DNA of 64,000 nt from Kordiimonas laminariae (lineage in GTDB: Bacteria; Pseudomonadota; Alphaproteobacteria; Sphingomonadales; Kordiimonadaceae), in assembly GCF_023008165.1 (NCBI RefSeq), contig NZ_JAKQZA010000005.1:310001-374000 (forward strand). The letters run 5' to 3'. Every line of letters begins with the position of its first letter. Position 1 is the first letter of the stretch. A model generated the notes under the pieces. The model was not told the origin of the DNA. It saw only the letters and a list, made by a program, of their open reading frames with translations, and did no database searches. The translations under genes were made by a program, and so were the position numbers. Of this stretch, positions 1-64,000 are shown in pieces.

Positions 1-1055
1 ATACTGAAGAGAATGGTAAACCTGTTGTTTTTGTGGGCAAAGGTACATTCGGCAACGGCAAAGATGGTCTAATCAGGGATGACTTCAAAGAGCGCGGGGC
101 AACAAACACCGTAGCTGAAACATCAAAGCACGTTATTGGCTTTAGATTTGATAGCCCGGAAACTGCTACTAATTTAGAGGGGATCAGCTCACGTGGCGAC
201 AGCGGTGGCCCAGCATTCCTGGCTTCAGGGTCTGAACTCTATGTAATCGGTATAAGTTCATACCAAGACGGGAAAGGAATTGCAGAAGGCCACTACGGGG
301 TATGGGAATATTATACTCGTGTTTCATCAGTGTACCCGTGGCTCATGTCTGTGATTGAAAGCACCGAGGTCGCCAGTGTACCGGAACATGCTGTCATTGA
401 TGCCATCAAAAGCAATAATATATCAGCACTCGAAAAAGCGATTGATGATGGCGTGGTCAACAATCAATCCATAATCAATGAAGCCTTCTACCAAACAATT
501 GCTCTAAACAGGGTGAGGCATGCAAAGTTGCTCATATCCAGAGGGGTTGCACCAGAGGAAGCAAATGTAAAAGATGTGTCACTTTTCGAGTTTTCCCTAC
601 TTGAAAATCGAAAAAAGTATTTTCAGATGCTGCTGGATGAAGTCGCAAATAAGAAAATCCTACATTCTCCAGAAAGCCCGATTTTAGCATTAGCTATATT
701 GAACTATGCAAATGATCGCAATTTGAAGGTAATGATAAAGACCCTTGTTGATCAAGGAGCCAACATCAATGCGAAGACTAACTCAGGCGATACGGCTTTA
801 ACTATTGCAGGTTGGGATACCAGTGATTTGGCTCTCATAACTCAACTGGTAATAAATGGCGCCGATGTAAATGTTCAAAATAACAATGGTGACAGTCCTC
901 TGATGGACGCCGCTTATCTCGGAAAGCTGAGCTTCCTTCAATATCTCTTGGAGAATGGCGCTAATCCGAATTTACAAAACAATCGAGGTATGACCGCTGT
1001 AGACCGTGCAAAAAACAATAAAGTAAGAAATCTCATCGAGGCATATGTTGACTGA
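1..1055 (+). CDS. Trypsin-like (S1) serine protease fused to ankyrin repeats (5' end missing)
   Basis: The reading frame is open through the left edge (frame set by codons at 3, 6, 9), so the N-terminus, with the catalytic His and Asp, lies outside the window. Visible is the chymotrypsin-fold hallmark GDSGGPAF with the nucleophilic Ser codon at 201-203, followed by a typical last strand (YVIGISSY) and a closing helix (YPWLMSVIE). After a linker of about 120 residues come ankyrin repeats over roughly bases 740-1050, with three N-x-x-G-D/M-T/S-A/P-L type hairpins (GANINAKTNSGDTAL, GADVNVQNNNGDSPL, GANPNLQNNRGMTA). The protease family normally acts outside the cytoplasm; ankyrin repeats bind proteins. 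The fusion suggests a protease with its own docking module, but export cannot be judged without the N-terminus. The stop is followed by 250 bp without a gene. Confidence 0.85.
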   Translation, partial: TEENGKPVVFVGKGTFGNGKDGLIRDDFKERGATNTVAETSKHVIGFRFDSPETATNLEGISSRGDSGGPAFLASGSELYVIGISSYQDGKGIAEGHYGVWEYYTRVSSVYPWLMSVIESTEVASVPEHAVIDAIKSNNISALEKAIDDGVVNNQSIINEAFYQTIALNRVRHAKLLISRGVAPEEANVKDVSLFEFSLLENRKKYFQMLLDEVANKKILHSPESPILALAILNYANDRNLKVMIKTLVDQGANINAKTNSGDTALTIAGWDTSDLALITQLVINGADVNVQNNNGDSPLMDAAYLGKLSFLQYLLENGANPNLQNNRGMTAVDRAKNNKVRNLIEAYVD

Positions 1056-1305
1056 GTAGCAATCAGAAGTGCATTTTTTGCTTCCCTATCGGTAAGGAAT
1101 TGATAGCGAGCTATTGGCGAAAGTGCCATACCCAGTATACAATGTTGGTTGCATAAGCACGCAACACCTTTGGTAGACTCTTTGAAAATCAATGAGTTTT
1201 GAATATATTATCTGCCTTTAGGTTCATCATTATCACTCGCATGCATCGCGCATAGCTGATGTTGAGATGATCGACAATATTACCCCACAGTGTTGGGTGG
1301 GAAGC

Positions 1306-2751
1306 CTAAGAGGCCAATGTCCTCGCTAGGTCTATAAAGTATGTTTTGAGAGCTTGCAACCGTTGCTGTTTTTCGCTTTCCTGCGCTTTTTGCTCTGATA
1401 AACCAAATATCATACTGGCTGCAATGCCAAAGAGCATTGCTGCCGCCGTGGTAATAAGCCACGGCCTCCGGGCTTTTGCTCTTCGGGTGATACGCTCCGC
1501 GGTTTCAACTTCTTTCAGTTTTTCCGCGTTAACAATGGCTTGCTCCCGCCGATCTTGCAGGGTGCGCAATCGTTCTGCCAATGTAGCTGCTGATGAAAGT
1601 CGTTCGGTAGGGTTACCGTTTGCTGCTGTACTGATATCGGCTTTTATCTGCTCGTCAGAGATATCATTTTCCCAGCCGGGGACAAGAGGTTTGCGAAGAT
1701 TTCCAATCCAGACCTGATAAAGAAGTACACCGAGAGCATATACATCACTTTTCGTGGTAGGTGACTGACCAGAGAGCACTTCCGGTGCGATATATAGCGG
1801 CGTTCCAGATGTTGTATCACTTGATGTTGCTTCATCAATGGTAAGCCCAAGCATCGTAATATCAATGTTTGATATTTTATCCCGGTCTGTTAATCCGCCA
1901 CTCCCAAAATCTACTAATTTGGGAGAAGGTTTTCCGTCTTTTTCATCAATCAGGATATTGGCTGGTTTCAGGTCTTTGTGGAGAATACCAATGGCATGCG
2001 CGTCTGCCACGGTTTGTGCAATCTTTGCAACGAGTGAAACCTTTTCATCTTCAGATAAAGCTTTCAGTTGATCAGTTCTGATTGCCCAGTCTTTTAAACT
2101 TACACCGGCATATTCGCTTTCAATAAAGAAAGGAGTGGTTTCAAAGTTCCAATCATAAAGCTTTACATAATTGCCGTTGTCTCCCAGTTCTTTCTGGAGC
2201 ATGCGAAATAACGTTACTTCCCTTTTGAGAGAAGCGAGGCCAAGACCATCAGAGCTAAATTTGAAAACCCTTTTCTCACCCGTTTTCTGGTGCCTCGCGA
2301 GCCATACTTCTCTTCCCGGTGTGGTAGAGAGTTGTTCCGTGAGAATATAGTGGGGGCGACCGGATAAGGCCTCGCCGACTTTAAGTTTCAGAGCACTGGC
2401 TTTCTTCCTGCCAGCTGCAATACGTTCAACAGAACCAGTAAAACGGTATCCAATTCGAGCCTGGGTTTTGAGCTGTGCAGCATTTTCTTTACCCAAGGCC
2501 TTCCTGAGTTTTGCGATAGCGTTTGCGAGCACATTCTCGACAGTGATTTGATCAGCCCATATGGTGCTGAGGAGTTCTTCTTTGGTCATCACTTCATCAG
2601 TGTGTCGAAGAAGAAGTGCCAGCAGTTCTAACGGTTTTCTTTCAACGCGTTTTGTTTCGCCACCGACTTTTAAGGTGAAGGAAGTTTCATCAAATTCAGC
2701 AGAACCAAAGCGGTAAAGATACTCAACATCAGCCATAAATTGGTAACTCAT
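1306..2751 (-). CDS. Membrane-anchored winged-helix transcription factor / Ser-Thr protein kinase fusion
   Basis: A 481-residue protein with an unusual domain order. Residues about 12-107 form an OmpR/PhoB-type winged helix (ERKPLELLALLL, then VENVLANAIAKLRKALG, then ARIGYRF). Residues about 135-400 are a Hanks-type kinase: Lys164 in VFKF, catalytic loop HKDLKPANI (258-266, Asp260 and Asn265), DFG at 281-283 and APE at 322-324. The glycine loop is degenerate (STTPGREVW). A charged helix leads to one transmembrane segment (about 430-450) and a 30-residue tail. Topology implies that DNA-binding and kinase domains are cytoplasmic, as in ToxR-like regulators. Related fusions often continue into a long repeat region; this one ends soon after the membrane. 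Starts at ATG 2751, with another ATG five codons later. It diverges from the exported protein at 2895, a possible target. Domain calls are firm; the signalling role is inference. Confidence 0.85.
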   Translation of the reverse strand: MSYQFMADVEYLYRFGSAEFDETSFTLKVGGETKRVERKPLELLALLLRHTDEVMTKEELLSTIWADQITVENVLANAIAKLRKALGKENAAQLKTQARIGYRFTGSVERIAAGRKKASALKLKVGEALSGRPHYILTEQLSTTPGREVWLARHQKTGEKRVFKFSSDGLGLASLKREVTLFRMLQKELGDNGNYVKLYDWNFETTPFFIESEYAGVSLKDWAIRTDQLKALSEDEKVSLVAKIAQTVADAHAIGILHKDLKPANILIDEKDGKPSPKLVDFGSGGLTDRDKISNIDITMLGLTIDEATSSDTTSGTPLYIAPEVLSGQSPTTKSDVYALGVLLYQVWIGNLRKPLVPGWENDISDEQIKADISTAANGNPTERLSSAATLAERLRTLQDRREQAIVNAEKLKEVETAERITRRAKARRPWLITTAAAMLFGIAASMIFGLSEQKAQESEKQQRLQALKTYFIDLARTLAS

Positions 2752-2894
2752 TATCTACACAAACTATTGGTAAGCCTGTGTAACCCCCATCATTTTTTAA
2801 TACGTTAGAATATCGTTAGAGTTTCGTGAAGACTTAAAATCCAGTGCTCGTCAATATGCAGCCGTCAATTGATGAAGCTATGTGAGGAGCATTC

Positions 2895-4310
2895 ATGAGA
2901 AATTATGTAATACGTTTGATGGTGGTGGCTGTAGGCACTTCAATTATGGTTGGGCAAGCAGCTAAGGCTGAAGTTGCTATTCCTGAGTGCTCCTCCTTAG
3001 TGGAATGGGCGAATATCTCTATGGAGGTTGATAAGAACTTTAGCGGAAGAAGTTTTCAGCCTAAGCCCTTTAGTGGCAAGTTCCTGCTCTGGGGTTTGCG
3101 TGATGAGCAGCTAAAGCCTTATTTTGGAGAAACGCTGGATCAGTGGAAGGCTGAAGATTTCACAGCCTTAAAAGCTAAGTTTCAAGAATGTAGAAATACA
3201 AACCGGGCTGACTTAAAAGAGGCTTTCCAAGAATCTCGAGAAACCGGGGATCGCAGCCGCCATAATGAATTGCGTAATCAACACCGAGTGTTTGACCAAT
3301 ATGTTAACCGAAAGCTAAGCGCTGCACGCCGGGATTCATACGGTAATACATTTGAAGGTATATTGGCTCACCAGCAGGATGTTTATACCAAGCACTATGA
3401 AACATTGGCGCGCTTCAAAACAATTAATGCTGAAATTGGTGAGATGGGGCCATCTATCCAGAATATTGAACGCATTGATTATATTCTGGAACATGAAAAC
3501 TTTGAATATCTGGACCCAAACCTTTTAAGCGAAGTAAAAGCCCAGCTGCCGGAAATTAAAGTGTCTCTTATGGATAAGCTTCTGGATAAAAAGCTTGAGG
3601 AATTTAATAGTCTGGAAAAGACATATACCAACATCGCAGTGATGAAGAAATCGTATGATGAATTCAAAAGTGCCAATTATCGCCGCAAAAGCAGCAAATG
3701 GCGCGCCTTTGATGATGGATTTAAGCTTGCCTATAATGCGCATGTGACCGCGAGCTTGCCCAGCTATCAGGAGCATATTAAAAGCCTGCCGACAGAACGT
3801 GATAGCGTGCGTGCAATCGACAATGAGCTGAGTAAAATGTTCCCGCGCCGTGACAGGGATAAGCCACGAGATTACATTATGTTTTTCGCCGCGGCCAATG
3901 ACCAGAAAGAACGATTGAAGGCCAGAATTAAGAAGAAAGAATGCGAAGAAACCAAAGCAACGCTTGGACTGGATGAAGATGCAGCTGAGATGATTGTGCT
4001 AGGCCCTAAAGGCCCCATCCCGCTGGATAAATTTATGTGCCGCATTAACCCAAAACATTTCAAGGTTATGAAATGGGAGGAACCAGGTTTCTTCGGGTCT
4101 GAATATACTTTTTCTTTTTATGATCCGTTTGGCGGAGAAGCGCAGATTGTTTTTGAAGAGCAGGAACTTCTGGACGGCAGAGAAGCTCTTGTTGGGATTG
4201 AGATGACGGCAAATGGCAAGGAAAAGGAACTTACTCAGGCAGAGTGGCGAGATATAGCCAAGTGGCTCAATAAAATTGATGAAGAGTTCCACACACTTTG
4301 GGGTGGATAG
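2895..4310 (+). CDS. Exported protein of unknown function, helix-rich
   Basis: I do not recognise the family. The 471-residue product starts with a clear Sec signal peptide (hydrophobic core about 7-20, likely cut after QAAKA, residue 25). The mature part is rich in Lys, Glu and Arg, with long predicted helices through about residues 100-310 and no membrane segment, so it is probably periplasmic or secreted. Cysteines are sparse (near the mature N-terminus, 100, 350 and 375). The ATG at 2895 follows a GTGAGGAG-like ribosome site. It is transcribed divergently from the winged-helix/kinase gene across 143 bp and ends at a strong terminator. The neighbour suggests it could be controlled by that regulator; nothing in the sequence indicates an enzymatic activity. 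Confidence 0.75.
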   Translation: MRNYVIRLMVVAVGTSIMVGQAAKAEVAIPECSSLVEWANISMEVDKNFSGRSFQPKPFSGKFLLWGLRDEQLKPYFGETLDQWKAEDFTALKAKFQECRNTNRADLKEAFQESRETGDRSRHNELRNQHRVFDQYVNRKLSAARRDSYGNTFEGILAHQQDVYTKHYETLARFKTINAEIGEMGPSIQNIERIDYILEHENFEYLDPNLLSEVKAQLPEIKVSLMDKLLDKKLEEFNSLEKTYTNIAVMKKSYDEFKSANYRRKSSKWRAFDDGFKLAYNAHVTASLPSYQEHIKSLPTERDSVRAIDNELSKMFPRRDRDKPRDYIMFFAAANDQKERLKARIKKKECEETKATLGLDEDAAEMIVLGPKGPIPLDKFMCRINPKHFKVMKWEEPGFFGSEYTFSFYDPFGGEAQIVFEEQELLDGREALVGIEMTANGKEKELTQAEWRDIAKWLNKIDEEFHTLWGG

Positions 4311-4340
4311 TTTCCTCACATAAACTGGCACCTAAAGGAA

Positions 4341-4370
4341 AAGCCGCTCACTGTTGTGGGCGGCTTTTTT
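4341..4370. terminator. Rho-independent terminator between convergent genes
   Basis: An 11-bp stem (AAGCCGCTCAC / GTGGGCGGCTT, one G-T pair) with loop TGTT is followed by TTTTTT on the plus strand. It lies 30 bp after the exported-protein gene. The minus strand has a shorter T run, so it may also stop infC transcripts arriving from the other side. Confidence 0.9.
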
Positions 4371-4395
4371 CATATCTTTTATAAAGAACGGGTCT

Positions 4396-4932
4396 TTATT
4401 TCGGTGCAATCACCATAATCATCTGGCGGCCTTCAAGTTTAGGACGCGCTTCGATTTTTGCATGCTCTTCCATCTCGTCTGCAACGCGGCTAAGAACATC
4501 CATACCTAGGTCCTGGTGAGCCATCTCACGGCCACGGAAACGGATAGTAAGCTTCACTTTGTCACCGTTTTCGATGAACTGGTGAACTTTCTTAAGTTTC
4601 ACATTATAGTCGTGAACATCAATGCCCGGACGCATCTTAATTTCTTTAACGTCCTGCGTTTTCTGCTTTTTACGGGCAAGGTTGGCTTTTTTCTGCTGTT
4701 CGTATTTGAACTTACCGAAATCGAGAACCTTACATACAGGGGGTTCTGCGTTTGGCGAGATTTCAACGAGATCTAGCCCGCTGTCTCGCGCGATATCCAT
4801 CGCCTTCGCTGTCGTTACAACGCCGTGGTTTTCGCCTTCAGCACCAATCAAGCGAACTTCTTTGGAAGTGATCGCTCTGTTAACGCGCGGGCCGCTCTGT
4901 TTAGGTGGTCCCGCAAAATTCCCCTTACGTAT
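4396..4932 (-). CDS. infC: Translation initiation factor IF-3, non-canonical AUA start
   Basis: IF-3 binds the 30S subunit, blocks premature 50S joining and proofreads the start codon. The product has the family hallmarks [52 protein letters not shown] and the C-terminal [12 protein letters not shown]. No ATG, GTG or TTG lies between the upstream in-frame TAG and a TTG at 4851 that sits inside the conserved N-domain (after the conserved [12 protein letters not shown]). An ATA at 4930-4932 has an ideal AGGAGA ribosome site six bases upstream and gives a 178-residue protein of normal length beginning [13 protein letters not shown]-3 is known for rare start codons (AUU in E. coli) used for autoregulation, so AUA is the likely start. 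It lies 133 bp downstream of thrS and is probably cotranscribed with it. Confidence 0.93.
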
Positions 4933-4944
4933 GTCAAGTCTCCT
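4930..4944 (-). promoter_or_regulatory. infC: infC ribosome binding site with AUA start codon
   Basis: On the minus strand AGGAGA (4939-4944), then a six-base spacer, then ATA (4930-4932). The strong Shine-Dalgarno with a poor start codon is the arrangement expected for IF-3 autoregulation, where the factor rejects its own start. Confidence 0.75.
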
Positions 4945-5015
4945 ATGACTGTTAATATCTATATGCGGATGATGAAACCCCGGGTTCGGGCGCTATCCGC
5001 GTACGCCCAGTATAA

Positions 5016-5054
5016 CCGCTGCATTTTCAGTTGCAAATGCTGAAAACACAGCGG
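5016..5054. other. Long imperfect hairpin in the thrS-infC gap
   Basis: CCGCTG-ca-TTTTCAG, a nine-base loop, then CTGAAAA-ca-CAGCGG: 13 paired bases interrupted by one 2x2 mismatch. It lies 11 bases after the thrS stop on the minus strand and has no U-tract, so it is not a classical terminator. It may be an RNA processing or stabilising element, or a partial terminator, between thrS and infC. Confidence 0.55.
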
Positions 5055-5065
5055 AGATATTCTCT

Positions 5066-7054
5066 TTATGCAGTGCCGTTTGGCATTGTTGCTTCTTTCG
5101 TGAAAGCTTCAAGTGCTTCAGTGAACGGGATAACTGTTTGGTCTTTGGAACCAATACGGCGAATGCTGACAGTACCCTGTTCTGCTTCCCGCTTACCCAC
5201 TACAATAATTGCTGGTACTTTCTTCACGCTATGCTCGCGAACTTTATAGTTGATCTTCTCATTGCGAAGGTCGAGTTCAACACGCATACCTGCGGCCTGC
5301 ATCTTATCAAACACTTCTTGTGCATACTCACCCGCTTCAGAAGTAATTGGAGCAACAACTGCCTGCACAGGCGCGAGCCACATTGGAACTTTACCAGCAT
5401 AGTGCTCAATCATAATGCCGAGGAAGCGTTCAAGTGTACCAAGAACCGCGCGGTGCAGCATAATTGGTGTGTGTTTGTTACCGTCTTCACCAATATAAGT
5501 TGCGCCAAGATTCTTCGCCATGTTCGGGTCTAGCTGCAGCGTACCACACTGCCATGTACGGCCGATGGCGTCATTCAGGTGAAACTCAAGCTTAGGGCCA
5601 TAGAAAGCGCCTTCGCCCGGTGCGAAACCATAATCAAGTCCAGTTGCCTTAAGAGCATCCTCAAGGCTTTTCTCTGCGTGATCCCAGGATTCGTCAGTTC
5701 CAGAACGTTTCTCTGGGCGTGTCGCCAACAGAACCCGGAACTCAGGGAAGCCAAGATCACGGTATACGCTCGCAAGCAGTTCACAGAACTTGATAGTTTC
5801 TTCGGTGATTTGGTCTTCACGGCAGAAGATATGACCATCATCCTGTGTCATTTGGCGAACACGCATCAAACCGTGAAGGGCGCCGTGTGCCTCATTCCGG
5901 TGGCAACAGCCGAACTCTGCCATGCGAATAGGCAGGTCGCGGTAGCTTTTGATACCTTGCTTAAACACCTGAACGTGCGCTGGGCAGTTCATCGGCTTTA
6001 GTGCCATGAGTTTCGCGTCTGGCGAGATGATTGGCGCGCCTTCTTCAGTCGACGGAGTTTCATCTGGTACCACGAACATATTTTCGCGGAACTTTGCCCA
6101 GTGACCAGACTGCTCCCAGAATTTACTATCAAGCACCTGAGGTGTTTTTACTTCCTGATAGTCGAATTCCTGAATGCGTGAGCGGATGTATTTTTCCAGC
6201 TGCAGCCACATTGTGTAGCCTTTAGGGTGCCAGAAAACAGAGCCCTGCGCTTCTTCCTGAAGATGGAACAGGTCCATCTCACGGCCAAGCTTACGGTGAT
6301 CACGTTTTTCTGCTTCTTCAAGACGGTGCAGGTATGCTTTCAGTTCTTTTTTATCTGTCCAGCATGTGCCGTAAATGCGTGTCAGCATTTCGTTTTTGCT
6401 GTCACCGCGCCAGTAAGCGCCAGCCACTTTCATCAGTTTGAACGCGTCGCCTAGCTTGCCTGTTGATGGCAGGTGAGGGCCGCGGCAGAGATCAAGCCAT
6501 TCGCCTTGGCGGTAAATCGTTACAACTTCGCCTTCTGGCAGGTCAGTGATGATTTCAGCTTTATAGTGCTCACCAATTTTCTTGAAGTAAGCGATAGCCT
6601 CATCGCGGTCCCATACTTCGCGGATAATTTCTTCATTGCGCTTTACGATTTCGTGCATGCGCTTTTCGATCACTTCAAGGTCATCATCAGAGAATGGCTT
6701 GTCGCGTGCGAAATCATAGAAGAAACCGTTTTCGATAACGGGGCCAATTGTAACCTGTGTACCAGGAAACAGTTCCTGTACTGCTTCAGCCATGATGTGG
6801 GCTGCATCGTGGCGCAGCAGTTCAAGGCCGTCTTCATCCTTTTTGGTAACGATGGCTACATCGCTGTCCTCTTCAATCTCGCGGGACAGATCCCAAATGT
6901 CGCCGTTTACTTTAATTGCAAGCGCAGCTTTAAGAAGACCAGGGCCAATATCAGCGGCCAAGGTCGTGCCCGTCACCGGCTTATCAAACGTGCGCACGCT
7001 GCCATCTGGCAGGCGCAGGTTGACCGGATTATTGCTACTCACTTGATCGCTCAT
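5066..7054 (-). CDS. thrS: Threonyl-tRNA synthetase
   Basis: Charges tRNA-Thr with threonine in the cytoplasm. The 662-residue product is full length for the bacterial enzyme. In order: an N-terminal TGS domain (to about 65), the second additional (editing) domain with [11 protein letters not shown] and [10 protein letters not shown], the class II catalytic core with [15 protein letters not shown] and the zinc-site [10 protein letters not shown], and a C-terminal anticodon-binding domain ([27 protein letters not shown]). The ATG at 7054 follows an AGGA about eight bases upstream. infC follows on the same strand, a very common bacterial pairing. No T-box or other riboswitch is recognisable in the 263-bp upstream gap. 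Confidence 0.98.
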
Positions 7055-7317
7055 TTTTAAGGTCCTAATTATTTAAAATACAAGGGAGCTTTGCAGGTAG
7101 CCTTCGTAAGGCCCTGAGTCAAGCTACAGCATAGCTTTCATGCGGCTTTTTCTGAAAAAACATCAAAATTTACAGGCAGGTGCAGCAACTCTGCATCTGG
7201 GATGGTCGTTCAGGGTAAATACGAGCCCACAAAATCTTGTTATGGCAGGTTGTAGTGGGCCTTTTCCCCTGATAGGTTTGCGCATCAATTATTCCTAGGG
7301 CCAACGGGAGCAACTTT

Positions 7318-8070
7318 ATGAATTCGCGGCAGTATCTGGAAACCGCTTACGGTGCTAAAATCGCTTATCACAAGCATGAAGGTAAAGGGCCGGGTGTTGT
7401 GTTTCTTGGTGGTTTTATGAGCGATATGGAAGGCTCGAAAGCTTTGGCACTGGAAGCATACTGTAAACGTGTTGGGCGCGCGTTCGTCAGGTTCGATTAT
7501 CAGGGCCACGGCCAATCCTCTGGCACATTTGCGGAAGGTACTATTGGTATCTGGGCGCGTGATGCGATGACAGTGCTGGATACACTCACCGCAGGGCCGC
7601 AAATTCTTGTGGGTTCCTCAATGGGTGGCTGGATTTCCATGCTGGTTTCCAAGGCGCGCCCGGGCCGTGTTAAAGGGTTCGTAGGTATCGCTGCAGCGCC
7701 TGATTTCACTGTGCGTATGTGGAATGAAGATTTTGGCGATGCGGAGCGTGAGGAAATCCTAGCGAAAGGCGCATTTATGCGGCCGTGCGATTACGGGGAT
7801 GAACCCTACACCATTACTAAAGCATTGATTGAAGATGGCTGGAATAACCGTGTTATCGCCGGACCCTTGAAAATGGATATGCCAGTACGGCTTATCCAAG
7901 GGACAGAGGACGCTGACGTACCGTGGCAAACAGCGCAGGTGATTGCCGATAAACTTACATCAGATGATGTGGAGATTATCTTGGTGCCGGGTGGTGACCA
8001 CAGGCTTTCTTCTGATCAGGATCTGAAGCGCCTTATCCGTATTGTCGATGGTTTGGCGGCAGAAATCTGA
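7318..8070 (+). CDS. Alpha/beta hydrolase (ABHD10-like thioesterase family)
   Basis: A 250-residue alpha/beta-hydrolase. The nucleophile elbow GSSMGG puts Ser101 in place, the acid is Asp198 or Asp200 (GTEDADVP) and the base is His228 (GGDHRLS). The DYQGHGQSSG segment and overall length resemble mitochondrial ABHD10 and its alphaproteobacterial relatives, which hydrolyse thioesters or acyl-glucuronides; the substrate here is not shown by the sequence. No signal peptide, so cytoplasmic. ATG 7318 follows ACGGGAGCA. Its TGA overlaps the ATG of nth by one base (TGATG), so the two genes are translationally coupled. Confidence 0.88.
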   Translation: MNSRQYLETAYGAKIAYHKHEGKGPGVVFLGGFMSDMEGSKALALEAYCKRVGRAFVRFDYQGHGQSSGTFAEGTIGIWARDAMTVLDTLTAGPQILVGSSMGGWISMLVSKARPGRVKGFVGIAAAPDFTVRMWNEDFGDAEREEILAKGAFMRPCDYGDEPYTITKALIEDGWNNRVIAGPLKMDMPVRLIQGTEDADVPWQTAQVIADKLTSDDVEIILVPGGDHRLSSDQDLKRLIRIVDGLAAEI

Positions 8071-8723
8071 TGGCTGGTAAATATTCAAAGCTGAACCGTA
8101 AGCAGATTTTTGAGTTTTTCGATCGTCTCGCTGAAGATAATCCTAATCCTGAAGGTGAACTGGATTATGTGAATGAATTCACGCTTCTTGTTGCTGTGGT
8201 GCTTTCTGCGCAAGCAACAGATGTAGGTGTGAACAAAGCCACGAAAGACCTGTGGCCCGTGGCGGACACGCCAGAGAAAATGTATGCGCTCGGGGTGGAT
8301 GGCCTGAAGAAATATATCAAAACCATTGGGCTTTATAACTCGAAAGCGGAGAATGTGATTAAGCTCTGCCGGGATTTGATTGATAAGCACGGTAGTCAGG
8401 TTCCTGAAACACTTGAGGAACTGCAGGCGCTTGCAGGTGTGGGCCGGAAAACAGCCAATGTGGTGCTGAATATCGCGTTTGGGCAGCCGACGTGCGCGGT
8501 GGATACACATATTTTCCGGGTTTCAAACCGCACAGGCCTCGCGCCGGGCAAGAATGTAGACCGGGTTGAAGATGCCTTGATGAAGGTAATTCCTGAGCCA
8601 TTTAAGCTGCACGCGCACCACTGGCTGATCCTTCAGGGCCGTTATATTTGTAAAGCCCGCAAACCAGACTGCGCAAAATGCAAGCTCACAGATATCTGCC
8701 TCTTTAAAGAGAAAACGATCTAA
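8070..8723 (+). CDS. nth: Endonuclease III
   Basis: Base-excision repair DNA glycosylase/AP lyase for oxidised pyrimidines. The 217-residue product has the helix-hairpin-helix LAGVGRKTANVVL with catalytic Lys127, the catalytic Asp145 in AVDTHIFR, and a C-terminal 4Fe-4S loop with Cys194, 201, 204 and 210 in the standard C-x6-C-x2-C-x5-C spacing. All key residues are present. The start overlaps the stop of the preceding hydrolase by one base, so the two form one transcription unit. Confidence 0.97.
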   Translation: MAGKYSKLNRKQIFEFFDRLAEDNPNPEGELDYVNEFTLLVAVVLSAQATDVGVNKATKDLWPVADTPEKMYALGVDGLKKYIKTIGLYNSKAENVIKLCRDLIDKHGSQVPETLEELQALAGVGRKTANVVLNIAFGQPTCAVDTHIFRVSNRTGLAPGKNVDRVEDALMKVIPEPFKLHAHHWLILQGRYICKARKPDCAKCKLTDICLFKEKTI

Positions 8724-8800
8724 TTCTCTTAAATGTGAAAGGCATGCGGAAGTGAGTGTGATATTGTCTCCTCAATAATAGATATCGAGGGGCAAATATT

Positions 8801-9235
8801 ATGTATAAGACACTTATTCTAGCGCTTAGTTTGGGCGTCGCGACTACTGCTTATGCGGGCGATAAAGTCGTTCATCATTCTTCTGCGAATCCCAATGCGC
8901 CCTACACACCAGTAGTGCAGCACGGTAATACGCTCTATCTATCGGGCCAGCTTGGGTATGATGAAAACCGCAAGTTGCCGGAAGGCATTACTGCCCAAAC
9001 CCACAATATTATGAAGCGTATAAAAATGCTGGTGGATACACATGGTTCTTCAATGAAACATGTGGTGAAATGCACCGCTTTTCTAAAGGATGTCGCCGAG
9101 TGGGGTGATTTTAATAAGGTTTATACTCAGTATTTTGAACCAGGTTTCCGGCCAGCGCGTAGTGCGGTTGGTATTGGCGGTGTGCCAGCGGGTGCGAGAG
9201 TTGAAGTTGAGTGCATTGCGGCATTTAAAGAATAA
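8801..9235 (+). CDS. Exported RidA/YjgF-family protein
   Basis: RidA proteins usually deaminate reactive enamine/imine intermediates in the cytoplasm. This 144-residue member has an N-terminal Sec signal peptide (core LILALSLGVATTA, cut after AYA at 19) before the chorismate-mutase-like fold. The substrate-binding Arg120 (RPARSAV) and the Glu137 (VEVECIA) are conserved, so deaminase-like chemistry is possible, but in the periplasm. ATG 8801 follows TCGAGGGGCAAATATT. It stands alone after nth, 77 bp downstream. A periplasmic role in binding rather than catalysis is an alternative. Confidence 0.88.
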   Translation: MYKTLILALSLGVATTAYAGDKVVHHSSANPNAPYTPVVQHGNTLYLSGQLGYDENRKLPEGITAQTHNIMKRIKMLVDTHGSSMKHVVKCTAFLKDVAEWGDFNKVYTQYFEPGFRPARSAVGIGGVPAGARVEVECIAAFKE

Positions 9236-9306
9236 GCTCAATCTTCAGCTTAGAATTGTTTGGTTTTCATGGTAGTGTTCTTTTCCAATTGATGAAGGAG
9301 TGCACT

Positions 9307-9693
9307 ATGAATTTTGCCATTTATACAAGTATTATTGCTGCGGGAATGTTAGTTGCGAGTACTCCGTTAGAAGCTGTTTCCTTTGAAAGTACCTTTGTTT
9401 CCATTGATGATGAAAAGAAAGCCAAAAAGGGTAAAAAAGGTAAGAAAATGGAAAAGGCCATGCGCAAGGCCGAAGAAAAATGCATGAAAGCAAAGCGCAA
9501 GGCTACCAAGAAAAAGGCTAAAGGCAAAGGTGAAGAAGCTGATGCTGAAGCTAAAGCTAAATGCGAAGAAGCCATGGCAAAAGCTGAAGAAAAAAAGCGT
9601 GAAGCAAAGGAAAAGGCAGAAGCAAAGCGCCGTGAAGCAGAAGAAAAACGTCGTGAGAAAGATGATGACGACGATGATAAACCCGATGTTTAG
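9307..9693 (+). CDS. Small exported Lys/Glu/Ala-rich protein
   Basis: A 128-residue protein with a signal peptide (about residues 1-22, cut near PLEA) followed by a highly charged, low-complexity helix: repeated blocks such as KAKKGKKGKKMEKAM, KCEEAMAKAEEKKREA and AEAKRREAEEKRREK, ending in an acidic DDDDDDKPDV tail. It should form a single long helix or coiled coil in the periplasm. I do not recognise a family and low complexity makes similarity unreliable. ATG 9307 is chosen over an upstream in-frame start because GAAGGAG lies at the right distance. A strong terminator follows. Confidence 0.7.
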   Translation: MNFAIYTSIIAAGMLVASTPLEAVSFESTFVSIDDEKKAKKGKKGKKMEKAMRKAEEKCMKAKRKATKKKAKGKGEEADAEAKAKCEEAMAKAEEKKREAKEKAEAKRREAEEKRREKDDDDDDKPDV

Positions 9694-9717
9694 TTAATAA
9701 TCATTGCTACTGCGTGT

Positions 9718-9746
9718 AAGGCTCTGGTCAGATCAGAGCCTTTTTT
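9718..9746 (+). terminator. Rho-independent terminator
   Basis: Nine-bp perfect stem AAGGCTCTG / CAGAGCCTT with a seven-base loop, continuing into TTTTTT. It ends the unit of the small Lys/Glu-rich protein. Confidence 0.92.
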
Positions 9747-9806
9747 CTGCTTTCAATCAGGCTGGTTTGGTCTACATGTTTTATAAGGCATAGGAAGGGG
9801 AATTTC

Positions 9807-11273
9807 ATGAAAGCGCTTAGATACCTGCTCTATATTATTCTTGGGTTGGTGATTTTTACCGTTTCCCGGACCTTTCTGTTTTTTCCAGCTGCAGCGCCTG
9901 TGAAAATTACTCTGCCGACCCTAAGTGAGGCGGAGACCGCACAGATTGCGGAAAATCTGTCCAAAGCAATTACGTTTAAGACCATTAGCCAAAGTCTCAG
10001 TGTTGCACCTGATCATGAAGCCTTCACTGGCTTTCATGCTTTCCTTGCAGAAACTTTCCCTGCGGCGCACTGGGTGATGGAACGGGAGTTGGTGAGCGAT
10101 TATTCGCTTATGTACCGTTGGCCTGGCAAAGCAGGTGGCTCAAAAAAACCAATTGCCTTTCTTGGTCATATGGATGTTGTGCCAGTGCCAGAATTCGGGC
10201 TGAAGGATTGGGTGCACCCGCCATATGCTGGCACAATTGATGAAAATGGCGTCATCTGGGGCCGCGGTGCTGTGGATGATAAAGGCATGTTGATGGCGCT
10301 TCTTGAGGCGGCAGAGCGGCTTGTGAAGGCGGGGTTTGAGCCAGACCGAGATATCTATTTCATGTTTGGCCATGATGAAGAGTTAGGTGGTGATAAGGGT
10401 GCAGCTGTGATGGCAGGGCTCCTCAAGGAACGTGGTGTTCAGCTTGATTGGGCGGTGGATGAAGGCTCTGCGATGGTGGACGGCGTTATTCCTGGCGTGA
10501 ACTCTCCAATTGCTCTTATCTCACTTGGTGAAAAAGGTTCTGTCACTCTTAAGTTCTCTGCCACCGAAGAAGGCGGGCATTCAAGCGCACCTAAGGATTA
10601 TACCGCTGCCAGTATTGCTGCTGCTGCGGGTGTTGCGGTTACTGAAAACCAATATCCGTTGGTGCTTGATGATACGCTCGAGCGTATGTTTACAGCTATG
10701 GCGCCCCAGATGAACTTCCAGAATAGGTTGGTGATTGGAAACATGTGGCTCACCAAGCCGCTTATGAAAAATGAGCTTTCGAAAAACCCTACAATTGCGG
10801 CCTTCATGCATACAACAACGGCTTTTACCATGATGCAGGCGGGTACCAAAACCAATATACTACCTCAGTATGGTGAAGCGCATGTGAATTACCGTATCCA
10901 TCCGCGAGATACCGTTGATGGTGTGGTAGACCGTGCGCGCGGTATCATCAATGATGACCGTGTTGAAATCACTAAGCTTGGTGGGCGTGAAGCCACGAGC
11001 ATGTCATCTGTATCATCCGAAGGGTATGCCGATCTTTCTGCTTCTATTCGGGAAGTGTTTGGTCCTATCCCGGTTGCACCTACCTTAACCGTGCAAGGTA
11101 CAGATGCGCGGCATTACTATAGTGTGGCTGATAATGTGTACCGTTTTATGCCTTTTGTGTTTGAGCCGGACGGCTTAAAGCAAATTCACGGTACCAACGA
11201 AGCAATCAGCACGGAAGCTATGGTTTCACAGGTTGTGTATTTTGAAGATCTGATCCGTAGGTCGGCCCAGTAA
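9807..11273 (+). CDS. Membrane-anchored M20 family zinc peptidase (PM20D1/carboxypeptidase S-like)
   Basis: A 488-residue M20 metallopeptidase. An uncleaved N-terminal membrane segment (about residues 5-28) anchors it, so the catalytic domain faces the periplasm. Metal and catalytic residues are visible: His121 and Asp123 (GHMDVVP), Asp157 (GRGAVDDKG), Glu191-Glu192 (GHDEELGG), Asp218 (VDEGSAM) and the C-terminal His (KQIHGTNEAIS). A dimerisation lid lies in the middle. The length and the N-terminal anchor match the PM20D1/CPS1 group, which acts on N-acylated amino acids or dipeptides; the exact substrate is not visible. ATG 9807 follows GGAAGGGGAATTTC. Confidence 0.92.
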   Translation: MKALRYLLYIILGLVIFTVSRTFLFFPAAAPVKITLPTLSEAETAQIAENLSKAITFKTISQSLSVAPDHEAFTGFHAFLAETFPAAHWVMERELVSDYSLMYRWPGKAGGSKKPIAFLGHMDVVPVPEFGLKDWVHPPYAGTIDENGVIWGRGAVDDKGMLMALLEAAERLVKAGFEPDRDIYFMFGHDEELGGDKGAAVMAGLLKERGVQLDWAVDEGSAMVDGVIPGVNSPIALISLGEKGSVTLKFSATEEGGHSSAPKDYTAASIAAAAGVAVTENQYPLVLDDTLERMFTAMAPQMNFQNRLVIGNMWLTKPLMKNELSKNPTIAAFMHTTTAFTMMQAGTKTNILPQYGEAHVNYRIHPRDTVDGVVDRARGIINDDRVEITKLGGREATSMSSVSSEGYADLSASIREVFGPIPVAPTLTVQGTDARHYYSVADNVYRFMPFVFEPDGLKQIHGTNEAISTEAMVSQVVYFEDLIRRSAQ

Positions 11274-11333
11274 ATTCTTGAAAGCGATAATATGGCGAGG
11301 CATAACCCTCACCATATTGCAGAAGGAATATAG

Positions 11334-11744
11334 ATGACAGATTTTGAGCTTCATCCGCAGCTTGCGGCAGATACCGTTTTTATTGTGAAGCTTGAGCTTT
11401 GTGATCTGCTCTTGCAGAAGGATGCTAATTATCCGTGGCTTAACCTTGTGCCTCGGGTGGAGAATGCTCGGGAAATACATACTCTTTCGGCAGAGCAACA
11501 GCAGCAGTTGTTGAAGGAAATATCCTTTGTTTCCGAGCGATTTGAAAATCTGACGAACGCCCATAAGCTGAATATTGCCAATATTGGCAATATGGTGCCG
11601 CAGATGCATATCCATATCGTTGCGAGGTTTGAAGGAGATGCCGCATGGCCCGCGCCGATATGGGGTGCTAACCCTAGAAAACCTTATGAAGAAGACACGT
11701 TGAAAACGCTAGTTGAAGAGCTTCAGGAAGCTTTCAAAGCCTGA
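11334..11744 (+). CDS. HIT family nucleotide hydrolase
   Basis: A 136-residue histidine-triad protein of the kind that hydrolyses dinucleoside polyphosphates or nucleotide phosphoramidates in the cytoplasm. The signature is QMHIHIVARF: Gln90 replaces the first His, while nucleophile His92 and His94 are present, a variant common in proteobacterial HIT proteins. ATG 11334 follows GAAGGAATATAG. Its 3' end overlaps the convergent gene at 11723 by 22 bp, so the last seven codons of both are shared DNA. Confidence 0.88.
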   Translation: MTDFELHPQLAADTVFIVKLELCDLLLQKDANYPWLNLVPRVENAREIHTLSAEQQQQLLKEISFVSERFENLTNAHKLNIANIGNMVPQMHIHIVARFEGDAAWPAPIWGANPRKPYEEDTLKTLVEELQEAFKA

Positions 11745-12112
11745 TCATATTCATATTCTGATTGTTGAAGCCTGATAGCGCGAACCATATCCTCAGCTAA
11801 TGTTCTGTCACCTCGTGCGATTTTCAGCTTAATCTGATTTGAGGATTGGCTGGGTAGCGCCTGCGCCAAATCAAGCCTGCTGATATGCATGAAGATGTGA
11901 TTACCCCAGAAACGTTTGCGAAATTCAATTGTTTCTAATTCATCAATAGAGATCGAGATATTCTTGATGGCTGATTTCATCATCCCAAAAACAGCGTCTA
12001 CTGTTTGAAATTGGAGTGTAATGTTTGTGTTATCTAACCGTAGCAAACCTTCGGTTTCTGCGAAGCCTTCATAAGCGCCGGTTATTTTAAACGGCAGACT
12101 TTTTCTTTCCAT
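11723..12112 (-). CDS. Small protein of unknown function
   Basis: About 129 residues from ATG 12112, preceded by GGGAAGGGGAAA; a longer in-frame start at 12151 lacks a ribosome site. No signal peptide or membrane segment. The sequence alternates short beta-like stretches (PFKITGAYEGFAETEGLLRL, ITLQFQTVDAVF, SISIDELETIEFRKRFWG, IKLKIARGD) and ends in a helix, a pattern like a PH-like barrel, but I cannot name a family. It is last in the minus-strand run from rsmB and its end overlaps the HIT gene by 22 bp. Confidence 0.7.
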   Translation of the reverse strand: MERKSLPFKITGAYEGFAETEGLLRLDNTNITLQFQTVDAVFGMMKSAIKNISISIDELETIEFRKRFWGNHIFMHISRLDLAQALPSQSSNQIKLKIARGDRTLAEDMVRAIRLQQSEYEYDQALKAS

Positions 12113-12200
12113 TATATTTCCCCTTCCCGCATGATGCTGCAAGGATAACAAGTGGGGATTTATTAGGAAAATTTCAAGTAAAGCTGCAGTCTAGAGGCCC

Positions 12201-12824
12201 TTACTTGTCGGGAAAGCCGTTTACGCTGGTATAGCTGCTAAGATAGATTAAGCGACCATTTTCCAGTGATGTTCCGAAGCTACGACCGGCATCATGAAAT
12301 TGCTGAGGACGGAAAATCATCAAGCGGTTAAAGCGCATGGGGACCGTCATGGTTTTTTCCCATTTATCCATATCATTGGTATCAGGCTCAATAATATCTG
12401 ACCAAACCTGATCCTGTGTATCCCATTTGCTTTCTTGCCACTCTTTTTTAGACCAAGGTGTATGGTCTAGTCCTGTAGGTCTATGTTGGTAAAGGTGTGT
12501 GCCGTCTTCACAGTGTTCGGGTAGAGTAAGATATAGAATAACGGTCCAGTGGGCGGGATCAATATGTACACTGTGGGTACCATTTTCCCCATCTAGGGCA
12601 ATTCTGAATTTATGATAGGAGCTGCCGGGGACAAGGGCGAGAGGCTCACCCACAATTTCTGCTATTTTTTCGTCAAAACCATTAATCTTCTGGCGGTACT
12701 GAGAGTTTCTCCCCGCAAACATGGTCGGAGTATCATATGTTGGGTATTCTTGCTGTAGCGCTGCGTTTCTCAGAACGAAGGGATCTGGCAAAAAATCATC
12801 AATTATGATCAGCGATTGTTTCAT
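12201..12824 (-). CDS. DUF6445-like protein, probable 2OG-Fe(II) oxygenase fold
   Basis: A 207-residue cytoplasmic protein. It shows the facial-triad pattern of Fe(II)/2-oxoglutarate oxygenases: His87-x-Asp89 (SVHIDPAHW), then distal His177 (QQFHDAGRSF) and an Arg191 (ENGRLIYLSS) that could bind 2-oxoglutarate. The opening IIIDDFLPDPFVLRNAAL is typical of DUF6445 proteins, many of which sit beside tryptophan-halogenase-like genes; none is present here. Substrate unknown. The gene is 50 bp downstream of the GNAT gene on the same strand. ATG 12824. Confidence 0.75.
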   Translation of the reverse strand: MKQSLIIIDDFLPDPFVLRNAALQQEYPTYDTPTMFAGRNSQYRQKINGFDEKIAEIVGEPLALVPGSSYHKFRIALDGENGTHSVHIDPAHWTVILYLTLPEHCEDGTHLYQHRPTGLDHTPWSKKEWQESKWDTQDQVWSDIIEPDTNDMDKWEKTMTVPMRFNRLMIFRPQQFHDAGRSFGTSLENGRLIYLSSYTSVNGFPDK

Positions 12825-12874
12825 GTTGGCAGGTAACTCCGAAAGCGTTTTTATAGCCCTGTTTTAAAGGCACT

Positions 12875-13321
12875 TTAAGCAGATAATTCCATAAATACCA
12901 GTGTTCGGTTTTTATCCCGGTGGCAGGGTGATGTATGGGTTTCTTGAAAACCAAGTCTGCTATATAGATGACGTGCGCGCTCGTTGTCTGAATAAACATC
13001 AAGTTTGATGGTTTTGGTATCTGTGCTGAATATATGTGTGATTGTTTCCTGCATAAAGCGGGAGCCAATACCGCCTCCGGTTTTAGCAACCATAATACGG
13101 CGCCATTCAACTATATTATCGGCGTGTTTTACCAGAATGGCATAGCCGGCACGATCGCCGCCAACTTCACCAATCAGATAGATGAAATCCTTATCAACTA
13201 TTTGCCGTTGGTGTGTTTCAAGGTTATCGCCATGTACAAAGTTACCATTTGGCGAAGCTTCAAGTTTCAGGATGAAGGCGAGGTCGCCTTCATCCGCATT
13301 TCTTATGTTAAGCTCGGTCAT
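12875..13321 (-). CDS. GNAT family N-acetyltransferase
   Basis: A 148-residue acetyl-CoA-dependent N-acetyltransferase. It has the motif A region (RRIMVAKTGGGIGSRFMQETI, in two parts) and the motif B DVYSDNERARHLYSRLGFQ typical of RimI-like enzymes. Substrate unknown. ATG 13321 is one base beyond the purH stop (TAG-T-ATG), so translation is likely coupled to purH; a longer in-frame start inside purH is less likely because the fold begins at MTELNIRNA. Confidence 0.85.
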   Translation of the reverse strand: MTELNIRNADEGDLAFILKLEASPNGNFVHGDNLETHQRQIVDKDFIYLIGEVGGDRAGYAILVKHADNIVEWRRIMVAKTGGGIGSRFMQETITHIFSTDTKTIKLDVYSDNERARHLYSRLGFQETHTSPCHRDKNRTLVFMELSA

Positions 13322-13322
13322 A

Positions 13323-14903
13323 CTAGTGGCGGAAGTGGCGCATACTGGTGAAGACCATAGCAAGGCCTGCTTCATCAGCTGCACCAATAACTTCCTGGTC
13401 GCGCATACTACCGCCCGGCTGGATTACAGCTGTTGCACCAGCCTCAGCTGCAGCTAGAAGGCCGTCAGCGAATGGGAAGAATGCATCTGATGCTACCACT
13501 GAACCTTTAGCGAGGCTTTCAGCATCCCCGGCCATTTCAGCAGCTTCACCCGCACGGATCGCGGCAATACGGCTACTGTCACGGCGGTTCATTTGCCCTG
13601 CACCGATGCCTACTGTCATGCCGTCACGTACATAAACGATAGCATTTGATTTCACGTGTTTGCCAACCTGGAAAGCAAACAGCATATCCGTTAGCTCAGT
13701 ATCTGTTGGTTGGCGTTTTGTTACCACTTTCAGATCATCTTTAGAGATGCGGCCAGTGTCGCGGTTCTGAACCAGATACCCACCGGAGACAGATTTAACC
13801 ATCTTTGCTGATTGCTCAGGGTCTGCAAGACCGCCCGTTGTAAGGAGGCGCAGGTTCTTTTTCGCTGCAACGATTGCTTTGGCATCGTCTGTTACGTCAG
13901 GCGCGATAATCACTTCAGTAAATACCTTCACAATCTCTGTTGCGGTTTCAGCGTCTAGCGTGCCGTTCAGGGCCACAATACCGCCAAAGGCAGAAACCGG
14001 ATCACACTTCAGTGCTTTCTCGTAGGCGCTCTTAAGCGTATCACCCATCGCAACACCGCACGGGTTCGCATGTTTGATAATAGCAACCGTTGGAACAGAT
14101 GGATCAAACTCGCTTACCAGCTCAAAGGCCGCATCTGTATCATTGAGGTTATTATAGGAAAGTTCTTTCCCTTGATGCTGGGTTGCTGTTGCAATGCCAG
14201 GCCGGTCTTCAGCGTTTTTATAGAAAGCCGCTGATTGGTGTGGGTTTTCGCCGTAGCGGCATTCCTGAACCTTGCTGCCTGCAAACGGCATACGGTCTGG
14301 GAATGTTTCACCGTTCTGCTCAGCAAACCACTGTGCAATCGCAGCGTCATAAGAACCTGTACGGCTGTAGGCTTTAGCAGCCAATTTACGGCGGGTGTCT
14401 AGTTTGGTGCCGCCTTCAGCTTTGATTTCATCAATAACCGCTGTGTAATCAGCTGGGTCTGTAATGATGGTTACAAAGCCGTGGTTCTTAGCCGCGGAAC
14501 GTACCATCGCAGGCCCACCGATATCGATATTTTCAATGCAGGTGGCGAAATCAGCGCCCGAAGCTACTGTGGCTTCAAACGGATAAAGGTTGATGGCAAC
14601 CAGATCAATCGCACCAATTTCGTGCGTATCCATAGCGGCTACATGATCATCATTATCTCTAAGCGCCAAAAGGCCACCATGAATTTTAGGATGTAGTGTT
14701 TTCACACGACCATCCATCATTTCAGGAAAGCCCGTATGGTCTGCAACTTCTTTAACTGGAATACCAGCATCACGCAGAACTTTGGCAGAGCCGCCGGTGG
14801 AGAGGATTTCTGCGCCGATATCAGCTAGCGCCTGCCCAAGTTCCAGAAGCCCCGTTTTATCTGAAACAGAGAGGAGAGCGCGTTTGATAGTGACTTTAGT
14901 CAT
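13323..14903 (-). CDS. purH: Bifunctional AICAR formyltransferase / IMP cyclohydrolase
   Basis: Catalyses the last two steps of de novo IMP synthesis. The 526-residue product begins with the MGS-like IMP cyclohydrolase domain ([43 protein letters not shown]) and continues with the transformylase domain ([22 protein letters not shown] with the catalytic Lys-His, [13 protein letters not shown]) to the end [17 protein letters not shown]. Full length. It follows the heparinase-family gene by 57 bp, an order shared by many alphaproteobacteria. Confidence 0.98.
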
Positions 14904-14960
14904 TTTTACTGTGCCTTACTTCACATTGTTTGGACACTGAACCCGCTCCCAAGCTGCGAG

Positions 14961-16700
14961 CTATGTATCCATTTCACTAAATACCCATCTACAGATGGGC
15001 GTTGTTTTTTCCTTAACAGGAACCCGTACAACGATTTGCCGGGAATTTGCTGGGCTGTCCGGCTTTTTGAGATAGAGGCTTTCCTCAATCTCGGCTGTGC
15101 CTTCATCCACATCAAAAATCCACACCCGGCCATTTTTGCTTTCAAGCGTGATGCGGCCATCTGGCGCTTTAAGTGCTTCAACGGATGGGTGCAGATGGAA
15201 CCTGATAGCGATTGAGGCGCCACGTATTTTTTTTAACTTTGGACCAAAAAGTCTGTCTACACCATTTAGCTGTTTGCCGTTTTTTGTGAGTGTTACAGAC
15301 CGCTCATGTTTTACGCCAAACCGTTTTACATACCCATCATGGGTTAGTTTAGCCGTGGTGCTGTCTTCTGTGCTTTCTCTTATTGTAAGAGTTTCACTTA
15401 CACCTTTGCCGATGGTGCCGTCATCCATAATGCGGCTGTTATTGGTATCTGAAATAATAAGCGAGGAATGAGCCGCTGTTGAGCGTGCCATTGCACCGAG
15501 TTCTGCGAGTGGGCCATCGAGTTTTGCGGGCCCCATGTTTACGATCAAACGGTCTTGCCCGACAGAAAATTCAAAAGAGCCAGTACTTGCGTGTGCTTTT
15601 GAGGATAGTTGTTGCGAAGGCGGCGGGCTACAATCCATAATCAGCATACTACCGTTCATACCGATGCGCTGAATGCCAGAATGAGTGGCATTTTCAATAG
15701 CTTTGCCTTTAGCCTCACTGGCGAGGAGGATTGAATCTACCCCAAAACTACCTTCGGCAGAAACACCACCGATCTGAGCGAAACTACCATCCGCATGGCG
15801 CATGGCACGTACATAAGGCGCTAGCCTGTCGAGCGTGATCTGAACCCATGATGGCAGATCATTATCGGTATCAATATAAGCGCCACGAACAAGAATTAGC
15901 AGTTGCATACAGCGGATAGCGTCAGCCGGATTATGGCTTATCGTTCCACCATCTGGTAAAATGAATGCTTTGATTTTGGCTTCAAGGGTACGAACACCTT
16001 TTGCACGCCAACCCTCGCCACCCGGAAGGAGAAGCCCCGCAAGTGTTAAGGCGGTTGCCGTATAAATCTCTGGAAGGCCCGGTTCTACATCTCCGCATGT
16101 ACGCATCAAGTGGCGGGTCTGACGAGCCATCGAATGGAGTACTTTTGAGCGGTACACCAGATCAAGAGATGACATAATAAGAGGAGCGTGGGCGAGCCAG
16201 TTAATCAATCGGCGGGCTAGAATTTCAGCGGACCAGATGTCTTTGTCCCACTGTTCGCCTACTGGGACCCACCAGCTGAGGATAGTTTCTGCAGCATCGC
16301 GGGCTTTCGTCTGGTCGCCAGACTGAGCAAGATCCTGCAACCAGTGGAAGCTATGTGCGTAGTCCCGGTAGGCTTTACTGGCTGTATCATCAATCTGTAG
16401 CCAGAAAGCTTCATGCAGTTTGTGCTTTTCACCGTCATGCAGAAGATCGCCGCCATAAATAGCGGATGCGAGCATAGCGTTGCCCGGTGCTGGGTCATCA
16501 GGACTACCAAGGAGTTGAACGGGATGGCGACCTTTAAGGCGCTGTTCGTACAGGCTGTTGCCGTAACCCCATTCACGAATAGAACGACCCATTTTCTTGA
16601 AGAGTTTTGAGAGAAAACCCTGAGAGGGCGCGCGTCTTAAAGTGCTGCGCGAAAGAGGTGCGCTTGCGGCAAAACCAGCGATTTTGTCGGCCGCGTTCAT
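14961..16700 (-). CDS. Heparinase II/III family protein
   Basis: A 579-residue protein with an N-terminal alpha/alpha-toroid (SFHWLQDLAQSGD, WDKDIWSAEILARRLINWLAHAP in parts, EPGLPEIYTATALTLAG, FILPDGGTISHNPADA) and a C-terminal beta-sandwich (SSLIISDTNNSRI, HDGYVKRFGVKHERSVTLT, RFHLHPSVEALK). This is the polysaccharide-lyase-like family conserved beside purH in alphaproteobacteria; its substrate there is not established and heparin is not implied. No clear signal peptide, although a basic N-terminus is present. It lies 22 bp from rpe and is part of the rsmB-rpe-purH unit. Confidence 0.88.
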   Translation of the reverse strand: MNAADKIAGFAASAPLSRSTLRRAPSQGFLSKLFKKMGRSIREWGYGNSLYEQRLKGRHPVQLLGSPDDPAPGNAMLASAIYGGDLLHDGEKHKLHEAFWLQIDDTASKAYRDYAHSFHWLQDLAQSGDQTKARDAAETILSWWVPVGEQWDKDIWSAEILARRLINWLAHAPLIMSSLDLVYRSKVLHSMARQTRHLMRTCGDVEPGLPEIYTATALTLAGLLLPGGEGWRAKGVRTLEAKIKAFILPDGGTISHNPADAIRCMQLLILVRGAYIDTDNDLPSWVQITLDRLAPYVRAMRHADGSFAQIGGVSAEGSFGVDSILLASEAKGKAIENATHSGIQRIGMNGSMLIMDCSPPPSQQLSSKAHASTGSFEFSVGQDRLIVNMGPAKLDGPLAELGAMARSTAAHSSLIISDTNNSRIMDDGTIGKGVSETLTIRESTEDSTTAKLTHDGYVKRFGVKHERSVTLTKNGKQLNGVDRLFGPKLKKIRGASIAIRFHLHPSVEALKAPDGRITLESKNGRVWIFDVDEGTAEIEESLYLKKPDSPANSRQIVVRVPVKEKTTPICRWVFSEMDT

Positions 16701-16722
16701 TCGTACCTCTTCCCCCTAATTC

Positions 16723-17385
16723 TTATTCGCCTCGGATAGTGCGAATGTTTTCTGCATACATATCAGGCCCGCCTTTAAAGGTAGCGCTCCCTGCAACTAG
16801 TACATCGGCCCCAGCGCTTATAACCTGACGAGCTGTTTCTCGGTTTACGCCGCCATCAACCTGTAGGTCAATATCCAGCCCAAGCTGATCAATACGTTTG
16901 CGGATAGCTTCGAGCTTACGTAGTTGGCTTGTAATGAAAGACTGACCGCCGAAGCCCGGGTTCACAGACATAACCAGGATCAGATCAAGCTCTTCATAGA
17001 GATAATCAATAGTGGTCTCTGGGGTAGAAGGGTTTAGTGAAATACCGGCTTTCACCCCCTGTGCTTTGATCGCTTGAAGTGTTCTGTGGGTATGGGCCCC
17101 TGCTTCTACATGAGCGGTGATAATATCAGCACCAGCTTTTGCAAAAGCTTCAATATATGGGTCAACAGGTTCGATCATCAGATGCACATCAAACACTTTG
17201 TCGCTATGTGGGCGAAGTGCTTTTACAACATCGGGTCCGATAGTAATGTTCGGCACAAAGTGGCCATCCATAACATCAATATGGATGTAATCGGCGCCAG
17301 CGGCATCGATTGCTCTAACTTCTTCACCCAGTTTCGCAAAATCAGCGGACAGGATGGATGGTGCGATTCTGATTGGTTTCTGCAT
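16723..17385 (-). CDS. rpe: Ribulose-phosphate 3-epimerase
   Basis: Interconverts ribulose 5-phosphate and xylulose 5-phosphate in the pentose phosphate pathway. The 220-residue TIM barrel shows [17 protein letters not shown], the metal/catalytic [34 protein letters not shown], the second catalytic Asp in LQVDGGVN and the phosphate-binding VAGSATFKG. Full length. It sits between rsmB (70 bp upstream) and the heparinase-family gene. Confidence 0.97.
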
Positions 17386-17455
17386 GGGGCTTCCATATCA
17401 GTTCATGCCGCATCCCGCAAGGGATTGAGCGGCCAAGAGATCAATATTTTAGCGG

Positions 17456-18784
17456 TTATTTCAGCTTTCTTATACGTGCTGCATAAAAACCATCCATACC
17501 GCCTTTATCTGCCATAATTGAGGGCAAGCATAAAAGGTCGCCATCAGGGGTAATTAACTCGTTCAAACCGCCAAGCTCATCTTTTGTAATTGCCGTACGC
17601 TCAGCTTGTTTGGTTCGTTCAAGGAATTGAGCAATCTGCCCTTTGCCTTCACTTTCTTCAATAGAACATACGCAGTAAACCATAGTGCCGCCGACAGGTA
17701 GCATCTCGAAGGCATGATCAAGGATACGGCTCTGGAGTGCTGCCAGCTTGGCAACATCCTCGGGGGCCTTGGTCCAGATCACATCTGGATTACGGCGCAG
17801 GGTGCCAGTGGCGCTGCACGGCGCATCAAGAAGGATATGATCTACAGGTGTGTCCGGCGTGAAAGTGGAAGCATCTGCGGCATGTACTTCAGCTTTAAGG
17901 CCGGTACGACTCAAATTAGCATCGAGTCTTTTAAGGCGATTCTTTGAACGGTCCACACTGGTTACTCGTGCGCCAGCTGCCGCTACCTGCATGGTTTTAC
18001 CGCCCGGTGCAGCACAGAGGTCAAGGACGTGTTTGCCGCTGATATCACCAAGTAGTTTTACCGGGATAGCTGCTGCCATATCCTGCACCCACCAAGTGCC
18101 TGCACCGTAACCCTCTAGGGCTGTTACGTCGCTGATGGTGCGCCGTAAGCTGCCAGTTGGTAGAATTTCTGCCTCAAGCTTTTCAGCCCAGGCCTGTTTG
18201 TCTTCCCCAGGTTTTAGGGAAATATCCAGCGGCGGTGTATTCCGTAATGCTTCGGCGATACCTACAGCAGTTTTTTTACCGTAAGCTTTGCTCCAGCTAT
18301 CAAAAAGCCATTTGGGCAGGTCTTTTTCCGGCGTGCTGTTCAGCTTTGTTAGAAGCTTTTCCTGTTCTCGCACGGCGCGCCTAAGGATTGCGTTCACAAG
18401 ACCTGAAAAGCCTCTTTCCTTACCGGGCAGATTTTTGATCAGTGTAACTGTTTCATTCACTGCCGCATGATCTGCAGTGCGCATCAGAAGGATTTGCGTA
18501 AGGCCGGTTATAAGTGCGGCTTCTGTCCATGTGGCGTTTTTTGGAAGACTGCTCGAAAGGAGTGAACCAAGAAGCGCTCTCAGGCTGCCGTACCGCCTTA
18601 AGCTCAACATCAATAGGTTCAGCACAAAAGCTCGGTCACGTGCATCAAGGTTTGCCTTCGATGCCATATCATCAAGGGCAACATCAAATGGCCGCTTTTT
18701 CAGCGTAACTGCCATAAAGGTGCGCACAGCAGTTTCCCGTGCGCTTAAGGTTCTATTGTGTTTTTTATTCTCAGAGCTTGTCAT
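17456..18784 (-). CDS. rsmB: 16S rRNA (cytosine-967 C5)-methyltransferase
   Basis: Methylates 16S rRNA. An N-terminal NusB-like helical domain (about residues 12-140, with ALITGLTQILLM and HAAVNETVTL) precedes a Rossmann methyltransferase domain. The SAM motif CAAPGGKT is at 257-264, with the two catalytic cysteines Cys323 (DAPCSATGTLRRNPD) and Cys373 (YCVCSIEESE). The 442-residue length fits the family. First gene of the minus-strand cluster; it diverges from the hotdog-like gene across 84 bp. Confidence 0.96.
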   Translation of the reverse strand: MTSSENKKHNRTLSARETAVRTFMAVTLKKRPFDVALDDMASKANLDARDRAFVLNLLMLSLRRYGSLRALLGSLLSSSLPKNATWTEAALITGLTQILLMRTADHAAVNETVTLIKNLPGKERGFSGLVNAILRRAVREQEKLLTKLNSTPEKDLPKWLFDSWSKAYGKKTAVGIAEALRNTPPLDISLKPGEDKQAWAEKLEAEILPTGSLRRTISDVTALEGYGAGTWWVQDMAAAIPVKLLGDISGKHVLDLCAAPGGKTMQVAAAGARVTSVDRSKNRLKRLDANLSRTGLKAEVHAADASTFTPDTPVDHILLDAPCSATGTLRRNPDVIWTKAPEDVAKLAALQSRILDHAFEMLPVGGTMVYCVCSIEESEGKGQIAQFLERTKQAERTAITKDELGGLNELITPDGDLLCLPSIMADKGGMDGFYAARIRKLK

Positions 18785-18868
18785 GCGGGTCTTTGACCAT
18801 AAACTGATGTGGATTGAAAGCAGTTACTTGCATCATAGCCTAAATCCCCTTTAAACAAGGGAAATATT

Positions 18869-19636
18869 ATGCGCGGGGGAGAATATAACGTGCAGCAGTC
18901 AATTTATATTAAGTCTCGATTCAATGGCCCTCCATCATCCGCCAATGGCGGATACGCAAGTGGCATGCTGGCAAATGCGCTTACGGGTGCTGTGGAAGCA
19001 TCTCTCCATGCGCCGCCGCCTCTCGATAAAGAACTTGAGCTGATCGCTGTGGAAGGCAAAGCTGAGCTTAAACTTGGTGACAAGCTTTTGGGCACGGCGA
19101 TAGAAAAACCACTTGAACTTGATGTGCCTGCGCTTCCACCTCAATTTGAATTGGGTATCAACCCTTATGAAGCACCTGACGCACCGGGCGAATTCAAACC
19201 ATTTGGGCGGTGTTTTGTGTGTGGCGAAGACCGCACCAAGGGTGATGGTATGTGTATTCACAGCAAACGTCTTAATGAAACACCAGGTCTGGTTGGGGCT
19301 TATTGGGATTTGGGTGATGAACTTGCAGACGAAAGCGGCTTTATAAAGCCAGAATACCTGTGGTCAGCGCTTGATTGCCCGGGATACTATAGCTGTGCGC
19401 CAGGTGAACCCGCGCTTCTAGGGCGCTTGCATGCTGAAATCCTTGCGCCGCTTAAAGCTGAAGGCCAGGCCAAGATCATTGGTTGGGATATGGGTGATCC
19501 AACTAAACCAAAAGGCAGGAAGCGTATGTGCGGTACAGTGGTTTATAGTGCCGATGGAACTCTTGTTGCCAAAGCTGCAGGGCTTTGGATTACAGTAACA
19601 GCGGAATATATTCAGGCAGTGGAAGCGAGCGTTTAA
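18869..19636 (+). CDS. Hotdog-fold-like protein, possible acyl-CoA thioesterase
   Basis: A 255-residue cytoplasmic protein. The opening SRFNGPPSSANGGYASG and a later region resemble tandem hotdog (PaaI-like) thioesterases. Between them lies a CFVCGEDRTKGDG segment with two Cys, as in hotdog proteins that carry a small knuckle. The assignment is tentative and the substrate unknown. ATG 18869 has AAGGGA upstream; a GTG at 18890 preceded by GGGGGAG is an equally good start, giving 248 residues. Its TAA overlaps the ATG of the following transporter by one base (TAATG), indicating translational coupling and a possible shared pathway. Confidence 0.6.
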   Translation: MRGGEYNVQQSIYIKSRFNGPPSSANGGYASGMLANALTGAVEASLHAPPPLDKELELIAVEGKAELKLGDKLLGTAIEKPLELDVPALPPQFELGINPYEAPDAPGEFKPFGRCFVCGEDRTKGDGMCIHSKRLNETPGLVGAYWDLGDELADESGFIKPEYLWSALDCPGYYSCAPGEPALLGRLHAEILAPLKAEGQAKIIGWDMGDPTKPKGRKRMCGTVVYSADGTLVAKAAGLWITVTAEYIQAVEASV

Positions 19637-20970
19637 TGGGAAAAGTGGGCGGTATTTTAAGAGGCCTTAAGCCTTACGGTGACAAACGGGTTGTTGGTAC
19701 GTTCGGGCTTGGTATGGCCAGTGGTTTTCCGCTCACATTTGTAATTTCCCTTATGGGCTTCTGGCTTTCTTATAATGATGTCAGCAAAGCAGACGTGGGT
19801 TTGTTCGCGCTTGCGACCAGTTTTTACACATGGAAATTCTTGTGGTCTCCAGCTATTGATCGGTTGCCTCTGGGGCCAATTACCAAGATATTCGGCCAGC
19901 GCCGGGGGTGGCTGCTGTTTATCCAAGGGCTTATGGCGGCCTGTTTGCTTGCGATTTCAGTTTTAAATCCAGCCGATCAGCTTTTTGAAGTGGCGGTATT
20001 TACCTGCGCAATTGCGTTTCTTTCCGCCAGCCAGGATATCGTGATTGATGCTTACCGGATTGAAATTCTTGGTGATGAAGACCAAGGGCATAGCGCAGCT
20101 TCTTATGTTTTTGGGTACCGTACAGCCAACTTCATAGCTGGTGTTGGTGTGCTGCTGATTGCAGATCAAATTGGTTGGGGGCTGGCGATTAGCTTGCTGC
20201 CGCTCTTATTACTGCCGGGTACGCTCGCGGTACTGTGGCTTGGTGAACCAACTCATAGTCGCGCGGATGATGAGTTTATGGAAGCAGAAGCTCAGCGCGC
20301 TCCAAAGTCTCTGTTTGCAGCACGTTTCCGAGAAGCGGTTATTCTTCCGTTCAAGGAATTCTCAAAGCGAGACAACTGGCTTTTAGTTCTGTTGTTTATT
20401 CTGTTCTTTAAAGCGGGTGATGCGGTGGCGAGTATTATGACAGCGCCACTGATCAGGGATATGGAGTTTTCGCTTACTGCTGTTGCATATGCCAACAAAA
20501 CAGTAGGCTTTATCACGTTGATGGTAGGTGTTGGTCTGGGAGCTGCGCTTTACAAACAGATTGGTATGTATAAAGCGCTATTCCTATCAGGTATTTTAAT
20601 GATGCTTACGAACCTGGGTTTTGCGTGGCTTTCTGTTGGCGAAACAGAGCAGTGGCGTTTGGCCGTGGTGATTGGGATGGAGAATTTTGCAACAGGCCTC
20701 GGTACCACTGTAATCATTGCTTATATGGCAAGCCTCTGTAATGCCAATTTCACTGCAACCCAATATGCGCTCTTGTCTTCACTTGCGAATCAAGCTCGTA
20801 CAGTTCTTGGGGCTCCTAGCGGTTTTGTGGCTGAATCTGTAGGATGGGTTGAGTTTTTTGTTTATGCAACGCTACTTGCTATCCCGGGATTAATTCTCTT
20901 GTATATCCTGATGAAAAAGGATATCGCGGGGCTTAAAAACACACATGATCTTGAAAAAGTGAACATTTAG
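19636..20970 (+). CDS. AmpG-family MFS transporter
   Basis: A 444-residue inner-membrane protein with about 12 hydrophobic segments. Diagnostic AmpG-type stretches are GLGMASGFPLTFVIS, FALATSFYTWKFLWSPAID, GQRRGWLLFIQG and the charged SASQDIVIDAYRIEIL. AmpG imports anhydro-muropeptides for cell-wall recycling; family members can carry other substrates and no recycling genes lie nearby, so I give no symbol. ATG 19636 overlaps the preceding stop (TAATG); an upstream in-frame start inside the hotdog-like gene is unlikely. Nothing similar to ampC or ampR is present in the window. Confidence 0.85.
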   Translation: MGKVGGILRGLKPYGDKRVVGTFGLGMASGFPLTFVISLMGFWLSYNDVSKADVGLFALATSFYTWKFLWSPAIDRLPLGPITKIFGQRRGWLLFIQGLMAACLLAISVLNPADQLFEVAVFTCAIAFLSASQDIVIDAYRIEILGDEDQGHSAASYVFGYRTANFIAGVGVLLIADQIGWGLAISLLPLLLLPGTLAVLWLGEPTHSRADDEFMEAEAQRAPKSLFAARFREAVILPFKEFSKRDNWLLVLLFILFFKAGDAVASIMTAPLIRDMEFSLTAVAYANKTVGFITLMVGVGLGAALYKQIGMYKALFLSGILMMLTNLGFAWLSVGETEQWRLAVVIGMENFATGLGTTVIIAYMASLCNANFTATQYALLSSLANQARTVLGAPSGFVAESVGWVEFFVYATLLAIPGLILLYILMKKDIAGLKNTHDLEKVNI

Positions 20971-21046
20971 TAAGACATGTGATGTAATATTCCGGTCAAA
21001 TCTATGTAATAGGTTTGACTTGAAGCGCGGCTAATAGGATTGCCTT

Positions 21047-21940
21047 ATGAAGAAATACGCTCGTATACGCCCAAGTGTTGCTGCTGCCCAGGCTATGGCA
21101 GGTGCTCCCTCTTATGTTCGTCAGGGGAGCCTTGAAGTGCGCCTTGCTCGTTCTTTCAAGGAAATTAAAGCTGCGCAGAAGCTGCGTTACAAAATCTTCT
21201 ATGAAGAAATGCATGCCAAGCCTGATTGGAAGATGCGGGTAACCAAGCGTGATATTGATGATTATGATGTTGTGTGTGACCACCTTCTGGTGATTGACCA
21301 TGACAAACCAAAATCGAAACAGATCGTGGGTACATATCGTCTTCTGCGTCAGGAAGTAGCTGAAGCACACCGTGGTTTTTATTCTGCTGGTGAATTTGAT
21401 CTGTCACCACTGATGACTGACAGTTTCAAAGAGCAGATGGGTGCAGGCCGCCAGCTTCTTGAGCTTGGTCGTAGCTGTGTTCACAAAGATTACCGTGCCA
21501 CAAGCACTATCAACATGCTTTGGAAAGGTATTGCCGAATACCTTAAAGACCATAACATTGCATATATGTTTGGCTGTGCAAGCTTTGAAGGCATTGACCC
21601 GGCTGAGTTTAAAGAGGCTTTCTCTTATCTTTACCACAACCATGTTGTGCCGGAAGATTTCAAGGTGAAGGCGCTTGATAGCATGCATGTTGAAATGAAC
21701 AACATTTCAGCTGATGAACTTGATGTTCGCCGTGCGCGCCGTGCATTGCCGCCGCTTGTGAAAGGTTACCTACGTATTGGTTGCTTTATTGGTGATGGTG
21801 CAGTGGTAGATGAGCAGTTTGGTACAACAGATGTTTTCATCCTGTTACCAGTTGAAAAAATCGCCAAGCGTTACTCTAAGCACTATGACCTTAAGGAAGA
21901 AGCGAACGATACGGATAAAGCAACAGCAGTCGTTCAGTAA
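21047..21940 (+). CDS. olsB: OlsB-like N-acyltransferase (ornithine lipid synthesis family)
   Basis: A 297-residue GNAT-fold acyltransferase. RYKIFYEEM, VGTYRLLR, the conserved LLELGRSCVHKDYR, LWKGIAEYL and the YMFGCASFEGIDP stretch mark the OlsB/autoinducer-synthase-like family. OlsB transfers a 3-hydroxyacyl chain from ACP to ornithine, giving lyso-ornithine lipid, a phosphorus-free membrane lipid. The partner O-acyltransferase OlsA is not adjacent; it is often unlinked. ATG 21047 stands in its own unit, 76 bp after the transporter, and ends at a terminator. An acyltransferase with another amine acceptor is possible. Confidence 0.8.
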   Translation: MKKYARIRPSVAAAQAMAGAPSYVRQGSLEVRLARSFKEIKAAQKLRYKIFYEEMHAKPDWKMRVTKRDIDDYDVVCDHLLVIDHDKPKSKQIVGTYRLLRQEVAEAHRGFYSAGEFDLSPLMTDSFKEQMGAGRQLLELGRSCVHKDYRATSTINMLWKGIAEYLKDHNIAYMFGCASFEGIDPAEFKEAFSYLYHNHVVPEDFKVKALDSMHVEMNNISADELDVRRARRALPPLVKGYLRIGCFIGDGAVVDEQFGTTDVFILLPVEKIAKRYSKHYDLKEEANDTDKATAVVQ

Positions 21941-21969
21941 GAGTAAGCTTTATACATTCATCTAAGTTT

Positions 21970-21996
21970 AGGCGCTGCCTTTGGTGGCGCTTTTTA
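21970..21996 (+). terminator. Rho-independent terminator
   Basis: Stem GCGCTGCC / GGTGGCGC (two G-T pairs, extended by one or two bases) with loop TTT, followed by TTTTT. It ends the olsB-like gene and touches the stop of the convergent gene at 21994. Confidence 0.85.
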
Positions 21997-22620
21997 TTTG
22001 CGCTTGAAAACCAGTGAGAAATTATTGGCAGGCATTGGAATAACGGCTGGAGCATCAAAGCCATTCTTTATAGCAAGTGATGTGACCTCTTCCATGTGCC
22101 TGATACCCCACTCAGGGTTACGGCTTTTAAGCGAGATATCAAAATCTGCGTTACTGTCGGAAGTATGGGCACCATTTTGTTGGTAAGGGCCATAGAGAAA
22201 TAATGTACCGCCAGTCTTTAGAGCATTGCCGGCTTTTTCAATGAGTATCTCAGCCACGCGCCACGGTGCAATGTGGATTAGATTGATGGCTAAAATAGCA
22301 TCTGTTTTGTCAGGGAATTGGTTTTCCAGCACATTAAAATATAGGGCCTCTTGAAGGTTCTGGGTTCCTGAATGAGCCCGCCATGCGTTGATGCTGTTAA
22401 GGTGGCTTTCATCAATATCTGTTGGATGCCAGATCACATCAGGAAAAGCTGTTGAGAAATAGAGGGCATGTTCGCCTGAACCTGCGGCGATTTCATAAAA
22501 GGTACCTGCTAGTGGAAGGTGTTCTTTAAGAACATCTAAAATAACATCTCGGTTGCGCGCAGTTGCAGGTGCATGCAGCCGAGCATCGTTTTCTTCTGCA
22601 GGATTAAAAAGCGATGCCAC
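21994..22620 (-). CDS. DUF938 family SAM-dependent methyltransferase-like protein
   Basis: A 208-residue protein with HAPATARNRDVILDVLKEH in its N-terminus, the SAM-site-like YEIAAGSGEHALYFSTAFP, WHPTDIDESHLNSINAW and INLIHIAPW, all characteristic of DUF938. The Rossmann glycine motif (E-x-A-x-G-S-G) suggests SAM binding; substrate unknown. It is the last of four minus-strand genes (EI24, lipoprotein, DUF6460, DUF938), separated from the previous one by three bases. Confidence 0.88.
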   Translation of the reverse strand: MASLFNPAEENDARLHAPATARNRDVILDVLKEHLPLAGTFYEIAAGSGEHALYFSTAFPDVIWHPTDIDESHLNSINAWRAHSGTQNLQEALYFNVLENQFPDKTDAILAINLIHIAPWRVAEILIEKAGNALKTGGTLFLYGPYQQNGAHTSDSNADFDISLKSRNPEWGIRHMEEVTSLAIKNGFDAPAVIPMPANNFSLVFKRK

Positions 22621-22623
22621 TTT

Positions 22624-22866
22624 CTAATTCTTTCTGCCTGCACGAAGGCGACTGATGATAAAAACAGGAACAACAATTGTGGCGCCTAAGAGCATATACT
22701 GAAGGCCTGAACCAACCATCCAGTCCCAGATGCCTGCAAACTTATCAATGATAAAGCCGTAAATCTGGCCGGGGCTCCATTCAAGCCAATAGAGGATACC
22801 ACCAACAATAAGGCTCCATACCGCTAGTTTGATAATGGTAGGTAGATCCAGTTTTAAATTGGCCAT
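22624..22866 (-). CDS. DUF6460 family small membrane protein
   Basis: About 80 residues with two transmembrane helices (about 12-30 and 54-73) and a short amphipathic loop between them (WSPGQIYGFIIDKFAGIWDW), as in the alphaproteobacterial DUF6460 family. Inner membrane, function unknown. Two adjacent ATGs occur; the second, at 22866, is chosen because the AAGGAG lies six bases upstream, whereas the first would have only three. Confidence 0.8.
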   Translation of the reverse strand: MANLKLDLPTIIKLAVWSLIVGGILYWLEWSPGQIYGFIIDKFAGIWDWMVGSGLQYMLLGATIVVPVFIISRLRAGRKN

Positions 22867-22896
22867 CATGCTCTCCTTACTTCAGAAGATGTACCC

Positions 22897-23310
22897 TTAT
22901 GGGCTAGGCAGATCAAGTGAAACACCATCTCCGAGCAGACTAGCAAGGCATGCGTCTGCTTCCAGTGTTTCCCCACGTAGGGAACGGGCATTAATGTCTG
23001 TTGCCCTGAAATGATCATCAGCGTTTTTTTCAAAGAAGATAACTTCAAGAACGCAGGAAGGTTGTTCAAACAGCATAACTTGCACATTGCCGTCGCGGCG
23101 CACGAGGCTTGGTTCTCCAAGAGCTGCTTGAACATCTCTTGGAGTGTGTCCTTGAATTAGCTGTGCATCGGGCAGAACAACTTCGATGTTTTCTACGGGT
23201 GTTGGTTCAGGTTCTGCCACTACAGGTGTTTGTACCTGTGGTGGTTCTTCGGTGCCGCCCATACACGCTGACAGCAGTATAAGGAGAGACAGAGAAAGAA
23301 CTGAACGCAT
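22897..23310 (-). CDS. Putative lipoprotein
   Basis: A 137-residue protein with a lipoprotein signal (MRSVLSLSLLILLSACMGG; lipobox LSAC, Cys17), a Pro/Glu/Val-rich spacer and a compact C-terminal domain (DVQAALGEPSLVRRDGNVQV, VLEVIFFEK) of the small BamE/SmpA-like type seen in many alphaproteobacterial lipoproteins. The downstream residues at +2 and +3 (Met, Gly) do not signal inner-membrane retention, so outer membrane is likely. Start at ATG 23310, with AAGGA upstream; a longer in-frame start overlaps the EI24 gene. Ten bp separate it from that gene. Confidence 0.8.
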   Translation of the reverse strand: MRSVLSLSLLILLSACMGGTEEPPQVQTPVVAEPEPTPVENIEVVLPDAQLIQGHTPRDVQAALGEPSLVRRDGNVQVMLFEQPSCVLEVIFFEKNADDHFRATDINARSLRGETLEADACLASLLGDGVSLDLPSP

Positions 23311-23320
23311 ATTTAATTCC

Positions 23321-24025
23321 TTATGCAGCACGACGCTGTGCAATAAGATGATGGAAAACGTGGGTCATCACAGCAGCGCCAATGATAGGTGCCAGAATAT
23401 TCAAAAATGGTACCGCGAACATAGCAGCCATCATCGCACCAACCATAAAGATTTTGCTGCCGTATTCCATACGGAAACGGTTCATCATTTTTCTGTCCAT
23501 ATGACGCATAGCAACCATTTCATAATATTCCCTGCCAAGAAGGAAGCCGTTGATGGCAATGAAGAGCGCGAAGGCCCCAGCACTAGCTGTCATGAAAAAG
23601 AGGATAATATAAGGCACAAGTGCTAGTAAGTTCACCACAAGCATAATCAGGGTCAGCTTGCCTGCGCTGATCACTACATCTGTTATTGGTACCTCTCGGG
23701 TGCCTATTCGGTTGGGGTAGTATTCTTCCTCGACGGCAGTGGCGATTTTATCAATCAATACACCCATCACCATTGTTACAATCCCCGGGAACAGGAGATA
23801 TGATCCTACTGATACAACAGCCCAAAAGCCTGCCGCAGCAATAGATTCGCCCAGTTCATCGATCCAGTCCCAGCCAAAAACAAAGGTTTCAGGCCAATAG
23901 TATGAAAGTACAAAGGTTAGGCCAATAAGGGTGATTAGGGCAGCTGCTACGGAGGTTAAAAATACACTCCTGAATTTGGGGTGCAGCAACTGTTGCCATG
24001 TTCTGTTTATCGCTGTGCCGATCAT
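23321..24025 (-). CDS. EI24/CysZ-like membrane protein
   Basis: A 234-residue inner-membrane protein with several hydrophobic helices and family features of EI24/CysZ proteins: the GREYYEMVAMRHMD segment, the PFLNILAPIIGAAVMTHVFH C-terminal helix and a long amphipathic region with an EEEYYP motif. CysZ in E. coli is a sulfate transporter; no sulfate genes lie here, so a general role is more prudent. First gene of its operon; ATG 24025. Confidence 0.85.
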   Translation of the reverse strand: MIGTAINRTWQQLLHPKFRSVFLTSVAAALITLIGLTFVLSYYWPETFVFGWDWIDELGESIAAAGFWAVVSVGSYLLFPGIVTMVMGVLIDKIATAVEEEYYPNRIGTREVPITDVVISAGKLTLIMLVVNLLALVPYIILFFMTASAGAFALFIAINGFLLGREYYEMVAMRHMDRKMMNRFRMEYGSKIFMVGAMMAAMFAVPFLNILAPIIGAAVMTHVFHHLIAQRRAA

Positions 24026-24162
24026 GGTTGGTATCCTCGCATATGGTTTTTGTCCGCTTATGACGCGGTTTTCCTATACATAGGAAGAACAGAGAGTTCT
24101 TGCAATCCCGCTTGTGTTTTCTATGGTGCAGGAAATAGTGATTAAAGCTGAAAGGGAATGTT

Positions 24163-25152
24163 GTGGCTTCTAAATATCAGGTTATCTGCATGGGTAATGC
24201 GATTGTAGATATCATCGCGCGCGTTGAAGACACTTTTCTGGAAAAGCATGAGCGTATCAAAGGATCGATGATGCTTGTTGATGCAGAAACATCTGCACGC
24301 ATTTATGATGATATGCCGCCTGCGGTGGAACGTTCTGGTGGATCAGCAGGTAATACAGCTGCGGGGATTGCGTCTTTTGGTGCCAGTGCGGCTTATGTTG
24401 GCAAAGTGCATGATGACCAATTAGGAACAGTATTTGCTCATGATATTAAAGCAATTGGGGTAGACTTTGCCACAAAGCCTGCAACAGAAGGTGCGCCAAC
24501 CGCTACCAGTATGATCCTTGTTTCGCCTGATGCGCAGCGTACTATGAGCACATATCTTGGAGCATGTACCCAGCTTACCCCTGAAGATGTGGTAGAAGAA
24601 GATGTTGCATCCTCTGATGTTATTTATGTTGAAGGGTATCTTTGGGACACACCTTCTATGAAAGCATCTGTACTAAAGGGCTATGAATATGCCTCTAAGC
24701 ACGGTACTGAGATTTCACTCTCTCTTTCAGATAGCTTTTGTGTAGACCGTTTCCGCTCAGAGTTTGTTGAGCTTGTAGAAAATAAAGTGGATATCCTGTT
24801 TGCCAATGAAGCAGAGATTATGTCGCTTTATGAAGTTGATAATTTTGATGAAGCTGTAGCCAAAGTTCGTCCCCATGTGAAAGTCGCCGCTCTTACGCGC
24901 GGTGCTTTGGGATCGGTTGTTGTGACCCCTGATGAAATTATTGAAGTGCCTGCCGAGCCAACAACCGTTGAAGATACAACAGGTGCAGGCGATTTGTATG
25001 CGTCAGGCTTCCTTCATGGTTACACAAGTGGCAAAACGCTAACCGAAAGTGCACGCCTTGGAGGTCTAGCAGCCGCGGAAGTGATTTCTCACTTGGGAGC
25101 ACGCCCTGAAGTGGAACTTAAGAAACTTGCACAAGAAAAACTGGGTCTTTAG
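24163..25152 (+). CDS. PfkB-family carbohydrate/nucleoside kinase, probable adenosine kinase
   Basis: A 329-residue ribokinase-fold enzyme. It has the N-terminal GNAIVDI, the substrate-binding [16 protein letters not shown], and the C-terminal anion-hole/base motif [13 protein letters not shown]. The insertion pattern and [10 protein letters not shown] are typical of the group annotated as adenosine kinase in alphaproteobacteria; another sugar kinase cannot be excluded. Start is GTG at 24163, with AAAGGGAATGTT upstream. The TAG stop overlaps the stop of convergent htpX by four bases. Confidence 0.88.
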
Positions 25153-26144
25153 CCCCAAGGGTTTTTGGGGCGACTAGAACTGTTTCCTGAATTAGGAACG
25201 CTGCCTCTTGCTTTAGAGCGAGGGGTATTCTTTTTGATGGTGTCTGCCCAAGTGTTTTGAGGTTTTGGCTCTGACATAGAACGAGCTTGAGTGGCTGGCC
25301 GATGTCCCATGTTCCTTGCTTGCGCTTCAAGTTTTGTGATCCGGTTTTCCATATTTGGATGGGTGGAAAACAGGCTATCGATTGAAGACCCTTTCAGTGG
25401 GTTTACAATGAACATATGAGCTGTTGCTGGATTTTCTTCAGCCCGTTGATTTGCTGTTGTTCGTGCACCGCGGTGGAGTTTTCTTAAGGCATTGGCAAGC
25501 GCTATCGGATTGCCGCTGATTTCGCCGCCTATTCTGTCTGCTTCATATTCACGGGTGCGGGAAATTGCCATTTGGACCATTCCGGCTGCCAGTGGTGTAA
25601 GAAGCATGATAAGAATGGTACCAAGGACCCCAAGTGGGTTATTACGGTTATCTCCAAAGAACATAGAGAATTGAGCCAACATAGAAATGGCACCAGCGAG
25701 TGTTGCCGTAATGGTCATTGTAAGCGTATCCCGGTTTTTTACATGTGCCAGTTCATGCGCCATTACCCCTTCAATTTCCTGACGGTTAAGCATGCGAAGC
25801 AGGCCAGTAGTGGCAGCCACAGCAGCATTTTCAGGATTTCGTCCTGTCGCAAAGGCATTCGGCTGCGCGCTGTCAATGATATAAACAGCGGGCATTGGTA
25901 GGTTTGCACGTATAGATAATTCTTCCACCATACTAACAAGTTCAGGTGCACTATTGCGGTCAACCTGTTGTGCGCCGTGCATTCTGAGTACCATCTTGTC
26001 ACTATTCCAGTAAGCGAACAGATTCATGGCAACGGCTATCATGAAGGCTATAACCATACCGGTTTGGCCTCCAAGCAAAGTGCCGATTGTAACAAAAAGG
26101 CCGGTCATGACGGCCATTAATAAGCCAGTTCTGGCGGTACTCAT
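25149..26144 (-). CDS. htpX: Zinc metalloprotease HtpX
   Basis: Membrane protease (M48) that degrades misfolded membrane proteins. Two N-terminal transmembrane segments ([20 protein letters not shown] and the next), the zinc site [11 protein letters not shown], two further hydrophobic segments and the third ligand in [12 protein letters not shown]. The C-terminal tail (about 45 residues, rich in Ser, Pro, Arg and Asn) is extra to the core. Start taken at ATG 26144 (AGGACATTTGAG upstream), giving 331 residues; longer in-frame starts extend to 26219. Its stop overlaps that of the kinase gene by four bases. Confidence 0.93.
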
Positions 26145-26299
26145 CTCAAATGTCCTGCGGGTTGTCGCATTTTTATGGTGTCTTATAAAATATTTGGGCA
26201 TTTTGGCCACAAGGTTCAAGGCGATCTTTAGTTTGTATTGATTTGCCGCAAAATGTTTGCAAAATCAGGGCTGGGTTTTGTGGGGGATAAGGATTTGGT

Positions 26300-27172
26300 A
26301 TGTCTTTGATCAGGCATGAAGAATTAGTATCTAATGATAAAGTAGTTTCAACCGCGCTTACGTTTGTTGTGTTAACTGGATTGTTTGCTTCAGTCGGTTA
26401 TTACATGCTGATTGAACTTGGTATTAAGCGGCACTTCATGGCTACTTTTATGTGGTCTCCTGCGCTTGCTGCTTTTGCTACATGTAAAATTCGAGACATT
26501 AACATTCGCTCCCTTGGGTGGGGGCTAGGACCTACTCGTTGGGCATGGACGGCTTACTTAATTCCAATTGTATATGGGCTGGTCGCCTACGGCATTATCT
26601 GGCTTGGTGGTTTTGGTGCGGTTGTTGACCCCCAATTTATCAATGAAGTTGGAGCTTTTTTAGGGCTGTCCGGCTGGTCTGATACAGCGGTGATTATCAT
26701 TGCATTTTTAATGTTTGCCGTTGTTGGTCTCGTATGGCGGTTAGGCGCTGTTATTGGCGAAGAAATTGGCTGGCGCGGGTTTTTAACACCGCTTTTGTTA
26801 CAGAAGTTTTCTTTCCCAATAACTTCATTAATCGTTGGTTTGGTATGGGCTTTATGGCATCTGCCAATCCTTCTTTACACTAAATATAATGCTGGCCCTC
26901 AGGATATTGAGCTGCAGGTTCTTAATTATACCGTGATGACGATTGGTGTATCCTTCATTCTTACATACGTTTACCTGCGGTCTCGTAGTATCTGGGCGGC
27001 AAGCCTTTTACACGCAGCGCACAATGCCTTTATTCTTTCAGTTCTTGACCCAATGACACTTAAGTATGAAGAGAGTTGGCGCTATACAGGTGAGTTTGGC
27101 TTCATCCTGCCATATGTGGTACTCGCCTTTGGTCTTGGCTTTTGGTATCGTGCGCGGAAAGAAGCGCAATAA
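26300..27172 (+). CDS. CPBP family intramembrane (CAAX-like) protease
   Basis: A 290-residue polytopic membrane protein with the three CPBP/Abi motifs: EE-x3-R (Glu154, Glu155, Arg159 in GEEIGWRG), W-x2-WH (His187 in WALWHLP) and HxxHN (His238, His241, Asn242). The family cleaves in or near the membrane; the substrate is unknown. ATG 26300 follows GGGGATAAGG. The SDHAF4-like gene begins 22 bp later on the same strand. Confidence 0.9.
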   Translation: MSLIRHEELVSNDKVVSTALTFVVLTGLFASVGYYMLIELGIKRHFMATFMWSPALAAFATCKIRDINIRSLGWGLGPTRWAWTAYLIPIVYGLVAYGIIWLGGFGAVVDPQFINEVGAFLGLSGWSDTAVIIIAFLMFAVVGLVWRLGAVIGEEIGWRGFLTPLLLQKFSFPITSLIVGLVWALWHLPILLYTKYNAGPQDIELQVLNYTVMTIGVSFILTYVYLRSRSIWAASLLHAAHNAFILSVLDPMTLKYEESWRYTGEFGFILPYVVLAFGLGFWYRARKEAQ

Positions 27173-27194
27173 CTCCTTATGTGAGTATTAGGGC

Positions 27195-27350
27195 ATGACC
27201 GAAAAAGAGAATAAAAAGCCAGTTGAAAAAACCTCAGAACAGGTGGAAAAAAAAGAAGGTGAGGCACCTAAGGAAATCGGTGGCCGTGAGGGATTAGAAC
27301 CGACACGTTATGGTGATTGGGAACACGGTGGTATTATTTCTGATTTCTAA
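27195..27350 (+). CDS. DUF1674 / SDHAF4-like protein (51 residues)
   Basis: A short gene: MTEKENKKPV, a charged linker, then the conserved C-terminal block GGREGLEPTRYGDWEHGG followed by IISDF. That block is the DUF1674 signature, shared with the mitochondrial succinate dehydrogenase assembly factor 4, which binds flavinylated SdhA. The length and C-terminal position of the motif are normal for alphaproteobacteria. The ribosome site is weak (AGGG one base from the ATG), so translation may depend on the CPBP gene 22 bp upstream. No sdh genes are in the window. It ends five bases before the convergent gene's stop. Confidence 0.88.
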   Translation: MTEKENKKPVEKTSEQVEKKEGEAPKEIGGREGLEPTRYGDWEHGGIISDF

Positions 27351-27355
27351 GGTAT

Positions 27356-29083
27356 TTAACCACTATCAGAATCAAGGTTAACCTGATCTTCGGGATCTAG
27401 CCGTTTTATACCTGCTTTTGCGAGGAGAGATTTAAACAGTATCAGCCTGTTTTCAGCTTCTTCTCTACCAAGGCCACTTATCAACCCTTCTGTGAACCCT
27501 GCTTGGCGCATATAGGTGCGTACTTGCTGTTCAGCACGCATTAAACAGTCCCCGTCAGTGAAGTAGCCATCCCCCATAAGTTGAAGAATTTTAATGCTTT
27601 TGTCTTGCAGGCTGATATTTAATCGATGAAGTTTCTGAAGAAGCTGGGTGTTATCCAGAATAATTTTACAGAAACTATCCAGCTTTTCTGATATCTGTCG
27701 ACGATGCATTTCTGTGAGCTCGGCCACAAGTACCTTTTTTTGCAAGTTTACTAGGTCGCCCATTCTGCTGATGCCAGAACCGTCTAATCCCATAAAGATC
27801 GTTTCATAATCTGGCCTGGAAAGAATAGGCATAATGCAATTGGCTATTGTTAATTTGTTTGATTGACCGATGGCTGCCGTTTCCAGGTCCAGCAAGGATT
27901 CAATCTGTTTGATAGGGTTATCTGTGCTGGCGATTAATTCAGCAATGGAATGACTATTGATGAGCCGTGAAGCTCTTGAGTTGAGTTCTTCTCTCAGCGT
28001 GTCAAGAGTGTGGGGGTTGTCCAGTAAAGTATAAACTGTGCGTTTCAGTTCTCTAAGGCACCCTACCTGATGTACTAAGCCTTGGCTGGATAGAGCTTGA
28101 GAAGAAGAAATCTCTTTTTTGAGGCGATCAATAAGAGCATGAGATGTGAGAGGCAACATACCTTCTTTGATAAAGCCGCTTAAACGTTTGGCTTCGTTTG
28201 AAAATTTCCGGCTTCTATTTTCTGTGTTAGCGATATCAAGGTTACCGGATGCCAGATGCGTTATATCTAATAACATATCAGCCCGGTCTTCATAACTGCC
28301 AAGGATTTCATCAATAACCGAATTATGAAGCAACAGTTCTGCAAGTAATTGATCTAGTATTTCGGTTACCCATTTGGGGCGTGTGTTGGATAGGAATACC
28401 GAGACGCGGCCAAATTTATCACTTGGTGTAACGGCAGGCCTTAAATACTCAACAAGGGAACAGGTTAGAAGGAAGTTTTTATTTGAGGCATCTTCAAGCG
28501 TTGAGATTATGGGTTTCAGTCTTCCTAGTTCTAGCGTAGGAACATTTGCCTGAGTGGACTTCATGATATCAACGCAAGCATCTATAACCTTATAGAGTTT
28601 GCGCATGCGTTCTTGGATGCTTTCATTCTCCACATCAAATGAAACGGCGGTTCGCTGTACAGCATCTTGAAGTAAAGTGCCTGTATTATAGAGCTTATTA
28701 TAGTGTTCCAGACTATGGAGTAACTCTGATGGTGTTATGCGCCAATCGCTAAGAGTGGTGCTCATCAATAGCCAGATGGAGCGCCTGCCATCTGCACTAT
28801 AGAGATCATCAGGCGATAGACAGGGGGTGATTTGCCCTGTCTGATCATATTTGGATTTTTTGCCAGCTCTACCTCGAGCAAATATCTCTACAGATTTAAA
28901 TTCCTGTGTGGATTTATTATAGCTTTCTTTAAGAACTCTGAGGCCTGTGAAGCGTTTTCCCGCACCCCATAGTTTTTCACCAAGCTGAGTGGCGGTTTCT
29001 CTGTCATCGCATATTTGAAGAATTGTCCAACTGGCGCCTTGGCGGCCCTGAATTTCATAATGGACGAGCATGTCTCCGCTCAC
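27356..29083 (-). CDS. Large conserved-looking protein of unknown function
   Basis: I do not recognise this 575-residue protein. It has no signal peptide or membrane segment. Residues about 1-75 form a small alpha/beta unit (VHYEIQGRQGASWTILQICDDRETATQLG in parts), followed by a linker and then about 450 residues of mainly helical sequence with many Leu heptads, ending in ENRLILFKSLLAKAGI. It looks like a cytoplasmic scaffold or regulatory protein. Start is GTG 29083, supported by AGGAG eight bases upstream; the ATG at 29071 has a poorly spaced site. It lies 110 bp from the SDR gene on the same strand and ends facing the SDHAF4-like gene. Confidence 0.7.
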   Translation of the reverse strand: MSGDMLVHYEIQGRQGASWTILQICDDRETATQLGEKLWGAGKRFTGLRVLKESYNKSTQEFKSVEIFARGRAGKKSKYDQTGQITPCLSPDDLYSADGRRSIWLLMSTTLSDWRITPSELLHSLEHYNKLYNTGTLLQDAVQRTAVSFDVENESIQERMRKLYKVIDACVDIMKSTQANVPTLELGRLKPIISTLEDASNKNFLLTCSLVEYLRPAVTPSDKFGRVSVFLSNTRPKWVTEILDQLLAELLLHNSVIDEILGSYEDRADMLLDITHLASGNLDIANTENRSRKFSNEAKRLSGFIKEGMLPLTSHALIDRLKKEISSSQALSSQGLVHQVGCLRELKRTVYTLLDNPHTLDTLREELNSRASRLINSHSIAELIASTDNPIKQIESLLDLETAAIGQSNKLTIANCIMPILSRPDYETIFMGLDGSGISRMGDLVNLQKKVLVAELTEMHRRQISEKLDSFCKIILDNTQLLQKLHRLNISLQDKSIKILQLMGDGYFTDGDCLMRAEQQVRTYMRQAGFTEGLISGLGREEAENRLILFKSLLAKAGIKRLDPEDQVNLDSDSG

Positions 29084-29193
29084 AGTTTAATCTCCTGCGG
29101 AAGTAGTATTAATAAAAAAGCTATAATTCCAATGTTTGAAAGCTAAACTATAAGTGCACAATCTAAGTATTTGGTAAAAATTTTAGAAAATTA

Positions 29194-30159
29194 TCATAAT
29201 AGTTTTTCGGCTCTCAGAAAAGCGATGGATTCTTGAATAGATTGCTTAAGCTCAATTTCCTGAAACCCTAACTCTGCTGTAGCTTTTGCACTTGAAGCGT
29301 TAGCGACATCGCAGGAGAAACTTGCCTCTTCAAGGGTAACCATAGGGCGGCTTTTTGAAAAGCTTAGAAGGAAAGCCAGAGTTTTTAAAATAAAGGCTGG
29401 CATTGGTTTTCTGGGACCTTTGATACCAAGTATATCAGCTGCGACAGACAGGAATTCATAATAGCTGGCTTGAGGACCGCCAAGGATATAATTCTCTGCT
29501 GTTTTCCCCTTGTGAAAGGCGGTAACCGTAGCTTCCGCAACAGCACGACCATTTGCAAAATTACCAGCTCCCGGCGGTGTACCTGGCAGTTCACCATTTG
29601 CCATCTTAAGAATAAGCCGTGCCCAGTTGTGGCTGTCATATTCCCCAATAATGTGGGTGGGATTCACGATTACTGCATCTAAACCACGGTCACAGGCTTC
29701 TTTCACCTTTCGTTCAGCATAGGATTTGGTCCGTACATAACTGATCCAGCTTTCAGCACCAAGGCGAGGGGTCTCTTCTGTGATAGTCACATCATGATGC
29801 CCGAACGTGGAAATTGAAGAGACATGCACCATGCGTTTTACTTCACGGTCCAGAATCGCTTGAAGGATTGTTCGTGTACCTTCCACATTCACTTCATACT
29901 GAAGGTCTTCTTCCGCGCACCATGTACTTGTATTAGCGGCAGTATGGAACACACAGTCCAGTTGTTGGGGCATGACTTTGTGCACCTGCTCGGGACGTGT
30001 CAGATCTCCTTCCACAAAGGTCACACCCTCGCCAATCATGTCTTTAGCAATTGCCGGGTTCCTTACCATTGCGGTAATTTCCCAACCTTGCTCGCGTAAT
30101 ACATTGATGAGATGACGCCCCAGAAAACCAGTTGCACCTGTAACAAATGCTGTTGGCAT
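29194..30159 (-). CDS. NAD(P)-dependent extended short-chain dehydrogenase (dihydroflavonol reductase-like)
   Basis: A 321-residue extended SDR. Dinucleotide site TGATGFLGRHL at the N-terminus, then EGDLTRPE, HTAANTS, VHVSSIS and the catalytic YVRTK (Tyr-x3-Lys). The C-terminal substrate domain (NYILGGPQASYYEF, a helical hydrophobic PAFILKTLAFLLSF) matches the dihydroflavonol-4-reductase/3-beta-HSD-like group, which reduces or oxidises varied carbonyls; substrate unknown. ATG 30159 follows GGGGAATTTTT. Separated by 96 bp from the divergent DUF481 gene. Confidence 0.88.
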   Translation of the reverse strand: MPTAFVTGATGFLGRHLINVLREQGWEITAMVRNPAIAKDMIGEGVTFVEGDLTRPEQVHKVMPQQLDCVFHTAANTSTWCAEEDLQYEVNVEGTRTILQAILDREVKRMVHVSSISTFGHHDVTITEETPRLGAESWISYVRTKSYAERKVKEACDRGLDAVIVNPTHIIGEYDSHNWARLILKMANGELPGTPPGAGNFANGRAVAEATVTAFHKGKTAENYILGGPQASYYEFLSVAADILGIKGPRKPMPAFILKTLAFLLSFSKSRPMVTLEEASFSCDVANASSAKATAELGFQEIELKQSIQESIAFLRAEKLL

Positions 30160-30255
30160 AAAAATTCCCCATTCCCCAAGTTCAGAACTTGTATTTCCAA
30201 TTGTCTGAGGGTAGAGGAATTAATAATCCCTATATAATCCGTTTAGCAGGATTTG

Positions 30256-31242
30256 ATGCCTATGAGACTATTTGGCCATACAAGCTGTGCATATGCAGTG
30301 ATCTTCTCAGCTATGATATTTTTGTCAACTCCACTTTGGGCGGAAACACCAAAAGGTGTAACCGAAATGCTCCAGAAGGCTGCAGATACTAATAATCGCG
30401 TAAGTTTCGATGCTATTCTGGGCATGGCACTGGAAACATGGCCAGATAAACGCATGGATATCCTTGAGGCAGCAGAGGGAGTTAAGCCTTATTGGCTTCA
30501 CGAGGATTTTCTGGAAGAAATAGATAAAGCTGAACAGGCAGAGGCAGCTGCTGAAGCAGCTTCAAAGGCGCGAGGTTTTGTCTATTATGTTGATCCGGAG
30601 CTTTGGAATGCCAAAATTCAATTGGGTGCTGGCAGCAGTACAGGTGATACCAACGAGAAATCGGTTACCACCGGGCTAACGTTCAAGCGCAAGTTTGGTG
30701 AGGCTTGGGAACACGCTCTTGATTTAGGGTTCGATTATGCCAGAAATGCAGGCACAACCACTAGGCAGCGATTTGTAGCCAAATATGAAACGCTGTGGCG
30801 AGCATGGAAAAAGGGTTTTCTTCTTAATTATACAGAATTGGAACTAGATCGTTTTTCAGGCTTTGATTACCGAGTTGTGGAGAATATCGGTGCCGGTGTT
30901 GATGTGTTTGATACGGGCAAGCAGAAGTTGCGTTTTGAAGGTGGGCCGGGGGTGCGTTTCAGCAAATTGAAAGAAACTGGTGTGACAGAATCTGAATATC
31001 TGGGGCGTCTTTCAACCACTTATGATGTGAAGCTGAGTGGTGATTTAACTTTGAAGGATAAAAGCTCGGTTATTTTTGCCTCAGAATCCACCACCTTTGA
31101 AAACCTGGCACAGTTTAATGCAAAGTTGAATTCACACTTAGCAGCCCGGCTTTCAGTGGAAGTGAAATACGATTCAAATGCGCCTGATACTACCTCTGCA
31201 TGGGATACGACCACCCGAGCAACTCTGGTGTACGGTTTTTAA
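30256..31242 (+). CDS. DUF481 family outer-membrane protein (YdiY-like)
   Basis: A 328-residue exported protein: signal peptide to about WAE (near residue 30), an Ala/Glu-rich helical stretch (about 95-110), then a C-terminal DUF481 beta-barrel domain from about residue 120, with alternating strands and the final aromatic residue of outer-membrane barrels (TLVYGF). Close to YdiY of E. coli in design; function unknown. ATG 30256 sits four bases after AGGA; another ATG lies at 30262, and a TTG at 30253 is also in frame. Its stop overlaps that of the convergent YjbQ gene by four bases. Confidence 0.85.
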   Translation: MPMRLFGHTSCAYAVIFSAMIFLSTPLWAETPKGVTEMLQKAADTNNRVSFDAILGMALETWPDKRMDILEAAEGVKPYWLHEDFLEEIDKAEQAEAAAEAASKARGFVYYVDPELWNAKIQLGAGSSTGDTNEKSVTTGLTFKRKFGEAWEHALDLGFDYARNAGTTTRQRFVAKYETLWRAWKKGFLLNYTELELDRFSGFDYRVVENIGAGVDVFDTGKQKLRFEGGPGVRFSKLKETGVTESEYLGRLSTTYDVKLSGDLTLKDKSSVIFASESTTFENLAQFNAKLNSHLAARLSVEVKYDSNAPDTTSAWDTTTRATLVYGF

Positions 31243-31661
31243 CTGCCTATTAGATGTAAAGTTACATAGCGTGTGTGTGGGGCGCGTCTATGCTCAGCAA
31301 TATAAAGGCCCTGCCATGTACCGAGTGTCATTCGGCCATTGTTTACGGGAATGGAAAGTGAAACATCAGTAAGTGCCGCTTTGATATGTGCTGGCATATC
31401 ATCTGGTCCTTCTGCGATATGCCTGTATAAGCGGGGATCGCTTGGAGCGAGGCGTTCTAAAGCGTCAGTTAAATCCAGGCAAACATCAGGGTCAGCATTT
31501 TCTTGAATCGTAAGTGATGCACTAGTGTGTTTGATAAAAACTGTAAGCAGGCCGTTCTTTAAACCTGTGGTACGCAGCCAATCATTTACACTTCTGGAAA
31601 TCTCATAGAGTCCACACCCATTCGTATGGAAGCTAAGTTCGGTTTGTGCCTGATCCAGCAT
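31239..31661 (-). CDS. YjbQ/UPF0047 family protein
   Basis: A 140-residue protein of the UPF0047 family. Diagnostic segments are FIKHTSASLTIQENADPDV, RHIAEGPDDMPAHIKAAL and the C-terminal GTWQGLYIAEHRR. These include conserved His/Glu/Arg residues thought to form the active site; members show weak thiamine-phosphate synthase activity, physiological role unclear. Its ATG overlaps the TAA of the Hsp20 gene by one base (TAATG), so expression is coupled to the chaperone. Confidence 0.92.
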   Translation of the reverse strand: MLDQAQTELSFHTNGCGLYEISRSVNDWLRTTGLKNGLLTVFIKHTSASLTIQENADPDVCLDLTDALERLAPSDPRLYRHIAEGPDDMPAHIKAALTDVSLSIPVNNGRMTLGTWQGLYIAEHRRAPHTRYVTLHLIGS

Positions 31662-32068
31662 TAGCGGATTTTAATCTCGCGGCTAATTTCCTGAGGTTCT
31701 GGTTTTACTAGATCAATGTGAAGAAGCCCATTTTCCATGTGTGCATCTTCCACTTCCATGCCGTCTGCCAGCACAAATTTACGTACAAACTGGCGTGCTG
31801 CAATACCTCTGTGGAGGTAGGTTTTGGTATCACTATCATCTTGCTGTTTGCCGTGGATAATCAATTGGTTGCCTTCAACCGCGATATTGAGATCACTTCT
31901 TGAAAAGCCTGCGACCGCGAGTGAAATCCGCATAGTGCAGTCATTGAGCTGTTCAATATTATAAGGAGGGTAGCCTTCGCCAGCGTTTTTGGACACTTTA
32001 TCAAATACCTGCTCAAGCTGATCAAAGCCCACAAGAAACGGGCTGTTAAATACGGACATACGAGACAT
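31661..32068 (-). CDS. Small heat-shock protein, Hsp20/IbpA family
   Basis: A 135-residue ATP-independent holdase. N-terminal SVFNSPFLVGFDQLEQVFD, then an alpha-crystallin domain (about 36-125: PPYNIEQLNDCTMRISLAVA, the YLHRGIAARQFVRKFVLAD block, and ENGLLHIDLVKPEP), ending in the I-x-I/V-type tail IKIR. It resembles IbpA. The 174-bp upstream gap contains its promoter; I do not see an unambiguous heat-shock promoter or a ROSE-type thermometer in it. It leads a two-gene unit with YjbQ. Confidence 0.92.
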   Translation of the reverse strand: MSRMSVFNSPFLVGFDQLEQVFDKVSKNAGEGYPPYNIEQLNDCTMRISLAVAGFSRSDLNIAVEGNQLIIHGKQQDDSDTKTYLHRGIAARQFVRKFVLADGMEVEDAHMENGLLHIDLVKPEPQEISREIKIR

Positions 32069-32242
32069 ATCATTCCCCTGGCGAGCGAATAGTGCGGTGC
32101 TTCAAATCTGACAACGCCGCAAAACCAATCTTAAAGGCCCCTTATGGGCACCTTTCCATAGGTTGGAATTATATCAATCTGTTCAAGGGGAGAACAGGCA
32201 AAACATTAAATTTTACCTGTTTTATGCTGTTTTGGGTGAGAG

Positions 32243-33535
32243 TTATTCTTCTGAATTCTGGGAAGGCAGCTTTCCTTCTGTTTCCTCTGGTGGCCTGATC
32301 CAGCATTCGGTGCCGCGTTCCATCAGTTCTTTACAGATTTCTCTCGCGTGCCTGAGGGATTTCAGTGGACCAGCATTTAAGCGGAAGTAAAAACCTTTTG
32401 GTGTGCCGTCTTTCACATTTTCACCGAAGTCTATTTCAGAACGACGTGGCGGAATACCTTCCAGAATATCACTGTTTTTGCGGTAAAGGATGGTCCAGCC
32501 CCGCATAAGGCGTTCGATGTTGCGGTAAGCGCCAATTTGAAGTGCCCAGCCCTCAGGTTCTACAAGTGGTGGTACCTCCGTGAGCTCATAATCTTTAGCG
32601 GGTTCGGATACTGGTTCAGGAACTGGCTCAGGTTCTGGTTCCTCCACGATGCGTTTGCTGGCAGTTTGGTGTGATTCAGAATCAGTTAGTATTAAATTCG
32701 CTTGTTCATCGGTATCGGTTTCCTGATGAACAATGCCTGTTACCAGTGCTTGCATACGCCTCATGGGCGTAAGAGATTTTAGTGACCGGTAGAAAGCGAA
32801 CGTATCGTCCAGAGTAACCGGATCAAGATCCAAACGTGCCATTTGGTATGCTTTAGCTTCTTCACCTTTAAGCAAGTAACTAAGGGCAAGGTTTTGACGC
32901 ACCCTGGGGTTTGCCTGATCCGCACGAACCAAGGCTTCAAGGATTGTAATGGCTGCATCTGGGTTATCTGAAGCTGCAAGAACCAATGCCTTGTTGGAGA
33001 GAAGTAACGGGTCAGCCTCTGTGCCGAATGTTGCAAGCGCTGTTGGGATATTGCCAAGAGCCGCAAATGTTATAGCTTGCCCGGAGCGAATCTGCGCGTT
33101 TGTAGGGTTTAATCTGAAAGCTGTTTCAAAGTTCGAAAGTGCTTTTTCAAATTGCCCGTTAGAAAGATATAATTTCCCTAATAGATGATGTGTTTCCCAA
33201 TCAGCTAAACCTTGTTGTTCTCTTGCTAAAAGAATTTTCTCTGCTTCAGAATAGGCGCCTGTCGCTATTAAGCTTTTAGCAAGAGCTTGTTCAGCCATCC
33301 TTCCATTTGGCATGTTGATAAGCTGCCTGTATAATGGAATTGCAGCGCTATGGTCTCCGTTTGTGGCCATGTTTTGGGCCATTGTAAAAAGATGCCCTAA
33401 CGGTTGCTGAGAAGTGTTCGCAGGAATGGGCTGGGATGAGCCTTGCGTTGTCGTTGCTTGCGGGGTACTGCATGCTGCGAGTAAAAGAATAGCTGGCCCA
33501 GCTATAATTGGGAATGTACGCCTGATAATTTTCAT
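32243..33535 (-). CDS. TPR lipoprotein with C-terminal SPOR-like domain
   Basis: A 430-residue envelope protein. A lipoprotein signal ends in LLAACS (Cys22), residues about 45-240 hold several tetratricopeptide repeats (for example HHLLGKLYLSNGQFEKALSN), a Pro/Glu-rich linker (about 310-330) follows, and a C-terminal SPOR-like domain starts at WALQIGAY and ends with FRLNAGPLKSLRHAREICKE. SPOR domains bind denuded peptidoglycan, so the protein may link outer membrane and cell wall or localise to the septum. It diverges from another SPOR-like gene at 33674 across 138 bp. Confidence 0.85.
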   Translation of the reverse strand: MKIIRRTFPIIAGPAILLLAACSTPQATTTQGSSQPIPANTSQQPLGHLFTMAQNMATNGDHSAAIPLYRQLINMPNGRMAEQALAKSLIATGAYSEAEKILLAREQQGLADWETHHLLGKLYLSNGQFEKALSNFETAFRLNPTNAQIRSGQAITFAALGNIPTALATFGTEADPLLLSNKALVLAASDNPDAAITILEALVRADQANPRVRQNLALSYLLKGEEAKAYQMARLDLDPVTLDDTFAFYRSLKSLTPMRRMQALVTGIVHQETDTDEQANLILTDSESHQTASKRIVEEPEPEPVPEPVSEPAKDYELTEVPPLVEPEGWALQIGAYRNIERLMRGWTILYRKNSDILEGIPPRRSEIDFGENVKDGTPKGFYFRLNAGPLKSLRHAREICKELMERGTECWIRPPEETEGKLPSQNSEE

Positions 33536-33673
33536 TGCCCTCTTTCCAAGGGTAGTTGCCTGTTTTGTCAGTTTCTCACTCTAATCACAGGGTGTGAAAG
33601 AAGCTTTAAGTAGTTTTTTGATTTTTACAGGCATTTTGCTAAAATTTGAGATAGCGCAAAAACAGAGGCTGAA

Positions 33674-34786
33674 ATGATAAAATCCACACTCCTAGCTGCT
33701 GCAATTTTATTCGGTGCGATATCAGAAGATGATATGCTCCAAACATCTGTTGATATGCAAAGTGTGGAAGATGCACTTGAGATGATGCGTGGTGGCGATA
33801 TCAAAGGCGGTGTGGCCATGCTTGAAAGCCTCGCCATGACAGGTAATGCGCTTGCTTATTATCATCTGGCTGAAGTACGCCGTATCGGGGTGGGAACAGA
33901 AAAAAACATCCCTGTGGCAACAATGTTTTATCGACTTTCTTCTCAGCTCGGTCATGAAGAGGCAGCACTGAAGCTTGCAAATATCCTGTTTTTTGAAGGT
34001 GGCGGTACAGATTCCGAAGTCGCTGAAGCTGTTTCTCTCTGGCAAAGCGAGGCTATGAAGGGGGTGCCTGAAGCTCTCTATATGATGGGGATGATATATT
34101 GGAATGGAGAGGCTGGCTTTGAGCAGGACCCCATTAGAGGATATGGCCTTGTCTGGCGTGCCAGCCGTGATGGCTATTTAGAAGCAGGTGATAGCCTTGG
34201 CACTATGTCCGTGCTTCTAGAGCGTAAAGCGAAAGATGTGGGGCAGCGTTATGCGGAGCGTCTTGAAGAATTAGGGTTTGATGAAGAAGCACTTGCGCCT
34301 CACCTGCTACCTGTTGTGGATAGCGCTGATACGAGAAAGAAACGCGCTGATAATGCGTTAACGGCCGCAGAAATATTAGACCGGGAAGCGACAGCCAAGG
34401 AAACGGTTGCGGCTGAACCGGCACCTGCTGAGGAAGCTGTGCAGGAAAAAGAAACAGATGTTACTGCAAATCAAGAAGGTAAAGCGGCTCCCAAACCAGA
34501 AGATTGGGATGAGGTCTGGCATCTGGAAGTGGGTTTTGCCATGTCGGAGCTTGAGGTAAAACGCTTAAGGTCTATTGTCAGTTCCACTTTGCAGCAGGAA
34601 GTAGGCAATTTGCATTCCGATATTGTTGAATCCCCAAATCGGCCTGGGCTGTATAGGTTGGTTTTTGGTCCTGTAACATCACTTCAAAGCGCGGTTACAA
34701 AGTGCGTGGCTATGAAACGTGCGGGGCATGACTGTTTTGCCAAAGCCCCACAAAAAGATGATGATGATCTGCCTGGTATCCCTTAA
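33674..34786 (+). CDS. Exported Sel1-repeat protein with C-terminal SPOR-like domain
   Basis: A 370-residue protein with a short hydrophobic N-terminus (SLLAAAILFGA type signal), Sel1-like repeats (about 40-200: AYYHLAEVRRIGVGTEKN, EALYMMGMIYWNGEAGFEQD), a Glu/Ala-rich linker and a C-terminal region with WHLEVGFAMSE and YRLVFGPVTSLQSAVTKCVA that mirrors the SPOR domain of the divergent gene. The two neighbours probably act together at the cell wall, which is inference. The signal peptide lacks a lipobox. Its TAA overlaps the stop of the convergent RHH gene by four bases. Confidence 0.8.
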   Translation: MIKSTLLAAAILFGAISEDDMLQTSVDMQSVEDALEMMRGGDIKGGVAMLESLAMTGNALAYYHLAEVRRIGVGTEKNIPVATMFYRLSSQLGHEEAALKLANILFFEGGGTDSEVAEAVSLWQSEAMKGVPEALYMMGMIYWNGEAGFEQDPIRGYGLVWRASRDGYLEAGDSLGTMSVLLERKAKDVGQRYAERLEELGFDEEALAPHLLPVVDSADTRKKRADNALTAAEILDREATAKETVAAEPAPAEEAVQEKETDVTANQEGKAAPKPEDWDEVWHLEVGFAMSELEVKRLRSIVSSTLQQEVGNLHSDIVESPNRPGLYRLVFGPVTSLQSAVTKCVAMKRAGHDCFAKAPQKDDDDLPGIP

Positions 34787-35073
34787 GGGGTACCGCAGAT
34801 ACATCCATTCGGATCTGACGCTTCATTCAGCATTTTTAGTAGTGCTGTTTCCATAATTTTTTGCTGTGAAACGCCGAGGCGCGCCGCCAAAATTCGTAAG
34901 CGTTTATTATCTCGTTCTGTTACGCGCAGTGATTTGCGGATAGGCCTTTTTACGGGCTCGGTTTGCTGTACCTTCAGGTCAATATTTTGAAAAAGCGGTT
35001 CGACATTTTGTCCAGATGGAACAGCTCTTCCTTTTCGAACTAATAGGTTTGCGCTCAGGGAGGCGGTTGTCAT
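34783..35073 (-). CDS. Ribbon-helix-helix protein, ParA partner
   Basis: A 96-residue protein with an unstructured, basic N-terminus (about 45 residues) and a C-terminal ribbon-helix-helix unit: strand RKSLRVT, then RDNKRLRILAARLG and QQKIMETALLKML. This layout matches ParG-type partition proteins, whose flexible N-terminus stimulates the ParA ATPase and whose RHH domain binds a DNA site. It follows the ParA gene by 12 bp. The C-terminal CICG adds two cysteines of unknown role. A DNA-binding adaptor for a non-plasmid cargo is possible. Confidence 0.75.
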   Translation of the reverse strand: MTTASLSANLLVRKGRAVPSGQNVEPLFQNIDLKVQQTEPVKRPIRKSLRVTERDNKRLRILAARLGVSQQKIMETALLKMLNEASDPNGCICGTP

Positions 35074-35085
35074 AACTATTCTCCT

Positions 35086-35802
35086 TTAGAGCGCAGCAGG
35101 TTGTTCACCATAGCTGGCGGGTTTCTTACCAAATCCATTCATACGGTGATGATTGGTGGTTTTAAAACTGGCTTTTACGGGCAGCTTTTTGAGGCGCGCT
35201 TCAATATATTGCCAAAGCCCTAAAACTTCCTTGGCAGATTTCCCGTTCGCATTGGTTTCTATAACTGTTCTGCCATCAATCATGCTGGCTGCAAATTCTT
35301 GCCGATTGTGAAGGATATCGGGAGCCACTGTTCCGTGTTGTGATAGTGCAATTGCCGCTTCGCCGGTTAGCTTGGCGCGCATCGTTGCACCGTTGATGGC
35401 AAACAGCATGGGCTTCTGCGCTTCTTCGACGAGGTCAATCGTTGCACCAACCGCTCGCAAATCATGCGGACTGGGGCGCGTTGGGATGACGACCAGATCA
35501 GCTTTTGCAATCACAGTCTGATTGGCGCGAGTGATAGCTGGTGGTGTATCAATGAAAACAAGTTTAACACCTGCTTCCTTTAGAGCCTGCAGATCATCTG
35601 CCAGCGAAGAGAGGCTTGCTTTAGCAAAGAGTGGTGTCTCTGCCTCTCTCGCGTTCCACCAGTCGCTCAAGCTTCCTTGGGGGTCTGTGTCAATTAAAGC
35701 GACAGGGCCGAAACCTTCCTGTTCAGCCGCTACCGCCAGATGTCCCGTTAAGGTGGTTTTGCCTGATCCACCTTTCTGGGAGGTAATAGCAATCGTTCTC
35801 AT
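35086..35802 (-). CDS. ParA family ATPase
   Basis: A 238-residue Walker-type positioning ATPase. Deviant Walker [16 protein letters not shown] with the signature Lys, A' motif LIDTDPQGS and Walker [10 protein letters not shown]; the DNA-binding ParA extension is absent, so it belongs to the small ParF/orphan ParA class. Such proteins form gradients on the nucleoid and move plasmids, chemoreceptor arrays or other cargo. Start at ATG 35802 (GGAGAGCATC upstream); an upstream in-frame extension to 35838 is unlikely. It pairs with the RHH gene downstream. No ParB or centromere-like array is visible. Confidence 0.9.
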
Positions 35803-35928
35803 GATGCTCTCCGGTGCCTGAAATATAGAATCAAGCATCCCGGAAAACCTTCAAAGATAGATTAATTTATGCGAGCAAATTTCTCGTAAATAGTGATTAA
35901 TTAATGTAAAAATCAGTAAAAACTTCGG

Positions 35929-35960
35929 GAAAATTTACGAAAGTATTTTGTAAAATTTTC
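35929..35960. promoter_or_regulatory. AT-rich inverted repeat, possible MarR operator
   Basis: GAAAATTTAC, an 11-base spacer, then GTAAAATTTTC: an inverted repeat with one bulged base, between the divergent parA and marR-like genes and within 50 bp of the marR start. MarR proteins bind palindromes and often repress themselves. The position supports an operator, but AT-rich sequence produces such repeats by chance. Confidence 0.35.
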
Positions 35961-36009
35961 AAAAGTATGCATCTTGTTTTTGCGTACTGATGGGGACAGG
36001 TTTTTTACC

Positions 36010-36438
36010 GTGGATTATGTTGAAACATTTTCGAACCAATTGGCGTTTCGCTTAGCGGAAAGCCACCGATTGGTTAGCGAGCTATACACAAAATGCTTGA
36101 AACCACTTGGTTTGCGGCCGGTACAGGCCTATGCCCTTGGTATTTTAAAAGACCGTAAATTATGCACGCCTAGTGAAATAGCCAATGTGCTTGGTATTAG
36201 TCGTCCTTCGGTTTCTAATTTGCTGAACAGGATGGAACGCGACAAGCTAGTTAACCGTGTGCCGGATAAGTCGAATAAGAAGCAGATCTGGATTTTTGCA
36301 ACACCTGAAGGGCTAGAACTTGTAGAAGAGGCCTATGCATTGATGGGTGACGTGGATAAGCAGCTTGAGGCACAACTTGAAATCAACCTTTCAGAATTGA
36401 AATCAAAACTGTTCCTACTTGGTGAATTCCAGGAATAA
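36010..36438 (+). CDS. MarR family transcriptional regulator
   Basis: About 142 residues from GTG 36010 (GGGGACAGG upstream); an in-frame TTG at 35974 would add 12 residues but has no ribosome site. The winged helix-turn-helix is clear: CTPSEIANVLGISRPSVSN followed by LLNRMERDKLVNRVPDKSNK and the wing KQIWIFATPEG. N- and C-terminal helices form the dimer interface. Ligand unknown. It diverges from parA and could control itself or that gene. Confidence 0.87.
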   Translation: MDYVETFSNQLAFRLAESHRLVSELYTKCLKPLGLRPVQAYALGILKDRKLCTPSEIANVLGISRPSVSNLLNRMERDKLVNRVPDKSNKKQIWIFATPEGLELVEEAYALMGDVDKQLEAQLEINLSELKSKLFLLGEFQE

Positions 36439-36466
36439 AAGGCCTCACTCAATAAAGAATGAGGCC
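36434..36466 (-). terminator. Rho-independent terminator of the outer-membrane gene
   Basis: On the minus strand GGCCTCA(TTC) / (GAG)TGAGGCC, a ten-base stem with one mismatch and loop TTTATT, then TTTTATT. The T-run overlaps the stop of the convergent marR-like gene. It ends the transcript of the outer-membrane barrel gene at 36489-37253. Confidence 0.85.
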
Positions 36467-36488
36467 ATGTCGGCTCAGTTAAGCGAGA

Positions 36489-37253
36489 TTAAAAGCTGAA
36501 CCGAACAGAACCTAGAAATGTATTTTCCGATGTTCTGCGATACGAAGCGCCAAGCGATATTTTATCATTGAAATGATATCTAAGCCCTGCTTCACCCGCA
36601 TATTCATCTGCTATACGGAAATCATTTCCTGCATCATTGGCTTTGATGCGACTATTTCCAGTCCACGAACCTGCAAGATTAAGTTCCAGACCAAATTCCG
36701 ACATATAACGCAAACCAGCTTTTGCGGTGCCATGAATTTCTGTATTGGATGATGCTAAATTAACAACATTCAGTAAATCACCAGTAGGGCCAGTGTTGAC
36801 CCCTGCTAGCTTGAGACTGAAATCGGTAACGGCAATACCTCCCTCTGCAAACAGGTGGAAGTTATCATCAAGCTCGTGGAAGATACCCAAGCCACCCATG
36901 TACTGACGGGGTTTTAGGCTGTAGAAGGCATTTGTAAATACATCACCTGTTTGGGTAGATGCTGCCAGTTCATATTTGTTTTGAGAGAAATCACCCCAAA
37001 CATACATGTTGTCACCAAATTGGTAAGAGAGGCGACCGAAAAAACCATCAGTGTCTGCAGATATAAAATTAATTGCTGTATCACCATCTTGCACCGAACC
37101 ACTTAAGCCATTTCTGGTGGTTAGATAGCCACCTTCGATGAAAGTATAGGAAAGCTTGGGCGCATCATCGGCATGTGCGGTAGGCATTAAGGATAATGCC
37201 CCAAAGATCAGGGTGGCAGTTGATAGACTGTTTAGTAAAGTTGCGTATTTCAT
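36489..37253 (-). CDS. Outer-membrane beta-barrel protein
   Basis: A 254-residue exported protein: signal peptide cut after AHA (near residue 28), then about eight alternating amphipathic strands (YTFIEGGYLTT, FFGRLSYQF, MYVWGDFSQN, GLGIFHELDDNFHLFAEGG, GLRYMSEFGLELNLAGSW, AGLRYHFNDKISLGASYR) and the outer-membrane C-terminal signature SVRFSF. It resembles OmpW/Omp_b-brl small barrels. Function unknown. Its promoter region contains the LytTR-like repeats, and the divergent two-component system is the likely regulator. Confidence 0.87.
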   Translation of the reverse strand: MKYATLLNSLSTATLIFGALSLMPTAHADDAPKLSYTFIEGGYLTTRNGLSGSVQDGDTAINFISADTDGFFGRLSYQFGDNMYVWGDFSQNKYELAASTQTGDVFTNAFYSLKPRQYMGGLGIFHELDDNFHLFAEGGIAVTDFSLKLAGVNTGPTGDLLNVVNLASSNTEIHGTAKAGLRYMSEFGLELNLAGSWTGNSRIKANDAGNDFRIADEYAGEAGLRYHFNDKISLGASYRRTSENTFLGSVRFSF

Positions 37254-37330
37254 AATATACCTCGCTTTAGTTACGGCATGTTATTGCCTGTTATTGGTTT
37301 CGAGGTGCATGTAGGGCGTGAGTATTGTTA

Positions 37331-37381
37331 TTTTGAGCAGAAGCACGTCAACTGCTCAAACCTATAGGCTAACTGCTCAAA
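37331..37381. promoter_or_regulatory. LytTR-type operator: direct repeats at 21-bp spacing plus one inverted copy
   Basis: AACTGCTCAAA occurs at 37350-37360 and again at 37371-37381, exactly 21 bp apart (two helical turns). CTGCTCAAAATA also occurs inverted at 37329-37340. LytTR regulators bind paired direct repeats at this spacing. The site lies between the outer-membrane barrel gene and the sensor kinase gene, 43 bp before the latter's ATG, and could serve both. Confidence 0.7.
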
Positions 37382-37423
37382 ATAGCCGACGACAAAGGCT
37401 GGTTTCGTGATATTTTGCGGTTC

Positions 37424-39196
37424 ATGAAAATAAAGCATATTATATTTCAGTTTGTATTCATTGCGCTTTTCTTTGGTGCGATGTTGATATCTTACGGCAG
37501 TGTTTCAATGCCTGGCGAGGAAGAATTCCCTTCAATTGTCCTTGGAGATTTTGAGGTTTCCCGAGAGGATAAAAGGGTGTTTTCAGCGGCTCCTTTTCAA
37601 AGTGGGAACTGGGTTACCCTTAGCGATTTTGACTATGATACTGACCAACCGGTTAATTGGCTGAGAGCAGAAATAGATGTGCCGGTAGGGATGCTTGAAC
37701 AGCCGCGCCCGCTGGCGATAACAATTTATAGTACTGTTGCCTCAGTGATTTATATCAATGGTAAGCAGGTTGGTTCAAACGGTGTTCCATCGCAAACCAG
37801 TGCAGGTGAACAGCCGGGCAGAGTGCACCGTATTTTCCCGCTTCGTGTTGATGCCCTTCACGAAGGCAAAAATATAATCTCTGTTCGCTTTTCTGCACAT
37901 GGTTTTGGTGAGAAATGGAGTTTTCTGAAGCCAGAATTGGAAGTTGTTGCGATTATAATGCCGCTTGAAGAAAAGGGGCATGTTGCCTTCGAGGACTATC
38001 TACCGTTCTTAATGATGACAGGTAGTATTTTTACCGCGGCAGTATTTTTCCTTATGGGAGCATTTATCCGGCGAAAGGTTGATGCTGAAATATGGCTTGC
38101 ACCTATGTTTGCATTGGCATGGGTGGAGTTACTGCTTGGTATTCTTGCTACCCTATATTCATACCCGTATTCCTATCATATATTATGGCTCTATCTATGG
38201 TACGTTTGCCGTATTTATGCTGGGGTTTTTCTGTTTCGGTTTGTAGCAAACCGCCTAGATATTACGGTTGTAAGGCCTTGGGCATATACATGGATTCTTC
38301 CTGCCCTACTATTAATAACACCCGTTGTTTTTAATGATTTTTCCATAGAGTTTGGGCTGTTTCTAAGTACGGTGTTATATACTTTACTGGCTATTATAGC
38401 CGCTCTGTATGCTGCACGAAAAAAGCATCCGTACGGGAAATTGGTGTTGCTCGTTTTACTTCTGTTTTCCACAGGCTTTTTCTTCGAGCAAGATATCTAT
38501 CTGAGCAATTATTATTATTACTATATGTCTGCGCTTTCGGTGGTGTTGTTTGTTTTGCAGGCCATTGCCTTTGAACATAAACGTCGTGAAGCTTTTGAAA
38601 TTTCTCTGCTATCTGAAAGATTGGAGCTTGAGCTTTTAAAGAGCCACCTGCAGCCACATTTTATAATGAATACGCTATCAGCACTTGCTGAATGGATACG
38701 TGAAAATCCCGATGTTGGGGTGAAAATGATCCATGCTCTTGCGAGTGAATTTAGAATTCTCCGGGAAATAGCGGGAGAGCAATCTATTCCTTTGTTCAGG
38801 GAGATAGAGCTTTGTAATGTTCATCTTGAGCTGATGAGTTACCGAAAAGATGTGAAATTCAGGCTTGAGACCAGTGTACAGGATGGTGAAGCTCTAGTCC
38901 CACCTGCGATTTTTCATACACTTATTGAAAATGCCATGACCCATACGCGTTTTAAGAAGGATGTGGGACCTTTCAGATTAGAACAGCATCAGTTTGCAGA
39001 AGGCGGGCTTCAATATGAGCTGATTGCACCCTCTGGTGAGCCGTTGAAAAGGAAGGTCACGACAGGTGGGATAGGGCTTAGTTATGTGCGAGCACGTATG
39101 AAAGATGTTTGGGGTGAGAGCTATCTTTTTGATGATGGTATGAGCCACACAGGCAATTGGACAACCACGATTAAATTAGAAACCAAGAGACAATAG
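37424..39196 (+). CDS. LytS-type sensor histidine kinase with 7TMR-DISM sensor
   Basis: A 590-residue inner-membrane kinase. An N-terminal membrane segment (about 5-24), an extracytoplasmic beta-sandwich (about 30-185, with SVIYINGKQVGSNG and GKNIISVRFSAHG, like the DISM extracellular domains), about seven transmembrane helices (about 190-385), then a His_kinase domain with the phospho-acceptor in SHLQPHFIMNTLSAL (near residue 410) and an N-box HTLIENAMTH, ending with GGIGLSYVRARM. The kinase probably senses an envelope ligand through the jelly-roll domain. ATG 37424 is preferred to the upstream TTG at 37415; the ribosome site is weak. Its TAG abuts the ATG of the response regulator. Confidence 0.92.
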   Translation: MKIKHIIFQFVFIALFFGAMLISYGSVSMPGEEEFPSIVLGDFEVSREDKRVFSAAPFQSGNWVTLSDFDYDTDQPVNWLRAEIDVPVGMLEQPRPLAITIYSTVASVIYINGKQVGSNGVPSQTSAGEQPGRVHRIFPLRVDALHEGKNIISVRFSAHGFGEKWSFLKPELEVVAIIMPLEEKGHVAFEDYLPFLMMTGSIFTAAVFFLMGAFIRRKVDAEIWLAPMFALAWVELLLGILATLYSYPYSYHILWLYLWYVCRIYAGVFLFRFVANRLDITVVRPWAYTWILPALLLITPVVFNDFSIEFGLFLSTVLYTLLAIIAALYAARKKHPYGKLVLLVLLLFSTGFFFEQDIYLSNYYYYYMSALSVVLFVLQAIAFEHKRREAFEISLLSERLELELLKSHLQPHFIMNTLSALAEWIRENPDVGVKMIHALASEFRILREIAGEQSIPLFREIELCNVHLELMSYRKDVKFRLETSVQDGEALVPPAIFHTLIENAMTHTRFKKDVGPFRLEQHQFAEGGLQYELIAPSGEPLKRKVTTGGIGLSYVRARMKDVWGESYLFDDGMSHTGNWTTTIKLETKRQ

Positions 39197-39907
39197 ATGC
39201 GCATATTGATTGTGGAAGATGAACATATGGTGGCCAAGGCGCTTTCCAGAATGACACGTGAAATCATTGGGCCAGACCTTCGCCTTCTAGAGACGGTAGA
39301 ATGTGTTTCAGATGCGGATGAATTTCTCACAGACCATGAAGTAGATGTTTTGATGTTGGACTTAAACTTGGGTGGGGAGAGCGGGTTTGATTTGCTCGCT
39401 GGTATGGTCGCGCGTAATTTTCAAACAATTATTGTTTCTGCTAACACAGATCAGGCGTTAACAGCGTTTGAGTATGGTGTGGTGGATTTTGTTGCAAAAC
39501 CTTTTACCGAAGAGCGTTTGAAACAGGCTTTAGGAAAACTGGGTGGTGCTGGTCAGGGGAATAAGCATACAGGTGCAGGGAAAGCCCAATTCCTAGGTGT
39601 AAGACATGCCGGAAAAACTCAGCTCATTCAGGTGGCAGATATCGTGCGCCTTAAAGCAGATGACAAATACTGTGAGATTATATTGAAAAATGGCAGTAAC
39701 TTTTTCCATGAGAAAAGTTTGGGACAACTGATGTTGCTGCTCCCAGATAATTTCCAACGGATTCACAAATCACACGGTGTGAATTTACTGGAGACGCAAG
39801 CCCTTAAGAGCTTCCCTGGCAGTAAGTATGAACTGCAATGCCTTAGTGGTGAACATGTACCTGTAGGGAGAAGCTATTTATCCGCACTTAGGGAGAGAGT
39901 TGATTGA
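39197..39907 (+). CDS. LytTR family response regulator
   Basis: A 236-residue two-component regulator. A receiver domain (about 1-120) has the acidic pocket VEDE, phospho-acceptor Asp55 (LMLDLNLGG), IIVSANT and the conserved Lys in VAKPF. A LytTR DNA-binding domain follows (about 130-236: VADIVRLKADDKYCEIIL, FQRIHKSHGVNL, VPVGRSYL). It starts immediately after the kinase stop and forms an operon with it. The repeats at 37331-37381 are the probable target, giving autoregulation and control of the outer-membrane barrel gene. Confidence 0.94.
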   Translation: MRILIVEDEHMVAKALSRMTREIIGPDLRLLETVECVSDADEFLTDHEVDVLMLDLNLGGESGFDLLAGMVARNFQTIIVSANTDQALTAFEYGVVDFVAKPFTEERLKQALGKLGGAGQGNKHTGAGKAQFLGVRHAGKTQLIQVADIVRLKADDKYCEIILKNGSNFFHEKSLGQLMLLLPDNFQRIHKSHGVNLLETQALKSFPGSKYELQCLSGEHVPVGRSYLSALRERVD

Positions 39908-40037
39908 TATATAATACAACCCAAAGAAGTGAAATGGCGGATATTGAACCTATAGTATTAAACGCATTGCGTATCTTGTTTTTGTGATTATAAGTATAGT
40001 ATTATTTTAAGATTGATATTTATTTTAGGGATTTAGT

Positions 40038-41078
40038 TTGAAGCGTGCTTTGATTACAGGAATTACTGGGCAGGACGGATCGTATCTTGCTGAGTTTCTT
40101 CTTGAAAAAGGTTATGAAGTTCACGGTATTATTCGCCGTGCTTCTAGTTTTAACACCAGCCGTATTGATCATCTGTATACAGATCCACATGAAAAAGATG
40201 CGCGTTTATTTCTTCACTATGGAGACCTTGCCGATAGCAGTGGTTTAAGGCGCATTCTAGGCAAAGCAAAACCCGATGAAGTATATAACCTGGGAGCTCA
40301 ATCCCACGTTCGCGTTAGTTTTGATCAGCCAGAATATACAGGTGATGTCGTTGGTACGGGTACACTTAGACTTTTGGATGCTGTGCGAGATTATATAGAC
40401 GAATCCGGCAAGGAAGTGCGTGTTTATCAAGCTGGTAGTTCCGAAATGTTTGGGGCTGCTAACCCTCCACAGTCTGAGGCAACAGAATTTTACCCTCGTA
40501 GCCCATACGCTGTAGGTAAAGTGGCGGGATATTGGTACTGCGTTAATTACCGTGAAGCTTATGATATGTTCGTCGCAAATGGTATTTTGTTTAACCACGA
40601 AAGCCCACGCCGTGGTGAAACATTTGTAACACGAAAAATTACACGTGCTTTAGGCCGTATTAAGTTGGGGTTGCAAGATAAGCTGTTCCTTGGGAATTTG
40701 GACGCAAAACGCGATTGGGGTTTTGCTGGTGACTATGTAGAAGCAATGTGGCTTATGTTACAGCAAGATAAGCCCGATGATTATGTTGTTGCCACAGGTG
40801 AAGCATACAGTGTGCGTGAATTTCTGGAAGAAGCATTCTCGATAGTTGGCCTGGACTGGGAAAAATATGTAGAATTTGACCCGCGGTATTTACGTCCAAC
40901 GGAAGTTGACTTTCTTTTAGGCGATCCTGCGAAGGCTGAAAAAATGCTGAATTGGAAGCCTAAAACAAGTTTTAAACAGCTCGTCACAATGATGGTTGAG
41001 CATGATCTGGAGCTAGCTCAAAAAGAGAAGACTTTGGTAGATGCTGGGCATGATATTCCGCCAAGCATGAATGATTGA
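40038..41078 (+). CDS. gmd: GDP-mannose 4,6-dehydratase
   Basis: First step of GDP-L-fucose (or GDP-rhamnose/perosamine) synthesis: GDP-mannose to GDP-4-keto-6-deoxymannose. The 346-residue SDR has the NADP site [15 protein letters not shown], the family block [27 protein letters not shown] with the catalytic Thr/Ser region, and [10 protein letters not shown] with the YxxxK pair. Start is TTG 40038 with AGGG eight bases upstream; no better start is present. It opens the polysaccharide locus and is followed by fcl. Confidence 0.96.
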
Positions 41079-41101
41079 TCTATTAAAATTGAGGCATGGT
41101 C

Positions 41102-42034
41102 ATGATGGACCGAAATGCAAAAGTTTTCGTCGCCGGCCATAGGGGGTTGGTGGGGTCAGCTCTGGTACGGCGTTTAAAGGAAAAGGGTTTTAACAACCTG
41201 CTTCTTAAGACGCGACCTGAACTAGATTTAACAAACCAGCAGGCAGTTGAAGCTTTTTTTGAAATTGAGCAGCCTGAGTATGTTTTCCTTGCCGCTGCGA
41301 AGGTGGGGGGCATATATGCTAACAGTGCTTACCCAGCTGACTTTTTATATGCTAACCTGTCGATACAAACCAACGTTATCAATTCGGCTTATCAAAATGG
41401 TACCAAGAAGTTAGTGTTTTTAGGATCAAGCTGTATATACCCTAAAATGGCATCCCAGCCTATTAAGGAAGAATACCTTCTTACTGGTGCGCTGGAGCCA
41501 ACAAATGAAGCCTATGCTCTGGCCAAGATTTCCGGATTAAAGATGTGTGAGGCGTATCGTCGTCAATATGGTTTTAATGCTGTATCTGTGATGCCAACAA
41601 ATTTATATGGCCCGGGAGATAACTATGATTTGGAAAATAGTCATGTGATCCCAGCCCTTATAAGAAAGGCTCATGAAGCTAAAGTGTCAGGTGCCTCGGA
41701 AATGGTTGTTTGGGGGACAGGGAAAGCTATGCGTGAGTTTCTGTATGTTGATGATATGGCAGATGCAACTATCCATGCCATGATGCATTATGAAGAAGAT
41801 GGCACCATTAATGTGGGGACTGGTAAAGACCTTACAATTAGGGATCTTGTAGAAACTATTGTCGATGTTGTGGGCTTCAAAGGTGAGCTTCGTTGGGATA
41901 CAGGAAAGCCTGACGGGACGCCTCGTAAAGTACTGGATGTTAGCCGTATGACAAAGCTGGGTTGGCAAGCTAAAACTAGTTTACGGGATGGGTTGGTAAA
42001 AACCTATGCCGCGTTCCAGAAAGCTGAAGTATAA
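41102..42034 (+). CDS. fcl: GDP-L-fucose synthase
   Basis: Epimerase-reductase that turns GDP-4-keto-6-deoxymannose into GDP-L-fucose. The 310-residue product shows VAGHRGLVGSALVRRL, AAKVGGIYANSAYPADFL, LGSSCIYPK with the catalytic Ser and Cys, YALAKISG (Tyr-x3-Lys), the substrate-site His in NSHVIPALIRK, and GKPDGTPRKVLDVS. ATG 41102 has GAGG seven bases upstream; ATGs at 41096 and 41105 are in frame. Together with gmd this implies fucose in the surface glycan. Confidence 0.96.
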   Translation: MMDRNAKVFVAGHRGLVGSALVRRLKEKGFNNLLLKTRPELDLTNQQAVEAFFEIEQPEYVFLAAAKVGGIYANSAYPADFLYANLSIQTNVINSAYQNGTKKLVFLGSSCIYPKMASQPIKEEYLLTGALEPTNEAYALAKISGLKMCEAYRRQYGFNAVSVMPTNLYGPGDNYDLENSHVIPALIRKAHEAKVSGASEMVVWGTGKAMREFLYVDDMADATIHAMMHYEEDGTINVGTGKDLTIRDLVETIVDVVGFKGELRWDTGKPDGTPRKVLDVSRMTKLGWQAKTSLRDGLVKTYAAFQKAEV

Positions 42035-42090
42035 TTATTCGATAGTGATCATTGTTTGATGATGAAAATAAGATACGAGGATGCTTTTCT

Positions 42091-42393
42091 TTGAAAATTT
42101 CCGTTCTGACAGTGTGTTTTAATTCGGCGGAGACGATAGATTACGCATTGTCTTCATTTATGGAACAAGATTATCCTGATAAGGAGCTCCTCATCATTGA
42201 TGGTGATTCTCAGGATGAAACTGTTTCGATTGCTCGTCGTTATGAAGCTGATAATGTACGTGTTATTTCTGAGCCTGACGAAGGTATGTATGACGCTTTG
42301 AATAAAGGGTTGAAGCTGTTTACTGGTGATGCAGTTGGAATCCTTAACTCTGATGACAGATATTCTGATAGCCGTGTATTGAGTAAGTTGTGA
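42091..42393 (+). pseudogene. Truncated family 2 glycosyltransferase
   Basis: Only about 100 residues of a WcaE-like GT2 enzyme remain. The N-terminal half is normal: SVLTVCFNSAETIDYALSSF, DKELLIIDGDSQDETV, ISEPDEGMYDALNKGL and GILNSDDRYSD (the metal-binding Asp pair). The protein stops right after that, whereas the family normally continues for another 120 or more residues with acceptor-binding parts. No reading frame in the 61 bp before the next gene restores it. It is most likely a broken remnant, inactive as a transferase. The start TTG 42091 has GAGG ten bases upstream. Confidence 0.7.
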
Positions 42394-42454
42394 ACATAGT
42401 TAGTCCTCAATAGAGGTATTTTAGTATACTCACATCCATGAAGAAGTTAAAAAT

Positions 42455-43210
42455 ATGAGCGTTTTAAATATTACTAAAAAAATACTTAACAATACAAAAC
42501 TTTACTCTACAGGAGCTCGATTATATCACTATCTTAAACAGGTAATGATGCGGCTTTCATTGATAAATTCAGAAACTCTGTATTTGAAGCCTATGAAGCC
42601 AGTTGGGCATTACAAATCGCAGTATGGTCAGGATTTCTATCTAGAGAAACTGCAGCTGATATCTAGGGGAGGCTTTTTTGTCGAAGTAGGATGTAATCAC
42701 CCGCAACAGAACTCCAATTCATATTTTTTGGAACATCAATATGGTTTCAGCGGCATATCAATAGATGCCATAGATTATTCAACCGAATATGAACAGCTAA
42801 GACCAAGGACGAAATTTCACCGTATCTTGATAGATATAATACCTGGAAAACGTGATTTCTATCAAGTGATTGATGAAGAAGGTTGGGAAAATCAAGTTAG
42901 CTCAGTCTATCAAGATACCCTGTTTAGGGGTAAAGGTTTTAAGGCAAAAAAAATAGAGATAGATGCAGTTCCGTTGAAAGATTTAATAGGTGATCGTAAG
43001 CATATTGACGTACTTCTTATAGATGTGGAGGGGTATGAGTTTAATGTCTTAGATTCGCTGGAGTGGAGTAAGGTAAAGCCTAGTGTTGTTGTTGTTGAAA
43101 ATAATGGAGATTTTTACCCAAGGAGTAAAATGGAAGAGTATATGAAAGGTAAAGGCTATCTATTCGTTGCTAGGATTGGTGTGTGGGATGACATATATAA
43201 ATTACAATAA
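42455..43210 (+). CDS. FkbM family SAM-dependent methyltransferase
   Basis: A 251-residue methyltransferase of the FkbM type found in polysaccharide loci. The N-terminal 65 residues are basic and hydrophobic; the core has YGQDFYLEK, FVEVGCNHPQQNSNSYFLE (SAM site), GISIDAIDY and the late IDVLLIDVEGYEFNVLDSL. It would O-methylate a sugar of the glycan. ATG 42455, weak ribosome site. Base composition is AT-rich, unlike gmd and fcl. It follows the truncated transferase at once and faces the minus-strand glycosyltransferases. Confidence 0.88.
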   Translation: MSVLNITKKILNNTKLYSTGARLYHYLKQVMMRLSLINSETLYLKPMKPVGHYKSQYGQDFYLEKLQLISRGGFFVEVGCNHPQQNSNSYFLEHQYGFSGISIDAIDYSTEYEQLRPRTKFHRILIDIIPGKRDFYQVIDEEGWENQVSSVYQDTLFRGKGFKAKKIEIDAVPLKDLIGDRKHIDVLLIDVEGYEFNVLDSLEWSKVKPSVVVVENNGDFYPRSKMEEYMKGKGYLFVARIGVWDDIYKLQ

Positions 43211-43304
43211 TGGGTTTTGGCTGTGCTTTAACACAGGCATTAATTCGTTACCCTTTTTACCTGTAGGGGCTAAAGCCGCTGAATATCAATAGAATTAAAG
43301 GTGA

Positions 43305-43943
43305 TCAATTTGATGATCTTTTTTCAGTAGATTTACATATAACTATGAAATGCTTAAATTTTATACGGTAATCCTTATTGAATAATATTTTTAATAATGC
43401 CTGAAAAGTATATTGGAGTTTCTGAAAGGTTCTTTTAGGAGAAGTTACTAAGAAATATAGCCATTCAAATCCACTTTTGGATAGTTTCAATTTTTGACTA
43501 GGTTTGCTTGCTAGTTTAGATATTGCTGCTCCCAAGCAGTGATACTCTAAGTCTGGACGAATTTTATACAATTCTGTTGCAAAAAAATTTTGTTTAGGAG
43601 CACTAATACCAATTGCTACTTTAGTTTTTGGGGGAATGTTAAGTAAAGTAGACTTAATATCTTCAGAAACTTCCATGGTTAAAGCTAGAGGTAATTCATA
43701 TTGTGAATCATCCGGGATATTTTCAATTTGTACGGCTGTGAAAAAAAACCATTCTTTCTTTGAAATTACGAGATCATTTATGTGGCTGACAACATGTGTG
43801 CCCGGTAGGTAAATAGTTGATCTATTATACATCATTGATAGGGCTTTTAGTGAAATACTATCAATCCAGAAATGATCTCTAGTTGGATCGTAGTTATTCC
43901 ATATACTATGCCAGCATACTAAATTAATATAATGATTTATCAT
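43305..43943 (-). CDS. WecG/TagA/CpsF-like glycosyltransferase
   Basis: A 212-residue protein resembling GT26 enzymes: VAIGISAPKQNFFA, HCLGAAISKLASK and the FEWLYFLVTSPKRTFQK C-terminal helix are recognisable, although the usual GVGA/FD and RAP residues are changed, so activity is uncertain. These enzymes add a sugar to the undecaprenyl-linked primer. It overlaps the preceding GT4 gene by four bases (ATGA). Strongly AT-rich. Confidence 0.65.
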   Translation of the reverse strand: MINHYINLVCWHSIWNNYDPTRDHFWIDSISLKALSMMYNRSTIYLPGTHVVSHINDLVISKKEWFFFTAVQIENIPDDSQYELPLALTMEVSEDIKSTLLNIPPKTKVAIGISAPKQNFFATELYKIRPDLEYHCLGAAISKLASKPSQKLKLSKSGFEWLYFLVTSPKRTFQKLQYTFQALLKILFNKDYRIKFKHFIVICKSTEKRSSN

Positions 43944-44992
43944 TTTGATTTAGATTCTTCTATTATATTGGCTGTTTTGGTTGTTAAGTACTCTTTCTCT
44001 ATGGTTTTATAGTCCTGCCAGTTATCTATGCCTCGACTAGCGCGTTTATTGCGTAGTGATAAAAGGTAAGCTGTCGCTTTACTGCAATTCTTTCCTAAAA
44101 TAACGGGGTATCCCATGGCAAAGTAGTCGAATGCCTTATTCGGTAACTGTGCATATTTGTTTGATGGAAAAATAAGTTTTTGTGAAGAAGACATTATTGA
44201 TATTGCTTGTTTTCTGGGAATACTCCCTAAAAACTTTGACTTAGGGAAGCTTTCTTTCCATTTATTTAATAAGGGGCCGTCGCCAAGTATAATCCCTTTT
44301 TCTTTGTTCAGAGTTTTGGCAAATTCTTGGATGTCAAATTGAGGAGTTGCTCCGCCCGCATAACAAAAATCATAATCTTCGCCACCCTTTGAAAGACACT
44401 TAAAGTCTTCTCTTTGAAATCCAAGAGGTATTAATTTAACTTTTCTTGACTTATATGAGGTGTATCTTTTTAACCATTTTGAAAAATCAGGAGCTACTAT
44501 TAGTATACGGTCTGCAAATTGGAGCGAAAATTTATAAATCAAATCACAATAACGGTTGAAAATTTTGTAAATTATTGATTTACTTTTGTATGATGATAGT
44601 GCGTCAGGCCATATATCTCGTATATCTACTATAAGGGATTGTTTTTTTAAAAATATTGTTGCTAATAGCACTTCTGGTGGTATTGAAGATACAACAACAG
44701 TATCCCAACGGAAGCGTATTGCCCAAGCCCATAATTTTATCGCAACTGTAAAATGACATAAAATTCTGGCGAAGCTAACATTTTGTAAATAACCTGGAAC
44801 TCTAATGACTTTTAAATCAGATGTAGATGATAGTTTATCTACTGGAATATGCTTCTTGCGAGAATGGTCAAAGTTGCATGTAAATGTAACTACTGTATGA
44901 CCTCGCTGAGAAAGTTCTTTGGCGAGGCGGGTATTTCTGTCACCACGCCCCGTGGCGTGATTTTCAAAAGGGGATATTATTAAAATCTTCAT
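43940..44992 (-). CDS. GT4-type glycosyltransferase (WbuB-like)
   Basis: A 350-residue GT-B fold transferase. N-terminal ILIISPFENHATGRGDRNTRLAKEL (in parts), VVVSSIPPEVL and VDIRDIWPDAL; the C-terminal half carries KLIPLGF, YAGGATPQFDI, ILGDGPL and the E/K-containing donor site PNKAFDYFAMGYPVI. Donor and acceptor unknown. AT-rich. It precedes the GT26-like gene with a four-base overlap and lies 20 bp after the polymerase-like gene. Confidence 0.85.
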   Translation of the reverse strand: MKILIISPFENHATGRGDRNTRLAKELSQRGHTVVTFTCNFDHSRKKHIPVDKLSSTSDLKVIRVPGYLQNVSFARILCHFTVAIKLWAWAIRFRWDTVVVSSIPPEVLLATIFLKKQSLIVDIRDIWPDALSSYKSKSIIYKIFNRYCDLIYKFSLQFADRILIVAPDFSKWLKRYTSYKSRKVKLIPLGFQREDFKCLSKGGEDYDFCYAGGATPQFDIQEFAKTLNKEKGIILGDGPLLNKWKESFPKSKFLGSIPRKQAISIMSSSQKLIFPSNKYAQLPNKAFDYFAMGYPVILGKNCSKATAYLLSLRNKRASRGIDNWQDYKTIEKEYLTTKTANIIEESKSK

Positions 44993-45012
44993 GAGAGAAC
45001 CCTACTCGATAA

Positions 45013-46107
45013 TCACGTTGATAGAGGGCGAATCGGAAACTTACTGCGCAATAGTATTCCAGCGGACATGCCAACTACCGCATAGTTATCTGATAACTCT
45101 CCAGAAAAAAGAGATCCTATTAAGATAACTATAAAACTTATTGCAATGAAATTGTTTGTAATAGATTGTTTCAAAGTTTTAAATGTCCCTAAAAGTAATA
45201 TTAGTAACGTTAATATACCAGTTATGCCATAGAAAGCATAAAGCTCAATAGCTATATTATGGGGGTATTGATACCCTAGTTCCCATATCCCAGAGAAGTC
45301 ATAATAATCAAAGCCTAAAAACGATATTTCTTTGTTTAATATTTCGTTCCATCCGTTGAGGCGGGTATTCGCCTCAATATTTAGTATTTTATACAAAATC
45401 CTATTATATACTGTTAGCGAGCTAGTCATTATAGCTAGTCGGTCTGCGTAAAAACTAACAGTTAATACGCATATGATGGAGAGGCATCCCAAAGCAATGG
45501 AAAATGATTTGGGCATTTTAGTAACCACAAAGAGACATACCGCCAGTATGATTGCAAAGGCACCTACTGAACCAGTTAGTATTGAACCAAAAGTCGCAAA
45601 ACCAAGGAAGGTTACAGCTAGTATCTTTTTGGTATGGTTCGAATTTATTAGTAAACCTGCGGATAGAAATAATAGAAGGCCAAAAAAACGATACAACATA
45701 TTTGGCCCAAATACTGAATATAAACGACCGTCAATGACGGTCCCAATTGCAATAAGAGCTATACAACCAGCAAACAACATCATGCTATTACCTATCGGCC
45801 AATTTAGTTCATCACTAAATGCGATTATCATTGCTATGAAAAAAGCTTTGATTGGCCATAAGTAGTAGTTTTGTATAGGAATATCTGACAATATTGTTTG
45901 TGTAATTAAAAGCATCATTAATATTGTAAATAAACAGAAAGGCAATAATGTATGCCTTTTTAGTGTCCCATCTTTAGGGATGCTAATAAAGAATAGAGGG
46001 ACAAGTAAAAAAGAAACTAAGTCTATTCCCAGTATTTGAGCATTTCCAATAAAAGCTACCAATATTAACAATAAGCTTTTAGGGCTTATGGTATAAAGCC
46101 ATCTCAT
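45013..46107 (-). CDS. Wzy/O-antigen polymerase-like membrane protein
   Basis: A 364-residue inner-membrane protein with about 11 hydrophobic segments and one large periplasmic loop (about 230-290) containing RLNGWNEILNKE and YPHNIAIELYAFYGITG, the pattern of O-antigen polymerases and ligases. It would polymerise repeat units. It overlaps the small polytopic protein by four bases, so the two may be translated together. Confidence 0.8.
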   Translation of the reverse strand: MRWLYTISPKSLLLILVAFIGNAQILGIDLVSFLLVPLFFISIPKDGTLKRHTLLPFCLFTILMMLLITQTILSDIPIQNYYLWPIKAFFIAMIIAFSDELNWPIGNSMMLFAGCIALIAIGTVIDGRLYSVFGPNMLYRFFGLLLFLSAGLLINSNHTKKILAVTFLGFATFGSILTGSVGAFAIILAVCLFVVTKMPKSFSIALGCLSIICVLTVSFYADRLAIMTSSLTVYNRILYKILNIEANTRLNGWNEILNKEISFLGFDYYDFSGIWELGYQYPHNIAIELYAFYGITGILTLLILLLGTFKTLKQSITNNFIAISFIVILIGSLFSGELSDNYAVVGMSAGILLRSKFPIRPLST

Positions 46108-46754
46108 ATATAGACAACCCAGTATGCACTAGCGACGGTTATAATTGCAGCCAGCCTTGCGCTAATAATAACTATTATAAACTCGTGTATTTCATCCTGA
46201 GCTAAATCAGCAAGCTTGGCAAATCGGTGCTCAATATAAAATACATTGATGATAGTAAAAATCACATTAAATATAGTACTAGTATTAGCGAGTGTTAGTC
46301 TGTATTCGGGGTATATCGCGCAAATAATCCATGGAACTGTTAGACCCAATAAATTACATAATGTAGCCATAAATGAGCTGAAAAAAAGTATCTTCTTTTT
46401 TAAAAATAGTGCACCTATCATAATAATATACTTATTTGTATTTATTTCTTTATACACGTTCCTAAATAAATACAGATAAGGGAAAGTAACTATGCTCAAA
46501 GTTATGGCAGCCAGTAGAGATAGGGATTTGTATGAAGTCCCACTATCTATGCTATAGGAGATGATTACCACATATATAACGGTCCAGACTCTAGTTAAGA
46601 CCATCACTTTCATCGCAGTATTATACCCAGTCGCAATTTTGTTTTTCAAAACAGCCTTATATTTGACAGTTGTTTGAAGTTGATCTCCTAAAATTGTAAG
46701 GGCTAATCCGCTGTAAGCTACCAATATAGCTATTTGGAGTATTATTGTTTCCAT
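46104..46754 (-). CDS. Polytopic membrane protein, possible Amj-like flippase
   Basis: A 216-residue protein with about six hydrophobic helices and no signal peptide. No family is certain. A conserved-looking C-terminal end (RFAKLADLAQDEIHEF then SARLAAIITVAS) and the size recall Amj-type lipid-II flippases, and a flippase is what this locus otherwise lacks (no Wzx or ABC exporter is visible here). That is a weak resemblance plus context, so the call is tentative. It overlaps the polymerase gene by four bases. Confidence 0.4.
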   Translation of the reverse strand: METIILQIAILVAYSGLALTILGDQLQTTVKYKAVLKNKIATGYNTAMKVMVLTRVWTVIYVVIISYSIDSGTSYKSLSLLAAITLSIVTFPYLYLFRNVYKEINTNKYIIMIGALFLKKKILFFSSFMATLCNLLGLTVPWIICAIYPEYRLTLANTSTIFNVIFTIINVFYIEHRFAKLADLAQDEIHEFIIVIISARLAAIITVASAYWVVYI

Positions 46755-46964
46755 GGTCGTTTGATAATTTAATTACAATAAAAGATAAACTTACAATTTA
46801 TGTAAGTGACTGAGAAATGACAGTAACACTCTATCATAACCAGTAAGTGTTTGAAATTAGATACTTTATAAATTGATTTCTCCAGTATCTTGGAAGAGGG
46901 TAGAAAAATAGCATAAAATTATGATGTTCTGATCAGTCATTAATAGCCGATAATTTAAAATTGA

Positions 46965-47981
46965 CTATCTTTTATGATGTTTTTGTAGAATGCGTCTGTT
47001 ATGAAAATGAAGCACCGATATCAATATGATTAGTTGTGCTGATGCTAGTAAATATACTTTACTGCCTATATGGATCGATACCCATCCCAATAATGCGATA
47101 TTTAACCCGTAGAAAAGAAACAGGTACTGCTTAGGAATGTGTTGCATCAGTATGTGATGTAAATGGTCTCTATTAGATTGGAATGGACTTTCGCCTTTAT
47201 ACATGCGCTTTAAAACGACACGTAAGCAATCCACGGTAGGGATAGTTAACCACAAAAATATGGTGTCCGCATAGATTTTAACGTTGGCGTCAATATTATA
47301 TGTCAACAGGGCAACGCTGCCTATCAGTAGGCCTAAGGCATAAGCGCCACCATCGCCCAGGAAAAACTCACCTTTCAAATTGTAAATAAGCATAATGCCG
47401 AGCGCGGATGCGAGAAATAGACATATGGCTTGGCGGTGAGGGTTGGTTGCTACCAGTGCCATTAGTATAAATAATACTAAGCTTATGGTGATAACACCTC
47501 CGTTAAAACCATCCATCATATTGAACGAAATAACGAGTGTCATAAGACATAAAATAGTAAAAGCTGATCCCCAAATCGGTCCTAGATTTGTAACTATACC
47601 GAAAGACCACTCTAATTTATCTAATCGTAATTCAGGAACCCAGTAAGTTAAGGTTAAGCAAATTACGAAGATCGTCCCTAACCGCAGTTTCCATCCCAGT
47701 TGTAAACGATCATCAATAAGGCCGAGAACAGCTATCATAATGGTACAAGTACCTATACCAATCATTCGTGTGCTGGCTTCGAAAAAGAAATGATTTAAAA
47801 TCATACAAATGCATAAAGCCCCTACCATTAAAGCACCAACCAGAGGTGTAGAAACTAGATGACTTTTGTGGGCTTCCCGTTTTGGATCATCCATAATGCC
47901 CATAAGCTCACCGAAATAACGAGCATTAAGAGCGATGATTAAAACAGTTACAATGCCAAGATATGCAAAAAGTAAATTCAT
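46965..47981 (-). CDS. Undecaprenyl-phosphate sugar-1-phosphate transferase (WecA/MraY family)
   Basis: A 338-residue polyprenyl-phosphate phosphotransferase that starts glycan assembly on undecaprenyl phosphate. Catalytic aspartates are seen in VLGLIDDRLQLGWK (DD pair), NMMDGFNGG and GDGGAYALG, and the UDP-sugar site HLHH near residue 275. About ten transmembrane helices. It resembles WecA (GlcNAc-1-P transferase), but the sugar specificity cannot be read from the sequence. It lies 210 bp upstream of the small polytopic gene on the same strand. Confidence 0.9.
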   Translation of the reverse strand: MNLLFAYLGIVTVLIIALNARYFGELMGIMDDPKREAHKSHLVSTPLVGALMVGALCICMILNHFFFEASTRMIGIGTCTIMIAVLGLIDDRLQLGWKLRLGTIFVICLTLTYWVPELRLDKLEWSFGIVTNLGPIWGSAFTILCLMTLVISFNMMDGFNGGVITISLVLFILMALVATNPHRQAICLFLASALGIMLIYNLKGEFFLGDGGAYALGLLIGSVALLTYNIDANVKIYADTIFLWLTIPTVDCLRVVLKRMYKGESPFQSNRDHLHHILMQHIPKQYLFLFYGLNIALLGWVSIHIGSKVYLLASAQLIILISVLHFHNRRILQKHHKR

Positions 47982-48063
47982 TTAATATTTCTATCGATTA
48001 TCTTTTATTCGGACTAAGTATAGTAAATATCCCTAGATTAATATACTGAATTTGTCGTATTTT

Positions 48064-49371
48064 TTAATCTAAAGGTACAGAATGTATTAAAGTGTCTCTT
48101 TTAAGTGTTCTATTAACAATAATAAGCCCAATTGTTAGGATTGCCGTAAATGTATAGGCGGTGGCAGGCATTTGTAGCGGGAAATCTATCAAAGAATGCA
48201 CGCCTATCTGGCCAATAACACACAAGATGGCCAATAGGTGTTTCCGGTATTTCTTTGTGTGTTTCAGGGTGTTGGTAAACTGTAGAATAAGCGCCAGCAT
48301 GCCAGTTAAGAAAATGAGTGTACCGGGAATACCTATCGTAAAAGCAAGTTCCAGATAGTCATTATGGGCCCTATCAAAGTATGCGGGTAAATTGTGATCC
48401 CGCAACGGTTGGAATTTGTGTTCGAAAGAACCCGCGCCATGCCCTAAAATTGGTTTTTCTTTGATCCCGTCTATGATCATTTCATAGGCAACAAACCGGG
48501 TATCCAGAGTTGAATAATTATAAAGGCGTTGTTCCAGTTTTTCGCCGCTTATAGATCCGATAATTGAAAAAGCGGCAAAGGCAAGGAAAGCACCGAGTGC
48601 ATATAATAACTTGTGCTCCCGGAAAGTAAGCCGTGTATTTAACAGGAAAAATACGGCAAGCATCAGCAAAGAAGAAAAGACACCAGCTCTAGAAGTGGTA
48701 AGCAATAGAGCTGTTAACAAAATCACTAATTTCAACCCTAAGAGCCATCCTTTGCTAAAGAAGAACTGGAGGCCGTCCAAGATAATATGCCTGTATAGCC
48801 TGTTTTCTTTTTTTAGGTTCGGGAATTTCACGCTGATTTCCAGGGCAGCGAGAATAAGCCCCATACCTAGATACGCTGCAAAGCTATTTCGATTTATAAA
48901 GGTGGATGTTAGAGACCCATAAGAAGTTGTTTTTTCATACCAAAGAACATGATCGTTTCCGGTGATATAAGCAATGAAGCCCCACAGGGCATAGAGTGAT
49001 ATTATATTTACTATATAGAATAATAGTTTTTCGGCTTTCAGCCTGTTGGATATAATGCCCGCTATTATAAAATGAAAACCCAGAATGCTAAGAACTTGGA
49101 GAGCGAAAAAGATTGCACGTTCTCCGTCAAGACCTGGTCCAAAAGTGATTATCTGATAGAAGCAAATACATAGAAATAGTGTGAGGCTAATCTGGGTTGG
49201 CACGGGCAGGATGTTATATTGCTTATGAGATACCTTTTTATACGAAAGTTGACCTACGGTCAGTATAACGCCGACAAAAACGTAAATAATCCACATCCAT
49301 TGCCATACAGGCCTTGCGCTAGCGAAGAGTGCAGGTGACATTAAAAGTAGAAAGATAATTAGTTTTTGCAC
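48064..49371 (-). CDS. O-antigen ligase family protein
   Basis: A 435-residue inner-membrane protein of about 12 helices with the O-antigen ligase/polymerase (Wzy_C) domain: STFINRNSFAAYLGM, TTSRAGVFSSLL, TLDTRFVAYEMIIDGIKEKP, LGHGAGSFEHKF, then the loop His/Asp motif AHNDYLELAFTIGIPG. It may attach the finished glycan to lipid A-core, or be the polymerase while the gene at 45013 does the other job. First gene of the minus-strand polysaccharide run; 82 bp from the WecA-like gene. Confidence 0.87.
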   Translation of the reverse strand: MQKLIIFLLLMSPALFASARPVWQWMWIIYVFVGVILTVGQLSYKKVSHKQYNILPVPTQISLTLFLCICFYQIITFGPGLDGERAIFFALQVLSILGFHFIIAGIISNRLKAEKLLFYIVNIISLYALWGFIAYITGNDHVLWYEKTTSYGSLTSTFINRNSFAAYLGMGLILAALEISVKFPNLKKENRLYRHIILDGLQFFFSKGWLLGLKLVILLTALLLTTSRAGVFSSLLMLAVFFLLNTRLTFREHKLLYALGAFLAFAAFSIIGSISGEKLEQRLYNYSTLDTRFVAYEMIIDGIKEKPILGHGAGSFEHKFQPLRDHNLPAYFDRAHNDYLELAFTIGIPGTLIFLTGMLALILQFTNTLKHTKKYRKHLLAILCVIGQIGVHSLIDFPLQMPATAYTFTAILTIGLIIVNRTLKRDTLIHSVPLD

Positions 49372-49707
49372 CTTTACGTTCCTTGAGCCGAATTTTTCGT
49401 TGCTATCTATAATTTCGATATAGGACTATAATTGGCTTTCTATTACAACATTCGCGATTGAGAAAGTCATAGAAGTAATATTCGTTTTCCCATTTATGCA
49501 GCTAAAGGTAAGTTTGCTTTATAGTTCATTCTCTCAGTCGGCCAATTAAGTGCTTTTAAGTTAATGCATATCCGGGTCTTGGTGTGCTTTGCGTTCCCTA
49601 AAGTCGTAGGTTCCATATCTCTGAAAGTAACAATCTCGTAGTTCGCTTTACTCGCATAGGGTTCTGGCATAGCGTAACTTCCATAGTTGATAAACTAGGG
49701 GGCTCAC
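49372..49707. other. Gene-free stretch between divergent genes
   Basis: 336 bp with no credible coding frame. It must hold the promoters of the O-antigen ligase gene (minus) and the sortilin-like gene (plus). A good ribosome site (AGGGGGCTCAC) precedes the latter's ATG. I see no strong hairpin, JUMPstart or repeat in it. Confidence 0.6.
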
Positions 49708-52700
49708 ATGCTTAAAACTTCATATGCTGCGCTTGTTGCGGGCGCACTGTCGCTCACAGTGTCTGGATTGGTATCTGCACCAGCGGCAGCCGAAAATAAT
49801 CCATTTAAAAATTTGTCACCACGATTGATTGGCCCTGCCTATCCGTCTGGCCGTATTTCTGATTTCGCTTTTGATCCAAAAAGAAGCAATCATTTCTATG
49901 TTGCTACCTCTTCTGGCGGTGTTTGGGAAACCGCAGATAATGGTATTTCCTGGAAACCAATTTTTGATAAATATGCGTCATACGCTACAAGCGATATCGA
50001 AATAGATCCGAACAACCCGAGTGTTTTGTGGCTGGGCACTGGTGAAAACAACGCTCAGCGTTCTGTAGCAAACGGTGATGGCGTTTATAAATCAGTAGAT
50101 GGTGGTAAAAGCTGGAAAAATGTTGGCCTGAAGGATAGCGGTCATATTGGCCGTATCTGGATTAATTCTGAAAATAGCGATCATGTGCTTGTTTCTTCAC
50201 AAGGACCGCTTTGGTCTTCTGGTGGTGATCGTGGTTTGTACCAAACCATGGATGGCGGTGCTACGTGGACCAGAATTCTGGATATTGATGAAAACACCGG
50301 CGTCAACGAATTTGTAGTCGATCCGAACAACCCAGATATTATTGTTGCCAGTAGTTATCAGCGCCGCCGGCATGTGTGGACACTTATCAATGGGGGGCCT
50401 GGTAGTGGTATCCACCGCACCACAGATGGCGGTAAAACCTGGAAAAAGGTTTCGAGCGGTTTACCCGGTGGAGAGCTGGGCCGTATCGGTATTGCAGGCT
50501 CCAAAAGCGAACCAAACCTTATTTACGCAATCATTGAAGCAGAAGATAAGGGCAAGGGCGTTTATGCTTCAACCGATTTCGGTGTAACATGGAAGAAGCG
50601 GTCATCACGCCAAACCAGCAGCCCTCAATATTATAACGAGCTTTTTGTTGATCCGTCTGATGCGGATACCGTTTATTCTGTGGATACTTTTACAAGTGTA
50701 TCAAAGGATGGTGGCCGTACATGGAAACGCCTGAGTGCAAAAGCGCGCCACGTAGATGATCACGCAGTTTGGATTGATCCAAACAATAGCGATCATGTGT
50801 ATATTGGTGGTGATGGCGGTATTTACGAAAGCTTTGATGCTGGCAGTAAATGGCGGCATATTCAAAACCTGCCGATCGTGCAGTTTTACCGCATAACGCC
50901 AGACAATGATGTGCCTTTCTACAATGTATGCGGTGGCACACAAGATAATAACTCGCTCTGTGGGCCATCCAGAACCAATGTGGTGCACGGTATTGTAAAT
51001 AGCGATTGGAACATCATTCTGGGAGGCGATGGCTATAAAGCGGTCTCTGATCCAACCAATCCAGACATCGTTTATACTCAGTACCAGTATGGCGGTCTTG
51101 CACGCTATGACAAACGCACAGCCGAGCGTGTGTATATCGCGCCACAACCGGAAAGTGGCGAGAATAAATTCAAGTGGAACTGGAATACACCAATCGTTCT
51201 GAGCCCGCATAAATCAACGCGGCTTTATTATGCAGCTGAAAAGGTTTTTGTATCTGAAGACCGTGGTGACAATTGGCGTGTTATCAGCCCCGATTTAACC
51301 AGACAGTTAGACAGAAATAGCCTTGAGGTTATGGGCAGAGTATGGAGTGTGGATTCTGTTGCCAAAAACGATTCCACATCGAAATACGGCAGTATCATCG
51401 GCTTAAGTGAAAGCTCGCTGAAGGAAGGCCTTATTTATGTAGGTACTGACGATGGCTTGATTCAGGTTACAGAAGACGGCGGCCAAAACTGGCGCAAGGT
51501 TGAAAGCTTCAAGGGCGTGCCTGATATGTCGCTTGTTGAAGATATCATCGCCTCTGTTCACAGTGAAAATACGGCGTATGCGGTGGTTGATAACCATAAG
51601 CGCGGTGACTTTAAACCTTATATCCTGAAGACAACGGATAAGGGTAAGAAATGGAAGCTAATCAGCGGGAACCTTCCAGAACGCGGTACTGTTCACACGA
51701 TCGCGGAAGATCATGAAAACCCAGACCTTCTATTCGCTGGTACTGAATATGGTTTGTTCTTTACACAAGATGGCGGAGATAACTGGCATCAGGTGAAAGC
51801 GGGTTTCCCAACCATTGCGGTTAGAGATCTTGAAATCCAGCGTAGAGAAAATGATCTGGTAATCGCAACATTTGGTCGTGGTATTTATGTGCTTGATGAT
51901 TATTCACCGCTTCGCAACAAAATCGCAGATGTTGAAAGTGCAGACGCTACATTATTCCCGGTTAAGGATGCATGGCAATATGTTGAAGGGGATAAGTGGG
52001 GGACATCAACAACAGGTTTCTTGGGTGATCAGTTCTGGCGTGCAGAAAACCCACCATATGGTGCTGTTATCAGATATCACCTGAAGGATAGCCTTAAAAC
52101 TGATAAAGCCCGCCGTAAAGCCGCAGAAGCGAAGCTTTTGAAAGAAGGTAAAGATACACCGTATCCTGATTTTGAAACCCTTCGTGCGGAAGATAACGAA
52201 GAAAAGCCAGCGGTTATTCTTACCATTAAAGATGATGCGGGTAATGTTGTGCGCCGACTTGCTGGTAAAACAGGAAAAGGCCTGCAGCAGGTTGCCTGGA
52301 ATTTACGCTATGACGCACCGGATGCGGTCGCACTTAATTCATCTCGTGAACTTAGCGGGCCAATGGTGTTGCCGGGCACTTATAGCGTGGAAATGCATAC
52401 TCGCGTTAAAGGCCAGCTCTCCAAGATTGGAGAAACGCGTTCCTTTAACGTGAAACCACTGGGCTTAAGCGATGAAGCAACAACGGATCGTCCGGCGCTA
52501 CTTGCCTTCCAGCAGAAAACAGCAAAACTGCGTAGTGCTGTTATCGCGGCGAATATGACAAGCCGGGAAATGGCTAACCGTATTAAGTTTTTGGATGCCG
52601 CTTTCCTAAGAACACCAAATGCGCCTGATGCGTACAAGCAGCGTCTCGCGTCACTGAAAGATAGGCTGACAAAGCTGAACTATGCGCTGCTCGGTGATCG

Positions 52701-52959
52701 TACTATTTCCAGCCGGAATGAATCGGTGCCGATGTCAATCAATGAACGGGTTAACTCAATTGTCTTTGGTTCATGGAGAAGTCAAGCTCCTGCAACTGGT
52801 TTGCACCAAAAGGCGTATGATATTGCGTCAGAGGAATTCAAAATCGCGCTGGCTGAGCTAAAAGCTTTGTCCGCTGATTTGACTGCAATCGAGAAAGATA
52901 TGAGTGCTGCAGGGGCTCCTGCCACTCCAGGCCGTCTACCTGAATGGCAGCCAGAATAA
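49708..52959 (+). CDS. Secreted sortilin/VPS10-like BNR-repeat protein
   Basis: A 1083-residue exported protein: a signal peptide (cut after APAAA, about residue 28), then about 700 residues of BNR/Asp-box beta-propeller repeats (S-x-D-x-G-x-T/S-W: SVDGGKSW, TMDGGATW, TTDGGKTW, STDFGVTW, SKDGGRTW, TEDGGQNW, TQDGGDNW). The C-terminal third has a beta-sandwich-like segment (GKGLQQVAWNLRYDAPDA) and terminal helices. Annotated relatives are called glycosyl hydrolase or VPS10-domain proteins, with no proven activity. The propeller suggests carbohydrate or peptide binding. Lone gene; the Tat-exported hydrolase follows 174 bp later. Confidence 0.87.
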   Translation: MLKTSYAALVAGALSLTVSGLVSAPAAAENNPFKNLSPRLIGPAYPSGRISDFAFDPKRSNHFYVATSSGGVWETADNGISWKPIFDKYASYATSDIEIDPNNPSVLWLGTGENNAQRSVANGDGVYKSVDGGKSWKNVGLKDSGHIGRIWINSENSDHVLVSSQGPLWSSGGDRGLYQTMDGGATWTRILDIDENTGVNEFVVDPNNPDIIVASSYQRRRHVWTLINGGPGSGIHRTTDGGKTWKKVSSGLPGGELGRIGIAGSKSEPNLIYAIIEAEDKGKGVYASTDFGVTWKKRSSRQTSSPQYYNELFVDPSDADTVYSVDTFTSVSKDGGRTWKRLSAKARHVDDHAVWIDPNNSDHVYIGGDGGIYESFDAGSKWRHIQNLPIVQFYRITPDNDVPFYNVCGGTQDNNSLCGPSRTNVVHGIVNSDWNIILGGDGYKAVSDPTNPDIVYTQYQYGGLARYDKRTAERVYIAPQPESGENKFKWNWNTPIVLSPHKSTRLYYAAEKVFVSEDRGDNWRVISPDLTRQLDRNSLEVMGRVWSVDSVAKNDSTSKYGSIIGLSESSLKEGLIYVGTDDGLIQVTEDGGQNWRKVESFKGVPDMSLVEDIIASVHSENTAYAVVDNHKRGDFKPYILKTTDKGKKWKLISGNLPERGTVHTIAEDHENPDLLFAGTEYGLFFTQDGGDNWHQVKAGFPTIAVRDLEIQRRENDLVIATFGRGIYVLDDYSPLRNKIADVESADATLFPVKDAWQYVEGDKWGTSTTGFLGDQFWRAENPPYGAVIRYHLKDSLKTDKARRKAAEAKLLKEGKDTPYPDFETLRAEDNEEKPAVILTIKDDAGNVVRRLAGKTGKGLQQVAWNLRYDAPDAVALNSSRELSGPMVLPGTYSVEMHTRVKGQLSKIGETRSFNVKPLGLSDEATTDRPALLAFQQKTAKLRSAVIAANMTSREMANRIKFLDAAFLRTPNAPDAYKQRLASLKDRLTKLNYALLGDRTISSRNESVPMSINERVNSIVFGSWRSQAPATGLHQKAYDIASEEFKIALAELKALSADLTAIEKDMSAAGAPATPGRLPEWQPE

Positions 52960-53133
52960 ACCCTTAAACATTGGAACGGTACCTGAAAATAAGGTGCCGT
53001 TCCTATTCTATCTACCTCGCCTGCTCCCATCACGATGCCGTGCAATACGGCTCCCTGCCGTAGTTCTGAAACCAGCTTTGTGCTAATCAGCATGCAGGGT
53101 TTCTCGTCAATAATCTAAACTTGGGAGGTGGAA

Positions 53134-54018
53134 ATGTGTGACGATCTAACGGAAGAAGACAATATTGCCTTTGAAAAAAAAGGTGGTGCTGTTAACCGCC
53201 GCGACTTTAGCAAACTAAGTATCGCTGCAATCACAGCTATGATGGCACCTTCTGCAGGTGTGTTTGCTGATGATACTATTCTGGAAAGTGATGTCACTGT
53301 AGATATGGCTTCAGGCCAATCTGATTGTTATTTCGTGCGACCATCTACTGGCAAACATCCTGGTATTCTATTATGGCCAGATATTAAAGGCCTGCGCCCG
53401 GCATTTAAGGCAATGGGACGGCGCCTTGCAAAACAAGGGTATTCTGTTCTTGTTGTAAACCCGTTTTACCGTGATGCAAAAGCACCTGTTGTTGGCCCGG
53501 ATGCTAGTTTCCGTGATCCTGATACACGTAAATTCCTTATCGGTATGGCACGCAAGCTAACCCAAGATGCCAGCATGTCGGACGCTAGGGATTACATTAA
53601 ATTCATTGATGCGCAAGAGAGTGTCGATACCTCTAAAAAGATTGGTACGATGGGATACTGTATGGGTGGCCCGCTTATTATGCGAACGGCTGGTGCAGTG
53701 CCGTCACGTGTAGGAGCTGCAGCCTCATTCCATGGGGGCGGCTTAGTGCGTGATAGTGAAGACAGCCCTCATCTTCTTATTCCAAACTCACCAGCCCATG
53801 TTCTTCATGCTATTGCTGAGAATGATGATGAGCGCTTCCCGGATGCAAAAAATGTTCTGCGGGCTGCTTATGAAAAAGCAGGTATTCCGGCTGAGATAGA
53901 GGTTTACAAAGGCACATTGCACGGCTGGTGCCCGCCTGACAGCCCTGTTTACAATAAAGAGCAAGCTGAAAAAGCATGGTCCAGATTGCTGGCGCTTTTT
54001 GAAACAGCTCTAGTATAG
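53134..54018 (+). CDS. Tat-exported dienelactone hydrolase family protein
   Basis: A 294-residue alpha/beta-hydrolase. A twin-arginine signal (NRRDFSKLSIAAI, RR at 22-23, cut near VFA) precedes the catalytic domain. The nucleophile is a cysteine (GYCMGG, near residue 176), as in dienelactone hydrolases, with the acid in ENDDERFP and the base in GTLHGWC. Export of a folded Cys-hydrolase makes a detoxification or scavenging role likely; substrate unknown. ATG 53134 is taken because GGGAGG lies five bases upstream; a GTG at 53128 is too close to it. Confidence 0.88.
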   Translation: MCDDLTEEDNIAFEKKGGAVNRRDFSKLSIAAITAMMAPSAGVFADDTILESDVTVDMASGQSDCYFVRPSTGKHPGILLWPDIKGLRPAFKAMGRRLAKQGYSVLVVNPFYRDAKAPVVGPDASFRDPDTRKFLIGMARKLTQDASMSDARDYIKFIDAQESVDTSKKIGTMGYCMGGPLIMRTAGAVPSRVGAAASFHGGGLVRDSEDSPHLLIPNSPAHVLHAIAENDDERFPDAKNVLRAAYEKAGIPAEIEVYKGTLHGWCPPDSPVYNKEQAEKAWSRLLALFETALV

Positions 54019-54043
54019 CGCTAAGATAGTTATATAGCGTACG

Positions 54044-54069
54044 GTCTAACCTTCTAGAGAAGGTTAGAC
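54044..54069. other. Perfect 10-bp hairpin between convergent genes
   Basis: GTCTAACCTT, loop CTAGAG, AAGGTTAGAC. There is no T-run on either side, so it is not a standard intrinsic terminator, but its place between the convergent hydrolase and AraC genes suggests a role in transcript ending or 3'-end stability on both strands. Confidence 0.55.
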
Positions 54070-54126
54070 TAAAGTCACAACCATGATCAAAAGCTTGATC
54101 TTCTTCATATATTGAACCTGGCACTC

Positions 54127-55041
54127 TTATTGGTATTGGCTTGGGGTAATGCCTGTGGCCTTTTTAAAAGCGTACGCCATATGGCTTTGATGGCTAAATC
54201 CTGTTGCAGCGCTAATCTCAGAAAGCGATAGCGGTCCGGCTAGATGTTCTTTTACTTTCTCTAGGCGAGCAAGCATCACGAATTCAGCAGGCGACACGCC
54301 GAAACTTACTTTAAACATTCGTGCAAAATGAAAAGGACTTAGGTTAACAATCTCAGCCATATCAGCGAGGGTTAGCTTTTCGTGCAGGCAGTCATATATA
54401 GCGGTTTTTATCCGTCTCATATTGAATGGAGAAAGCCCGCCGCTAATCGTTTGGTCTTTTATGTGGAAACCATTGTAGTGGGTCAGAATATGATGAAGGA
54501 TCGCGTATAATAATTGTTCTGTAGCAAGGGAGAATGCCTGTTCCTTGTGTTCGCAGATGTTTAGATACTCGGTAAATAAACCGCTGAGTTTTGGATCTTG
54601 CTTATAGGTTAAATCGCGTAAATCAATAAAGCGAACATCATCATCAAAATTTAAGGCAGCATACTGCTTCAGTGCTTTGTCAGTAAAATACAAATGGGCA
54701 AATTCAATGAGGCCATTAATATGCCAGTCAGATGCTTGTCCTTGTGGCATTTGACAAAGGGAGTTCGGGCCGCCTTTTCTACCCACCTGATCAGACCTGT
54801 AGCTGGTCTCGCCGCCTTTAATATACATGCTTAGGGTATGTTTGTCGGGGCTATGGTAGTTCACTTGGGCCTGAGAGATTTTCCAGCGCTTGATCTCAAC
54901 CCCAGGCAGAAACTCCGATTGAGTTAATAGTGAGGCGTTAAATGCATGCAGGTCTGCCACGTCTTCATCTCCAAGGAAATACCCTGATGAAAAGGGTTCG
55001 GTTATAAACCGCAAGATTATGATATAGGGGCGTTTTTTCAA
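54127..55041 (-). CDS. AraC family transcriptional regulator
   Basis: A 304-residue regulator. The N-terminal two thirds is a ligand/dimer domain (HTLSMYIKGGETSYRSDQ, WHINGLIEFAHLYF); the C-terminal 100 residues hold the two HTH units: KLTLADMAEIVNLSPFHFAR, FKVSFGVSPAEFV, then LSLSEISAATGFSHQSHMA and FKKATGITPSQYQ. Ligand unknown. It diverges from the second CPBP gene across 129 bp that contains an inverted repeat. ATG 55041 has no strong ribosome site. Confidence 0.92.
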   Translation of the reverse strand: MKKRPYIIILRFITEPFSSGYFLGDEDVADLHAFNASLLTQSEFLPGVEIKRWKISQAQVNYHSPDKHTLSMYIKGGETSYRSDQVGRKGGPNSLCQMPQGQASDWHINGLIEFAHLYFTDKALKQYAALNFDDDVRFIDLRDLTYKQDPKLSGLFTEYLNICEHKEQAFSLATEQLLYAILHHILTHYNGFHIKDQTISGGLSPFNMRRIKTAIYDCLHEKLTLADMAEIVNLSPFHFARMFKVSFGVSPAEFVMLARLEKVKEHLAGPLSLSEISAATGFSHQSHMAYAFKKATGITPSQYQ

Positions 55042-55080
55042 ATTATAAGATGCTAAAGCTACCTTTTACGGATGAAGCGT

Positions 55081-55106
55081 TCGGCTGATTGTCACGATTA
55101 AGCCGA
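55081..55106. promoter_or_regulatory. Inverted repeat upstream of the AraC-type gene
   Basis: TCGGCT, 14 bases, AGCCGA in the gap between the divergent AraC and CPBP genes, 40 bp from the AraC start. A short two-fold repeat such as this may be an operator, but six-base arms are weak evidence. Confidence 0.3.
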
Positions 55107-55170
55107 GATCGTTTCACGGATATTGGGTGGTTTTTATTTGGTTTGAAAAAGCAAGTACAAGAGAAGTGGT

Positions 55171-55890
55171 ATGCCCGAACACAGTATTAACACTCAACCC
55201 AAGGAAAACATTTTACTCTACGGTATAGCGTTAGGGATATTTGCCATATTGTTGGCGCTACGAGAAAATACCAGTTATTCGCATATTTATGATGTGTTAC
55301 CTGTTATGGGGCGTACCCTTCCATATATTGTGCTAACTTCTTTGCTGGTAATTGCTTTTAAGATGAACGGCCATCATGTGCGCAATATCGGCTTGCGTCT
55401 GCCTGATTGGAATGTTTCAAAAAGTAAAATGGTTATGTTGATCATCGGGGCGGCACTGCTAATTTTAATAGCGCGTTTTGTTACTGCTATTCCCGTATCT
55501 TTATTAATGAATCATATGGATATTCCAGCGTCGAGGCTAGGGCAAACAGGCCAGCTGTCAGGTAACTTACCGCTATTGTTGATGATACTACCAGTGATGT
55601 GGATGGCTGTGGTTAGTGAAGAACTGCTAATCCGGGGTTTCCTGATGAATACACTTGCTCGTGTGTTTGGTGATACCAGAAAAGGCTGGATTTATGCGAT
55701 TATTGGCTCTGCAATCATATTTGGTATTGGGCATTTCCCTCAAGGTATAAGAGGGGTGATTGGTGCTGGCGTTGGTGGGCTTGTTTATGGAACTGCCTAC
55801 TATCTGGTAGGGCGTAGTCTTGTCCCTGGTATTATTGCGCATGCTGGTGTGAACACGGTTGGTTTTATTGCTGCATATTCTGAAGTGTAG
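55171..55890 (+). CDS. CPBP family intramembrane protease
   Basis: A 239-residue inner-membrane protein with about six to seven helices and the CPBP motifs: EE-x3-R (Glu150, Glu151, Arg155 in SEELLIRG), FGIGHF (His188) and HAGVN (His224, Asn228). All predicted metal/catalytic residues are present. Substrate unknown. ATG 55171 has GAGAAGTGGT upstream. It diverges from the AraC gene, its probable regulator, and lies 220 bp before the ABC genes. Confidence 0.9.
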   Translation: MPEHSINTQPKENILLYGIALGIFAILLALRENTSYSHIYDVLPVMGRTLPYIVLTSLLVIAFKMNGHHVRNIGLRLPDWNVSKSKMVMLIIGAALLILIARFVTAIPVSLLMNHMDIPASRLGQTGQLSGNLPLLLMILPVMWMAVVSEELLIRGFLMNTLARVFGDTRKGWIYAIIGSAIIFGIGHFPQGIRGVIGAGVGGLVYGTAYYLVGRSLVPGIIAHAGVNTVGFIAAYSEV

Positions 55891-56110
55891 TAGCAATAAT
55901 GGCCTGTATCTTCTTGTATCAATTTCGCCAGCATATCTTTCATAAAACAAAGTGAATAATAGTTCCCCTAAGGTTATGTATAGCAATCTTGCCATCTAAT
56001 AATTTGAAAAGAATGAAAAAAGTTGCCTTAACGAGAGAAAAGGCGATAGCCTCAAACTAAAGATTACCAGCAGTAAGTAATGAGATCATTAAATCTCAAT
56101 TAGGGGGCTT

Positions 56111-56743
56111 ATGCTAAAACTTGATAATGTTTCAAAGCGTTATAAAAAACGCTTAATTCTCAATGATGTCAGTTGTGAGTTTAATTCTGGTTTAAACCTA
56201 TTGGTTGGCCCTAGCGGCGCAGGAAAATCTACACTTCTTCGTATGTGTGCGACTGTGGAAAAACCAACCTCGGGTCAGTTGTGGTGGCATGATAAACCTT
56301 ACGCCAAGGTTAAACGAAAACTGAGATCTGAATTAGGCTATGCGCCTCAGATTGTTGACCTTCCCACTGATGTGACCGGGCGAGAGTTTTTAGAGCACAT
56401 CGCTGCATTAAAATCAGTAGGTAAAGATGCGAACGCTCAAATAACTGAACTTTTGGAACAGTTGGGTCTGAGCCATGATGCTGACCAGCGCATCATTGGC
56501 TGGTCTGGTGGTATGCGCAGACGGTTAATATTGGCTCAGGCATTTTTAGGGGAGCCGAAATTATTGGCGCTGGACGAACCAACTGCGGAATTGGATACTG
56601 ATACAGCAACAAGAGTTGCGGAATTGATAGCCCACGCCGCCCAATCAGCTACGATATTGCTGACTACCCATTTAGTAGATCATTTTGATTCTATAGGCGC
56701 CAATATTGTACGAGTTACAGATGGCGGGGTGCATGCAGCATGA
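56111..56743 (+). CDS. ABC transporter ATP-binding protein
   Basis: A 210-residue ABC ATPase: Walker A GPSGAGKST, Q-loop YAPQIVDLP, a signature with WSGGMRRRLILAQ, Walker B LLALDEPTAELD and the switch His in LLTTHLVDH. It is short but complete. It pairs with the permease gene, whose start overlaps its stop by four bases (ATGA). Direction of transport and substrate unknown; the layout (one ATPase, one large permease, no binding protein) suggests an exporter. ATG 56111 follows TTAGGGGGCTT. Confidence 0.93.
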   Translation: MLKLDNVSKRYKKRLILNDVSCEFNSGLNLLVGPSGAGKSTLLRMCATVEKPTSGQLWWHDKPYAKVKRKLRSELGYAPQIVDLPTDVTGREFLEHIAALKSVGKDANAQITELLEQLGLSHDADQRIIGWSGGMRRRLILAQAFLGEPKLLALDEPTAELDTDTATRVAELIAHAAQSATILLTTHLVDHFDSIGANIVRVTDGGVHAA

Positions 56744-58158
56744 GTGCTTTAAGCGTCCTTCAATCTAGCACCCAGTTGGAACTGAAACGCTATATACGCA
56801 GTTCCGCTTTATTGTTGGCGGCACTCGCGACACCCATAGCAGCGCATTATATGGTGCCAGACAAAGAGGCATCCTACGCGGTTTTAACAATTAATCAGCA
56901 AGTGCCCGTTTTAACAGCAGCAATTTTAGGGCTTGATCTCGGTGTAATCGCAGCAACCTTGTTGACACCGCTTGCTTATATCTTTTTGAGGGCTGGGCCT
57001 ACGCGGCACCGGCCATGGCAGATAACAGATACAGCAGCGCATTCACGTGTTGCTTGGGCTTTTGGCCGCTGGGCTGCTGATACATGCGCATTATGGATGT
57101 TACTGGTCGGGCTTACTATTGCTGGCTTGATCCTTGGTATCTTTAGATTAGAAGGCCAGATGAATATTGTTGAAACAACAATTGCTCTCTGGTTGCCGGC
57201 TGCGCCCGCACTTGCTTTGATTGCTGCAATTCGACTGTTTTTAGATGCACGCAACCTTACCCGTCGGTGGTTTGGTGATGTGGTCTTTTTCATCCTTTGG
57301 ATAGCTTTGTTGATCGTGAGTATCATTGGAACTGTTGATCCTGAGACCAATTACATGACCAATAATCCAATGACAGACGCCTTTGGTTTTACTTCACCTA
57401 TCATTGGTGCGGTAGATTATCCGGTAGATGGCGTAACCATTGGTGGTGCACCTAATAGCGGTGAAACAGTTATGGTGGATGCTTATCGCGGTGTTACTGA
57501 CGCGGGTTATATGATGGCGCGTTTGTCTTGGCTTGGTATTTCAGCACTGGTTGTTGTTGTTGCAGGACTGATTTGGGCGCCGATGAAGGCTCGTTCGATT
57601 CAGGTAAAGGGCAATCCAGCCGCACCACTATCAACATATAAAACGTCCATAAAAGATGTGCCGTTTAAGGCACCTAAAGTCGTTTCCGCCCGAGTGTCTC
57701 ATTATGTCGCCGGTGTTATTAGTGAAGTTAAATTGCTGTTTAGAAGCCGTTTATCTCTACTAATTTTGTTGGCGGTTGCAATTGCCGGAGCATTTTTACC
57801 TTTTAGAACGGTTGCGGGCCCTGCAATTTTCTTGGTGCTTATATTTCCAATCTCGCAGGCAAGCGCTCGGTGGCAAAACAACACTGTAAGCACTTTGCTT
57901 AATACATTTGGGCCAGGGCGTTTTGAGCGAGCGGTTATTTTGTTTTTGAGTTCAATGTTTGTGGCAATCGTGACGCTTACGCCTGCAATGATTGTTGCCG
58001 TTTTCAGCGGTAATTCAAACAGCTTAATTGATGCAGGGCTGATTGCTGTATCTGTGCCCTTGGTTTTAGTTGCCCTTGGGGCCTTAACCCGTAGCGCTGT
58101 GGCAGGTCGGTTGATTATGTTGATGGCTTGGTATGTTTATCTGTCATCTGCGACTTAA
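56740..58158 (+). CDS. ABC transporter permease-like membrane protein
   Basis: A 472-residue protein with about ten to twelve transmembrane segments, in two groups separated by a hydrophilic, periplasm-sized loop (about residues 200-265). Helices are Ala/Leu/Ile-rich, with the first at about 20-35. There is no recognisable domain beyond general ABC-2-like design, and the C-terminal half ends in a helix followed by YVYLSSAT. Its ATG overlaps the ATPase stop, so the two are one unit. Only context supports the permease role. Confidence 0.75.
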   Translation: MSALSVLQSSTQLELKRYIRSSALLLAALATPIAAHYMVPDKEASYAVLTINQQVPVLTAAILGLDLGVIAATLLTPLAYIFLRAGPTRHRPWQITDTAAHSRVAWAFGRWAADTCALWMLLVGLTIAGLILGIFRLEGQMNIVETTIALWLPAAPALALIAAIRLFLDARNLTRRWFGDVVFFILWIALLIVSIIGTVDPETNYMTNNPMTDAFGFTSPIIGAVDYPVDGVTIGGAPNSGETVMVDAYRGVTDAGYMMARLSWLGISALVVVVAGLIWAPMKARSIQVKGNPAAPLSTYKTSIKDVPFKAPKVVSARVSHYVAGVISEVKLLFRSRLSLLILLAVAIAGAFLPFRTVAGPAIFLVLIFPISQASARWQNNTVSTLLNTFGPGRFERAVILFLSSMFVAIVTLTPAMIVAVFSGNSNSLIDAGLIAVSVPLVLVALGALTRSAVAGRLIMLMAWYVYLSSAT

Positions 58159-58226
58159 GCTTTATGTAAGCTAATTGAAATGGGCTTTCAGCTAAGGCTA
58201 GGCTATGTCGGATGAAGCTAAAGTAT

Positions 58227-58302
58227 TGGTGGAGCCGAGGGGGCTCGAACCCCTGACCTCTACACTGCCAGTGTAGCGCTCTCCCAGCTGAGCTACGGCC
58301 CC
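58227..58302 (-). tRNA. tRNA-Ala (anticodon GGC)
   Basis: A complete cloverleaf on the minus strand: acceptor stem GGGGCCG / CGGCTCC (one G-T pair), D-arm AGCTCAGCTGGGAGAGC, anticodon stem CTACA / TGTAG with loop CTGGCAG (anticodon GGC, reads GCC), TPsiC arm GGGGTTCGAGCCCC, discriminator A and an encoded CCA at 58227-58229. It is not followed by an obvious T-run. It lies behind the FYDLN-acid gene but separated by that gene's terminator, so it has its own promoter. Confidence 0.97.
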
Positions 58303-58350
58303 ATCTGATCGTCTGGTGCGAAATATATAGGTAACTGCTTGAAGCTAGGC

Positions 58351-58385
58351 AAGAAAAAAGCGGGCTAATTGGCCCGCTTTTTCAT
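58351..58385. terminator. Bidirectional rho-independent terminator
   Basis: Nine-bp perfect stem AAAGCGGGC / GCCCGCTTT with a six-base loop and A/T runs on both sides (minus strand TTTTTTC). It ends the FYDLN-acid gene transcript and separates it from the tRNA gene. Confidence 0.9.
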
Positions 58386-58413
58386 TTCGTAGAATTTGCT
58401 CGAAGCTAAACTC

Positions 58414-58734
58414 TTACTGGTCATCCTCAGTGAGAGATGTATCAACCATGCTTGAAACTTCAGCATCATCGTCATCATCAAGGCTTACAGCATCAATATC
58501 GTCGTCACCGCTAACTTCTAGATCATCATCTTCTAGATCCAGATCTTCGTTTTCGGAGCTTTCTTTCTCAGCTTTTTCTTCAACAATGATCGGCTGTTTA
58601 GTCTTCAGAATTGGCTCAGGTTTGAAATCTGTACCACATTCAATACATACAACTGGGTCGTCTTTTTGTAGGTCATAAAAGCGCTCGCCACACTTTGGGC
58701 ATGTGCGTTTTGTACCCCATTCTGGTTTTGCCAC
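58414..58734 (-). CDS. FYDLN-acid domain protein (TIGR02300 family)
   Basis: A 106-residue alphaproteobacterial protein. It begins AKPEWGTKRTCPKCG, has two Cys pairs (Cys12, Cys15, Cys30, Cys33) that look like a zinc ribbon, and the family motif here reads FYDLQ rather than FYDLN. After about residue 50 it is strongly acidic (runs of Glu and Asp to the end). Function unknown; a nucleic-acid or protein-binding zinc protein is likely. ATG 58734 follows AAGGAGAAGC. It diverges from aroA across 122 bp, a neighbourhood common in alphaproteobacteria. Confidence 0.93.
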   Translation of the reverse strand: MAKPEWGTKRTCPKCGERFYDLQKDDPVVCIECGTDFKPEPILKTKQPIIVEEKAEKESSENEDLDLEDDDLEVSGDDDIDAVSLDDDDDAEVSSMVDTSLTEDDQ

Positions 58735-58856
58735 GTGCTTCTCCTTGAAATTTGACGCGCTTTAGAGCTATGAATTTGGCGCATCCCTTGCCATGATCGG
58801 CAGCGACTGTCAAAGCAATAGTCGTTCACTTGTTTTATTAATACGGAAATTTCACT

Positions 58857-60176
58857 GTGCCAAGCCTTGTTTCTCAGTCTAAATCAGCACTTAAGGGCCA
58901 AATAAAGGTTCCAGGTGATAAATCGGTGTCTCACCGCTCACTTATGCTTTCAGCTCTTGCCGTTGGGGAAAGCCGAATCAGCGGTCTCCTTGAAGGAGAA
59001 GATGTGCTGGCAACCGCTGATGCTATGCGGGCCATGGGTGCAAAAATTGAAAAGGTCGAATGTGGTGATTGGGTAGTAAACGGCGTTGGTGTTGGTGGCC
59101 TTCTGCAGCCGGATGATATCATTGACATGGGAAATAGCGGTACGAGTTGCCGCCTGTTGATGGGTTTGATGGCGAGCCATGATATTACTGTAACGGTTAC
59201 AGGGGATGCTTCTCTGCGTGGCAGGCCGATGAAGCGGGTCATCACGCCGCTTAGTAAAGTTGGTGCGGAATTCACAGCACGAGATGAAATTTATCTGCCG
59301 ATTACAATCAAAGGCACGGATACGCCGATACCTATTGATTACACAACGCCAATGGCCAGCGCGCAGGTGAAATCAGCAGTGATGCTGGCAGGGTTGAATA
59401 CCCCAGGTATTACGACGGTTCGCGAAAAAATCTCTACCCGAGATCACACTGAACGCATGCTAACAGCAATGGGCGCTAAGGTGACGACAACTGAGGAGAA
59501 TGGCTATTATGTTATCCGCCTTGAAGGTCAGCCTGAATTGACGCCTATTAGCCTTGAAGTGCCGGGCGATATTTCTTCAAGTGCGTTTCTTCTGGTGGCC
59601 GCAAGTATTATTCCGGGGTCAGATATTCTGATCGAAAATGTTGGTCTTAATCCGCTCCGTACAGGTGTGGTGGATGCGCTGAAAGCGATGGGTGCGGATA
59701 TTACCGTGGAAAACCCGCGTGAACTTGGTGGTGAGCCTGTGGGTGATCTACGTGTGCGCTATGCTCAGCTTAAAGCGGTTACTGAATTACCTGTTGATCC
59801 AAGTACAATGATTGATGAATTCCCAGTGGTCTTCTGTGCCGCAGCGGTGGCAGAGGGTACCAGTCGTTTTATGGGGCTTGAAGAGTTGCGCGTTAAAGAG
59901 AGTGACCGTCTCTCAGCGATGGCGGAAGGTCTTAAAGCCAATGGTGTTGAGCTGAAAGAGTTTGATGATGGTATCGAAATCATTGGTAATGCAGGCAAAG
60001 TGCCGGGCGGTGCGCAGGTGAAAACCTTCCTTGATCACCGCATTGCCATGAGTTTTGCCATTCTTGGGCAGATGGCAGAAGCGCCAATTACTGTTGATGA
60101 TGCTGCTCCGATCCAAACCAGTTTTCCAACTTTTGTTGAGTTGTTGACGGGCCTTGGTGCGGGTATGACGGTGTAG
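58857..60176 (+). CDS. aroA: 3-phosphoshikimate 1-carboxyvinyltransferase (EPSP synthase)
   Basis: Sixth step of the shikimate pathway, joining PEP and shikimate 3-phosphate. The 439-residue enzyme has VPGDKSVSHRSLMLSALAV, the active-site MGNSGTSCRLLMGL, SLRGRPMKRVITPL, PMASAQVKSAVMLAGLN, STRDHTERML, the central SSSAF and RVKESDRL, and DHRIAMSFAILG. The GNSGTSCR sequence is that of the group related to class II enzymes. Start is GTG 58857 with ACGGA nine bases upstream. The S41 peptidase gene follows after 31 bp. Confidence 0.97.
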   Translation: MPSLVSQSKSALKGQIKVPGDKSVSHRSLMLSALAVGESRISGLLEGEDVLATADAMRAMGAKIEKVECGDWVVNGVGVGGLLQPDDIIDMGNSGTSCRLLMGLMASHDITVTVTGDASLRGRPMKRVITPLSKVGAEFTARDEIYLPITIKGTDTPIPIDYTTPMASAQVKSAVMLAGLNTPGITTVREKISTRDHTERMLTAMGAKVTTTEENGYYVIRLEGQPELTPISLEVPGDISSSAFLLVAASIIPGSDILIENVGLNPLRTGVVDALKAMGADITVENPRELGGEPVGDLRVRYAQLKAVTELPVDPSTMIDEFPVVFCAAAVAEGTSRFMGLEELRVKESDRLSAMAEGLKANGVELKEFDDGIEIIGNAGKVPGGAQVKTFLDHRIAMSFAILGQMAEAPITVDDAAPIQTSFPTFVELLTGLGAGMTV

Positions 60177-60207
60177 CTTGTAATCACCGGTGGGGGCAAT
60201 TTGAGGT

Positions 60208-61533
60208 ATGAAATATCTGGTTTTTCTGGCTTTAGGCTTGCTGGTGTATATGCAGGCCAAGGCGACTGGTAATCTGGATGGTGTATGGAAAACCGAAGGG
60301 TACGGTTTTCTGTTTCATATTGAAGGGAGCCAAGTTTCCATTTTCGGAACAAGCGGTGTGAGCTGTTTACCGAGTGTGCTTTCTCCCGGTTCTGTGACCT
60401 ACCAATCTGGTGATGAATATGTCGCTAGTTTCCCTGTAGCTGTGTCTGGTTTCATTGAAGCAGATATGCGCGTAACTGCACCAGATAATGGTATTCGCTA
60501 TTTCAGCCGTTCGGATACAGGGTCAAAAATGAAGGCGGAATGCTTAAGTGAATTACCAACGTTATGTGTTCAACCCGTCGATCGTTCAGTTGAGGCTACA
60601 ACGATAGCCTTTCTTAGTATTTTCGAACAAAACTACCCATTCTTCGAAGAGAAAAAGATCAGTTGGGATAAAGAAGCCATACTCAAGGGCGCGTCTGCTG
60701 TTCAATCCTCCGCTGAATTGCATGATCTCTTTGTAAACGAACTTCTAAAATTTCGGGACCCACATACAGTACTCGTAGCCCCTGATGTGGAGCGCTATTT
60801 CTTCGGGGCCGAGCATGTTGAACGTGTACCAGCCTATAATGGTTTCGAGCAGGTTAGTAGCGTTATTGAAGATCACTATCTTACGGGCGGTGTAAGCTCA
60901 TACTGTAATAACCAGTTTCAGTTCGCAGATATCAAAAGCGGTATTTTATATCTCCGATTAGCTTCTTTTACACCGTGTGAAGAATACGAAGCGGCTCTGG
61001 ATGAACTTTTTAAGAAGCTTCAAGCAAGCGATAAGTTGATTATTGATTTGCGCTCAAATGTTGGGGGAAGTGACCAAGTGGCGCTGCAGCTGTTATCGCG
61101 CCTGACAAAAGACGATTATGTCGCATACTTGAAGCAGGCGGCGGTAGATTTTGCAGCAACTGGAGAGTGGACTGCACCCGAATCTATCGTGGTGAAAGCG
61201 TTTGGCGAGAATTCCTATGACGGTGATATTGTTGTGCTAACAGATGCGGGCACTATGAGTGCCGCAGAAACGTTCCTGATGGGCCTTAAAGGGCGAACAC
61301 CTAAAGTCACACAGGTTGGGGAAGCAACGGTTGGAGCTTTCTCAGATATCCTGCCGCGGATTTTGCCGAACGGATTTTTGCTTGGGCTTCCAAATGAACG
61401 CTATGTTGATGGAAGCGGCAAGAGCTTTGACATGACAGGCCTTAAGCCCGATATCGCTGTTGCCCTTAATCTTGAGAAGCTGCTTGCGGGGCAAGATAAT
61501 CAGTTGGATACGGTGCTTGAGATATTGAATTAA
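60208..61533 (+). CDS. Exported S41 family peptidase
   Basis: A 441-residue protein: a short signal peptide (cut near AKA, about residue 19), an N-terminal lipocalin-like beta domain (about 20-115), then a C-terminal-processing-protease core: a helical cap around 130-190, LIIDLRSNVGGSDQVA, the nucleophile Ser in DAGTMSAAETFLMG and the general-base region GEATVGAFSDI. No PDZ domain. It probably degrades peptides in the periplasm. It follows aroA closely (31 bp) and may be cotranscribed. A perfect 17-bp hairpin includes its stop codon. Confidence 0.88.
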   Translation: MKYLVFLALGLLVYMQAKATGNLDGVWKTEGYGFLFHIEGSQVSIFGTSGVSCLPSVLSPGSVTYQSGDEYVASFPVAVSGFIEADMRVTAPDNGIRYFSRSDTGSKMKAECLSELPTLCVQPVDRSVEATTIAFLSIFEQNYPFFEEKKISWDKEAILKGASAVQSSAELHDLFVNELLKFRDPHTVLVAPDVERYFFGAEHVERVPAYNGFEQVSSVIEDHYLTGGVSSYCNNQFQFADIKSGILYLRLASFTPCEEYEAALDELFKKLQASDKLIIDLRSNVGGSDQVALQLLSRLTKDDYVAYLKQAAVDFAATGEWTAPESIVVKAFGENSYDGDIVVLTDAGTMSAAETFLMGLKGRTPKVTQVGEATVGAFSDILPRILPNGFLLGLPNERYVDGSGKSFDMTGLKPDIAVALNLEKLLAGQDNQLDTVLEILN

Positions 61534-61568
61534 TAACAAGGGCGTATTCGGTACGCCCTTGTTATTAA
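61530..61568. terminator. Perfect 17-bp hairpin, bidirectional terminator
   Basis: TTAATAACAAGGGCGTA, loop TTCGG, TACGCCCTTGTTATTAA. The stop TAA of the S41 gene lies in the left arm. The inner GC-rich stem followed by GUUAUUAA is terminator-like in both directions, between convergent genes. Confidence 0.8.
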
Positions 61569-61575
61569 GTATTCT

Positions 61576-61953
61576 TCATTGTTCAGGGAACTGGGCGAAA
61601 GTTACCAGATGGCCACCTGGCTCTCGGTATGTAATTTCGCGGGCACCATAAAAGGTGGTGCGTTCTGCCATCACTTTGTCATATCCCTTCAGTTTTTCGG
61701 CGACAGCATCTAAATCATTTACCGTTACATAGAGAAGAACCGGGCTACCTGCGGTGGCTAGGGAGGCATCATCTTCTTTCAGGCTGTCATAGGTTTGGTA
61801 CATCACCTGCTGGTTGCCGTTCACAAGAATGGCAAAGCCCATCGCACCTCCCTCTGGTACGCGTACTGTTACTTCGAAACCAATCTTTGCAAAAAATTCT
61901 GCAGATGGTTCTATGCTATCAACAGGCAAATTAGGTGTGAGTTGTTGGATCAT
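61576..61953 (-). CDS. VOC (glyoxalase/bleomycin-resistance) superfamily protein
   Basis: A protein of about 125 residues with two beta-alpha-beta-beta-beta modules: LTPNLPVDSIEPSAEFFAK, GGAMGFAILVNGNQQVMYQT, then VLLYVTVNDLDAVAEKL, YGAREITYREPGGHLVTFAQ. The final E-P-x-G-H is the usual VOC turn, with a possible metal-binding His/Glu. Substrate unknown. I take ATG 61953 because the fold starts there, with GGGGG upstream; an in-frame ATG at 61986 preceded by AAGAGAG would add 11 residues. Convergent with the S41 gene. Confidence 0.83.
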   Translation of the reverse strand: MIQQLTPNLPVDSIEPSAEFFAKIGFEVTVRVPEGGAMGFAILVNGNQQVMYQTYDSLKEDDASLATAGSPVLLYVTVNDLDAVAEKLKGYDKVMAERTTFYGAREITYREPGGHLVTFAQFPEQ

Positions 61954-62121
61954 GATCTGTGCCCCCAAAATAAGTGCTTTTAACATAACATCTCTCTTTA
62001 AGTATGTTCTTGATTTGTTCCTTATCACGAGATGTGTTATTTGTAAAAATATATTCTTCTCTGGCGCCAGTAGGCTGTATTTTCTATAAGCGCCGCAGAT
62101 ATCGATAAAAGGTGATTCGCG

Positions 62122-62754
62122 TTGATTATTGCAATTGATGGCCCAGCGGCAGCTGGAAAGGGAACGCTTGCCAAGCGTCTGGCAAAAGAGTTGGGTTATG
62201 CATATCTGGATACTGGCGCACTGTACCGTGCGGTGGGGCTTGCTGTCTTGAAGGCGGGCGTGGACCCGAAGGATAATGCCTTCGCGGAGGCTGCTTCAGC
62301 AGATCTGGATCTATCCCTCCTTGAAGCACCAGAACTACGCCATGAAGCAACGGGCACTGCGGCGTCTCATGTTGCTGCTATGCCAGTAGTTAGGTCTAAC
62401 CTTCTGAATTTTCAGCGTAATTATGCATCTAATCCTCCAGGTGGTGTTGAAGGTGCTGTACTAGACGGCAGAGATATCGGTACTGTGGTGTGCCCTGATG
62501 CGGACTTGAAACTGTTTGTTACAGCCAGTGCAGAAGAACGAGCACGCCGCAGAACTGCAGAGCAGGAAAGTCGCGGCGAGATGGCTGATTTTGAAGCTAT
62601 TCTTGCTGATGTTAAAGCCAGAGACGAGCGCGATATGAACCGTGCGGAAGCGCCTTTGAAGCCCGCTGAAGATGCCCTCTTGCTAGATACAACATTATTA
62701 GATATAGACGCCGTGTTTCAAAGAGCTGTTGCGGTCGTACGCGAACGACAATAG
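62122..62754 (+). CDS. cmk: Cytidylate kinase
   Basis: Phosphorylates CMP and dCMP. The 210-residue enzyme has P-loop IAIDGPAAAGKGTLAKRLA, YLDTGALYRAVGL, VRSNLLNFQRNYA, the CMP-site LDGRDIGTVVCPDADLKLF and the lid EERARRRTAEQ, with RDERDMNR near the C-terminus. Start is TTG 62122 with AAAAGGTG eight bases upstream; no better start exists. Followed by rpsA, a very common bacterial pairing. Confidence 0.97.
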   Translation: MIIAIDGPAAAGKGTLAKRLAKELGYAYLDTGALYRAVGLAVLKAGVDPKDNAFAEAASADLDLSLLEAPELRHEATGTAASHVAAMPVVRSNLLNFQRNYASNPPGGVEGAVLDGRDIGTVVCPDADLKLFVTASAEERARRRTAEQESRGEMADFEAILADVKARDERDMNRAEAPLKPAEDALLLDTTLLDIDAVFQRAVAVVRERQ

Positions 62755-62943
62755 TTCCAATAACCGAAGACGCATTACATGCGGTCCCCATGCTTTACGC
62801 GTGAGGGATATTTTGTGTTGCTGTTAGAGGCTTCCGGGCAGGAGAAAATGAAAGGGTTGTCCTTTCGTTATATATCCCGGGAGAAGACCGCCGGAACCAA
62901 CCGGCTGGCACGAAAACAAAACTATACTGAAAGGAAGACTTAA
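62755..62943 (+). other. rpsA leader region
   Basis: 189 bp between cmk and rpsA without a gene. It contains a short hairpin (GCCGG / CCGGC, loop AACCAA, 62890-62905) and ends in GAAAGGAAGACTTAA before the rpsA ATG. S1 autoregulates through its own leader in other bacteria, so this region could act in that way, but I see no known motif. Confidence 0.5.
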
Positions 62944-64000
62944 ATGTCTGACGTGGCAACAATGCCTAGCCTCTCTGATTTTGAGGCCCTACTGAATGAA
63001 TCTATGCCAGCTGAAACTGGCTTTGAAGGCCAGGTTGTAACTGGTACAGTTGTTTCTGTTGAAAACGACTTCGCGATCGTTGATATCGGACTTAAAGCCG
63101 AAGGTCGCGTTCCTCTTAAAGAATTCGCAATGCCAGGCCAGCAAGCTGAAATCGCTGTTGGAGACAATGTTGAAGTATTCGTTGATCGCGTTGAGAACGC
63201 ACTTGGCGAAGCTATCCTGTCTCGCGATAAAGCGCGCCGTGAAGAAGCTTGGACTGAGCTTGAAAAAGCATTTGAAGGCGACGCTCGTGTTAACGGTGTT
63301 ATCTTCGGCCGCGTTAAAGGCGGTTTCACTGTAGACCTGAACGGCGCTGTTGCGTTCCTTCCTGGTTCACAAGTGGACATTCGCCCAATCCGCGACGTAA
63401 CACCGCTTATGAACATTGAGCAGCCGTTCCAGATCCTGAAAATGGATCGTCGTCGTGGTAACATCGTTGTATCTCGCCGTGCTATCCTTGAAGAAGATCG
63501 TCAAGGCCAGCGTGCAGAGCTTCTTGGTAAGCTTAAAGAAGGTGATGCAATCGACGGTGTTGTTAAGAACATCACTGATTACGGTGCGTTCGTTGATCTT
63601 GGCGGTATCGATGGTCTTCTCCACGTTACTGACATGTCATGGCGCCGTGTTAACCACCCATCTGAAGTTCTTACAATTGGTGAGACTATCAAGGTTCAAG
63701 TGGTTCGCATTAACCCTGAGACACAGCGCATCAGCCTTGGCATGAAGCAGCTTGCTGAAGATCCTTGGGAAGGCATCGAAGCGAAATACGTTGTTGGCGC
63801 TAAGTTCAACGGTGTTGTTACAAACATCACTGACTACGGTGCATTCGTTGAGCTAGAGTCTGGCGTTGAAGGCCTGGTACACGTTTCTGAAATGAGCTGG
63901 GTTAAGAAGAACATCCACCCAGGTAAGATCGTTTCTACAAGCCAAGAAGTTGAAGTTATGGTTCTTGAAGTTGATGCTTCTAAGCGCCGTATTTCTCTTG
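62944..64000 (+). CDS. rpsA: 30S ribosomal protein S1 (3' end outside the window)
   Basis: ATG 62944 with an AAGGAAG ribosome site opens MSDVATMPSLSDFEALLNES, and the frame stays open to the right edge, about 352 residues. S1 recruits mRNA to the 30S subunit. S1 (OB-fold) repeats are recognisable: GFEGQVVTGTVVSVENDFAI, then ARVNGVIFGRVKGGFTVDL, then DAIDGVVKNITDYGAFVDLG and KFNGVVTNITDYGAFVELES. The last two are the strongest, with GLLHVTDMSW and GLVHVSEMSW. A full protein is usually about 550-570 residues, so about one third to two fifths is missing. Confidence 0.97.
   Translation, partial: MSDVATMPSLSDFEALLNESMPAETGFEGQVVTGTVVSVENDFAIVDIGLKAEGRVPLKEFAMPGQQAEIAVGDNVEVFVDRVENALGEAILSRDKARREEAWTELEKAFEGDARVNGVIFGRVKGGFTVDLNGAVAFLPGSQVDIRPIRDVTPLMNIEQPFQILKMDRRRGNIVVSRRAILEEDRQGQRAELLGKLKEGDAIDGVVKNITDYGAFVDLGGIDGLLHVTDMSWRRVNHPSEVLTIGETIKVQVVRINPETQRISLGMKQLAEDPWEGIEAKYVVGAKFNGVVTNITDYGAFVELESGVEGLVHVSEMSWVKKNIHPGKIVSTSQEVEVMVLEVDASKRRISL

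Follow-up and report, generated by a model that had tools for sequence, protein, structure and literature searches.

A putative AUA-started infC gene in Kordiimonas laminariae and the start codons of its relatives

The window analyzed here, that is the whole stretch of 64,000 nucleotides from the alphaproteobacterium Kordiimonas laminariae, carries on its reverse strand a gene whose product scores 244.4 bits against the infC profile TIGR00168 (cut-off 60), which identifies it as translation initiation factor IF-3. The match of this product to the IF3_N profile, well over the cut-off of 26.9, is the only such match in the genome. The features of the locus are the following:

5066 to 7054, reverse strand: thrS, threonine--tRNA ligase (TIGR00418, 685.3 bits), directly upstream of infC with 133 bases between them
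4993 to 4995, reverse strand: TAG, the upstream in-frame stop that bounds the infC open frame, which is open from 4992
4939 to 4944, reverse strand: Shine-Dalgarno sequence AGGAGA, separated from the ATA by six bases (CTTGAC)
4930 to 4932, reverse strand: ATA, the proposed start codon, read directly; ATA is found at the equivalent place in 50/56 loci of the order sample by the start rule described below
4396 to 4932, reverse strand: infC, translation initiation factor IF-3, 178 codons if read from the AUA to the TAA
4681 to 4884, reverse strand: match to the Pfam domain IF3_N (PF05198), 110.3 bits (G000:C23:314681-314884)
4849 to 4851, reverse strand: TTG (codon 28), the earliest in-frame triplet among the canonical starts; within the N-domain it occupies an aliphatic position that is conserved
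4396 to 4398, reverse strand: TAA, the stop codon of infC, read directly
4337 to 4370, no strand assigned (listed on the forward strand by the scan): terminator-like hairpin in the interval that separates infC from the frame 2895-4310 (forward strand)

The frame at 2895-4310 has 471 codons and is convergent with infC; it gave no match in the NCBIfam profile search, and the beginning of its product resembles, by eye, that of a secreted protein. Terminator-like and promoter-like sites in 4200-7500 are not more numerous than in shuffled sequences. With regard to an RNA leader, Rfam yielded a single sub-threshold match, to RcsR1 at 4293-4370, over the terminator-like hairpin, which was rejected (20.8 bits for a gathering score of 60). 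Folding of 4880-5000 gave a z value of -1.53.

Direct reading of the frame from the TAG at 4995-4993 to the TTG at 4851 found no ATG, GTG or TTG, as the sequence-only reading had claimed. Of the triplets ATG, GTG, TTG, CTG, ATA, ATC and ATT, those present in frame from 4992 to 4849 are ATA 4962, ATT 4956, ATA 4932, ATC 4872 and TTG 4851. The span 4930-4944 that this earlier reading had singled out corresponds exactly to the Shine-Dalgarno sequence, the spacer and the ATA. Its further claim, that an ATA correctly spaced from AGGAGA gives a full-length IF-3, is strongly supported by the comparison with relatives, in which the ATA is kept. The product has 178 residues, compared to 180 in the solved chain 8jsg_A, whose letters agree with those of E. 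coli infC over the stretch common to both. The locus combines what characterizes an infC with an AUH start, i.e. the lack of a usable ATG, GTG or TTG, a normally spaced Shine-Dalgarno sequence and a codon conserved in relatives. From this combination, infC of the Kordiimonas genome is almost certainly translated from the AUA at 4932-4930.

A finder of open reading frames restricted to NTG starts lists the gene from the TTG at 4851, the first canonical triplet in frame, and a start at this place would yield an IF-3 of 151 residues without the first 27. This alternative is highly improbable. Since the TTG sits inside the IF3_N match (4884-4681), such a start would remove the first part of the domain. 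Furthermore, the residues ahead of it are conserved among relatives, and its position is occupied by TTG in 9/56 loci of the order (CTG in 26 and another codon in 21), 12/104 of the class and 5/80 of a set of named matches.

Start codons of relatives were called by a rule that considers any in-frame NTG or ATH located 17-36 codons before the conserved V of VRLI and preceded by a Shine-Dalgarno match of at least 4 nt at an aligned spacing of 3-10, the best match being retained. It agreed with the annotation in the five annotated records (5/5). The first run of the rule took codons too distant from the domain, such as an ATC at 52 codons in L011; the range of 17-36 codons was chosen after this first result had been seen, and the rule was then rerun. 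With the narrower range, ATA gained one locus in the order (from 49 to 50, n = 56) and two in the class (from 55 to 57, n = 104), while L073 and L108, for which an ATC and an ATT far upstream had been called, were left without any start. Since the rule considers NTG and ATH codons only, a codon-blind version was also run, in which any in-frame codon 17-36 codons before the V is accepted provided that it follows a Shine-Dalgarno match of at least 5 nt at a spacing of 5-8.

The order sample includes 56 loci (56 of the 59 searched genomes gave a match), among which the window itself (L001) and L023, which encodes an identical IF-3, are both counted. The class sample includes 104 loci from other orders, drawn from 286 genomes with a match (five of these being the window's genome or members of its order): the 30 best-scoring loci and 74 others, mainly one per family label among the matches listed. 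The named set consists of the best 80 matches, taken by similarity, whose titles are mostly those of Rhodobacteraceae and kin, and shares at least five loci (L161-L164 and L188) with the order sample. Finally, 43 loci from non-alphaproteobacterial Pseudomonadota were chosen like the class sample from 120 genomes including alphaproteobacteria, the alphaproteobacterial loci L245, L248 and L255 being left out of the count. Given the overlap between these sets and the relatedness of the genomes, the numbers given below are counts and not independent events. Two of the best 80 matches, L165 (CP051228.1, Mesoflavibacter) and L217 (JAHVJD010000001.1, Nocardioides marinus), with 64% identity each, seem to come from mislabelled or mixed assemblies. 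In the class search, the genome G326 gave two IF3_N matches, due to a second IF-3 gene or to an assembly effect.

The rule called ATA for 50 of the 56 loci of the order, besides ATC for five and no start for one. In the class (n = 104), it called ATA in 57 loci, ATC in 23, ATT in six, ATG in five, TTG in three and no start in 10. The named set (n = 80) displays ATA in 70, ATC in nine and ATT in one. Outside Alphaproteobacteria (n = 43), ATC (n = 17) outnumbers ATA (n = 8) and ATT (n = 8), with one GTG and nine loci without any call. In the order and class samples taken together (n = 160), the rule found no start in 11 loci and an NTG start in eight. None of the 50 loci of the order called ATA lacks a Shine-Dalgarno match of 4 nt or more at a spacing of 5-8. 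The codon-blind version, among loci having a site, retrieved ATA in 47/52 cases in the order, 44/73 in the class, 66/75 in the named set and 6/26 outside Alphaproteobacteria. In 57 long open frames picked mechanically from the window, about 1.3% of the codons are ATA; compared to this background, the 47/52 of the order indicate that ATA occurs at the well-placed site more often than by chance. It is thus the ATA codon itself that is conserved, both in the order and in the class, and, since it predominates across the order, class and named loci, AUA is, judging from these genomes, the usual infC start in the Kordiimonas lineage. The comparison of start codons and ribosome binding sites across alphaproteobacteria, which the sequence-only reading had proposed as a check, therefore favors the ATA, but it also contradicts, for this lineage, the view of AUA as an unusual choice.

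The ATA loci are often devoid of any other candidate: 25/50 in the order, 33/57 in the class and 34/70 in the named set carry no NTG at all from the upstream stop to 17 codons before the V. The same earlier reading had considered that homologues with an ATG at another position giving an equal length would speak against the ATA. This is only partly the case: three loci of the order, L005 (K. marina), L008 and L011, do carry an ATG two codons 5′ of the ATA. This ATG lies one or two bases behind AGGAG and, since it nearly touches the Shine-Dalgarno sequence, it is probably not used. Two loci with a called or distant ATG should also be mentioned: L117, called ATG by the rule, also carries an ATA with GGAG at a spacing of 6, and in L012 an ATG precedes the V by 36 codons.

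As the infC frame of the window is open from 4992, it also includes ATA 4962 and ATT 4956, and translation could in principle begin further upstream, at one of these two codons. The rule placed no Shine-Dalgarno match for either of them and called 4932 for the window. Moreover, the codons preceding the ATA vary among relatives instead of being conserved, and a stop codon lies immediately 5′ of the ATA in eight loci (four from the order and four from the class), which makes an upstream start even less credible than one at TTG 4851. Five of these eight loci (L048, L082, L101, L145 and L158) are also without NTG downstream within the range, and three of the four from the order (L025, L028 and L042) have an ATG five codons downstream of the ATA.

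The codon itself is uncommon as an ordinary isoleucine codon inside infC, where ATA accounts for 32/547 isoleucine codons in the order, 82/979 in the class and 13/726 in the named set; the conserved ATA therefore looks like a start and not like one isoleucine codon among others. The argument drawn from this rarity is weaker for the Kordiimonas genome alone, because its own long frames use ATA more (235 of 1133 isoleucine codons in those of the window, about 21%).

The base at position -1 of ATA-started infC is C in 43/50 loci of the order, 40/57 of the class and 59/70 of the named set. A special infC context was nevertheless dropped, since rplT, an ATG-started control, shares this C in 14/19 relatives of the order (the search expression missed nine of the 28 rplT loci, L294-L321); for a second control, rpsB, the expression recovered only three of 30 loci. 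Among the NTG starts of the window with a strong Shine-Dalgarno sequence (n = 15), C was found once at this position, 42 of the 57 frames giving no such start, and the tree offered too few independent pairs for a paired test to decide. In the Kordiimonas group, genes of this kind may commonly have this C. In non-alphaproteobacterial infC starting with ATT, the base at -1 is T in 7/8 loci.

The best known infC gene is that of E. coli. Work attributed to Butler et al. (1986, 1987) and to Sacerdot et al. (1996) reportedly established that it starts at AUU and that IF3 represses its own synthesis through this codon; changing this AUU to AUG is said, again by Butler et al., to abolish the control by IF3. 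In the E. coli record used as a control, infC is annotated at ATT in the gene order thrS-infC-rpmI. The Kordiimonas gene is similar in that it encodes IF-3 behind thrS, with a Shine-Dalgarno sequence and a probable start whose third base mismatches the initiator tRNA. It differs by its AUA in place of AUU, and its autorepression is predicted from comparison with other bacteria. It differs also by its surroundings: rplT, the last member of the E. coli operon thrS-infC-rpmI-rplT, is located at C23:383081-383401, about 68 kb from infC (approximately C23:314396-314932), so that an operon of the E. coli type is absent.

Non-AUG starts of infC are reported in several other bacteria: AUU in E. coli and B. 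subtilis (PMC1805508), ATT in Listeria (PMC13068326), ATT in Xanthomonas by proteogenomics (PMC5559785) and ATC in Streptomyces (PMC5472188). The last genus resembles Kordiimonas by the non-canonical starts of genes under IF3 repression, infC (ATC) and sigR (GTC), but these actinobacteria use other start codons. The closest case is that of S. aureus, whose infC start was mapped at AUA by Ribo-Ret, the authors calling auto-regulation likely (PMC13009471). It shares with the Kordiimonas case the gene, the AUA codon and the suggested auto-regulation; however, S. aureus belongs to a distant phylum and its start was demonstrated experimentally, whereas that of Kordiimonas rests on comparison.

Within the class, infC is already annotated at ATA in Falsirhodobacter algicola and in two Azospirillum records, and at ATT on pSymB of Sinorhizobium meliloti. 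These genes, three out of four with ATA, have a Shine-Dalgarno spacing comparable to that of Kordiimonas, but they come from other orders according to their taxonomy lines and are copies on records filed as plasmids. For a Pseudorhodobacter turbinis record without annotation, the rule also gives ATA. Given the S. aureus mapping and these existing alphaproteobacterial annotations, neither a non-AUG infC start nor the AUA start itself is new. The idea that infC would by default be misannotated from 4851 is fair in general, since misannotated infC starts are reported in most Streptomyces species (PMC5472188) and in Xanthomonas (PMC5559785); it does not apply to the four annotated alphaproteobacterial relatives, none of which starts at an internal NTG. 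The infC genes on records filed as plasmids include L289 (NZ_CP033323.1), L290 (NC_013860.1) and L287 (NZ_CP047290.1), from Azospirillum and Falsirhodobacter; in L289, rpsU adjoins infC.

How such a start would work can be proposed from what is known elsewhere. According to a review (PMC4611024), bacteria do initiate at AUU, AUC and AUA, and IF3 discriminates against these three triplets but not against those that end in G. When pairings were surveyed in vitro, IF3 was found to exclude those with a weak third base pair, including AUU with the CAU anticodon (PMC10158994); AUA with CAU is apparently among the omitted combinations, and this survey would therefore offer no direct number for AUA. 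In a Listeria reporter, the ranking was ATG > ATA > ATT (PMC13068326). In Kordiimonas, the Shine-Dalgarno sequence would position the 30S subunit over the AUA, where the initiator tRNA would pair with the first and second bases of the codon but fail to pair properly at the third. IF3, the product of infC, would destabilize initiation complexes at codons such as AUA and would therefore limit its own production, plentiful IF3 leading to less synthesis and scarce IF3 to more. We infer from other bacteria that initiation occurs with fMet, at low efficiency and within such a feedback loop. Autorepression of the AUA-started gene by IF3 is, by this analogy, quite likely, and an AUA-started infC with an IF3 feedback loop appears as the best explanation overall, with a probability of roughly 85%.

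AUA could also be the true start without any important feedback, merely holding IF3 synthesis low or persisting as a harmless relic. The documented feedback is that of the E. coli AUU start, and in Alphaproteobacteria it would be expected by analogy. A non-canonical start can also be a brake in itself: for three other genes of S. aureus, reporters with such a start reached about 10% of the expression obtained with AUG in poor medium (PMC13009471). However, a relic should drift to ATG, which is one transition away from ATA, and the rule called ATG in 0/56 loci of the order and 5/104 of the class, the starts moving mostly among ATA, ATC and ATT, the trio named by a review as rejected by IF3. A start devoid of feedback is thus unlikely, and the self-limiting AUA-started infC is preferred.

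On a FastTree tree of 159 loci (L023 left out), at least 32 changes were counted among ATA, ATC, ATT and NTG, a rough number. One may speculate, with some doubt, that Alphaproteobacteria settled on AUA, and not on the AUU of E. coli, as a tuned IF3-sensitive start of infC. The idea that this start shifts repeatedly among AUA, AUC and AUU while being nearly barred from AUG is likewise tentative; since the codon moves within this trio and hardly ever to AUG, a single transition away, its third base may set the IF3 level of each lineage. A search of open-access titles and abstract openings retrieved no description of AUA as the usual alphaproteobacterial infC start, which is weak evidence of absence as subscription papers are mostly outside its range. 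The predominance of AUA at the infC starts of alphaproteobacterial loci, with changes to AUC or AUU but seldom to AUG, may be less known than the non-AUG start itself.

For the Kordiimonas genome, the AUA start is an annotation point and not a new mechanism. Its wide distribution in relatives fits the long-known self-limitation of IF3 production, and the natural variation among AUA, AUC and AUU would provide a comparative set for studying how the third base of the start codon sets IF3 levels.
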